From positions 1 through 37,109 of IMG/VR virus record IMGVR_UViG_3300033145_001733: a DNA stretch of 37,109 nt, one strand, 5' to 3'. The notes beneath the pieces were generated by a model. That model saw nothing but the letters and a program-made list of their open reading frames with translations, did not search any database and had not been told where the DNA came from. Both the position numbers and the translations under genes were made by a program. Each line of letters opens with the position of its first letter. Position 1 is the first letter of the stretch. Below, piece by piece: positions 1 to 37,109 of this stretch. Source of the stretch: a virus.

Positions 1-59
1 CGGTGTATGGCTTCAGGATGACAGGCGGGATGAGCGCGTCCTACTCCGAGAAGGAGCGG
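1..59. repeat. Terminal direct repeat, copy 1 (circular junction)
   Basis: These 59 bases are identical to the last 59 bases of the window (37051-37109). Both copies lie inside the terminase large-subunit gene, and joining them restores one uninterrupted reading frame. The molecule is therefore circular or circularly permuted, with a unique length of 37,050 bp. A length of 59 equals a k-mer size used by common metagenome assemblers, so the repeat is probably an assembly overlap rather than a biological terminal repeat. Confidence 0.95.
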
Positions 60-311
60 ATATACAGGGTGGGCAAGACCAACGTCATGAGCAACCTGAA
101 CACGATGCTCCCGCTGCTCGATCTCCCTTTACATGTATGGATGGTCGAGCAGCTGTACGACTTCGAGCAGGTGCCTACTAGCGACGGCAAGGTGAAGCTG
201 AACGCACCCTCAGGCCAGAATGATGATATAGTCGACTGCCTGGGAATGGGCACCTGGGTCCTGAAGGGGAACGTCCGCAGGGTTCGGAAAGTTGGCGCGA
301 GGAGGTACTGA
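1..311 (+). CDS. terL: Terminase large subunit, C-terminal part
   Basis: This is the 3' end of the packaging ATPase-nuclease gene that begins near 36012 and crosses the circular junction. The joined protein is about 449 residues. This part carries the end of the RNase H-like nuclease domain: the NDDIVD stretch (Asp near residue 421 of the joined protein) supplies the third metal-binding acidic position expected in TerL nucleases, before a basic C-terminus. The stop codon overlaps the next ATG by one base. The apparent GTG at 3 is only an internal valine codon. The enzyme cuts concatemeric DNA and pumps it into the prohead through the portal. Confidence 0.93.
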   Translation, partial: VYGFRMTGGMSASYSEKERIYRVGKTNVMSNLNTMLPLLDLPLHVWMVEQLYDFEQVPTSDGKVKLNAPSGQNDDIVDCLGMGTWVLKGNVRRVRKVGARRY

Positions 312-511
312 TGACATACCTGCCGATTGATCCCGCGAAATTCAAGCCGACGACGCTGATGGCGCCCATCTCAATAACGTGTATGCACTGCCGCCACGTT
401 GAGATGACAGCCCATCTCCGCGTCGCTGACGACAACCGCTATTATTACCACTGCCCGAACTGCGATCGGTTCAGTCCATTGTACTACAACAAGGAAGGGA
501 AGGCGAGCTGA
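311..511 (+). CDS. Small zinc-ribbon protein
   Basis: A 66-residue protein with two CxxC pairs, C24/C27 and C48/C51, spaced as in a single-zinc ribbon. An aromatic YYYHCPNC segment precedes the second pair. Its ATG overlaps the terL stop by one base and its own stop overlaps the next start, so it is translated in the packaging operon. Zinc ribbons of this kind usually bind nucleic acid or stabilise small adaptor proteins. No specific function can be read from the sequence. Confidence 0.75.
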   Translation: MTYLPIDPAKFKPTTLMAPISITCMHCRHVEMTAHLRVADDNRYYYHCPNCDRFSPLYYNKEGKAS

Positions 512-720
512 TGGAGAACAAGGGAAGGACTAAAAAGGTGCAGTCGTATATTCCGCGGCCGGTGTGGGACTATCTCGACGAGCACAGGGACGACTATATC
601 ACGGAATGGGAGAGGTCCATACCCAAATTTAAGTTAAGCGACAGCGCCCTCGTTGCGAGGGCCATGACAAAATACTGGAAAATAAAGAGAAAGGAGACAG
701 ACGAAGATGACATCAAATAA
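511..720 (+). CDS. Ribbon-helix-helix-like small protein
   Basis: A 69-residue basic protein. A possible strand (VQSYIP, residues 11-16) is followed by a helix and then a second helix (SDSALVARAMTKYW). That order resembles ribbon-helix-helix DNA-binding proteins, although the loop between the helices is long. The RHH reading is an inference from pattern only. The gene overlaps its upstream neighbour by one base and its downstream neighbour by 14, so it is part of the same operon. If RHH is correct it could be a viral transcription regulator. Confidence 0.6.
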   Translation: MENKGRTKKVQSYIPRPVWDYLDEHRDDYITEWERSIPKFKLSDSALVARAMTKYWKIKRKETDEDDIK

Positions 721-1147
721 GGACTTCAATAAATTGAAACACCGAGTGACTGAAGCTGAGGCCAAGCTAGCGGCCATCGAAGGGGGCGGACTGCCGCCAG
801 ATGAGTACAATCAGAACGTGCAATACATCCTAATGAAGATGCGCCTCGTGGACGCTGAACTGTTTCAGGCCAGGAACCAAGAGGGAATGCTGCGGAGACA
901 CAACCAGGTGCTCTCGAAGCTGGTAGTGGACAAGGGTGTCATGCCTCTAGACGAACTGCGAGCATACGTCCAGGCAGAGGACAAGAAGATGGTCGAGGAC
1001 GTGATCAAGCAGCAGAAGCAACTCCAGAAGGCCGTGGCCAAAGGTGACGGTGGGGACATCCTCGAGGAAGCCAGGAAGCAGAGGGTTCAGGAGATTGAGA
1101 GCGAGCTGGACAAGGGCACGAAGAAGTCGCCGAAGCCAAAGAAGTAA
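707..1147 (+). CDS. Coiled-coil protein of unknown function
   Basis: A 146-residue, highly charged, mostly helical protein. Heptad-like stretches occur near residues 5-25 and 45-75, followed by a long Lys/Glu/Gln helix and a lysine-rich tail. No enzymatic motif is visible. It lies between the packaging genes and the tRNA, just upstream of the late promoter region. It could be a small terminase-like or portal-associated assembly factor, but nothing in the sequence decides this. Confidence 0.7.
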   Translation: MTSNKDFNKLKHRVTEAEAKLAAIEGGGLPPDEYNQNVQYILMKMRLVDAELFQARNQEGMLRRHNQVLSKLVVDKGVMPLDELRAYVQAEDKKMVEDVIKQQKQLQKAVAKGDGGDILEEARKQRVQEIESELDKGTKKSPKPKK

Positions 1148-1254
1148 TCACACTGCAGTGATTCCTAGACACAGGGTGGCCAAGCCCCCTCAGTACCGCG
1201 CCATGCTGCAGAGGCCTTACCCGCCTGTTTGTTGGTGTGGTACACTTGGCACTA

Positions 1255-1327
1255 TGCGGGTTGGGATAGTTTGGTAACCCACCAGGCTCATGACCTGGAG
1301 TCTGCAGTTCGAGTCTGCGACCCGCAA
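1255..1327 (+). tRNA. tRNA with CAT anticodon, initiator-like (Met)
   Basis: A 73-nt cloverleaf. The acceptor stem TGCGGGT/ACCCGCA is perfect with discriminator A. The anticodon stem is CCAGG/CCTGG, with loop CTCATGA and CAT at 1289-1291. The T stem TGCAG/CTGCG has one G-T wobble around loop TTCGAGT. The D stem has one A-C mismatch. CCA is not encoded. The GGGATAG D-arm start, the CTCATGA loop and the following CCTGGAG resemble archaeal initiator tRNAs. Initiators have three G-C pairs closing the anticodon stem and this has two, so elongator Met or a CAU-type tRNA-Ile (reading AUA) remains possible. Confidence 0.9.
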
Positions 1328-1339
1328 CTTATTTTTATA

Positions 1340-1441
1340 TATGTATAGTGGATATAATATTCACCACCGCGGCGGCAGTAAATACATAGTGAACATAATA
1401 TAAAATTGTATAAATATTAATTCTAATATATTCCGTGATAG
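1340..1441 (+). promoter_or_regulatory. Late promoter region, TATA box and leaderless start
   Basis: This AT-rich stretch between the tRNA and the portal gene contains a TATA-like element, TATAAATATT at 1409-1418. It is centred about 29 bases before the portal ATG at 1442. That is the archaeal TATA-to-start distance expected if the transcript begins at or next to the ATG. No Shine-Dalgarno sequence precedes this ATG, unlike most other genes here, so a leaderless mRNA is likely. A GC-rich island with CCGCGG lies between two imperfect repeats upstream and may bind a regulator. Confidence 0.65.
1345..1401. repeat. Imperfect 16-bp direct repeat pair upstream of late genes
   Basis: ATAGTGGATATAATAT at 1345-1360 and ATAGTGAACATAATAT at 1386-1401 match at 14 of 16 positions. 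Their starts are 41 bp apart, close to four helical turns, and they flank a GC-rich CCGCGG core. They sit just upstream of the TATA element for the portal operon, so they are candidate operator sites for a late-gene regulator. The function is inferred from position. Confidence 0.5.
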
Positions 1442-3613
1442 ATGGGATTAAAGTCAGCAGTTCAGAAGAGAATAGCCTCCAGGAAGAAGCCAAAGTCCAA
1501 CCGCCAGTATGTCCCGGACTGGCAGAAGCACAGCATTTCTACTCACCGGCAGAAGTTTGGTGGGCCATACACCAGGAGCGTCACCGACGAGGAGCTGGAG
1601 TACTTATCACTCCGCGATCAGGTGGGGTACAAGGTCACGAAGAAGCCAGCCCAGGACGCGTTGAAGCGGCCGCCAATAGTCAAGAGCGATGACAAACCCT
1701 TCGTGGAGGCCATCACGAAGATGATGGGGGATATCAATTTTTACACAGACTTGATGCAGGCGTACAGGATGGCGCGGCAGCAGGGGCACTCATTGCTAGC
1801 CCTAGCCGTGGAGAGCCCGACGCCCCTGGACCAATCCCCTGAAGGAGTGACTGGAATCGCGGCCGTGACTCCCATCAGCAAGCAGCGAGTAGTGAAGCGC
1901 CATATTGACACCGATCCCTCAAGCCCGACGTATGGTCATATTTTGAAGTACCGCATCAGGTTTAATGTTGACAGCATCTACGTGGAGAGGGATATCCACG
2001 CCGATCGGATTCTCCACATCATGGCAGACAGGCATAACACCGACATGGATGGGGTGCCTATTCTACTACCAATTTTTGACAACCTCCAGGTGAAGAAGAA
2101 CATGGACCTCTCCTTCGGCGAGGCGGCGTACTCATACGCCAGGCCCACGACATTGGTGGAGCTCCCGGAGGACGCGACTGAGGACGAGTTCGACGACATG
2201 GAGGAGAACTTCTACATGGAGGACAGGAACGAGTTCATTGCCCCCTATGGCTACAAGTTCTCGCAGCTCCACGCGAAGCATGCCCTGGACCCAAAGAACT
2301 ATTATGAGGTCATGTGGGACAGCATAGCGGCCGGCACAGAGTTCTCAAGCCAGAATCTGCGCGGCTCCAGCGCAGGCAGTGTGACAGGATCGTGGACCAA
2401 TCAGGCGGAGTACTTCTCGGAGATTGGGGACATTCAGAAGCTGGTCATAGAGCCGTACATTGTGGAGTTCATACGCCGGTGCCAGGCGTGGGGGCTGCTG
2501 GCTGACATGGACTTCGAGCTGGACTGGCCAACGCTGTGGGAGCTCGACGACAAGGAGAAGTCGGAGATCAAGGTCAACGAAGCCCTGTCCGCAGTGCGAG
2601 AGGCCTCGACCCTCAAGACATATCTGGGTCCGGAGTTCAAGGAGGCAGGCTTCAAGGTGGAGTTCGACGAGACTGGCTGGTATGTATCCCAGGGCAAGAA
2701 TCAGATGAGGTTGTTCGACTACAAGACCAACCGCGTGGAAGTGAAGAGCGAAACAACGAAGTACAACAAGCTCGGCCTGAACAGGACGGTTGCCCAAGCC
2801 CAGGAGCAGTGGAAGAAGTGGGGCTATAACCCAGGCAGTATAGAGATGAGGTACGGCGGGAAGCTGCGGGATGGCTACTCCAACATCCTCGAGAGTCTGT
2901 GGGATCAGGCAGAGGAGATACTCAACAAGCATCTGCCAGGCCGAGACAATGCCCTCACCCCGAATGAAGCGAAGCTGGCCAGGGAGATATACACCAACCC
3001 AGACCTGAGAGAACTGGGAGACAAGAAGACCCTGAAGAGAGTCGACGAGATGGCGGAGGCGATTGATGCCATCATGAAGGAGCTGAAGATAGCGAAGAAG
3101 CTCGACATGAATGTGACCTTCGAGGAGATGATGAAGGACAGCCATCAGTTCGGCTGGGTGGCGACAGAGGTCCCGCTGGGTGTCGATGAGCCCTGGATGC
3201 TGCCGGATGAGGACGCAGTCCAGTATCTTCAGCGGAGCAGGCTCCTGTGGGAGCAGAAGAAGAACGACACCCTGGGCAGCGCCAAGTACCAGCTGATAGA
3301 GGGAATACGAGCCGGGGAGAGTTATGAACAGATCAAGTCACGCTTAACAGATGCAGTGACCAAGGTGTCAAACGTGGACACCTTTGTCAGGACAGAGGTT
3401 CACATAGCCGCAGAGCAGGGGCGTCTATCCCTCTACGAGAAGAACGGCGTGGAATGGGTCGAGTGGTTGACAGCAGGCGACGAGCGGGTGCGTCCGGAGC
3501 ACATGCAGCGGGACGGCCGCATCATCCACATCAGCGAGGCGCGGTCCCTGATCAACGACCCGAACTGCAGGTGCACATACCTCCCTGCAAAGAAGCCCGG
3601 AGGTGCCTCATGA
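1442..3613 (+). CDS. Portal protein fused to MuF/SPP1 gp7-like head domain
   Basis: A 723-residue protein. The first ~450 residues have the layout of DUF1073-type portal proteins, with the segment ILHIMADRHNTDMDGVPILLP typical of the portal core. Roughly residues 620-720 match the phage Mu F/SPP1 gp7 minor head domain: VRTEVHIAAEQGR, then a segment ending in DPNCRCTYLP. The portal forms the dodecameric ring at one capsid vertex for DNA entry and tail attachment; MuF domains are associated with the portal inside the head. The start is ATG 1442, which fits a leaderless transcript. The fusion is continuous in one frame. The stop overlaps the next gene in ATGA. Confidence 0.9.
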   Translation: MGLKSAVQKRIASRKKPKSNRQYVPDWQKHSISTHRQKFGGPYTRSVTDEELEYLSLRDQVGYKVTKKPAQDALKRPPIVKSDDKPFVEAITKMMGDINFYTDLMQAYRMARQQGHSLLALAVESPTPLDQSPEGVTGIAAVTPISKQRVVKRHIDTDPSSPTYGHILKYRIRFNVDSIYVERDIHADRILHIMADRHNTDMDGVPILLPIFDNLQVKKNMDLSFGEAAYSYARPTTLVELPEDATEDEFDDMEENFYMEDRNEFIAPYGYKFSQLHAKHALDPKNYYEVMWDSIAAGTEFSSQNLRGSSAGSVTGSWTNQAEYFSEIGDIQKLVIEPYIVEFIRRCQAWGLLADMDFELDWPTLWELDDKEKSEIKVNEALSAVREASTLKTYLGPEFKEAGFKVEFDETGWYVSQGKNQMRLFDYKTNRVEVKSETTKYNKLGLNRTVAQAQEQWKKWGYNPGSIEMRYGGKLRDGYSNILESLWDQAEEILNKHLPGRDNALTPNEAKLAREIYTNPDLRELGDKKTLKRVDEMAEAIDAIMKELKIAKKLDMNVTFEEMMKDSHQFGWVATEVPLGVDEPWMLPDEDAVQYLQRSRLLWEQKKNDTLGSAKYQLIEGIRAGESYEQIKSRLTDAVTKVSNVDTFVRTEVHIAAEQGRLSLYEKNGVEWVEWLTAGDERVRPEHMQRDGRIIHISEARSLINDPNCRCTYLPAKKPGGAS

Positions 3614-3828
3614 TAAAGGGCAACTGGAAGCGAATCATCTGCTTCTTCAAAGGACACAAGGTCTACCGGGCCCCGCACCAATTGAAGCACTCCCTCCCTG
3701 CAGAGGAGAGGTTCGCCTACGGCTGCATGAGATGTCACAGTCACTGGAGGCGCCGCTACTGCGGCCGGCCTCTGAAGAGAATGTACAAGGTGGTGAGTAA
3801 AGATGGCAGCGACGCCAGAACCGTATAA
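3610..3828 (+). CDS. Small Cys/His zinc-finger protein
   Basis: A 72-residue basic protein starting in the ATGA overlap with the portal stop. C11 and H16 (CFFKGH) and the C39/C42 pair (CMRCHSH) could bind one zinc. It is followed by an arginine-rich run. Small proteins with this Cys-His-CxxC pattern are common among tailed-virus genes and have no assigned role. It overlaps the protease-scaffold start by 26 bases, so it is co-translated with head genes. Confidence 0.72.
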   Translation: MIKGNWKRIICFFKGHKVYRAPHQLKHSLPAEERFAYGCMRCHSHWRRRYCGRPLKRMYKVVSKDGSDARTV

Positions 3829-5080
3829 GTATGTCCAGAAGACAAACGTGATGACGATCCTCAGGGATGACGCAGAGTACAAGATGAAGGACACCGACAC
3901 TCAGCTGCTTGTGCCCGTGGTGATCACCATGGAGGGAGTGCATAACGGGGCATACAAGGCAGCCGCGGAGATAGTACGTGCCTTCGAGTTCCTGGACTCC
4001 CTGCCAGTACCGCACTATGCCACCTGGGAGCATCCAGTGAAGATACTCCTGACACAGTTCAATGAAGCAGTGGGCTGGGTCGACAACTTCAGGATTCGAT
4101 ATGTGGAGCTGGGGGACGGGAAGAAGAAGCACAAGGCGCCGCAGATTATAGGGGACGCGCACCTGTGCAAGAAGAAGTGTTCTCCGGAGCAGATAGACAA
4201 GGTCAAGGACGGCAAGGTGAACGAGGTGAGCATCGGGTTCATCTGCCAGGAGCGCTACTTCGAGAAGCCGAAGAAGTTCATGGACCTAGAGTACCTGTCC
4301 ACAGAGCACGAGATAATCATCAATCACACTGCATTTTTAGAAGCCAACGCTCCAGCATGCAAAAGGCTACCGGATGGAGAGGGGTGCGGAACCCTAGCCG
4401 GTGGCGAGCCAGACGAAGGCAGCGACGCTGAGGAGTGTGGGTGCGATGCTGAAGACACCACGGGAGCCGAGTCCACGCATAACCTGGCTCATGCAGAAGG
4501 CGAAGCCGGTAGCGGCGTACTCGCCGTGAAAGTGTCCTCAGCATCGCCAGAGGAGGGGGCTGATCCCCCGAATGACAGTCATTCAAAAGACGAGACACCG
4601 AGCCAGGGAGAACAGGAGGAAGGTATTATGCCCGACCCCAAAGACGAAAAGAACGACACAGAAGAACCGGTGCCCGACCCTGCAAAGCCGAAGGAGGACG
4701 ACCTCGCGGCAATGAAGGAGAAGGCGAAAGCCGACGCGTTGGCGAAAGCCAAGAGGGATGAGGAGGATGCCAGCACGAAGGCAGACCTCGAGGAACTCGC
4801 ACAGCGTCGGGAGAACGAGAGACTGGAGAAGGTAAACGAGCTCGCATCCCTCACTGGCAAGAAGGCCGATGAGTACAAGGACCTCTCTGGTGTCCAGGTG
4901 AACTCTCTATTGGAGAGTACAAAAACGGCGCTATCAGCCCTCAATGCTAACTTCATTGCGGGTGGAGGCGCTGGAGTGGAGTCCGAACCGGACACAAACC
5001 AGACTGGCAAAGAGGGGCTGACCGTTGGCCACTGGAACGCTGAGAAGGGTTGGGTCGGCGGACTTGAACTCAAGGACTAG
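3803..5080 (+). CDS. Prohead protease-scaffold fusion (DUF2213-like)
   Basis: A 425-residue protein with two parts. The first ~190 residues look like a capsid maturation protease of the DUF2213/U35 type: His77 in TWEHPV and Ser143 in NEVSIGF are candidate catalytic residues. After an acidic, low-complexity linker (about 190-280) comes a charged helical region with Ala/Lys/Glu-rich coiled coil (about 290-360), typical of scaffolding proteins. The scaffold organises capsid assembly and the protease then degrades it. An internal start with a strong ribosome binding site lies at 4628. The gene sits between portal and capsid genes, the standard place for this function. Confidence 0.85.
   Translation: MAATPEPYKYVQKTNVMTILRDDAEYKMKDTDTQLLVPVVITMEGVHNGAYKAAAEIVRAFEFLDSLPVPHYATWEHPVKILLTQFNEAVGWVDNFRIRYVELGDGKKKHKAPQIIGDAHLCKKKCSPEQIDKVKDGKVNEVSIGFICQERYFEKPKKFMDLEYLSTEHEIIINHTAFLEANAPACKRLPDGEGCGTLAGGEPDEGSDAEECGCDAEDTTGAESTHNLAHAEGEAGSGVLAVKVSSASPEEGADPPNDSHSKDETPSQGEQEEGIMPDPKDEKNDTEEPVPDPAKPKEDDLAAMKEKAKADALAKAKRDEEDASTKADLEELAQRRENERLEKVNELASLTGKKADEYKDLSGVQVNSLLESTKTALSALNANFIAGGGAGVESEPDTNQTGKEGLTVGHWNAEKGWVGGLELKD
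4628..5080 (+). CDS. Nested scaffold protein (internal start in protease gene)
   Basis: An in-frame ATG at 4628 is preceded by AGGAGGA at 4614-4620 with 7-nt spacing, among the best Shine-Dalgarno matches in the genome. Starting here would give a 150-residue protein containing only the acidic/coiled-coil scaffold half, without the protease. The arrangement matches lambda, where the scaffold Nu3 is made from an internal start inside protease gene C. The signal is directly visible; use of this start is inferred. Confidence 0.65.
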   Translation: MPDPKDEKNDTEEPVPDPAKPKEDDLAAMKEKAKADALAKAKRDEEDASTKADLEELAQRRENERLEKVNELASLTGKKADEYKDLSGVQVNSLLESTKTALSALNANFIAGGGAGVESEPDTNQTGKEGLTVGHWNAEKGWVGGLELKD

Positions 5081-5091
5081 GAGGTGTAGAG

Positions 5092-6063
5092 ATGATATTG
5101 ATAAGCTCATTCATGGTGGCCATGTTCGCCGCTGTGTTCATCTCCCTGGGAATGGCTTGGATAGGATTCCCACAGGCTACCAACAAGGTCTATATCGGAG
5201 GCAGTGACGAACTCAAGCAGCGCCTCAAGATAGAGACTGCCACCAACTGTAACCCCGGAAGGCTGGTGACGAAGGGTACCAACGACGATGACCTCATAGT
5301 AGGCACTGCAATCACGCCGCCACTAGGCTGGCTTGACTACGAGACAGCCAACTATGAACACAAACCCGCGAGTCTCACCACAGCTTACGAGGCTGCTGAT
5401 GAACCCTGGGTACTCCATGGTCCCAGACGACTGTTCATCACTGACGGTCTGGCGGCCGGCTTCAGTGTCCAGAAGGGCGACCTGCTCTGCAACTGGGCAG
5501 CTGGGCAGATGGCGGGACCCTGCATGCCCATGGGCGAGGGGATGGCCCTCTCGATCCCATTCTCTAACAGCGCGGCAGCCGAGGCCGACACCGGCGTCGA
5601 CCTTCCCGCTCTGATGGTTGTGAAGGACTGCATCATCGAAGTCACCACAGCCGTGGGAGGTTCGTCTATATCTGTGGGATTGCTTTCGACAGAGGGCGGT
5701 GGAGATGCCAACGGGTTCGTTGCAGCACATGTAACCACAGCGGCCGGCTTCTTCAAGCCAGGCTGTACGGTGACCACAGGCTCCAATGAAGTGTACCTCG
5801 CGGCTTGTTTCAGGGGCGCGATGCTGGTAGACACCTTCACAGCTGGCAGCGATGCCGTTGAGGATGTCGGGACATACTTCGAGATAAACCACCTATGCGA
5901 TGGCACAGCGACTTCAGTGTCATACACGACAAGCAATCACGCAGTGGTGGGCAACATAATTCTCTTATTGTGGCACCCGAACCTTCAGATAGTCGCAAGA
6001 GCCGAGGAGACGGTTGACGCGACGGCTGCAGAAGAGGACATCAACATCACTTCACTCATCTAA
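5092..6063 (+). CDS. Head decoration-like protein
   Basis: A 323-residue protein between scaffold and capsid genes, where head decoration or stabilisation proteins are normally encoded. Residues 2-26 form a strong hydrophobic segment resembling a membrane anchor or signal. The rest is Gly/Thr/Ala-rich and probably beta-structured, with segments such as GRLVTKGTNDDDLIVGTA typical of decoration proteins. The start follows AGGAGGT with suitable spacing. The N-terminal hydrophobic segment is odd for a cytoplasmically assembled head protein, and a minor surface or membrane-linked role is possible. Confidence 0.65.
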   Translation: MILISSFMVAMFAAVFISLGMAWIGFPQATNKVYIGGSDELKQRLKIETATNCNPGRLVTKGTNDDDLIVGTAITPPLGWLDYETANYEHKPASLTTAYEAADEPWVLHGPRRLFITDGLAAGFSVQKGDLLCNWAAGQMAGPCMPMGEGMALSIPFSNSAAAEADTGVDLPALMVVKDCIIEVTTAVGGSSISVGLLSTEGGGDANGFVAAHVTTAAGFFKPGCTVTTGSNEVYLAACFRGAMLVDTFTAGSDAVEDVGTYFEINHLCDGTATSVSYTTSNHAVVGNIILLLWHPNLQIVARAEETVDATAAEEDINITSLI

Positions 6064-6075
6064 GGAGGAATGAAA

Positions 6076-6987
6076 ATGAAAAGCATAAATGAGATGATGA
6101 GATACAATGCAAGCGTTTCGCCAGAGCAGGCCAGACACATACTCGAGAGAGCCGTGTACGCTGCCAGGCAGAAGATGATCGCAAGGAAGCTCCTGGGCCC
6201 AGACATAGTCACATACAACGACGAAGGAGTCCAGTCCATAGGCGTCGACACAATGACCGAGATCGCCGACGCTGTCATGGGAATGGACCTCCCGACTGAC
6301 GCTGACATCATAGACCAGACCAGAGCGTACACCGCGATTCCGTACACTGCCAGGCCGTTCCTGATCAGGCGCAGCGACCTCGCTGCATCGAAGAGGACCG
6401 GGCAGCCGCTCGACCTGACGAACGTGGACAGCGCAACATACAAGGTCAGCAAGCTCGAGAATGCATATCTGCTGAACGGTCACTCCCTGGACGGTACCAA
6501 CTACGACTACAACGGTATGTACCAGGGCGCGGGGAACACCTACTCGACGAGCAAGGACTTCGGGACTGCAGGGAACGCTTCGGATGCTATCAGTGGTGCC
6601 ATTGCCCTCCTAGAGGCTGATGGCTTTGAGCCGCCTTACAACCTGGTGCTCAACTCCACGCAGAAGAACGAGCTGGCAATCAGTGAGATGACAGGCGGGA
6701 CCATGGAAGTAGCCATGATCAGGAACCTGCTGTCGTCTGGCTTCAGCGACAAGCTGATACCCTCGCAGTATGGTGGCATGATCCTGACCTCACCAGCCAT
6801 GGTTGCAGGCACTGGACTCGTCATGGCAGCACCCGGGACAGGCGCGTACAAGTACCACCTGGCGAAGGACCTGACAGTAGAGACCACCATCCTCGAGAAG
6901 ACGAAGGACCTGTTTGGTATCGTCTGGCTCAAGGGGCGGTTCATCTACTACGACGCGAATGCTGGCGCACAGATGTCAGCCATCTAA
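6076..6987 (+). CDS. Major capsid protein, HK97 fold, encapsulin-like
   Basis: About 303 residues. The order of motifs follows the encapsulin/linocin branch of HK97-fold shell proteins: GPDIVTYNDEGVQSI near the N-terminus; AIPYTARPFLIRRSDL then QPLDL; AYLLNGHS (encapsulin-like ED..YG position); a helix then EPPYNLVLNSTQKNEL; and a late ETTILEKTKDLFGIVW strand. It assembles the icosahedral shell. ATG 6076 is preferred over 6070 because AGGAGG at 6063-6068 leaves 7 nt to 6076 but only one to 6070. Position after scaffold and decoration genes supports the call. Confidence 0.87.
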   Translation: MKSINEMMRYNASVSPEQARHILERAVYAARQKMIARKLLGPDIVTYNDEGVQSIGVDTMTEIADAVMGMDLPTDADIIDQTRAYTAIPYTARPFLIRRSDLAASKRTGQPLDLTNVDSATYKVSKLENAYLLNGHSLDGTNYDYNGMYQGAGNTYSTSKDFGTAGNASDAISGAIALLEADGFEPPYNLVLNSTQKNELAISEMTGGTMEVAMIRNLLSSGFSDKLIPSQYGGMILTSPAMVAGTGLVMAAPGTGAYKYHLAKDLTVETTILEKTKDLFGIVWLKGRFIYYDANAGAQMSAI

Positions 6988-7002
6988 TGAGGACGTGAGA
7001 AA

Positions 7003-7530
7003 ATGAAGAAGGTGATGTGCAAACTAAAGAAAGGTCGCACGATGAGAATCGGCGGCCTGAAGCTGAAGGTCGACGGCAAGGATGTCGACCTGACGAAGAC
7101 CAACGCCAAGGGCAAGGTTCTGGAGATGGACCTCCACGGAGGCCAAGTGATCCATGTACCATTAGACTTCTATGAGCGGAACAGGACAGCACTGCAGCTC
7201 ATGACGGAGTCCCTGGGCGAAGAGAGGGTCAAGTGTCCCAAATGTGGCCACGAGTTCCCGTTCTCAGAGAGCGGAGAGCCAGGGTCATCACCACAGGCAC
7301 CCACGTCTGAACCGGCGCCTGTTGAGGAAGACGGGCAGCCCAGCGACCAGCAGAAGTTCATTGCTGACATGGTCACTTACGGCGTCAATTCCCATGTTTC
7401 AGGGATGTTGTTCGAGAGCGGTTTCAAAACCGTCGACGCAGTGAAGAAGGCCACGAAGGAAGAGCTCGAGGTAGTCAACGGGATCGGCAAGAAGACGGCG
7501 AAGACAATCGTCAACATGGTGAGCGCATAG
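7003..7530 (+). CDS. Zinc-ribbon and helix-hairpin-helix head protein
   Basis: A 175-residue protein. A beta-rich N-terminal part is followed by a CPKCGHEF zinc knuckle (C78/C81), an acidic/proline linker, and a C-terminal helix-hairpin-helix (about 148-173, VVNGIGKKTAKTIVN). HhH motifs bind the DNA backbone without sequence specificity. The gene lies directly after the capsid gene, so the product may be a virion component contacting packaged DNA or a capsid-associated protein. The final codons are also the left arm of a terminator hairpin. Confidence 0.75.
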   Translation: MKKVMCKLKKGRTMRIGGLKLKVDGKDVDLTKTNAKGKVLEMDLHGGQVIHVPLDFYERNRTALQLMTESLGEERVKCPKCGHEFPFSESGEPGSSPQAPTSEPAPVEEDGQPSDQQKFIADMVTYGVNSHVSGMLFESGFKTVDAVKKATKEELEVVNGIGKKTAKTIVNMVSA

Positions 7531-7557
7531 TCGCTCACCATCTCCTTTTATTTTTTT
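7516..7557 (+). terminator. Hairpin plus T-tract terminator after capsid genes
   Basis: ATGGTGAGCG (7516-7525) and CGCTCACCAT (7532-7541) form a perfect 10-bp stem with a six-base loop. It is followed by TTTTATTTTTTT up to 7557. The hairpin spans the stop codon of the preceding gene. T-rich non-template tracts terminate archaeal RNA polymerase, and the hairpin may add mRNA stability. It probably lowers expression downstream of the capsid gene. Confidence 0.75.
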
Positions 7558-7571
7558 GAGGAGGAGACACC

Positions 7572-7979
7572 ATGGCATACGGCAGCAGGGACGACGTCAA
7601 GAGTCGCCTGGGGATAGGAACCAGGTCAGACCTCAATGATAAGATAGATGAATATCTAGACATGGCCAGCGAGGACGTTGACAACATACTCAGGCCGTAT
7701 GTGAGTGTACCGTTGGGTTCAGTGCCAACGGTGATCGACAAGGCTACTAATGACATGGCCGTGGGAATATACCGCGAGGACCAGGCCGGGATGAAGAACC
7801 GGAACATGAGCGTAACCACTGACCCAGCATACAAGCGCGGGGAGAAGGCAGTGAAGGCTTATGCAAAGGGGACGTACGAGAAGGCCGGCCCAGGCAAAGG
7901 ACGCGAGGGCTTGTTCAGGAAGGTGAATTATAGAGATGGAGAAAGGACACATGCAAATGGACGGCCAGGCGGACCATAA
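7572..7979 (+). CDS. Head-tail connector (DUF1320/gp6-like adaptor)
   Basis: A 135-residue protein opening with AYGSRDDVKSRLGI and an all-helical segment (SDLNDKIDEYLDMASEDVDNILRPY). This is the typical beginning of head-completion adaptors of the HK97 gp6/DUF1320 type, which bind the portal ring. The C-terminal third is basic and glycine-rich. The position after the capsid genes and before a gp10-like protein agrees with the usual order. ATG 7572 is preceded by GAGGAGG with good spacing. Confidence 0.75.
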   Translation: MAYGSRDDVKSRLGIGTRSDLNDKIDEYLDMASEDVDNILRPYVSVPLGSVPTVIDKATNDMAVGIYREDQAGMKNRNMSVTTDPAYKRGEKAVKAYAKGTYEKAGPGKGREGLFRKVNYRDGERTHANGRPGGP

Positions 7980-7998
7980 TATCACGATTACCTCCCCC

Positions 7999-8006
7999 TT
8001 TTTTTT
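7999..8006 (+). terminator. T-tract, candidate archaeal terminator
   Basis: Eight consecutive T residues follow a C-run, 20 bases after the connector stop codon. In archaea an oligo-T tract in the non-template strand can be enough for termination. No hairpin is visible. It is immediately followed by a GGAGGTGG ribosome binding site, so termination is probably partial. Confidence 0.4.
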
Positions 8007-8032
8007 AACTGGAGGTGGGAGTCATAACTGAC

Positions 8033-8473
8033 ATGAAGCCACAGATCAAGGTGGACGACTCGAAGTTTCGTTCAAAGATGCAGTTCGCCAGGTCTGTGTT
8101 TCACTCATTTTTCAAAGAAGTCGTTAAGAAGGGATGCCTCCGAGGTACCAGGCACATGAAGAAGGAGGCGCCTGTGGACAAGGGCCAGGGGAGAAGCGGC
8201 ATTACATACGATATCTCAGGGTACGGTATGAGTGGCCGCATCCACCCAACGCACAAGCACATGGTGTATCAGGCCAGGGGAACGCGAGCAAGTGACGGTC
8301 GGTATGTTCCAGCAATTAAGAAGCGCCTGGTGAACCCCAAGATTGGTAGGCACCCAGGAATTAAACCAAACCGATACCACGAGCGAGCGAAGAGGCTCCT
8401 CGAGGAGGACATGCCTGGGATTATAGAAGCAGAGAAGAACAAGGCAGTAGCCATGGTCAGGGGGTTCACCTGA
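8033..8473 (+). CDS. HK97 gp10-like head-tail joining protein
   Basis: About 146 residues. The pattern KKEAPVDKGQGRSGITYDI, then a region with repeated His and HPGIKPNRY near the C-terminus, is typical of HK97 gp10-like neck/tail-completion proteins (compare the common PvdtG and hPGtk.. motifs). The start is uncertain. A strong GGAGGTGG lies at 8011-8018; GTG 8015 overlaps it and ATG 8033 is 14 or more bases downstream, so neither spacing is ideal. I use the first ATG. The stop overlaps the next gene. Confidence 0.75.
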   Translation: MKPQIKVDDSKFRSKMQFARSVFHSFFKEVVKKGCLRGTRHMKKEAPVDKGQGRSGITYDISGYGMSGRIHPTHKHMVYQARGTRASDGRYVPAIKKRLVNPKIGRHPGIKPNRYHERAKRLLEEDMPGIIEAEKNKAVAMVRGFT

Positions 8474-8727
8474 TGAGGATGGACTTCAGCGAGATGACGG
8501 ACCGCGAGGTACTGATCCACATGGCCACTGAGCAAGAGGCGATGTGTAGGGATATGAAGAAACATGAGAAGTGGTTGCTCGAGCACAACAAGAAGATACG
8601 CAAACTCGAGCAATGGAAGGCAACGAATCAGGGCGCTGTGAAGGCGTTCACTGTGGTAATCACGCTCGAAGGTGTGGCCGTGACAATCATCGCGGCCATC
8701 ATCACAGTAGCACAATGGAGAGGATAA
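8473..8727 (+). CDS. XhlA-like coiled-coil/membrane protein
   Basis: An 84-residue protein. A charged helical region (about 8-50, predicted coiled coil) is followed by one C-terminal transmembrane segment (about 57-80) and a short polar end. This topology matches hemolysin XhlA-type proteins, which accompany holins in bacterial phages. An archaeal virus using it for lysis would be unusual. It overlaps the gp10-like gene by one base and precedes another membrane protein. A structural role in the neck is an alternative. Confidence 0.6.
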   Translation: MRMDFSEMTDREVLIHMATEQEAMCRDMKKHEKWLLEHNKKIRKLEQWKATNQGAVKAFTVVITLEGVAVTIIAAIITVAQWRG

Positions 8728-8728
8728 T

Positions 8729-9037
8729 ATGGATGCGATAAACGTGATAGTGTGTATAACGCTGGCATTGGTGGGCACGATCCTGTGGGTATTCACCCCG
8801 CCAATGAGCAAGAAGGTGCCGGAGATAATCAGACACATAGTGCTGGCAGTGATAGTCGGGTATGTCCTGGCGCTGTTGGGTACTGATCCATACACGCCAG
8901 TTGGTGTGATGGCCTGTATTTCAGCAGGGACCACGCCGAATGTGGTCTGGGACATGGTGAAAACGCCAGAGTCAACAGAGATATTGCTCAGGCATTGGCG
9001 GCAGTATGTCGCACCAGACAAGGAAGAGAAGGAGTAA
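8729..9037 (+). CDS. Small membrane protein, holin-like
   Basis: A 102-residue protein with hydrophobic segments at about 3-22 and 34-52, a weaker one near 56-70, and a charged C-terminal tail ending in EKEEKE. Size and topology fit a holin. It lies one base after the XhlA-like gene, so the two may act together at host exit. No peptidase or endolysin gene is recognisable nearby, so a lysis role is only an inference. Confidence 0.55.
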   Translation: MDAINVIVCITLALVGTILWVFTPPMSKKVPEIIRHIVLAVIVGYVLALLGTDPYTPVGVMACISAGTTPNVVWDMVKTPESTEILLRHWRQYVAPDKEEKE

Positions 9038-9043
9038 CGACCG

Positions 9044-9292
9044 ATGGTAGAGGTATCAATCAAGATATCCCAGGACGAGTGGGACCGAATCGCAGACCTG
9101 GATAATGAGGTCATGGACAAGATTATCGCAGAGCTGGCCAGCACGAAGGTGAAGGTTCTGGCCTCATGTAGTGCCACAGTAAATATGAAAGCCAAGACCG
9201 TGACCTTCACCGCACTGGCTGCGAACACCCAACTCAAGAAGATGGAGGCTGATGGTGAGCAGATAGTGGTTCGGCTGGAGGTGGTGAAGTGA
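9044..9292 (+). CDS. Small protein of unknown function
   Basis: An 82-residue acidic protein with an N-terminal helical part (QDEWDRIADLDNEVMDKIIAEL) and a C-terminal beta-like half (KVKVLASCSATVNMKAKTVTFTAL). There are no membrane segments or catalytic motifs. Its stop codon overlaps the GTG start of the lectin-like gene, and its own last codons contain that gene's ribosome binding site, so the two are coupled. It may be a small neck or tail protein. Confidence 0.6.
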   Translation: MVEVSIKISQDEWDRIADLDNEVMDKIIAELASTKVKVLASCSATVNMKAKTVTFTALAANTQLKKMEADGEQIVVRLEVVK

Positions 9293-10410
9293 CCTTGATC
9301 AAGGAATGGAACACCACCGCACTGTTCGACGGCGGGGTCAAGAGCGAGACAGAGCACGACTACCAGGTGGAGACCGAGTCCAACAACGATGACCATGCAG
9401 CCGACGAGCTGGCACTGGGCAGCATGATAAATGAGAAGTGCGACATAGAGTTTGCTTATGGCTCCAGTGAGGATACCTGGAAATTACAGCGGGGCGACAA
9501 GGATGGTGGGGATAATGGCTTTGTAGAGGCCAAGGTGGACACAGACAAGCGATTAACTATGCATTGGGATGGGGCCTCTGCACAGATTTTTTTAAATGCC
9601 AGGGCCCAGCTCACAGGTGCGATTTTTGATTTCTCACTGGACTCATGGTTTATTAGTGCCGCCAAGGATAGCTGTGGCGGAGGCATTCTGTTCTATATAG
9701 ACGCCGACAATTATTTTCGTATCTGGAACGAATGGCGATTAAGCAGATTCAGATTTACCCGCGAGATTGGTGGGGTTTATGTGAACACCATGATAACCAG
9801 CACACAGGTGGTAAATGTCAAGTTCCGAGTACAGAGACTCGGGGCCACCGTCAAGACCTTCTACGATATTGGTGCGGGGTGGGTCATGGTGGACTGGATG
9901 AACTTCCCGGAGTCGCCTGGGTGGATTGGCATAAAGGGTCATGTGGGTACGAATAGTGCCTCAGACCTGGTTATGCGGTTCGATGACATAGCATTCGCCA
10001 GTGGTTCCTTTGTCTCCGGTACGCATCAGACAGCCGGGACATGGCAATCAGACGACATCACTCCCTCCGGTATTTTGGGATTGGTGACCTTGCGATCAGC
10101 CAATGTCAGCGCCGATGCTTACGTCACTCATGTCAAGGTGTACCGGACCAGTGATGACAACCTCCTGGCCACAATAACTACTGATTACGACAGCGGAGCC
10201 AGCCAGGACTATGATTTCACCAGTGAGGCCATAGGCGTGGAGTGTTATGTTGAGGTCGGGTTCGCTGGGGATGGGGACACCGGCTGCTCATTGACAGCAG
10301 TGGAGGCATACGAGGGTGTAGTGTCCCCGACCAATAATGCGAGGATGGACGGCGGACCACATACTGGCGGCATAGCCGTGAGATTCGACGGGGACCAGTT
10401 CGAGGTGTGA
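9289..10410 (+). CDS. Concanavalin/LamG-like lectin-fold structural protein
   Basis: A 373-residue protein starting at GTG 9289 in a GTGA overlap, with GGAGGTGG just upstream. The first ~230 residues have the feel of a concanavalin A-like jelly roll: ILFYIDADNYFRIWNEWRLSRFRF, KFRVQRLGATVKTFYD, and GWIGIKGHVGT followed by DLVMRFDDIAFA. The last ~130 residues form another beta-sandwich-like unit (HQTAGTWQSDDI). It has no catalytic residues that I can identify. It probably binds glycans on the cell surface or decorates the neck. It sits in the neck gene block rather than with the tail tip. Confidence 0.65.
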   Translation: MTLIKEWNTTALFDGGVKSETEHDYQVETESNNDDHAADELALGSMINEKCDIEFAYGSSEDTWKLQRGDKDGGDNGFVEAKVDTDKRLTMHWDGASAQIFLNARAQLTGAIFDFSLDSWFISAAKDSCGGGILFYIDADNYFRIWNEWRLSRFRFTREIGGVYVNTMITSTQVVNVKFRVQRLGATVKTFYDIGAGWVMVDWMNFPESPGWIGIKGHVGTNSASDLVMRFDDIAFASGSFVSGTHQTAGTWQSDDITPSGILGLVTLRSANVSADAYVTHVKVYRTSDDNLLATITTDYDSGASQDYDFTSEAIGVECYVEVGFAGDGDTGCSLTAVEAYEGVVSPTNNARMDGGPHTGGIAVRFDGDQFEV

Positions 10411-10411
10411 C

Positions 10412-11539
10412 ATGGCGCAGAAAATATGGCTGACATGTTATTCGGACGCCGCCGCAACTGAGCGGGACCACACCATCGTGCCACCGAATAAGGTGTACTT
10501 CGAGGGCAAGATAACATTAAAGGAGGGCCAGGCCGCTGTATATGTTACGCTTGCCCTCTATGAGGATGACGGTACGTTTATCACCGCGCTCATGGCTGAG
10601 TACCACGTCTTCCAGGCAAACATTCCCGTCAAGATAAGCACCATATTGGGGAGCATTCCAGAGTACACGACGGCGGCAAACAAGACTGGCATGCACTACG
10701 CAGAGCTCGCGGTGTCTCATGCCAACATACAGAATGAGAAGGTATATTGTGGCTTCGAAGTCATGGCCGCACCAATTATCGGCAGCCCGGCCTTCGATGA
10801 TATCACGATCACTCAGGACCAGGAGATGACCCTCACAGTGACGCTGACGAACACAACGGACGCCATGGTGGTGTTCCTGAATGGCGACGGCGACATCTGT
10901 TATCAACAGGAGATATCACTCAGCGGCACGACAGGGACGGCCGTGATCCCCCCGGGCTCATTGCCGGTGAGGGAATACTCAGCTGGGGACATCTACATAA
11001 TGGCCTTCAGTACAACGACGAACTTCGGCGCCAAGGACGACAGCACCCTCACGTTGACAGTGAGCGCAGGCAGCAAGACATTTCAACACCGGCTTGCCAC
11101 CTCAATCATCAGCAAGATTAAAGCTGACGCCAGGTTCGACAGCATCACAGACACCGACGTGACCATGATCGCCCAGGAGGATGAGATACTTATGAAGCAC
11201 AAGTATCCCGCGGTCTGTGTCCTTCCTCTATCTGACGAGCAGGCCAGGGAGATGGGAACCATATCATACCCTGAGCACAGGATTGTGGTCATTGTCTACG
11301 TCGCGGTGGAGTATTACATGGAGAACGTGGACGACATGACCGAGCCAGACAACGTTCACGAATGGATGCAGAGCATCATGGACCTCGTGGAGGAGCAGAG
11401 CGACGACCCTGATCAGCGGTTCGGGCTGTTGGTCGATTGGGCCCACGCAGAGAAGAGCGAACCCTGGATAGGCAACACAAACTCCGGAGACATTTATGTC
11501 GGGGAGATCAAGGTAGTAGCAGCAGCTTACAGTATTTGA
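10412..11539 (+). CDS. Ig-like domain fused to tail-terminator-like domain
   Basis: A 375-residue protein. The first ~220 residues are beta-rich, with an Ig/PKD-like stretch (about 127-220, beginning FDDITITQDQEMTLTVTLTN). The last ~150 residues resemble tail terminator/completion proteins: helix FQHRLATSIISKIKADARF, strand HKYPAVCVLPL, HRIVVIVYVAVEYY, and a final VGEIKVVAAAYSI strand. The terminator caps the tail tube and joins it to the head. Placement just before the tail-tube gene supports that. The N-terminal beta domains would project as whiskers or adhesins. The domain split is an inference. Confidence 0.6.
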   Translation: MAQKIWLTCYSDAAATERDHTIVPPNKVYFEGKITLKEGQAAVYVTLALYEDDGTFITALMAEYHVFQANIPVKISTILGSIPEYTTAANKTGMHYAELAVSHANIQNEKVYCGFEVMAAPIIGSPAFDDITITQDQEMTLTVTLTNTTDAMVVFLNGDGDICYQQEISLSGTTGTAVIPPGSLPVREYSAGDIYIMAFSTTTNFGAKDDSTLTLTVSAGSKTFQHRLATSIISKIKADARFDSITDTDVTMIAQEDEILMKHKYPAVCVLPLSDEQAREMGTISYPEHRIVVIVYVAVEYYMENVDDMTEPDNVHEWMQSIMDLVEEQSDDPDQRFGLLVDWAHAEKSEPWIGNTNSGDIYVGEIKVVAAAYSI

Positions 11540-11549
11540 ATAATTTAGA

Positions 11550-12014
11550 ATGGTGAAGAACATGCAAAGGAACAAAAACGGACCGACGATATCGCTTAAG
11601 GAAGGCGTTAACGCGATCTATCTGAGGAACACTGAGACCATTCCCCGCGCAATAGCAGGCGCCGGCCGGGTGCCTGCAGGGGGAGTATTCAAAGTGTCCA
11701 GGGACAGAGGCGTGAGTATCCTCATGCAGCAGAGGTTCCTCCCAGCCACAAAGAAGGAAGTGGAAGCGCACCTCCTTGCGAAGTTTGGGAAGGACGGCCT
11801 CGATGCAAAACTGAAGGAGAAGGAACTCAAGCTCGTCCTGAAGAAGGCGACGGACTACTTCGAGGTCGCCCCACCCTGGATAGATAAGCAGAAGACATGG
11901 CAAGTGCTGGAGGAGAAGGCACAGGAACCAGAGGAAGAGGAGAAGCCAGGAGCATCCTCTGAACCCGCCCCTCCAGCAGATGACCATGGGAAAGTAGAAC
12001 CAGAGGTGGAATAA
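11550..12014 (+). CDS. Neck/tail protein of unknown function
   Basis: A 154-residue protein. The first ~90 residues include a beta-like part (AIYLRNTETIPRAIAG, GGVFKVSRDRGVSIL) and a helix. The C-terminal ~45 residues are acidic and proline-rich, probably disordered. The stop overlaps the tail-tube ATG by one base. No family is recognised; the position suggests a tail connector or head-tail accessory protein. Confidence 0.65.
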   Translation: MVKNMQRNKNGPTISLKEGVNAIYLRNTETIPRAIAGAGRVPAGGVFKVSRDRGVSILMQQRFLPATKKEVEAHLLAKFGKDGLDAKLKEKELKLVLKKATDYFEVAPPWIDKQKTWQVLEEKAQEPEEEEKPGASSEPAPPADDHGKVEPEVE

Positions 12015-12949
12015 TGGCCAGAGTAGAAAAATACATGGCAGTCGCAGAAGAGGCCGCATGGGGCACTGAAGAGGCAGCAGTGGACTACATGGCAGCCTTC
12101 AACGTGAGACCGCAGCAGAAGAAGCGCTGGGAGCCAATCGAGACCATTGCCGCAAGCTATCTCAACGACGCGGAGATCACCGGAGAGATAGGTGGAGTCG
12201 CCTGGGACTTCCCTGTGAACCCCGTGGATGGTACCGGCTGGTTGCTCAAGTGGATCATGGGCGACCCGGCGACATCCGGGACAGCCGACCCTTACACCCA
12301 TGTGTACAAGACCGACGATGTCATCCGGTCACTCACTGCGTTGGTAGGCTCGAAGGACTTGACAGAGGAACCATACGCCGGTCAGGTACTGGACACGCTG
12401 GAGTTTTCATGTGCGCCTGGTGGGTACCTCATCGCAACACCTACCATCTTCGGAACCAAGAAGGAAGCCGACAACAGCATCGGGTCCCCATCGTTCTCGG
12501 GAATCAGACCATTTCAGCACTCAGACATAACGCTGGAGATAGACACCGTGGACAAGTCCAAGTATGCAGGCACGTTGTCAATCGGGATCGCGGCGAACTA
12601 CAAGAAGGATGAGTTGACTGCAGGGAGCACAGAGATTCAGAACCAGCCCCTACACACGCTTCGAGGCTTCAAGTGGAGCATAGAGCTGTTGAGATATGAT
12701 GATGCGCTGAGGACGGCATACAACGCTGGCAACGCGGTGGACATAATGGTGAAGTTTACCGGGGCAGCCAGCTCTGAACTGCAGTTCGACATGTCTGACG
12801 CGAAGATAGACACATATCGGCACGATGTCAACAAGCGGGACGTCGAGACGCATGTGTTCAGCGGGTTCGCAACCTACGACGACACCGATGCGACAGAGCT
12901 CATCGCAACTCTATTAAACTCAGACAGCGATTATCCTGATGCCTCGTAA
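12014..12949 (+). CDS. Major tail tube protein
   Basis: A 311-residue protein opening with ARVEKYMAVAEEAAWGTEEAA, the usual start of long siphovirus tail tube proteins. A beta-rich body follows, with segments such as GEIGGVAWDFPVNPVDGTGWLLKWIMG and a late ELQFDMSDAKIDTYRHDVN strand pair. It polymerises around the tape measure to form the non-contractile tube. It precedes the chaperone and tape-measure genes, the standard order. No sheath gene is seen, consistent with siphovirus morphology. Confidence 0.82.
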   Translation: MARVEKYMAVAEEAAWGTEEAAVDYMAAFNVRPQQKKRWEPIETIAASYLNDAEITGEIGGVAWDFPVNPVDGTGWLLKWIMGDPATSGTADPYTHVYKTDDVIRSLTALVGSKDLTEEPYAGQVLDTLEFSCAPGGYLIATPTIFGTKKEADNSIGSPSFSGIRPFQHSDITLEIDTVDKSKYAGTLSIGIAANYKKDELTAGSTEIQNQPLHTLRGFKWSIELLRYDDALRTAYNAGNAVDIMVKFTGAASSELQFDMSDAKIDTYRHDVNKRDVETHVFSGFATYDDTDATELIATLLNSDSDYPDAS

Positions 12950-12973
12950 GGCATTATGGCATAGAGCCAGGAG

Positions 12974-13456
12974 ATGATAATCGTGAAGAGAAGCAAACAG
13001 TGGACGTACACAGTTCGAGACGAAGATGCAGAGTTCCTGATCAAGGGACGCCATGCAGATGACATGGACATCGTTGCAGTGAAGCGCGAGTGCGGGATAT
13101 CCCGAGCACTGAATGATGAGTCTGGGCCCGAGGGTGAAACCCCTGACCAGAGAGCAGAGAGACTGAGGCCAGTCCTCAAGGAAGAGAACCGGCTGATGTT
13201 CGGCGAGTTCTGGGACGTGACGCAGGCAGTGATGATGTCACGTTGCATCACCAGCCACAAGGTGAGCATAGACCCAGACGACGTGGCGGACTTCCTCATT
13301 AGCGACTTCGAGCAGAAGGAGCGCACCGAGATGATGCGCCTGATCATGAAGCCGTTCAGGAAGGACTCCGAGACACCCACACCTTCTGAGGAGGGGGTGG
13401 GCCTAGCCGAGAACTTTCGAGAGGACGACCCTAAGGACCCTGGTCAGGATAGCTGA
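12974..13456 (+). CDS. Tail assembly chaperone, upstream frame
   Basis: A 160-residue protein between tail tube and tape measure, the fixed place of the lambda gpG-type chaperone. It is acidic and helical: EDAEFLIKGRHADDMDIVAVKRECG, then EENRLMFGEFWDVTQAVMMSRCI. It keeps the tape measure soluble and loads tube subunits. A second open frame without a start signal continues to 13688, suggesting that a fraction of ribosomes shift frame near the end of this gene, giving a fused product of about 237 residues. Confidence 0.75.
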   Translation: MIIVKRSKQWTYTVRDEDAEFLIKGRHADDMDIVAVKRECGISRALNDESGPEGETPDQRAERLRPVLKEENRLMFGEFWDVTQAVMMSRCITSHKVSIDPDDVADFLISDFEQKERTEMMRLIMKPFRKDSETPTPSEEGVGLAENFREDDPKDPGQDS

Positions 13457-13688
13457 TAGGTTCCACAGACTTCCAAGCGAGCTGTACGCTCTGTACGACG
13501 CGAACCCTCTACTATATGGGTTCGACGTCGCATGCCTCAACATATTCCCCCAGGGCCGCGCAAACATGTCCCCCGAGCAGATGAAGAACATGCCGCCTGA
13601 CATCAGGGCTGAGTACAAGTCCATGATGGCGCCATCGGCGACAGACATCGAGCGAGGGATAGAGTTCATGTGCAAGCCCGACACTTGA
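13407..13688 (+). CDS. Tail assembly chaperone, frameshift extension
   Basis: An open frame in +1 relative to the preceding chaperone gene overlaps its end and runs to TGA 13686-13688. It encodes LVRIADRFHRLPSELYALYD..., ending in EFMCKPDT, which looks like a normal chaperone T-domain. It has no ATG, GTG or TTG near its beginning and no ribosome binding site. Expression by programmed +1 (or -2) frameshift is therefore likely. The best +1 site seen is TTT-CGA at 13415-13420, where tRNA-Phe can re-pair on TTC and the next codon is a probably rare CGA. An earlier shift is excluded by a TAG in this frame at 13404. Confidence 0.7.
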   Translation, partial: PRTFERTTLRTLVRIADRFHRLPSELYALYDANPLLYGFDVACLNIFPQGRANMSPEQMKNMPPDIRAEYKSMMAPSATDIERGIEFMCKPDT

Positions 13689-13712
13689 GCCAGGAGGAGT
13701 ATAAGGACCGAG

Positions 13713-16271
13713 ATGACCGGAGCAGACGACATAGGTATAAGCATAGGATTAATTGATAATTTAACTGGCAATATGGCCAACGTCCAGGGTCGGTTCGGTA
13801 GATTCATGGACGGGATCAAGGGCACGTCCTTGATGAACGCCCAGATAATCGGGTCCAACCTGACCAACATGGGCCAGAAGGGTACCGCCATGGCTGAGGG
13901 CCTGGTCGATTCCTTTGCTACGTTTGACCAGTCTATCGCTAACACCAGGTCCATCGCTGGGGGGCTGGCTGAAGACCTTGATAGGCTGGATGAAGAGGCG
14001 CTGGCACTAACCAGGGATTTTCCAGTCAGCGCCAAGGAAATCGGCGAGGGGTATTATTATCTCGCATCAGCTGGGTACGATGCCAACGTAATTTTAGAAG
14101 AGACACCAGGTATACTCCGTCTGGCTACTGCCACCGCTACTGAGTTCGCCACGACTGCAAACCTAGTTACTTCTGCCCTGGATATTTATCAAGAGAGAGG
14201 GTACGATTCTAACAGGATCACAGACGTCCTGATGAACACAGTCAAGAATTTCAAGACCACTCTAAATGAACTGGGTGATTCGTATGCGTTCTCTGCCGCG
14301 GCCGCATCATCGGCAGGTATCGACCTCGAGGTGTTAGGTGCTGCAACTGGTCTGGTTCGAGGTTCCTTTCAGGGAGCGAGCCAAGCCGGTACCGGTATGC
14401 GTATGATGCTGATGCAACTGGCGGATCCATCAGAAGAAGCCCTTAAATTTTTCGATGAGTACAACCTCCAAATCATCAATAACGATAATGGGACGCTGAA
14501 CCTCATCAAGACCATGCAGTCCTTTCAGACAGGGATGGAAGCGCTGCCGCCAAGTTTAGACCGCGTGAACGTGCTCCAGGAGATATTCGGTGTGAGAGCT
14601 GCCACGGCTGCCAACGCGTTAATCAACAACGCGGACCAGCTGGAGTTCTATGCCAATGAACTGAAGGATACGGGAACCGTCCAAGCAGCCTTTGACGAGC
14701 AGATGAAGGGCACTGTCAATCAGATGAAGATGGTTGAGAATGAGATGGAGGCTGCCAGGATTACCATAGGCGAGAGCTTCGCCCCGGCTATGATATCAGC
14801 GTCGCAGACTTCAGCAGCCGCGGCTAAATCAATATCTATGTTGCCTGACTCATTGCTCGGTGCCTCCGGTGGGTTCGTGATCCTCGGTAGCAAAGCACTC
14901 TCCACAGTGGGCCCGATGATGATCACCGTCGCATCAGTAGCACAGGTAGCCAAGGCAGCCCACCTGAGTCGTGGTGCAGTCCTTGGCATGGGTTCGGCGT
15001 TTGGAGCGACTATCACCATCATGGGGGCAGTCACGGCAGAGTCTGAAGAGTTACGCGCTGCTTATTCGTTGTTAACTGGAATGCTGGTTGCATACACAGC
15101 GAAGAAATGGCTTGCAGCAGTAGCAGAGACCTTCCATCTGAGCATCATGACAGTTGGTATAGGTACCGTCATTGCCGTGGCCGCAGCCACCTATGGTGTA
15201 GCAAGTGCTCTAGATGCAAAGCGGAAGGCTCAAGAAGATGCCATCTCCACGGACTCCGAGTATAACATGTCACTCGACGCTCTCCGCCTGACAACAGACA
15301 CATTGGCACAGTCCACAATGACTGCAAGTATGGACATGGAAGACCAATGGGCCGGCAGCCTCGGGAATATAACAAATTTCGTCGATGAGTTTGGTTCGGG
15401 TATGATACAGACCACTGGAAACATAGTCCAGGTACTCCAGACCGATACCGGTGAGATGGTGCTCACGGTCACGGATGGTATGGGTATCATGACCTCCATC
15501 GCCCTGAAGGAGATAGAGAACCAGGAAGGAGCCTTCACAGATGGATTCGGCAACATGTACACCATCGTTGGGACAGGGATGGATGGTATCAACCTGCGGA
15601 TTATGGACAAGGGCGGGACCCAAACAAGTACCATAGGACTCACTATGGCCGACATGGAGGGGGCTGTCAACGTGGGGTGGGTCGCCATTGGTCAGGAGAC
15701 TGAAGGCGGCTTGCTGAACGCAATCCTAGCGATCACCGACAAGGAAGAAGAGTTTGTAGATGCTGGGGAGGGCATTGGCGCGGCAATATCTGAAGGGATA
15801 GTCAAGGGGTTCGAGTCTACACTCACAGAGCGCGACATAGCAATTCGTGAGGCTACACTCAAGCACATCGAGCAGTTCGGCAGGGAACCTCGTTATATGG
15901 AGTTCATGGGGATCGAGGAGATTATGGGCGGGTCTCAGGCATTCGGTCAGGCCATGGAGGACTTCGAGTATGAGATAGCGAAGGCCGAAGCCTACGATGT
16001 GTTCGGCGGTGGCGGCGTTCCATCTACCAGCCCATTGACACAATACTCCTCAGTCTCACCTAACCTGTATGGTGATGTCATCTGGCGGCCGGGTCAGGCT
16101 CCGATCGCAATCAGCCCCGACGACACTATCGTCGCATCGAAGGGCGGGGGAATGGGTGGCCTCCATATCGGCACCATTAACGTCTATGCAGACTCCTATG
16201 AGGGTGGTCAACGTGCTGGACAAGGTCTCATGAATGAATTACTACGGCGTGGTATTTCAGGAGTGAGATAA
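13713..16271 (+). CDS. Tail tape measure protein
   Basis: An 852-residue protein with the TP901-type tape-measure core at about 65-340: FDQSIANTRSIAG, the ALTRDFPVSAKEIGEGYYYLASAG segment, and FGVRAATAANALINN. Hydrophobic stretches follow at about 380-500, typical of the membrane-interacting part, then a Gly-rich C-terminal half. It sets tail length and is threaded through the tube. At about 0.15 nm per residue it predicts a tail near 125 nm. ATG 13713 has AAGGA at 13703-13707 as ribosome binding site. The stop overlaps the next start. Confidence 0.9.
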   Translation: MTGADDIGISIGLIDNLTGNMANVQGRFGRFMDGIKGTSLMNAQIIGSNLTNMGQKGTAMAEGLVDSFATFDQSIANTRSIAGGLAEDLDRLDEEALALTRDFPVSAKEIGEGYYYLASAGYDANVILEETPGILRLATATATEFATTANLVTSALDIYQERGYDSNRITDVLMNTVKNFKTTLNELGDSYAFSAAAASSAGIDLEVLGAATGLVRGSFQGASQAGTGMRMMLMQLADPSEEALKFFDEYNLQIINNDNGTLNLIKTMQSFQTGMEALPPSLDRVNVLQEIFGVRAATAANALINNADQLEFYANELKDTGTVQAAFDEQMKGTVNQMKMVENEMEAARITIGESFAPAMISASQTSAAAAKSISMLPDSLLGASGGFVILGSKALSTVGPMMITVASVAQVAKAAHLSRGAVLGMGSAFGATITIMGAVTAESEELRAAYSLLTGMLVAYTAKKWLAAVAETFHLSIMTVGIGTVIAVAAATYGVASALDAKRKAQEDAISTDSEYNMSLDALRLTTDTLAQSTMTASMDMEDQWAGSLGNITNFVDEFGSGMIQTTGNIVQVLQTDTGEMVLTVTDGMGIMTSIALKEIENQEGAFTDGFGNMYTIVGTGMDGINLRIMDKGGTQTSTIGLTMADMEGAVNVGWVAIGQETEGGLLNAILAITDKEEEFVDAGEGIGAAISEGIVKGFESTLTERDIAIREATLKHIEQFGREPRYMEFMGIEEIMGGSQAFGQAMEDFEYEIAKAEAYDVFGGGGVPSTSPLTQYSSVSPNLYGDVIWRPGQAPIAISPDDTIVASKGGGMGGLHIGTINVYADSYEGGQRAGQGLMNELLRRGISGVR

Positions 16272-18913
16272 TGGGGCTTGTGCGGAAGCTGGAAGAGGGT
16301 GGAGTACAGATAGTCTTCACGCTTGGCGAAACGTCGAACACAATAGCTGCCTCAGACATCCATGGTATCGTAATTACACAAGAGGAACTGACTGGGGATA
16401 TCGCTCAGATAGTGATCAGGAATAGTAGCGGTGACAACAAATCCAAATTTTACGAGGGATGGCAAGCAGACATCCAGGTGAAGTGGGACGGTGATGGGGA
16501 CTTCTCATCATTCTGGAAGGGGCAGATAGTCCGGAAGTCACCAGTACGAAAATTCTATAAAGGCAATAAAATTATTATCGACTGTATAGACAGTGGCACT
16601 CACACGTTATCTGGTGCGACGACTTCAATCCCTCACAGTTACAGTGGGATTGATGCAGGGTACATAATTGAGGAGCTGATTGGTACATATACGTCACTGG
16701 ACACAACTAATATCGACGTGACCACTGGCACCACACGAAGCATCAGTATAACAGCTGGTCGTAATCTGTTAGATGTGGTCAGGGAATTAACTGAGGGGAC
16801 CGGCTTCACATTCAGAGTCGACGAGGATGACAAGGCGTATCTGATCGAGCGAGGTACAGTAGGTGCCTATACCCTAGCTGCCACGCAGGGAAATAATTTT
16901 GTGGTGCATCGGGACGTGGTCGACGTTAAAAATGACATCCTAGTCAAGGGTGGATACATAGACGACTCCACTGGCACCAGCCAAGCCGGACCAGCAAGCG
17001 GATACTGGAACATTGACAACAGCGCAAACCGTAGGAAGGTCAAGTTCACACCAGTTGGCACAGTCACGAAGGTTACAGTGACGGCATATAACCCAAACAC
17101 CTCCACTCATAATCTAGTGCTCCGGATACAACCCGATGATGGTACTGGTACCAACCCCATAGATATAACTGATTACACCAAGGACCTGGGTCGTTTGATA
17201 GTCCCGAACTCGCTGATACCGACAGGAGCCGATGGGACAGTTGGAGGACGCATTAACGCTCTGCTGGTTGATGATGTGGATGACTACTGGTTAATTGTAG
17301 AGGGGGACGCTGGAGCTGGAAACTTGCTGCAGGTAGGATATAAAGCAGTCACTCCGGACACCCTTATACATGATGCCTACTCGCAGGTCGAGATAACATC
17401 CACAGACGATGACGCAACGAGCAAGACCAACTATGGGACAAGGGAATACACCAGCATTGATCGGTCATTAATAACACAGGACGAGTGCGACAAGGCTGTG
17501 GCCACCATACTCGCCGAGTACAAGGATGCCAAGAAGATTGTATCGACTAATTTACTCACAGATATCTTCTCAGGGGTTAGACCACGTCTAGGTGTCAAGG
17601 TGACCGTCACGCTCACAGAGGAGGATATCAGCGCCGAGGCCATGGGTGCGGTCATGATCCAGTGGAGATTCGGAACCGGTGTGTTTGTCGATATGAGTAT
17701 ATCGCTGGCGACATCATCACCACCACTCACAGATGCAGATTATTCAGCTGTCACCAGTAGAAAAATAGACAAGCTCAGTAACCGTGTCACAACTACTGAA
17801 ACGGCAGTGTCCGCGATATCGGCGGGGAACCTCCCGTCTCATATAGCTTCACATATTCCTGGAGGTGGTGACGCATTCACCTATATAGAACCTGCAGATG
17901 TAGCCCTGGCAGCGGCCGAGGGCACAGCAACTTCGATATGCCGCGGGGATCACGTCCACAAGGTCCCGGTGGCCGCGCCCACTGATATCGCGGCCGCCAA
18001 TGCGGAGGGGACTGGGACCAGCTTCTGCAGAGACGATCATGTGCATAAGCACCCGACAGGGTTAGATGCAGATCTGCATCACACGCCAACAGTCCAGAAG
18101 GTGTTGCCCTTCATGGTGGTGGGGAGCGATGGCACCAATGACGAGGACTACACCTGTGATGGCACAGCGGACCAGGTGCAGATCAACGCCGCGATAGATG
18201 CTCTCTCCGCAGCTGGCGGCACAGTGTACCTCAAGGCTGGCAATTACTATCTTAGTGCCCCGATTCTTCTGGACCAGAGCGGCGTGAAACTATTCGGGTC
18301 CAGGGACAACGGCACATTAGTCCGCCTGGTGAATGGGAGCAACTGCAATATGATAACAATCACTGGGTACCATGTCGCGGTCGACACAATATTTCTATAT
18401 GCCAGTTACGCCAACAACTCCTCTGGTCATGGGATATATGTCAACCAGGGGTACGCTCTCCTGAAGAATGTGTATGTGGATGAGGTTCGGGATTCCTGTA
18501 TTTATATCAATGACAATAATGCTCATGTTCACGACTGCTGGCTAGATGGTGCCACCTATAGTATTTACGTCGCATCTGGTGGGACATACTCCGGCATACA
18601 CGATAATGATTTTTGGAGCCCATGCACCTTCGCAGGCAGCCAGAGCCGCATAATCGGGAACGCGCTGCCAAGTGGCGCAGCCGTCGTATGGTCAGGGAAC
18701 CACATGACGGTCACAGGGAACACGAGCAGAGGCTCCGCCACAGACTACACCATCACGGGTGACTACGTTTCCGTCACAGGCAACGCCTTATATTCCACGG
18801 ACGTCGAGCTCACTGCAGCCTCGAGCTACTGCACCTTCGTTGGGAACACAGGCAGCGGGTCTGTCACAAACAACGGCTCAAACAATGTGGTTGATCACAA
18901 CACATTATCGTAG
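16271..18913 (+). CDS. Tail hub fused to pectate-lyase-fold receptor-binding region
   Basis: An 880-residue protein. The first ~500 residues look like a siphovirus tail hub/baseplate protein, with the typical RNLLDVVRELTEGTGFTFRVD element at about 158. Residues ~540-600 contain two repeats ending in GDHVHK and DDHVHK, a motif common in tail fibres. From about 615 on is a pectate-lyase-type beta-helix: DEDYTCDGTADQVQINAAID then GGTVYLKAGNYYLS, followed by short Gly/Asn-rich coils to the C-terminus. It probably forms the tail tip and binds or degrades cell-surface polysaccharide. It is the only large gene after the tape measure, so baseplate functions are condensed here. Confidence 0.8.
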   Translation: MGLVRKLEEGGVQIVFTLGETSNTIAASDIHGIVITQEELTGDIAQIVIRNSSGDNKSKFYEGWQADIQVKWDGDGDFSSFWKGQIVRKSPVRKFYKGNKIIIDCIDSGTHTLSGATTSIPHSYSGIDAGYIIEELIGTYTSLDTTNIDVTTGTTRSISITAGRNLLDVVRELTEGTGFTFRVDEDDKAYLIERGTVGAYTLAATQGNNFVVHRDVVDVKNDILVKGGYIDDSTGTSQAGPASGYWNIDNSANRRKVKFTPVGTVTKVTVTAYNPNTSTHNLVLRIQPDDGTGTNPIDITDYTKDLGRLIVPNSLIPTGADGTVGGRINALLVDDVDDYWLIVEGDAGAGNLLQVGYKAVTPDTLIHDAYSQVEITSTDDDATSKTNYGTREYTSIDRSLITQDECDKAVATILAEYKDAKKIVSTNLLTDIFSGVRPRLGVKVTVTLTEEDISAEAMGAVMIQWRFGTGVFVDMSISLATSSPPLTDADYSAVTSRKIDKLSNRVTTTETAVSAISAGNLPSHIASHIPGGGDAFTYIEPADVALAAAEGTATSICRGDHVHKVPVAAPTDIAAANAEGTGTSFCRDDHVHKHPTGLDADLHHTPTVQKVLPFMVVGSDGTNDEDYTCDGTADQVQINAAIDALSAAGGTVYLKAGNYYLSAPILLDQSGVKLFGSRDNGTLVRLVNGSNCNMITITGYHVAVDTIFLYASYANNSSGHGIYVNQGYALLKNVYVDEVRDSCIYINDNNAHVHDCWLDGATYSIYVASGGTYSGIHDNDFWSPCTFAGSQSRIIGNALPSGAAVVWSGNHMTVTGNTSRGSATDYTITGDYVSVTGNALYSTDVELTAASSYCTFVGNTGSGSVTNNGSNNVVDHNTLS

Positions 18914-18926
18914 TAAAGCAACTACC

Positions 18927-19007
18927 TTTAATATGCTCGGGAGCTGGTTTACTCGGGCTGACAACCTATATATATGACGCACCAACTCTCCCGGATTGGT
19001 GTATGAT
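18927..19007 (+). promoter_or_regulatory. Early promoter with imperfect inverted repeat
   Basis: CTATATATATG (18965-18975) is a strong TATA-like element about 35-40 bases before ATG 19008, placing the start site around 18995-19000. A second TATA-like element, TTTAATATG, lies at 18927-18935. CGGGAG followed by CTGGT (18938-18948) and ACCAACTCTCCCGG (18981-18994) form an imperfect inverted repeat around the main TATA, a likely operator. The 10-mer ATATGCTCGG at 18931-18940 recurs exactly at 34007-34016 in another promoter region. Confidence 0.6.
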
Positions 19008-19343
19008 ATGGCAAACGAATTAGGAATCAGGACAATCTGCGAGCACTGTCAGGTTCGCGGAGATGCGTGTACAGGATGCAACTCGAGCAGCGGCAAGTAC
19101 CCTTCTCATTATCAGGGCCAGAAATTCAAATCTATGGAAGGGATGAACAAGCGCAGTCACCTACTCCAAGATCAATATGACTGCCTGGATGAGACTGTAG
19201 TGCCATGCCCCGATTGCCAAGGTCAGGGGGAAGTTCCAGGACCACACCCCGGCTGCGAAGAGTGGGCGCCCCCAGGCCGATGCTACACCTGTGATGGGTC
19301 AGGCATTGCTCCCAGCATTCCATCCACACAGGCGGTGGACTAA
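19008..19343 (+). CDS. DnaJ-type zinc-motif protein
   Basis: A 111-residue protein from ATG 19008 (in-frame TTG 18996 and GTG 18999 are upstream alternatives). It has four Cys pairs: CEHC, CTGC, CPDCQGQG and CYTCDGSG. The last two have the CxxCxGxG form of DnaJ zinc centres. There is no J domain. It is the first gene behind the early promoter, and short mRNA leader or leaderless translation is likely. It may be a zinc-dependent protein- or nucleic-acid-binding regulator made early in infection; no specific function can be assigned. Confidence 0.7.
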   Translation: MANELGIRTICEHCQVRGDACTGCNSSSGKYPSHYQGQKFKSMEGMNKRSHLLQDQYDCLDETVVPCPDCQGQGEVPGPHPGCEEWAPPGRCYTCDGSGIAPSIPSTQAVD

Positions 19344-19499
19344 ATGCCGAGGGTATCTGCATGGAACCAGGGCAACACAAGCGGGATGATTGACAGACAA
19401 GATGCAGAGAGAGAGGCCAAGCGGCTGTTCCAAACCAAGAAATCACAGCGCGATTATATCAATGGATGGCTTGCGGCGGATGCAAAGAGGGTGAAGTGA
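19344..19499 (+). CDS. Small helical early protein
   Basis: A 51-residue protein starting immediately after the preceding stop. It contains a charged helix (DRQDAEREAKRLFQTKKSQR) and ends with DYINGWLAADAKRVK. No domain is recognised. It is in a chain of tightly packed tiny genes with touching or overlapping ends, which supports it being real. Confidence 0.5.
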   Translation: MPRVSAWNQGNTSGMIDRQDAEREAKRLFQTKKSQRDYINGWLAADAKRVK

Positions 19500-19636
19500 T
19501 GGGGCACTTGGAAGAGCGCATGAACATGAGAAACAACCCCGTTATACATTCATTGAAGCCTACTATCCTCGCGGATGGACGGAGGCGCTGGTGCTGCCCT
19601 CATTGTATGGAGAAGGCGAAGAAGGCGGTGGACTGA
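19499..19636 (+). CDS. Tiny Cys/His protein
   Basis: A 45-residue protein starting in the TGATG overlap with the previous stop. A CCPHC motif near residue 32 may bind a metal together with nearby His residues. It ends in a lysine-rich helix. It overlaps the next gene by one base. Function unknown. Confidence 0.45.
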   Translation: MGHLEERMNMRNNPVIHSLKPTILADGRRRWCCPHCMEKAKKAVD

Positions 19637-19725
19637 TGATATTCTGTGCGATGTGCGGCGCGGCCAAGGATGAGGGACAGCCCTGCGGGGAGTGCGGATA
19701 CAACCCACTCACCTCGAGGACGTGA
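19636..19725 (+). CDS. Tiny zinc-ribbon protein
   Basis: A 29-residue protein with CAMCG and CGECG knuckles, enough for a single zinc-ribbon site. It overlaps the upstream stop by one base. The regular knuckle spacing (CxxC-x10-CxxC) argues that it is translated in spite of its length. Confidence 0.5.
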   Translation: MIFCAMCGAAKDEGQPCGECGYNPLTSRT

Positions 19726-19729
19726 TACT

Positions 19730-19843
19730 ATGGCTTTTAATTGGAGAGCACTCCCCCCTGACGTGGCCTGTGATACGATGCGGGACTTGATGATGATCAA
19801 CGGAATGGAGAAGGCAGAGAAAAAGAAGAAGGGGGGAGACTGA
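19730..19843 (+). CDS. Tiny basic early protein
   Basis: A 37-residue protein beginning MAFNWRALPPDVACDTMRDL and ending in a Glu/Lys run. It starts five bases after the previous stop and is the last of the small early genes before the structured intergenic region. No domain is recognised. Confidence 0.45.
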   Translation: MAFNWRALPPDVACDTMRDLMMINGMEKAEKKKKGGD

Positions 19844-19912
19844 ATACACATGACTGGGGTCAGCTTCAAAAGCCTTCCTTCGCCTCCTTATACTACTCCT
19901 ATATTCCCTACT

Positions 19913-19923
19913 TCTTTTATAGA
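19913..19923 (+). promoter_or_regulatory. Possible TATA box before leader RNA
   Basis: TTCTTTTATAG resembles an archaeal TATA element. It follows a 45-base pyrimidine-rich stretch (about 19871-19918) and lies about 45 bases before the structured RNA at 19967. A start near 19945 would put the entire structure in the 5' leader of the PCNA operon. The match is weaker than at the other promoters. Confidence 0.35.
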
Positions 19924-19966
19924 ACAGAATGGAGGGCGGCTGAACCTAGTCTTTTTTCAAGTAACG

Positions 19967-20070
19967 AGTGACCGGTGCAGAGTGTCATACACCATGATGA
20001 TTGTGGTGGTGGGGGGCTCGACGTGTGTAACATGTCACCTCAACCCCCCTGACCTGCCATGCCGGTCACT
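19967..20070 (+). ncRNA. Structured leader RNA upstream of replication genes
   Basis: This 104-base segment can fold almost completely. The outer stem pairs AGTGACCGG (19967-19975) with CCGGTCACT (20062-20070) and extends by GCAG/CTGC. Inside are a small hairpin GTGT-CAT-ACAC (19982-19992) and a longer arm: GGTGGGGGG (20008-20016) with CCCCCC and ACC (20044-20054), topped by GACGTG/CATGTC (20020-20036) with loop TGTAA. It ends 24 bases before the ATG at 20095. It could be a cis-regulatory leader, a small RNA, or an origin-associated fold in DNA. I recognise no family. Confidence 0.55.
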
Positions 20071-20094
20071 TTTACAACGAAATGAGGTATCAAC

Positions 20095-20640
20095 ATGAAT
20101 GAGGATATGAGTGAGAATAGTGGGCTGGACGCAGCGCGTCAGGATGCGCTCGCAGAAGAGTACCTGGTTCTCCTAGCCGATATGGACAAAGTACAGATCA
20201 GCAAGGAGAAGGACAAGAACATCACGGCTGCCCTTGCAGAACTCGAGGAGGCAAATTCACACCTCCTGGCTGCCAACCAGAAGGTTGCCAGGCTGAGGGA
20301 ACCATACGAAGGGGAGCTGGCCACCTTCGGCGCTAGGATGCAACTGATACACAAGGCCTTCCTGGACCTGTATGATGGGTCGAAGGACGTCCACATGAAG
20401 GGGCTGACAGCGAAGTATCGCGTCACACGCACCCTGAAAATACACGACAAGGCCAAGGCAGTCGCGGTCCTAGTAGCCAATGACAAGACAACACCAGGCA
20501 CGATCGCAAACGGGATTGGTACGTTCGCATTGAAATTTATGAGGAGCCTGAAGGAAGTGGGCTTCCTCGACGATGAGACGGCCAGCTACACAGAGAAGGT
20601 CAACGTGAACCTTTATCCTGTGGAAGAGAAGGGGGAGTGA
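20095..20640 (+). CDS. Coiled-coil Gam/Gp157-like protein
   Basis: A 181-residue protein. A long helical coiled coil (about 35-90, ITAALAELEEANSHLLAANQ) is followed by a beta-like stretch (TAKYRVTRTLKIHD) and a C-terminal helical part. The same order occurs in Gam-type host-nuclease inhibitors and siphovirus Gp157 proteins, which are usually in replication/recombination clusters. Here it opens the PCNA operon. Similarity is by topology only, so the assignment is tentative. Confidence 0.6.
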   Translation: MNEDMSENSGLDAARQDALAEEYLVLLADMDKVQISKEKDKNITAALAELEEANSHLLAANQKVARLREPYEGELATFGARMQLIHKAFLDLYDGSKDVHMKGLTAKYRVTRTLKIHDKAKAVAVLVANDKTTPGTIANGIGTFALKFMRSLKEVGFLDDETASYTEKVNVNLYPVEEKGE

Positions 20641-20641
20641 C

Positions 20642-21145
20642 ATGCCAGTACCAATATCGATGACCGTGAGCGCAGATGCAAAGAGGAGCCGACCAGACAA
20701 CCAGTACGAGAATGATGTTGCATTCCTGAGCAAGACCTTCATACTCATAGAGGGGGAGGATGCAACCGAAGTAATAAGGGACACCTACAAAGAGCTTCAT
20801 GCTGAGTGTGAGCACCTTATCGCCATCGTGCAGGGTTCAGTGTTTCAGGCAGCCGATAGTATAGATGGAGGTCATGCTGAACATGAGAAGCAGATAGCAC
20901 CACCAGGGAAGCAGGGTGACAAAGTTTTAGACAGTGAAGTGGACAAATACGGCTGCCTCATCCAGCTGGTCAAAGCATTGCCCCATGAGTGCCCTGTCTG
21001 CAGGGAGCAGAGGGATGTCAGTGTTGCCCTCAAGAAGAGTCTAGACTCCTATCAGAAGGACAAGCGCGGGACATTGTTCTACTGCCCCAGCTACAAGAAG
21101 GGCGAGAGTGCGCACTACAAGGCAGTCGTGAAGAAGGGGGTCTAG
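20642..21145 (+). CDS. CxxC protein of the replication operon
   Basis: A 167-residue protein. The first two thirds are helical and acidic; a CPVC knuckle (around residue 118) and a later Cys in YCPSYKKGE could form a zinc site. It lies one base after its upstream neighbour and three bases before PCNA. It may be a single-strand DNA-binding or clamp-associated accessory protein, but no family is recognisable. Confidence 0.65.
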   Translation: MPVPISMTVSADAKRSRPDNQYENDVAFLSKTFILIEGEDATEVIRDTYKELHAECEHLIAIVQGSVFQAADSIDGGHAEHEKQIAPPGKQGDKVLDSEVDKYGCLIQLVKALPHECPVCREQRDVSVALKKSLDSYQKDKRGTLFYCPSYKKGESAHYKAVVKKGV

Positions 21146-21148
21146 AGC

Positions 21149-21907
21149 ATGCCACCAGCAAAGAAGCCCGAGGTCATGTTCAAGATGCCCCGAGCCAACC
21201 TCATCGACATGTGCAAGGCGCTCCTAGCCATCAACACAGAGTGCCGGCTGACCATAGGCTCTGAGGAGATCCACGCCATCATGAACGACGAGGCGCATGT
21301 AGCCCTCGTCGAATTGACTGCAGGCGGTGCCTTCATCCAGGACATACAGGCCAGCGAGAACACAACCCTGGCGCTGGACGTCGGCAGGGTATATAATGAG
21401 TTCATAAAGGTAGTCAAGGGCGACGACATCATGGCGAAGTACCCCTATGGCAAGGGCTACATGCGCTTGACTGTCGACAAGCTCGGCCGGAGCATCAGGC
21501 CGCCAGACCTCAGCAACTCAGCAGACCCGAAGTTCCCTGATCTGAAACACGACGTGAGCATCCGTGCGAACAGGGCGGAGTTCCTGACGGTGGTCAAGGC
21601 TGCGGAAAGCGTGACGACTGTCCTCCATCTTGAGGTCAGCAAGGACAACAAGCTCCGCATCTACGGTGAGAGCGAGGACGACACCGTCGACGGCAAGATG
21701 GACGACTGGGAAGTCGACCGCCTGAGCAATAAGAAAGGCGTGGTCAGGGCGATGTATGAACTGGAGTTCGTGAAGGTCATCATGACCGCGATCCCATGCG
21801 ACACCATCACCGTGAAGTTCGCAGCCAACAAGCCCATAGAGATTGAGTTCTTTGTGAACGGCCTGGAGGGACGGTACGCGATCGCGCCAAGAGTTGAGGA
21901 GGACTAG
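21149..21907 (+). CDS. pcn: PCNA-type DNA sliding clamp
   Basis: A 252-residue protein, close to the usual ~245-250 for PCNA. Two similar halves are visible. The first starts FKMPRANLIDMCKALLAI and has a beta-rich body; the second starts DVSIRANRAEFLTVVKAAE and ends DTITVKFAANKPIEIEFFV then GRYAIAPRVEED. That ending matches the C-terminal signature of archaeal and eukaryotic PCNA. It would form a trimeric ring that tethers polymerases and other factors to DNA. No DNA polymerase is encoded, so it probably recruits host enzymes. The next gene begins directly after its stop. Confidence 0.88.
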   Translation: MPPAKKPEVMFKMPRANLIDMCKALLAINTECRLTIGSEEIHAIMNDEAHVALVELTAGGAFIQDIQASENTTLALDVGRVYNEFIKVVKGDDIMAKYPYGKGYMRLTVDKLGRSIRPPDLSNSADPKFPDLKHDVSIRANRAEFLTVVKAAESVTTVLHLEVSKDNKLRIYGESEDDTVDGKMDDWEVDRLSNKKGVVRAMYELEFVKVIMTAIPCDTITVKFAANKPIEIEFFVNGLEGRYAIAPRVEED

Positions 21908-23158
21908 ATGAAGGAACCGAGAGGCAAGGGCTGGGCGGCATACGCTCTGACGCTCAACCCTGAGGAGTATCTGAGCCAGGAACAAATATACCAGATGATC
22001 TCCCGCCATATCACAGTAGGGAAGGAGACCGCGCGGAAGTGGCTGGTAAGGATACGCCCTCACCTCGAGAAGAAGAAGATAGGAACCACGATCAGGTACC
22101 GCGCCATGCCTGAGCAGATGGGGACGCTGCTCGACCTCGCCTCGGCGCAGCGAGCATTCGCTGGTGGGACACCATACGCCCCATGTCCCTCCACTGTCCC
22201 ACCCACTGTCCCAGCAGCAGAGGCCCATACAGATGGGCCGGCCATCCAGGAAACACAGGCGCTGGCCTATGCCACCCCTGCTGCTATCTACGAAGGAACA
22301 CCCAGCCAACTGACCAATAGCCTACAAGAACACGAAGGGAAAGACCAGTTACACCCAATGCAACTCTATGACCCTGATGACCATCCACGACTTAGACTTT
22401 CAAGGAAGTGCAGACGATACCCACTCATCCCGGGGTGCTACGAGAAGGTGAAGGGACTGTTCTTTTCATACACCATCACTGAACAGGACAGCATGGGGAC
22501 GTGGACACAGTACCGTACAAGAGGAGGGATGACGAGGCAGCACCAGGAGGGGAGCACTCGCTACGTCTTCTACCTCTTCCTCAAGCCGAACTTCCTGGAG
22601 ATACACCTACCACCATGGGAGGGGTACGACCCCTTCCGCATGGACGACGAGATGGAGTATATTCTGGACGAGGTGATGTCCACTCTCCTGGGGAAGTATG
22701 GGCAGCCATTCACAGGACCAGCGACGACGGACTATGCCAACCAGGAACTCGAGCACTACGACCTGGTGAAGGGCAGGTGGTTACTCGACGCAGGCGCGAC
22801 GGCAGACAGCAAGGTGGCCTGGCATATCAACCCCAGGGTGCTGAAGTATGCGGACATGTCGGGTGCCCGGTACCGCGAGGACAAGGTCAGCCCTGACGTC
22901 GGTTCCTCCACAGCCCACTCCAAGGCGCTGCAGATGCAGCCGCAGATATTCCATGAGGAGTACACTGCCAGGGCCTATGAGGGCGTGAGGGACATACAGG
23001 ACCGCGTGACGGCGATGGTCAACGGAGGCGTTGCAACCCGATCAGATCTCCGGGGACTGACGAGCGCGATGAACAGGATGGTGGACTTCCTCGAGGGGAA
23101 GGGCGAGCTGCCGCCGCCTGCAGAAGAGAGTGATGATTATCAAGATTATTTTAGATAG
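21908..23158 (+). CDS. Winged-helix protein linked to PCNA, possible replication initiator
   Basis: A 416-residue protein. Residues ~18-70 form a winged-helix-like DNA-binding domain (LSQEQIYQMISRHITVGKETARKWLVRI, then a wing with TTIRYRAM). A Pro/Ala-rich linker (about 90-150) leads to an uncharacterised alpha/beta domain with many aromatic residues (YVFYLFLKPNFLEIHLPPWEGYDPF) and a helical, acidic C-terminus. The gene abuts PCNA without a gap. The combination of DNA-binding head, linker and large domain next to a clamp suggests an origin-binding or replication adaptor protein. That role is an inference. Confidence 0.65.
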   Translation: MKEPRGKGWAAYALTLNPEEYLSQEQIYQMISRHITVGKETARKWLVRIRPHLEKKKIGTTIRYRAMPEQMGTLLDLASAQRAFAGGTPYAPCPSTVPPTVPAAEAHTDGPAIQETQALAYATPAAIYEGTPSQLTNSLQEHEGKDQLHPMQLYDPDDHPRLRLSRKCRRYPLIPGCYEKVKGLFFSYTITEQDSMGTWTQYRTRGGMTRQHQEGSTRYVFYLFLKPNFLEIHLPPWEGYDPFRMDDEMEYILDEVMSTLLGKYGQPFTGPATTDYANQELEHYDLVKGRWLLDAGATADSKVAWHINPRVLKYADMSGARYREDKVSPDVGSSTAHSKALQMQPQIFHEEYTARAYEGVRDIQDRVTAMVNGGVATRSDLRGLTSAMNRMVDFLEGKGELPPPAEESDDYQDYFR

Positions 23159-23171
23159 GAGTGTGAGAGAT

Positions 23172-23327
23172 ATGGCAATATGTTGGACAGGTGCAGAAGT
23201 GATTTGTGATTGCGGAAGCAAAGACATAGAGAATATGGAAGATGAGAACTGCGGAAGTTGTGAAGATTATGCAGTCTACAAGTGCAGGGACTGTGGGAAA
23301 ATAATAAGAATAGAATTACCGAACTGA
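23172..23327 (+). CDS. Small zinc protein
   Basis: A 51-residue protein from ATG 23172. It has Cys at CDCGS, CGSC and CRDCG, enough for a zinc ribbon. The upstream in-frame ATG at 23130 lies inside the previous gene and gives a hydrophobic N-terminus that looks spurious. This stretch is visibly more AT-rich than its surroundings, which may reflect acquisition. Confidence 0.55.
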   Translation: MAICWTGAEVICDCGSKDIENMEDENCGSCEDYAVYKCRDCGKIIRIELPN

Positions 23328-23340
23328 GGAGAGTGATGAC

Positions 23341-23460
23341 ATGACGGCTAGAAAAGACTGTAAATACTGCAAGGGAAAACCAATATATAATGAAGATGGG
23401 ACACGCTGGTATTGCGGATTTTGCGGGGATAAACCTGACGACAAGGAGGAACAATCATGA
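23341..23460 (+). CDS. Tiny zinc-ribbon protein, first gene of the coupled block
   Basis: A 39-residue protein with CKYCKGK and CGFCGDK knuckles, a complete zinc ribbon. It is preceded by GAGGAG. Its last codons contain AAGGAGG, the ribosome binding site of the radical-SAM gene, and its stop overlaps that gene's start in ATGA. It is too short for most gene callers but the knuckles and coupling make it credible. Confidence 0.6.
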   Translation: MTARKDCKYCKGKPIYNEDGTRWYCGFCGDKPDDKEEQS

Positions 23461-24239
23461 GGATCATATATGTCCCCAGCGGCAAGGCCGCAGAGTACGC
23501 AAAGCTGGCAGCCAACTACTTCAGAGGCTGCGAGCATGGCTGCCTCTTCTGCTACGCCCCAGGGATACTCGGTCTGTCCAGGAAGGACTTCTGCGACAAG
23601 GCGCGGCTGCGGTTTGACGCTTCGAAGATACTCCGGATGATTGACAAGGACTGCAAGGAACTCAGGGATCAACACGACGAGCGGGAGATACTGCTGTCCT
23701 TCAGTCATGACCCCTACATGCAACTCGAGGCGGAGTCGCAGATCACCAGGAGCATCATCAAGAAGTTCATCGCCCACGGCCTGAGGTTCACGGTGCTCAC
23801 GAAGGGTGGCCTCCGGAGCACCAGGGACTTCGACCTGCTGAGTGCCTACAAGAACGGGGCCCGGTACGGTGTGACCCTCACAACCCTCGACCAGACATTG
23901 TCTGAGCAATGGGAAGGGGAGTCTGCCCCACCCCTCGAGCGCCTAGCAGCGTTGCAAGTAGCCCACCAGAAAGGGATACCTACCTGGGCAAGCGTGGAGC
24001 CGGTCATCCTACCAGGGGATGCCCTGAGCGTGATACGCTCCTCCTGTGAGTATGTGGACAACTTCATGGTGGGGAAGATGAACCACCTGGACCCCGCCTG
24101 GCCTGGCTACACTGCACTGAAGGCTATTGATTGGGTGACCTTCCGGGAGGACGTGACCGAGCTGCTCGAGGCGCTGAAGCGGGACCAAATCATTGAGGGA
24201 TATTACATTAAGAAGAGTCTCCGGAGCGTGACGAGATGA
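23457..24239 (+). CDS. Radical-SAM enzyme, SPL-like (DNA repair photolyase family)
   Basis: A 260-residue protein. CEHGCLFC (C25, C29, C32) is the CxxxCxxC loop that binds the [4Fe-4S] cluster for radical-SAM chemistry, followed by Tyr. Later segments, including ILLSFSHDPYMQLEAES, FTVLTKGG and VTLTTLD, follow the pattern of spore-photoproduct-lyase-like proteins. Canonical SPL repairs thymine dimers by abstracting a hydrogen atom from a DNA base. The role here is unknown, but a DNA pyrimidine substrate is plausible. It is coupled by ATGA overlaps on both sides, within the modification block. Confidence 0.82.
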   Translation: MRIIYVPSGKAAEYAKLAANYFRGCEHGCLFCYAPGILGLSRKDFCDKARLRFDASKILRMIDKDCKELRDQHDEREILLSFSHDPYMQLEAESQITRSIIKKFIAHGLRFTVLTKGGLRSTRDFDLLSAYKNGARYGVTLTTLDQTLSEQWEGESAPPLERLAALQVAHQKGIPTWASVEPVILPGDALSVIRSSCEYVDNFMVGKMNHLDPAWPGYTALKAIDWVTFREDVTELLEALKRDQIIEGYYIKKSLRSVTR

Positions 24240-24847
24240 GCGAGATGGACAGCCCACCCCTCGATGCCTTTGCTGCGGTCGACCGGTCCAGCTGGTTCAC
24301 CTATCCCATCCCCAGCAAGACGAAGAAGGGCAAGTTCTACCCCGTCCAGTATATGCCAGGCGGCACAGACCCATATCTCGATATACACTGCCCCTGCGAT
24401 GGATTCCACTGGTACCTCATGACCAGGCTTGGTGATGACCCGAAGCCGATGTGCGACCACGCGAAGCGGGTCATGGCCATGGTCAGTACAGACTACATAT
24501 CATGGGTCCGGTACACGCCCAAGCCATTCAGGAGGGCGGACCTGATCTGGTATGTGAGACACCTGGACAAACCTGGGATATCGAAATTGATGCATGCCGC
24601 CCTGGAGCATCTGACAACTCATGACCGTATAGATGGAGACTGCCTGGACAAAGTAATAATAAATGCAGACAGACGGAACCCAACCCAGATAGTGTTCAGG
24701 CAGTTGCAGCATTATGGTGTGGTGGTGGTGATGGATCAGGTCAAGAGCAAGAACAAGGACAAGCACCGCCAGACCCACAACCTGTACCGGAGGCTGGTGC
24801 CAGCAGATGTCATGCTGGAATTGATGGCAGAGGTGATCAGGAGATGA
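24236..24847 (+). CDS. SWIM-type zinc-finger protein with winged-helix-like C-terminus
   Basis: A 203-residue protein. C52-P-C54 followed by C73-D-H75 gives the CxC...CxH ligand set of SWIM zinc fingers, which bind DNA or proteins. The C-terminal half (about 110-200) contains helices and a YGVVVVMDQ strand resembling a winged helix. It may recruit the modification enzymes to DNA. Family membership beyond the SWIM-like ligands is not clear. Confidence 0.68.
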   Translation: MSEMDSPPLDAFAAVDRSSWFTYPIPSKTKKGKFYPVQYMPGGTDPYLDIHCPCDGFHWYLMTRLGDDPKPMCDHAKRVMAMVSTDYISWVRYTPKPFRRADLIWYVRHLDKPGISKLMHAALEHLTTHDRIDGDCLDKVIINADRRNPTQIVFRQLQHYGVVVVMDQVKSKNKDKHRQTHNLYRRLVPADVMLELMAEVIRR

Positions 24848-25134
24848 AGCGAATACAGCGGAAGAGAACGGCGGGCTGGCGCATGCCAGCAAACACGGTC
24901 TACGTGGGCCGGCCAGGGAAGTGGGGCAACCCCTTCGCACCCAATGGTACCTTTCTGGTGAAGATGTGCGTGGAGATGTACCGAACCTACATCATCAAAA
25001 TGATTAAGCATGATCCCGTGAAGTATAATCTGGATGAGCTGCGCGGCAAGGACCTGGCATGCTGGTGTCCTGATGGGACGCCCTGCCACGTCGACGTGCT
25101 GCTGGTTCTCTGCGAGATGGAGGAGTGGACATGA
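24844..25134 (+). CDS. DUF4326 protein
   Basis: A 96-residue protein with the two signature parts of DUF4326: VYVGRPGKWGNPF near residues 19-31, and LACWCPDGTPCHVDVLL near 71-87 (C73, C75, C81, H82). The family is widespread in phages and prophages and its activity is not established. Its Cys/His set could bind metal. Here it sits inside an unbroken chain of ATGA-coupled genes with DNA-modifying enzymes, which makes a nucleotide- or base-related function attractive. Confidence 0.85.
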   Translation: MKRIQRKRTAGWRMPANTVYVGRPGKWGNPFAPNGTFLVKMCVEMYRTYIIKMIKHDPVKYNLDELRGKDLACWCPDGTPCHVDVLLVLCEMEEWT

Positions 25135-25400
25135 ACCCAAACGTATGTCCACAGTGCAAGAAGCCCCGCATCGATACAGTCTGTGACCCCTATCACTCAC
25201 CAGGTAAGCCCCAGGCTGGCGACACAGTGACCGATACCTGTGGATACTGCGGCTGGAAGTCAGTGCGGACCTTCAGGGGTCCAGGCAAGGGCTGGACCTA
25301 TCATAAGGTGACTGGCAGACTAAGCAAGCGCAAGCTGGCCGACCTCAGGGCCAAGAATCGAGGACACAAGCGGCAGCGGCCGCGGGGGATGAGGACATGA
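25131..25400 (+). CDS. Zinc-ribbon protein
   Basis: An 89-residue basic protein from ATG 25131; an in-frame GTG at 25125 is possible but leaves no room for the GGAG site at 25122-25125. It has CPQCKK and CGYCGWKS knuckles and a basic C-terminus rich in Lys/Arg, consistent with nucleic-acid binding. It overlaps both neighbours by four bases. Confidence 0.7.
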   Translation: MNPNVCPQCKKPRIDTVCDPYHSPGKPQAGDTVTDTCGYCGWKSVRTFRGPGKGWTYHKVTGRLSKRKLADLRAKNRGHKRQRPRGMRT

Positions 25401-25975
25401 CCGAGCTCGAGGAGCAACCTCTCCCGCCGACAGTCTGCCCCAAGTGTGGAGCCCAGGCTACTGACGACTGCATAGTCAAGCATCGCATGAGCAACCTCGG
25501 GTACCTCCACGATGACATGGAAATGGAGTGCTCGGTCTGCGGGAACCGATGGACATGCGGGGTCCCTATAGGTACAGGTGGGTTCGACGACCTCAAATGT
25601 ACATGCCAGAGCAACGTCGAGAACAAAGCAGCGTGGTTCAGGGAGTGGTTGGATTGGACTCAGAAATCTGTTAATACCGAGCACTTCAATAGTGACCAAG
25701 AGGCAATGCTACGAGAGATGGTGGACACCTTCGAGCGGATGGCCAACCTCCTCCTGATGCACAGGGTGTCCTTGGGCGAGCTCGGCAGCGGCAAACTCAT
25801 CCATCATCTGAAGTGCCCGAACTGCTACGGCTTCACCACAGTGGTCAGGGACATTCAGCCCAGGCCTGAAGGCTGCAAGATCATCGGCCAGGGGATATCG
25901 CTGGTTGGATATCCAGAGGTGACCGGGTCCATGGAGGGCGCTGATCCCTACGGCTGGCTGAAGAAGGAAGGATGA
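25397..25975 (+). CDS. Multi-zinc-ribbon protein preceding the methyltransferase fusion
   Basis: A 192-residue protein with CPKCGA, CSVCGNRWTC, CTC and CPNC Cys clusters in a zinc-ribbon arrangement. A helical segment (about 75-125) separates the N-terminal and C-terminal zinc sites. It could bind DNA or tether modification enzymes. Start and stop both lie in ATGA overlaps, the second with the methyltransferase fusion. Confidence 0.68.
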   Translation: MTELEEQPLPPTVCPKCGAQATDDCIVKHRMSNLGYLHDDMEMECSVCGNRWTCGVPIGTGGFDDLKCTCQSNVENKAAWFREWLDWTQKSVNTEHFNSDQEAMLREMVDTFERMANLLLMHRVSLGELGSGKLIHHLKCPNCYGFTTVVRDIQPRPEGCKIIGQGISLVGYPEVTGSMEGADPYGWLKKEG

Positions 25976-27648
25976 ATTTGATATCGGATAAACGAGTGAT
26001 GGATGTATTCTGCGGTGCTGGTGGATTATCAGAGGGATTCAAACAGGCAGGGTTTGAAGTCGTGCTGGCCATCGATAGTAGCAGCACAGCGATCGAGGCG
26101 CATGCTGCCAACCATCCTGACACAGAGCACCTCTGCATGGATATCAGGGATTACGAACCCCGAGGGCGCCCTGCTAATATTGTGATCGGCAGCCCTCCCT
26201 GTGTAGAATTTAGCAGAGCAAATCAAAAACCTGACCCAGAGAAGGGCCTGGAACTCGTTGAGGAGTTTCTCCGTATAATCGAAGCAGTCAAACCGCTGTA
26301 CTGGATCATGGAGAATGTCCCGCCCCTGGAGACATATCTGTGCTATAGACATAAACATAAGTTGCCAGTCAGGAGAATATTAAACGCCGCCAATTATGGA
26401 GTCCCACAATCTCGGGAGCGATTATTCTCAGGGCTGTATATCCCACCCAAGCCAACTCATTCCAAGGCTGGAAAGTATGACACTCTAGATGGCCGGCGCC
26501 TTGAAAAATGGAGAGGCTGGGGAGAATTTATCCAGGTGGATGACCAGGACACAAGGCTGGTCTCATGCGTCAGCGAATCAAATTTCAGGAACTTCAGAAG
26601 AAACTCTAGCAAGTATCAATATCAACCCATCAACACCATAACGACATCGGGGACACCCAGACTATACAATTCTAAACGCGAGAAGATTAGATCGCTGACC
26701 ATAGAGGAGACTCAGTTGCTGTTTGGGGTACTCAGAGGACTACATTTTCAAAGGGAACCGTATGGAGCAGATTGGCAACTCAGTCCCTCCACCTCTCTCG
26801 TATGCAGTGGCTATGGCTCTGCAGGGAGGACGGTAATGCAGCTGAACCTTCTCGGGGAGACGCCGATCGACGTGATGGAGAAGCACCTGAAGGTTTACAA
26901 GCTGCGCCCCAAGAAGTGTTGCTTTGGTTTCTCAGGCGGCGATGACAGCACTGTGCTCATCGACAAGGCCGTGGAGATGTTCGGTCCGGACATCCCTGTA
27001 GTGTTCAGCAACACTCATGTGCAGTTCCAGGAGACATACAAGTTCGTGAAGGAGATGGTGGACTATTGGGGGCTGACAACATTCGCAGTGACCCACCCCA
27101 TCGAACAATTCATAGACGTGTCGACTCGGGTCGGCCTCCACGGGATCGCGCACAATAAGATGATCTGCTGCAGCGGCCTGAAGAACAAACCACTGAGTAT
27201 ATGGATGAAGGAGAATGACAAGACCATCACCATCTCAGGGCTTCGAAGGTCGGAGGGGAAGAGGAACTGCAGCTACGCAGTTCACAACTGGAACCCATAC
27301 TACAAAGTATTTTACCACTCACCGATGATGTTCATGGAGCAGCGCGACGTGGGTCGATACTTCGAGGAGACGGGCTGCCCAAAGAATCCGCTCTATGGTA
27401 TGGGGATGGACCGGACAGGCTGCGCACCATGCCCCAATGCCCTGAAGCTCCGGACATATCCTGTGGAGGGCTACAACACCTACTATGATTTACTCGCTGA
27501 CAAGTTCCCGCGCTGGTACAAGATGGCCTGGTACTGCCAGAAGCTATTTTATGACAAGCACTGCGAGGATGGAGACCAGAGAGGGTACGGCGACATGCTA
27601 TATCGACATCAATGGAAGTGGTCGCTGGCCACAGGGGAGGAGAGATGA
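25972..27648 (+). CDS. DNA cytosine-C5 methyltransferase fused to PAPS-reductase/PP-loop domain
   Basis: A 558-residue two-enzyme protein in one frame. Residues 1-~285 are a C5-cytosine methyltransferase: motif I DVFCGAGGLSEGF (11-23), catalytic PPC (C77), ENV (114-116), QSRER (146-150). The target-recognition region is short. Residues ~295-558 are a PAPS/APS-reductase-like domain: PP-loop SGGDDS (321-326), C399-C400 in ICCSGLKNKPL, and C484xxC487, the four-Cys pattern of [4Fe-4S] APS reductases and DndC-like proteins. The methyltransferase half is AT-richer than the reductase half, suggesting a recent fusion. It may methylate cytosine and activate or transfer sulfur to DNA; that chemistry is inferred. 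Confidence 0.88.
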   Translation: MNLISDKRVMDVFCGAGGLSEGFKQAGFEVVLAIDSSSTAIEAHAANHPDTEHLCMDIRDYEPRGRPANIVIGSPPCVEFSRANQKPDPEKGLELVEEFLRIIEAVKPLYWIMENVPPLETYLCYRHKHKLPVRRILNAANYGVPQSRERLFSGLYIPPKPTHSKAGKYDTLDGRRLEKWRGWGEFIQVDDQDTRLVSCVSESNFRNFRRNSSKYQYQPINTITTSGTPRLYNSKREKIRSLTIEETQLLFGVLRGLHFQREPYGADWQLSPSTSLVCSGYGSAGRTVMQLNLLGETPIDVMEKHLKVYKLRPKKCCFGFSGGDDSTVLIDKAVEMFGPDIPVVFSNTHVQFQETYKFVKEMVDYWGLTTFAVTHPIEQFIDVSTRVGLHGIAHNKMICCSGLKNKPLSIWMKENDKTITISGLRRSEGKRNCSYAVHNWNPYYKVFYHSPMMFMEQRDVGRYFEETGCPKNPLYGMGMDRTGCAPCPNALKLRTYPVEGYNTYYDLLADKFPRWYKMAWYCQKLFYDKHCEDGDQRGYGDMLYRHQWKWSLATGEER

Positions 27649-28523
27649 AGGCACTGAGGGTGCTACTGATCGCAGCCGACAGCAAGTTCCCCAACCTGGC
27701 ACTGATGAAGATTTGTGCATACCACAAGGCTCGAGGGGATGTTGTTGGCTTCAACATCAGGGACCCAGATATAGTGTACATCTCTATCATATTCACGAAG
27801 AACAGGCACAGGTGCCATGCGGAGTGGCTGTACCCCAATGCCAAGATCATAGTTGGCGGCCCAGGATACGACCCTGCGGTGCGGCTGCCTCCTGAGATTG
27901 AAAGCACTCCTCCTGATCAGAACCTGTACTCTTCCCCCTACAGCATTGGCCGCGTGACCAGCGGATGCATTCGGCACTGTAGCTTCTGCATGGTCCCGCT
28001 GATGGAGCCTGATGGTGTCAGGTACATCCAACCCGTCAAGGACATCTGGAAGCCCGGCACCATACTCCGCCTGCTCGACGACAACATCCTCGCACTCCCG
28101 GAGGCATGGGAGGAGGTGTATCAGTTCTGCAGATACAATCGAAGGGTCAAGCTGCACATGGAGTACTTCGACATCAGGCTCATGACGCCACGCATAGCGG
28201 CGCAGTTGCGCGAGCTAGTGCATGACCGCGGCCTGTGGTTCTCCTACGACTTCACGGCCATAGAGCCGGCAGTCCGAGCCGGTGTTGCAATGCTCAAGGA
28301 TGCGGGGTTCCCGGGAACATCCATCCACTTCTTTGTCTATCTCCACGATGAGGCGATGATTCCTGACGCGAGACAACGGTGGGCGATCCTCCGGGAGCTC
28401 GACGTCGAGGGGTTCGTGATGAGCAATGCTGACCATAGGACTGATAGAATCAAGAGGATCACGCGGCTAGGTACCCGGCCTGCAGCATGGCGCGGCATGA
28501 CTGCAGAGGAGTTGTTCCTATGA
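27645..28523 (+). CDS. Radical-SAM enzyme with N-terminal B12-binding-like fold
   Basis: A 292-residue protein. ATG 27645 follows GGGGAGGAG; an upstream in-frame ATG at 27612 lies inside the previous gene. Residues 1-95 resemble the Rossmann-like domain preceding many radical-SAM enzymes (SKFPNLALMKICAYHKARGD, then IIVGGPGYDP), without a DxHxxG cobalamin motif. C108, C112 and C115 (CIRHCSFC) bind the cluster. A TIM-barrel-like remainder follows. Members with PNLALMK occur in phages and bacteria without known substrate. It is coupled to both neighbours, so a step in DNA base modification is plausible. Confidence 0.82.
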   Translation: MKALRVLLIAADSKFPNLALMKICAYHKARGDVVGFNIRDPDIVYISIIFTKNRHRCHAEWLYPNAKIIVGGPGYDPAVRLPPEIESTPPDQNLYSSPYSIGRVTSGCIRHCSFCMVPLMEPDGVRYIQPVKDIWKPGTILRLLDDNILALPEAWEEVYQFCRYNRRVKLHMEYFDIRLMTPRIAAQLRELVHDRGLWFSYDFTAIEPAVRAGVAMLKDAGFPGTSIHFFVYLHDEAMIPDARQRWAILRELDVEGFVMSNADHRTDRIKRITRLGTRPAAWRGMTAEELFL

Positions 28524-29794
28524 ACCACCTGCTACTGGTCGGTGACGTCCTGGATGGGCTGGCAGTCCTCGAGGATGAGAGCGTTCACTGCATCGCCACC
28601 AGCCCACCATACTGGGCACTGCGGGACTATGGCATGCCCGGGCAGCTGGGAATGGAGCCGACGATCGAGGAATATATCAAGAGGCTGCTGCAGGTGACAG
28701 CAGAGCTCTGGCGGGTCCTCCGCAAGGACGGTATAATGTTCTGGAACCATGGGGACAACTACGGCGGGTCCTGGAAGGGTGGCCAGGGGAAGCATGAGCT
28801 CAAGAAGGGGACTGCAAAAACCTCCCTGCAGGGAGTTGGGAAGCCGAAGTGCCTGTGCCTGCAGAACTACAGGCTGGTGCTGCAGATGATTGATCACCAG
28901 GGCTGGATACTCCGCAACGACATCACCTGGCACAAGCCCGGTGGCATGCCCTCGAGCGCCAAGGACCGCTTCACCAACACCACCGAGCCAGTATTTATGT
29001 TCGCCAAGAGCAGAAAATACTACTTCGACCTGCACTCCGTCAGGGTTCCTCATAAGGACTTCCGAGAATACAAGCGCAAGCCCTCATTCAATTACAGAGT
29101 CAAGGAGGCCAAGGCTGGTCACACCAGCATCCTCGGGATACACACAACACCTGAGGAGATGCTGAGGTACGATGGCCAGGGAAGGAAGTGTGAGAACGTC
29201 CCAGGGCAGAAGCCGACGAGCTTCGCCAGGAAAAAGAACAGTGGCTACTTCAACGAAGATGGGGAATGCACTGTCAATCCTGGAGGGAAGAACCCTGGGG
29301 ATACATGGAGCATCCCACCGCAGCCATTCAAGGAGGCCCACTTCGCAACCTTCCCCGAGAAACTTGTCAGGCCCATTGTCACAGTAGCATGCCCGAAGGA
29401 AGTCTGCACAGCCTGCGGTGCTCCTCGAACCCGCATCATCAAGAGAGATGAGGTAAGCACTGCCGCCGATTCTGAGGCATGCCGAACTCAGGCGGACCCT
29501 TCTCAGAGTGTCCGCAGGGCGCCCCAACCCAACCAACCAGGGGCATTCTATACGGGTCACACTGCTGGCTGGACAGACTGCGGTTGCGGTGCGGAGTTTG
29601 AACCAGGTGTGATCCTCGACCCATTTGCAGGCAGCGGTACCACCATGAAGGTTGCAGCAGATCTGCATCGACAATCTATCGGCATTGAATTGAGTCTAGA
29701 GTACGTCGAGATAATCAAGAAGCGGCTCGCCGGGTACAAGGGGAAGGTCGACCTCGAGGGGAATGTGTTCAGGCTCAAGATACAGAAAGTATAG
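28520..29794 (+). CDS. Beta-class DNA methyltransferase (N4-cytosine or N6-adenine)
   Basis: A 424-residue enzyme from ATG 28520. The motif order is beta: catalytic SPPYW (28-32) near the N-terminus and the SAM-binding motif VILDPFAGSGTTM near residue 363. WHKPGGMP at about 141 is common in SPPY-type methylases. Between them lies the target-recognition region, with an inserted zinc site (VCTACGAP and DCGCG). SPPY usually goes with N4-cytosine methylation but is not decisive. It may protect viral DNA from restriction. It is the last gene of the coupled block; a TATA element follows. Confidence 0.87.
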   Translation: MNHLLLVGDVLDGLAVLEDESVHCIATSPPYWALRDYGMPGQLGMEPTIEEYIKRLLQVTAELWRVLRKDGIMFWNHGDNYGGSWKGGQGKHELKKGTAKTSLQGVGKPKCLCLQNYRLVLQMIDHQGWILRNDITWHKPGGMPSSAKDRFTNTTEPVFMFAKSRKYYFDLHSVRVPHKDFREYKRKPSFNYRVKEAKAGHTSILGIHTTPEEMLRYDGQGRKCENVPGQKPTSFARKKNSGYFNEDGECTVNPGGKNPGDTWSIPPQPFKEAHFATFPEKLVRPIVTVACPKEVCTACGAPRTRIIKRDEVSTAADSEACRTQADPSQSVRRAPQPNQPGAFYTGHTAGWTDCGCGAEFEPGVILDPFAGSGTTMKVAADLHRQSIGIELSLEYVEIIKKRLAGYKGKVDLEGNVFRLKIQKV

Positions 29795-29807
29795 TGTTTT
29801 ATTATCA

Positions 29808-29856
29808 CAAATATATATAAACTCCCGCAGCAATATCGGGAGTATGAGCCGGGGAG
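29808..29856 (+). promoter_or_regulatory. Promoter with palindromic operator for ParB-methyltransferase gene
   Basis: ATATATATAAA at 29811-29821 is the clearest TATA element in the genome. CTCCCG (29822-29827) and CGGGAG (29837-29842) form a perfect 6-bp inverted repeat with a 9-base spacer, lying exactly between the TATA and the expected start near 29841. A repressor bound there would block transcription. GGGGAG (29851-29856) is the ribosome binding site for ATG 29863. Confidence 0.7.
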
Positions 29857-29862
29857 ATTTTT

Positions 29863-31479
29863 ATGAAGCCTGACAAGAGTAAATATAAAATAGTCTGGAT
29901 GAAGCCGAGCGACATCATTCCATGGGAAGGGAACCCGAAGCTGCACAACCAAGAGGGGATCAACGAGAGCGTGAATCAGCGCGGCATTCAGAACCACATC
30001 ACCATACAGAAGTCCAGCAAGAAGATTATCACGGGCCATGGTAGGCTCGCGGCGTTCCTTGCTGCGGAGTACGATGAGGTGCCGGTGCGCGAGTGGGACT
30101 GCAGTGATGAGGAGGCCATAGCCTTCGCCCTGGATGACAATCAGCTGGTGATGGAGCCGGGCTGGGATGACAGCAAACTCTATGACGCCATCAAGGACCT
30201 GAAGGACAGCGATTCGCTGGACCTGCTCCTGGGATTCGACGAGGACGACATCAATGCCCTGATTGAGACCTTCGACCCGACAGAGATAGAGGAGGATTCG
30301 GTGCCTGATATCCCGGCGCAGCCCAAGAGCAAGCGCGGTCAGGTCTACCAGCTGGGAAACCACCGACTCATGTGCGGGGATTCATGCAGCGAGGATGACG
30401 TCAAGTTACTGATGAATGGCCTGCAGGGAGACATGGTGTTCACTGACCCACCCTATGGCGTCAGTTACACAGGGCAGTCACGCGATTGGGAGATGATAGA
30501 GGGGGATGAAGACCTCGAGGCGATCAGGAATGCACTCCCTGTCCTTCTGCGATACGTAGTGCCAACTGCAACGCTGTACATCTGCTCCGCGAGTAAGTTC
30601 TGCCACAACGTCCAACAGATATTCGACGACAACGATGTCTATTTCTCGGTCCCTATCATCTGGAACAAGGGCAGGGCAGGCGTCAGCTGGTACCGCTACC
30701 ATCCACACTATGAATTGATATACCATGCAGGTGCCGGCGCGAAGCCCACGGGATCACAGAGCGTGTGGTACGGTCCCAACAACGAGACGACCGACTGGGA
30801 CATAGGCAGGGACACAGGCACCTACGTCCATCCAACGCAGAAGCCGGTTGCACTCAGTGCCCGGGCCATCAAGAACTCCAGCAAGAAGGGCGCGCTGGTC
30901 TTGGACATCTTCGGCGGCAGCGGCAGCACTCTCCTGGCAGCAGAGCAGCTCGAGAGGACCTGTCACATGATGGAGATTGACCCGCGCTATGTTGACGTCA
31001 TCATCCTGAGGTGGGAGAACTACACAGGAAAGAAGGCGGTCCTCCTGGAGGAGGGGGCGCCGGCCTTGGCGGGACAGCAGCAAGAAGACGTTATAGAGCT
31101 CAAGGCACTCACCATCAAGGAACCATGGGCCTCAAAGATACTCCGCGGGGAGAAGACAATCGAAACCCGATCGAGACCAACGAAGCACCGCGGCCCACTC
31201 GTACTCCACTGTGCACAGACACCGAAGAGCAACCTCAGCGGCAACCTGTTCGCAGTCGTAGACCTACACACCTCGAGGAAGATGAAGAAGGCCGACGAGA
31301 AGGCTGCATGCTGCAAGGTGTATAATGGTGCGAACTCATGGGCACTCAAGAACCTCCGGCCTATAACCCCACTGATCAAGGCGAAGGGACAGCAGGGCTT
31401 CTTCAAGGTCACCATACCGCGGAGATACCTGGACAGCAACCCCTCCCCAGACCCCTCCCCTGATCAGGTGGTACCGTGA
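29863..31479 (+). CDS. ParB-like nuclease / DNA methyltransferase / ASCH fusion
   Basis: A 538-residue three-domain protein. Residues ~5-110 are a ParB/sulfiredoxin-like domain with ITGHGRLAA. Residues ~155-395 are a beta-class DNA methyltransferase: TDPPYG near 193, and LVLDIFGGSGST near 345. Residues ~408-525 form an ASCH domain (LTIKEPWASKILRGEKTIETR), a PUA-like fold linked to RNA and modified-base recognition. ParB-methylase fusions occur in many phages; the ASCH addition is uncommon to my knowledge. It probably modifies viral DNA, the ASCH part perhaps reading modified bases. It has its own regulated promoter. Confidence 0.87.
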   Translation: MKPDKSKYKIVWMKPSDIIPWEGNPKLHNQEGINESVNQRGIQNHITIQKSSKKIITGHGRLAAFLAAEYDEVPVREWDCSDEEAIAFALDDNQLVMEPGWDDSKLYDAIKDLKDSDSLDLLLGFDEDDINALIETFDPTEIEEDSVPDIPAQPKSKRGQVYQLGNHRLMCGDSCSEDDVKLLMNGLQGDMVFTDPPYGVSYTGQSRDWEMIEGDEDLEAIRNALPVLLRYVVPTATLYICSASKFCHNVQQIFDDNDVYFSVPIIWNKGRAGVSWYRYHPHYELIYHAGAGAKPTGSQSVWYGPNNETTDWDIGRDTGTYVHPTQKPVALSARAIKNSSKKGALVLDIFGGSGSTLLAAEQLERTCHMMEIDPRYVDVIILRWENYTGKKAVLLEEGAPALAGQQQEDVIELKALTIKEPWASKILRGEKTIETRSRPTKHRGPLVLHCAQTPKSNLSGNLFAVVDLHTSRKMKKADEKAACCKVYNGANSWALKNLRPITPLIKAKGQQGFFKVTIPRRYLDSNPSPDPSPDQVVP

Positions 31480-32129
31480 CGGGGCGCCCCAAGTTCTCTC
31501 CCAAGGCATTCGCGGCGCGATATGCGCCGCTCAGAGCGAAGGGACTCTCCCGCGAGGAGATTGCTGACAAGATGTCTATCTCGACAAAAACGCTCGAGCG
31601 CTACCTGGCGAACCCTGATTATGAGAGCATACTGTCCACCAAGACCGAGGATGGAGACAACAAGGACATCGAGAAGGCGAAGGAGAAGTCGACGACCATC
31701 ATCAGCGCGGCCTACCGGCTGCATGAGAAGGGGATAGCAGACGCGGTGAAGAAGAAGGACTGGAAGGTAGCGCGGGAGATCTCCATCGAAGCGCTGAAGA
31801 TAGCCAGGACAGAGGCAGACATCAAGCGCGTGGTCAACGCCATATCTGGGCCCACCATCAACATCACCTACAACAACGTCAGCGTGTTCTATGATCGGCT
31901 CGATAACATGCAGAAGGACGCGCTCATCAAGGAGGTAGTGAGCCGGGCCATGGAGATGATTAAGACCGGGAAGAGCGTGGAGCATCTAGACGTCCTGGTG
32001 CGGTCCCTGGTCCGAGTCACCGTGGACGAGATACATGACAGGAAGCTCGAGCAGTGCCCAGCCTGCGGCCAGAAGTTGCCGAAGGCAGGGGACGTGGTTG
32101 ACGCAGACTACAAGGTGGTGGACGAGTGA
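31476..32129 (+). CDS. Helix-turn-helix protein, possible small terminase subunit
   Basis: A 217-residue protein starting at GTG 31476 in a GTGA overlap. Residues ~18-45 are a helix-turn-helix (LSREEIADKMSISTKTLERYL). A long helical middle follows (about 60-120), then a beta strand with TINITYNNVSVFYD and helices. A CPACGQKL knuckle lies near the end. An N-terminal HTH plus helical oligomerisation region resembles small terminase subunits, but terL is about 4 kb downstream, so a transcription factor is equally possible. Confidence 0.7.
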   Translation: MTGRPKFSPKAFAARYAPLRAKGLSREEIADKMSISTKTLERYLANPDYESILSTKTEDGDNKDIEKAKEKSTTIISAAYRLHEKGIADAVKKKDWKVAREISIEALKIARTEADIKRVVNAISGPTINITYNNVSVFYDRLDNMQKDALIKEVVSRAMEMIKTGKSVEHLDVLVRSLVRVTVDEIHDRKLEQCPACGQKLPKAGDVVDADYKVVDE

Positions 32130-32290
32130 AGTCACAGTGGGGCGAGTGCGAGGCCTGCAGCGGCGTGGGCTTCGGCGGCCCCGAGGATGAGGATGGGCAG
32201 TGTCTATTATGCGGTGGCACCGGGAGGCGGAGGATCACAGCAGAGGCAGACCCGAAGGGCACCATGATATTAGAACTGAAATCACATTAA
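32126..32290 (+). CDS. Tiny DnaJ-type zinc protein
   Basis: A 54-residue protein starting at GTG 32126, overlapping the previous stop. It has CEACSGVG and CLLCGGTG, two CxxCxGxG motifs of the DnaJ zinc-centre type spaced for one zinc ion. No J domain is present. The GTG start and small size would make it easy to miss. Confidence 0.6.
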   Translation: MKSQWGECEACSGVGFGGPEDEDGQCLLCGGTGRRRITAEADPKGTMILELKSH

Positions 32291-32308
32291 GTAGAGGAGG
32301 ACAAGAGC

Positions 32309-32602
32309 ATGGCAAAGGACAAGAACAAGATGAAGCTGGGGTGGCGGCTGGTCAACATGGCCGGCACCGTGACGTATGATATCCCTCGAAGAGCAGAGGT
32401 CATCGGCCTCGAGGTATATGCCACGACGGTGATGCGGCTGCTGCTGCGTGAGCCATATTACGAGCAAGAGGATGAGGGTATCAGGACCGTGACCCTCCGA
32501 ATGGTCAAGCTAGGCAGTGAGCTGGACTTCCAGATTAAGCGGTACTTTGGCTGCTACTACCTGGATGGTAATGAGCGTCACATATTCGAGGAGGAGATCT
32601 AG
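32309..32602 (+). CDS. Small protein of unknown function
   Basis: A 97-residue protein that is basic at the N-terminus and beta-rich in the middle (TVTYDIPRRAEVIGLEVYATTVMRLLL), ending acidic (HIFEEEI). ATG 32309 follows GAGGAGG. No motif is recognised. Its stop is directly followed by the next ATG. Confidence 0.65.
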   Translation: MAKDKNKMKLGWRLVNMAGTVTYDIPRRAEVIGLEVYATTVMRLLLREPYYEQEDEGIRTVTLRMVKLGSELDFQIKRYFGCYYLDGNERHIFEEEI

Positions 32603-32707
32603 ATGCAGCAGATGAGAAACAGGAACGCAAGGCGCCGGCACTCGAAGAAGCACCCCAACCGCAACCCGAAGCGGCTGGCTAGAAGGCAGAGGAGGGGAGG
32701 CAAGTGA
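32603..32707 (+). CDS. Tiny arginine-rich protein
   Basis: A 34-residue, highly basic protein beginning with MQQMRNRNARRRHSKKHPN, with few acidic residues. It starts immediately after the upstream stop, with GAGGAG in front, and overlaps the next GTG by four bases. It is likely to bind nucleic acid if expressed. Confidence 0.45.
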   Translation: MQQMRNRNARRRHSKKHPNRNPKRLARRQRRGGK

Positions 32708-33492
32708 ACGAGAGGGAGCCCGAGAGATACCCGAAGCGAGTTATTAGGGTGTGGAGAGTCCGAGAGGGTGAGATACCCATGGGCCAGATAACCAGCATAG
32801 ACATTCCCCACCTCACTGAGCAAGAGAGGATAGCGAGATATGGTGATGGACGGCTGGAGATAGCCATGTCTGTGAGAGAAGCCGATGGAATGAATAATAT
32901 CCATGTGGTGACCATTGGACCCACTGAGACTGTGGATGCGGGATACCTCCCTGGTCAGGCGAAGGAGAAGAACCTCGTTGACATTGCTAAGGCTGCTGCG
33001 GATGAAGTGCTAGGTCCAGAGCATGACTGTCTCCGCGGAGTAACCGACGAGCAGCTGGCGAAGGAGTTCCAGGAGTCTGTCAATGATGTGAGCAAGATGG
33101 ACCTGAGTCAGCCCCCGCCAGAATTGAAGCCGCCCTTCCCCGAGAGGAGATATCCCGGCGACGTGCCTCCGGCACCTCTGCCACCGCCGCCTGTGGTGAT
33201 ATGCCCGGAGTGCAAGGGCAAGAAGGTGGTCCCATTGATGGCCGGCGCAGTCCAACTCGGTAGGGTGGGGTGTCATGTTTGCTATGGAGAGGGCGCAGTG
33301 CCGCGGCCGCAGTCGAAGCATCTATACCAGTGTGTAAAATGTCCGCAGAGGTGCAGGGAGTGGTTGACAGAGGAGGACGCCAAGAGAGCCGGATGCACAG
33401 GGAACATCCCGAAGTTCGAGAAGGTTCAGGATCGAGAGCAGGGCGGAGCTCGGCACCACAAACGGCGCGGCAGCGATGACGAGGTGCTGTAG
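32704..33492 (+). CDS. Multi-zinc-knuckle protein
   Basis: A 262-residue protein starting at GTG 32704 in a GTGA overlap, with GGAGG upstream. The first ~110 residues are alpha/beta. A proline-rich linker (about 140-165, PPAPLPPPP) leads to a Cys-rich C-terminus: CPECKGKK, CHVCYGEG, CVKCPQRC. This could be a DNA-binding or assembly protein. No family is recognised. Confidence 0.65.
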   Translation: MNEREPERYPKRVIRVWRVREGEIPMGQITSIDIPHLTEQERIARYGDGRLEIAMSVREADGMNNIHVVTIGPTETVDAGYLPGQAKEKNLVDIAKAAADEVLGPEHDCLRGVTDEQLAKEFQESVNDVSKMDLSQPPPELKPPFPERRYPGDVPPAPLPPPPVVICPECKGKKVVPLMAGAVQLGRVGCHVCYGEGAVPRPQSKHLYQCVKCPQRCREWLTEEDAKRAGCTGNIPKFEKVQDREQGGARHHKRRGSDDEVL

Positions 33493-33807
33493 ATGGTTAT
33501 GAACAACTATGATCATTCAGTGATGAAGGTGATAATCGACGGTGAGGAGAAGCCTGAGATAATCGCAAGCATCCTGGTGGAGACCATGGCGAAGGCCGGC
33601 ACCACCATAGACGGGCTTTCCAAAGCAATGAATATGGTAACCGAGGGCGTCATGGACGTGGGCATATCCCACCCCGAGCTCGAGCGAATCATCAGAGGGC
33701 TATCAACCAGGCGGCAGCGTCGGGAGCGGCGGAGACAGGCCAACTCCGAGCGGATGCAGGCGTTCTATGCTCCCCTGGTGGAGAACATGAGGAGGAGAAC
33801 AACATGA
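33493..33807 (+). CDS. Small basic protein of unknown function
   Basis: A 104-residue protein with a helical middle and a strongly basic region (STRRQRRERRRQANSERMQ) near residue 73. It starts directly after the previous stop and its own stop overlaps the next ATG in ATGA. A nucleic-acid-binding role is possible. Confidence 0.65.
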   Translation: MVMNNYDHSVMKVIIDGEEKPEIIASILVETMAKAGTTIDGLSKAMNMVTEGVMDVGISHPELERIIRGLSTRRQRRERRRQANSERMQAFYAPLVENMRRRTT

Positions 33808-33971
33808 CCAAGGACGACGAGAAGGACAACCGCGTGACCATCAAGGCAGAGACCTCGAAGATGGATATCTCGAATGCCATGGTGGTGGAGAAGAGGGCGG
33901 TGGAGATCACTGCAGAGGGAGACGTGAAGACTCTGATCAAGCATGCGAAGGACGCCATCAAGGACCTGTAA
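33804..33971 (+). CDS. Small charged protein
   Basis: A 55-residue Lys/Glu/Asp-rich protein ending with DVKTLIKHAKDAIKDL. It is coupled by ATGA to the gene before it. It is the last gene before the large intergenic RNA region. Function unknown. Confidence 0.5.
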   Translation: MTKDDEKDNRVTIKAETSKMDISNAMVVEKRAVEITAEGDVKTLIKHAKDAIKDL

Positions 33972-33983
33972 CAAATCCCCAAA

Positions 33984-34016
33984 GATTTATAACTCTATCA
34001 ATATATATATGCTCGG
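33984..34016 (+). promoter_or_regulatory. Promoter for structured RNA and packaging operon
   Basis: GATTTATAAC (33984-33993) and the run ATATATATAT (34001-34010) are TATA-like elements. The second is followed directly by GCTCGG; together ATATGCTCGG (34007-34016) is identical to 18931-18940 in the early promoter. Transcription is expected to start near 34030, upstream of the structured RNA and the genes leading to terL. Confidence 0.6.
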
Positions 34017-34040
34017 TGATTGGATATGTAATATACATAA

Positions 34041-34225
34041 CGGTCGCCTCAACTAGCGCACCAATGGACACACCACTCAAAAATGTGTCCGGGACCGTAG
34101 CATGCTGCGGTCCTTAACGCTTCTTGATATCATGGGTGACACCTCGGGCACCTGACCGTGTCCAGGGGGAGCACGATGTTGACCCTGCCTGCGTTGGCAA
34201 GAAACCAGTGCTCCCCTGAATACAT
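34041..34225 (+). ncRNA. Strongly structured intergenic RNA
   Basis: About 185 bases with no credible coding frame and several good helices. GGACACA/TGTGTCC (34066-34072, 34084-34090) forms one hairpin. GGACCGTAG/CTGCGGTCC (34092-34100, 34105-34113, one G-T pair) forms a second. AGCG/CGCT (34055-34058, 34118-34121) can enclose both. GACAC/GTGTC (34138-34142, 34158-34162) is a third. CAGGGGGAGCAC/GTGCTCCCCTG (34163-34174, 34208-34218, one bulged G) forms a long arm holding TGCC/GGCA (34186-34199). It may be a free small RNA or the leader of the next operon. No known family recognised. Confidence 0.65.
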
Positions 34226-34249
34226 TTACATAAGAGCCAGGTGAAAAAA

Positions 34250-34378
34250 ATGACAGGACTATATACGTTTGTGAACATGATGACCGCGGAGCAGGCTTGC
34301 CAACTGGGGAGGATGGCAGCAATCAGTGACCTTATTGCAGTGGGCAAGGGTCACCTACTGAACGGGAGGCTAGCATAA
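34250..34378 (+). CDS. Tiny protein after structured RNA
   Basis: A 42-residue, mostly helical protein (MTAEQACQLGRMAAISDLIA). ATG 34250 follows AGGTG at 34239-34243 and an A-run. Its stop overlaps the next ATG by one base (TAATG). It could be a leader peptide that couples the RNA structure to translation of the downstream operon. Confidence 0.55.
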   Translation: MTGLYTFVNMMTAEQACQLGRMAAISDLIAVGKGHLLNGRLA

Positions 34379-34797
34379 TGGAAGACGACCAGGACAGACA
34401 GCAGAAGCATGACGACCACGATCGCAAGGAGAGGGAGAAGAGGGCAGACCCCGGACCTTCAGATTCAAAGCGTGAGCAGCCAGAAGCGGAGCCTGTGAAG
34501 AGGAAGTCCTACAGGTGCAGCATCTGTAAGCAGCCGGGACACAGGGCGCCGGACTGCAAGGAGGCCACTGCAGAGGGCGAAGCAGCTGGGGCAAGGGCGG
34601 ACGTGATCCTAGCGATGAAGGAGTACTATGGGAACGACTGGAAGATGCTGGCCGAGCTGCTGAACCAGATGTACGTCATCGAGGGGAAGACTAAAATCAA
34701 GGTGCAGGGCCTGGTCGATATCATGTACAGGGCGCTCGAGGCGCAGGCAAACGTCAGCGTGGACATCGTGATAAGCACTCCCCTGGGTGAGTACTGA
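34378..34797 (+). CDS. CCHC zinc-knuckle protein
   Basis: A 139-residue protein. The first ~45 residues are charged and disordered. Residues 47-60 (C47, C50, H55, C60) form a perfect CX2CX4HX4C knuckle, CSICKQPGHRAPDC, the retroviral nucleocapsid type that binds single-stranded RNA or DNA. A helical/strand domain (about 75-139) follows. This motif is frequent in eukaryotic RNA-binding and retroelement proteins and is unexpected in an archaeal tailed virus. It lies downstream of the structured RNA, a plausible partner. Confidence 0.72.
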   Translation: MEDDQDRQQKHDDHDRKEREKRADPGPSDSKREQPEAEPVKRKSYRCSICKQPGHRAPDCKEATAEGEAAGARADVILAMKEYYGNDWKMLAELLNQMYVIEGKTKIKVQGLVDIMYRALEAQANVSVDIVISTPLGEY

Positions 34798-35051
34798 TGC
34801 GGCTAGAGAACCAGCCAGTGATAATCTACACCCCTAGTGATGCAGACCTCGAGGAGGCCATGAAGATGCTGAAGGAGCAGTCGAGGGATGCGCACCTGAT
34901 CATACTCCCCAAATCATGCCAGCTGCAATCTATCGGCGTGATATCTGGCAGCTCGAAGAAGAAGATAAGGGTCACGACATCCAGGGCCAGGAAGCCGCGG
35001 CAGCCACGCGGCGAGTTCATATTCCTACCTTGCACCTGGAGGACTGCATGA
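34797..35051 (+). CDS. Small protein of unknown function
   Basis: An 84-residue protein. An alpha/beta start (PVIIYTPSDADLEEAMKMLKEQ, then HLIILPKSC) gives way to a basic C-terminal part (SKKKIRVTTSRARKPRQPRG). It overlaps the upstream stop by one base and the next ATG by four. No family is recognised. Confidence 0.6.
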   Translation: MRLENQPVIIYTPSDADLEEAMKMLKEQSRDAHLIILPKSCQLQSIGVISGSSKKKIRVTTSRARKPRQPRGEFIFLPCTWRTA

Positions 35052-35278
35052 TCCTCCTCCGGAGTCAGGATGGGGAGGATGAACTGCGGGTTACAGTTAT
35101 AGTCAAGAAGACAGATGTTGCCCAGGCACTGATGACTCCGTATGAGATGGAGTACGTGACACAATCCCTCGAGGACGGGTCCACAGACACCGACCTCCTG
35201 GGTGCCCTGTCCACGTTATCGAAGGGCCTGGAAGAGTCAGAGCGAGCATTAAGGAGAGAAGCACATGAAGACAATTGA
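35048..35278 (+). CDS. Small acidic protein
   Basis: A 76-residue protein from ATG 35048 in an ATGA overlap. An upstream in-frame ATG at 34916 lies deep in the neighbouring gene and is less likely. A beta-strand start (ELRVTVIVKK) is followed by helices. Function unknown. It overlaps the next gene by 14 bases. Confidence 0.6.
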   Translation: MILLRSQDGEDELRVTVIVKKTDVAQALMTPYEMEYVTQSLEDGSTDTDLLGALSTLSKGLEESERALRREAHEDN

Positions 35279-35717
35279 GATAAGCAACGGCCGCAAGGTC
35301 GTGTATGATGAGCATGGTGACACGGTGATCATTCCCCAGGGGGACTATACTGGGGATGATATCACTGCAATCATCAAGGCTGTGGGTCACATGCCGAATA
35401 TAGTGGCCGGAGCGGATGCGGAGTACCTCCATGAGGTGAGCAAGATAGCCAAGGACATCGAGCCAGATGTGATGTCCCTGGAGGACTTCAAGAAGGAGTA
35501 TGAGGAGAAGATGGGGAAGCCCTTCGAGTCCGACAGGATTCCAGACGATGCGATGGCAGCGGTGGTATGGCACGAGGGTGAGCCGTACTGCAGTCTCTTC
35601 ATCAAGACCATAGACGTCGACGAGATGGAGCTGCGTGAGTTTGCGAACAAGCGCATGGTGAGGGATCGGGTGGCTGCCGAGATATATAAGCGGAGGAGTG
35701 AGCATGGCAAAAACTAA
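35265..35717 (+). CDS. Acidic alpha/beta protein of unknown function
   Basis: A 150-residue protein. A beta-hairpin-like N-terminus (MKTIEISNGRKVVYDEHGD) is followed by helices and a late strand (AAVVWHEGEPYCSLFIKTIDV). No catalytic motif is recognised. It overlaps neighbours by 14 bases on both sides in the operon leading to terL. Confidence 0.65.
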   Translation: MKTIEISNGRKVVYDEHGDTVIIPQGDYTGDDITAIIKAVGHMPNIVAGADAEYLHEVSKIAKDIEPDVMSLEDFKKEYEEKMGKPFESDRIPDDAMAAVVWHEGEPYCSLFIKTIDVDEMELREFANKRMVRDRVAAEIYKRRSEHGKN

Positions 35718-36006
35718 ACCACCGAAGGAAACTAAGCCGGCAAAGGTTGAGATATTGGCCATGGGACACTCGCCGAGGGACACCGAGATTCTGATCAACG
35801 GCGCAGACATCAGCACAAGCGTGGCCGGTGCAACGCTGAAGATAGGCACTGAGGCCCTGCACCGCCTGGACCTGGACCTGATATATATCAGGGGGAAGTT
35901 CACAGCACTGGCGGAGATAGTGCCGCACATCAAACTCCCTGAGGGGCTGGACCAGCTGAAGGCATTGAAGAAGGAGATAGATAAGGCCATCAAAGCACTG
36001 AGCTGA
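35704..36006 (+). CDS. Small protein upstream of terminase
   Basis: A 100-residue protein from ATG 35704; the in-frame GTG at 35698 is too close to the GGAGGAG at 35692-35698. It has a beta-rich middle (EILINGADISTSVAGATLKIG) and a helical C-terminus. It lies immediately before terL and its stop is six bases before the proposed TTG start. Small terminase subunits are often in this place, but there is no HTH. Confidence 0.65.
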   Translation: MAKTKPPKETKPAKVEILAMGHSPRDTEILINGADISTSVAGATLKIGTEALHRLDLDLIYIRGKFTALAEIVPHIKLPEGLDQLKALKKEIDKAIKALS

Positions 36007-36011
36007 TTCCG

Positions 36012-37109
36012 TTGCTTGTCACTGACATCTGGGCTGACGAGAGGCGATGCCGTGAGGACATCGTCCACAACATCCTCACCACATTCGGTGTCAAGGAACT
36101 GACGCCGATGCAGACCCGGATACTCAAGGCGATACGGCCAGCGGAGAATGATGGTACCAATCGGGTGGCAGTGGCGTCAAACCATGGGTTCGGCAAGACA
36201 TTTCTCTCAGCCATGGCAACCCTTGATTTTATGAGCGTGTATGGTCACGATGAGGCAGTGGTGATCACGACGGCGCCGGTGGGGAGGCAATTCAAGAAGC
36301 AGCTCTGGCCAGAGGTCAAGAAGTGGGGCAGGCCTGTGGCGGAGCGGTTCGGCTGGAGGTTCATGCCGGACGCTCCGGAGATGAAGACACAGATGGACAC
36401 TTCGTTTGCGATCGGAATCCCCAGCAAGCACCCTCATGAGTTCGAGGGGTACCATGCAGAGCACCTGATGGTGATAGTGGACGAGGCCAAGGGAGTAGAC
36501 GACGACATCTTCATCAGTGTCGACGCGCTGCAGCCCGACGTAATCCTCTACACCTCTGTCCCTGCAGGGAGGAACGGCGCGTTCTATGAGGCATTCAATA
36601 AGGAGAATTGGGTGACGTTCAGGGTGGACGGCGAGCGATTCAACGAGACCAATGGGGAGCGCGTGAAGATGTCCTGGATAGACTACATGCGGGACGAGTA
36701 TGGCCCAGAGAGTTCAGTGTACCAAAGGAAGGTGCAGGCCAGGTTCTCGAAGGTCACGGAGTCCAGTTACTTCAATGAGATAGGAATCGACCAGGCAGTA
36801 GCGCGGCACCTATCGAGCCAGGGGCGGCCCCGCATGCTGGTGGTGGACTGGGCGAAGGACGTCGACTTCAATGCCCGGGTGACATTCCACGGTCACCGCG
36901 TCATGGACATCATCACCGAGCAGCACAGGGACTACATGCAGATCATCGGCGACATCAAGAGGAAGCACGACAAGCACCCCTATGACATCATCATCGCTGA
37001 CCTGGGCGCAGGCGCTGGGCAGATAGACAGGATGCGGGAGCTTGGGCTGCCGGTGTATGGCTTCAGGATGACAGGCGGGATGAGCGCGTCCTACTCCGAG
37101 AAGGAGCGG
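36012..37109 (+). CDS. terL: Terminase large subunit, N-terminal part
   Basis: The ATPase and first part of the nuclease domain of a ~449-residue protein that continues at base 1. The adenine/Walker A region is SNHGFGKT (56-63); Walker B is MVIVDEA (Asp157, Glu158). Nuclease acidic residues are Asp279 in VVDWAKD and Asp330 in IIADLGAG. The start is uncertain: the frame opens at 35985, no ATG occurs before 36108, and TTG 36012 is the best candidate (CTG 36003 is possible). Residue numbers count from TTG 36012. It is the motor that packages viral DNA. Confidence 0.93.
   Translation, partial: MLVTDIWADERRCREDIVHNILTTFGVKELTPMQTRILKAIRPAENDGTNRVAVASNHGFGKTFLSAMATLDFMSVYGHDEAVVITTAPVGRQFKKQLWPEVKKWGRPVAERFGWRFMPDAPEMKTQMDTSFAIGIPSKHPHEFEGYHAEHLMVIVDEAKGVDDDIFISVDALQPDVILYTSVPAGRNGAFYEAFNKENWVTFRVDGERFNETNGERVKMSWIDYMRDEYGPESSVYQRKVQARFSKVTESSYFNEIGIDQAVARHLSSQGRPRMLVVDWAKDVDFNARVTFHGHRVMDIITEQHRDYMQIIGDIKRKHDKHPYDIIIADLGAGAGQIDRMRELGLPVYGFRMTGGMSASYSEKER
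37051..37109. repeat. Terminal direct repeat, copy 2 (circular junction)
   Basis: This is identical to bases 1-59. It lies inside the terminase gene and marks the point where the linear representation closes into a circle. Confidence 0.95.

Follow-up and report, generated by a model that had tools for sequence, protein, structure and literature searches.

A candidate structured 5' leader upstream of the packaging genes in a likely archaeal tailed virus

Described structured RNAs and the virus under study

In archaeal and bacterial messages, structured 5' leaders, among them riboswitches and protein-binding leaders, lie between a promoter and a Shine-Dalgarno site, fold into several hairpins and may engage in alternative pairing with the Shine-Dalgarno region. 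In all these respects they resemble the segment described here, positions 34041-34225 of the virus record IMGVR_UViG_3300033145_001733 (the window, i. e. the whole stretch of 37,109 nucleotides that was analysed). Unlike the known leaders, the segment has no match in Rfam, no ligand-linked gene and a Shine-Dalgarno gating at the level of chance. Structured RNAs are also carried by phages: GOLLD and ROOL, phage-borne RNAs of unknown function, are far larger than the segment and are found near tRNA islands, and many GOLLD RNAs exceed 800 nt (PMC12286853). The segment is likewise virus-encoded, non-coding and structured, but it comprises 185 nt, is not located beside a tRNA island and matches neither of the two Rfam families. 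The manA and wcaG motifs from cyanophages and marine metagenomes are backed by comparative alignments (PMC2864571); as structured RNA motifs of tailed viruses they are similar to the segment, and no Rfam match to them was obtained here. For archaea, a review has cautioned that predicted RNAs may be parts of untranslated regions instead of sRNA genes (PMC3432209), and the reading that we prefer, a leader within an untranslated region, agrees with this warning. Our literature search for structured and non-coding RNAs of archaeal viruses yielded reviews, along with motifs from bacteria or phages, and no study of such a leader in a tailed virus of archaea. As presented in this study, the segment is a real and statistically strong candidate for RNA structure, an orphan, and most likely a leader.

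The first 59 bases of the record (1-59) are identical to the last 59 (37051-37109), so that the genome is circular, with a length of about 37,050 bp, and apparently complete. As judged from its proteins, the virus is likely a tailed virus of an archaeon: the matches of the portal protein include ANMV-1 and haloarchaeal tailed viruses, the tail tube protein matches HHTV-1, and the major capsid protein (6070-6987) is encapsulin-like, with a match to Linocin_M18 (E 6e-22). Of 393 genomes from the phylum of a Methanomicrobium genome, 35 matched the capsid protein, the best of them with relatives of 29-37% identity that are ascribed to proviruses, and none were present in 152 genomes from the phylum of a Methanobrevibacter genome. 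The archaeal host probably belongs to the former phylum; a search for the host by the tRNA pattern identified none. A tRNA-Met (CAT) gene is located at 1255-1328, with an AT-rich promoter region ahead of the portal gene, and the ANMV-1 virus has a tRNA-Met as well (25877-25952 of its sequence, L005). Moreover, the genome encodes a C5 cytosine DNA methylase fused in one protein to a PAPS reductase domain (25972-27648), two N6/N4 DNA methylases, one of them with an ASCH domain (28487-31479), and a DUF4326 protein (24844-25134, E 2.2e-24).

Fold and coding content of the segment

On the + strand, the segment has a minimum free energy (MFE) of -76.6 kcal/mol. Three independent sets of shuffled sequences gave z scores of -4.58 (0 of 200 shuffles as stable), -4.16 (1 of 400) and -4.76 (0 of 200), and this comparison bears out the claim of the first-pass annotation that so much pairing is unlikely to occur by chance. 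The - strand is less stable (z -2.62 and -2.98). The preference for the + strand, which supports a leader, is most pronounced in the three-way-junction domain at 34043-34140, the strongest part of the fold (z -4.97 on the + strand, -2.43 on the - strand); the segment of hairpin D alone (34165-34217) reaches z -3.75. When the genome was tiled with 199 windows of 185 nt, the shuffle z had a mean of -0.19 and a standard deviation of 1.16, and the window at 34039 (z -4.42) was the lowest of all and the sole one at or below -4. Weaker folds were obtained for the other large intergenic gaps included in the test (z -0.2 to -2.6 on the + strand), again in support of a leader.

In a dense scan in which the dinucleotide content was corrected by regression, the segment ranked 11th among 3706 overlapping windows, with a handful of coding loci at or above it. 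One coding locus, 11871-12055, which spans the last part of one gene and the beginning of that for the tail tube protein, has a shuffle z of -5.29, beyond that of the segment. The fold is extreme yet not unique in the genome, and since a coding locus is equally extreme, energy alone is no proof of function, a point that counts against the leader. These observations bear on the idea that the gap is a promoter and leader region with no function as a structure, and that its fold is a relic or an extreme value reached by chance. The rank of the segment once composition is accounted for, behind several coding loci, agrees with this idea, as does the chance-level pairing of the Shine-Dalgarno site discussed below; z scores below -4 in each of the three shuffle sets and the lowest value among the 199 tiled windows make it unlikely.

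The three-way-junction domain is made up of an enclosing helix of 6+4+4 bp (34043-48/34135-40, 34049-52/34124-27 and 34055-58/34118-21) around hairpins A and B. Hairpin A (34066-34090) combines a 7-bp stem, GGACACA/TGTGTCC at 34066-72/34084-90 with pairing probabilities of 0.83-1.0, with an 11-nt loop, and hairpin B (34091-34114) has a 4-nt loop on a 10-bp stem that may be counted as 10-11 bp (GGGACCGTAG/CTGCGGTCCT, 34091-100/34105-114). They are followed by hairpin C (34146-34163, 6 bp) and by hairpin D (34165-34217), a 10-bp hairpin with inner helices whose stem of 9-10 bp is formed by GGGGGAGCAC/GTGCTCCCCT at 34165-174/34208-217. Stems of 7, 9 and 11 bp and an enclosing helix had been described before: the stems were found at their places, with 7, 9-10 and 10-11 bp and the 6-bp hairpin in addition, whereas the enclosing helix, present in the MFE fold, was lost in many transcripts. 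This became apparent when pairing probabilities were computed for transcripts with 27 different combinations of start and end. Hairpins A and B had probabilities of at least 0.83 in all 27 combinations. Hairpin D reached 0.98-1.0 for ends up to 34300 and 0.04-0.88 with longer 3' ends that include the downstream gene; a 9-nt match between its apex and 34296-34304 may contribute to this variation. The probability of hairpin C ranged from 0.31 to 0.98 across transcript ends. The enclosing helix is the least secure part, since its probability was close to 0 in all tested transcripts that begin at 34012 and in most of those reaching into the downstream gene, and its absence from predicted longer transcripts is another argument against the leader. 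Inspection by eye for H/ACA or C/D features revealed an ACA at 34222 below hairpin D, without a consensus kink-turn or RUGAUGA box, and there was no match to an Rfam snoRNA.

The segment is best read as non-coding, in agreement with a leader. Its six frames score between -0.31 and +0.03 per codon, as compared to means of 0.46 (sd 0.21) in true and -0.29 (sd 0.15) in false frames; one + strand frame (0.03) and one - strand frame (-0.02) are above the mean of false frames and well below the gene mean. Hidden coding was rejected for the small open reading frames as well, with scores of -0.10 to 0.11 for four on the + strand and -0.33 to -0.04 for three on the - strand. In none of the frames does the coding signal resemble that of the virus's own genes, in agreement with the statement of the first-pass annotation on the + strand.

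Promoter, translation start and packaging genes

The segment is part of a 280-base non-coding gap ahead of the DNA-packaging genes, one of the longest that this densely packed genome contains. The TATA promoter and the 42-codon gene that were said to flank it could both be located, at 33986 and 34250, respectively. The TATA-box-like TTTATAA at 33986-33992 (+ strand) is preceded by an A-rich, BRE-like CAAAGA. Such sites are rare: TTTATA[AT] occurs three times in 37 kb, twice within intergenic DNA, which amounts to roughly 1.6 kb, and the other intergenic site (1334) precedes the portal gene, the first gene of the structural block. From the usual archaeal TATA spacing, the predicted start of transcription lies at about 34010-34016. 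A second possible TATA element, ATATATATAT at 34001-34010 (+ strand) with TATATA at 34002 and 34004, would place the start at about 34030-34036. Just upstream of the RNA, an inverted repeat, TATGTA-ATA-TACATA (34025-34039), is possibly a regulator site or promoter element, and ATTTACATAA at 34224-34233 is related to it as a direct repeat.

Downstream, a Shine-Dalgarno site, AGGTGA (34239-34244, + strand), is placed 5 nt ahead of the ATG at 34250, and no terminator-like site was seen in 33900-34500. As far as can be told from the DNA, the segment is thus situated between a promoter-like TATA box and a translation start with no terminator-like site between them. The rare TTTATAA, the Shine-Dalgarno site, the lack of such a terminator and the length of the gap are what a leader of the downstream genes would predict. 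The first of these genes (34250-34378, + strand) has 42 codons and a codon score of 0.31, within the range of genes. It is followed by a gene whose 139-aa product carries a CCHC motif resembling a zinc knuckle (34378-34797, + strand), by further small genes and then by terL (from 36003, + strand), which encodes the 452-aa large terminase and crosses the circular junction at 37109 to about base 311. The Pfam match of the CCHC protein to zf-CCHC (PF00098) is marginal (E 0.00049, 20.5 bits as compared to a cut-off of 20.8), and its structure model is poor (mean pLDDT 54) and inadequate for a fold search. The assignment of terL is based on profile matches (phrog_5902, E 1.3e-25; the terminase profile phrog_7579, E 0.029) and on tblastn matches to annotated terminases.

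We suggest that 34041-34225 belongs to the packaging operon as its structured, cis-acting 5' leader, and we assign to this reading a probability of about 0.45. Transcription would begin by means of the TATA box near 33986, and a leader of roughly 210-240 nt would fold into three to four stable hairpins. Transcription would then run on through the small genes into terL, in what may be a single operon, and the leader would most likely act in cis and set how stable the packaging-gene message is or how well it is translated, perhaps when bound by a viral or host protein or by shielding the message. It is very doubtful that the segment represents a new class of viral RNA regulators, in which the leader would control the packaging operon through a viral protein, e. 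g. the CCHC protein, or a ligand.

The same features can be read in other ways. With its own TATA box, its compact multi-hairpin fold and its lack of coding potential, the segment might be a small RNA of the virus in its own right, about 190-210 nt long, that acts in trans, as may be the case for structured RNAs of phages; this is rather unlikely, given that no terminator-like site follows hairpin D, that a well-placed Shine-Dalgarno site and a gene are found 22 nt further on, and that neither an Rfam family nor a homologue elsewhere was found. It has also to be considered that the inverted repeats act as DNA, as an operator, a pac or cos site or an origin of replication to which a dimeric protein binds, and that the RNA fold is a by-product. 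Indeed, hairpin B contains the only 22-nt near-palindrome of the genome (34092-34113, at most one mismatch per arm), the AT-rich stretch with the other inverted repeat adjoins it, and the locus is upstream of the terminase gene block. However, about 0.3 such palindromes are expected by chance according to our own estimate, the fold is more stable on the + than on the - strand because of G-U pairs in the helices, terL is 1.8 kb away, and the GC skew is positive throughout with no switch at 34041-34225, so that we regard a DNA site as quite unlikely. An ORB-type replication origin was rejected, as the ORB-like motif is no more common than expected by chance.

Shine-Dalgarno pairing, relatives and biological meaning

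For the leader, a control of translation by occlusion of the Shine-Dalgarno site was considered. Around the Shine-Dalgarno site, CAGGUG (34238-34243) is the complement of CACCUG in hairpin C (34149-34154); in the bare leader the two pair with a probability of up to 0.46, and the Shine-Dalgarno site is unpaired with a probability of 0.16-0.48. Between 26 and 91 of 100 shuffled leaders pair the site at least as well, and the enrichment of CACC is not significant (P 0.09). Since shuffled leaders mask the site equally well, the pairing is no evidence of a switch; sequestration was rejected, and this result weighs against the leader. Among the roles that had been proposed for the segment, a leader of the downstream genes is the one that fits best, with the TATA box, the missing terminator and the Shine-Dalgarno site with its ATG, whereas its riboswitch-like version found no support, as gating does not exceed the shuffled controls and no Rfam family is matched. 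A packaging signal and binding by the zinc-knuckle protein, which had been suggested as well, may be considered on account of the proximity of the genes concerned.

The search of Rfam that had been called for (release 15) assigned no known family to 34041-34225: in the whole window only the tRNA at 1255 reached the gathering threshold, and a permissive search of 33950-34400 gave only chance matches to microRNAs. No close relatives were present in the viral contigs scanned with terL, the major capsid protein, the zinc-knuckle protein and the portal. The terL alignment comprises 80 loci with identities of up to 31%; besides terL, only methyltransferase genes matched, in four of the terL loci or of the phage records tested alongside. 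The 31 loci aligned by the major capsid protein (27-39% identity) have portal, scaffold and capsid genes in common and are devoid of this type of terL, of the small genes preceding it and of the RNA. DNA patterns for the pair of hairpins A and B and for the Walker motif of terL retrieved nothing related. A covariance model built from the single sequence, which detects only fairly similar RNAs, found itself and chance matches among the terminase and capsid relatives, and its best hit in 393 archaeal genomes had an E value of 0.07, a chance level at that number, so that no homologue was identified. This is a further point against the leader; since the single-sequence model sees only fairly similar RNAs, diverged homologues may still exist.

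Strongly folding gaps were also observed in other viruses. In an archaeal relative (L148), two gaps between terL and the portal gene (5268-5520 and 8294-8450) have z scores of -6.9 to -7.9 and no Rfam match, and one of them contains a long perfect hairpin. In a Manatee Spring virus (L007), a gap upstream of terL (4512-4731) folds on either strand with z scores of about -4.4 to -5.4 and carries repeated GTGTCC/GGACAC-like units. As the sequences and settings differ, these gaps were rejected as homologues of the segment.

If the leader works as proposed, archaeal tailed viruses would time or tune the packaging of their DNA at the level of RNA, and the segment would provide a compact element for testing this idea.
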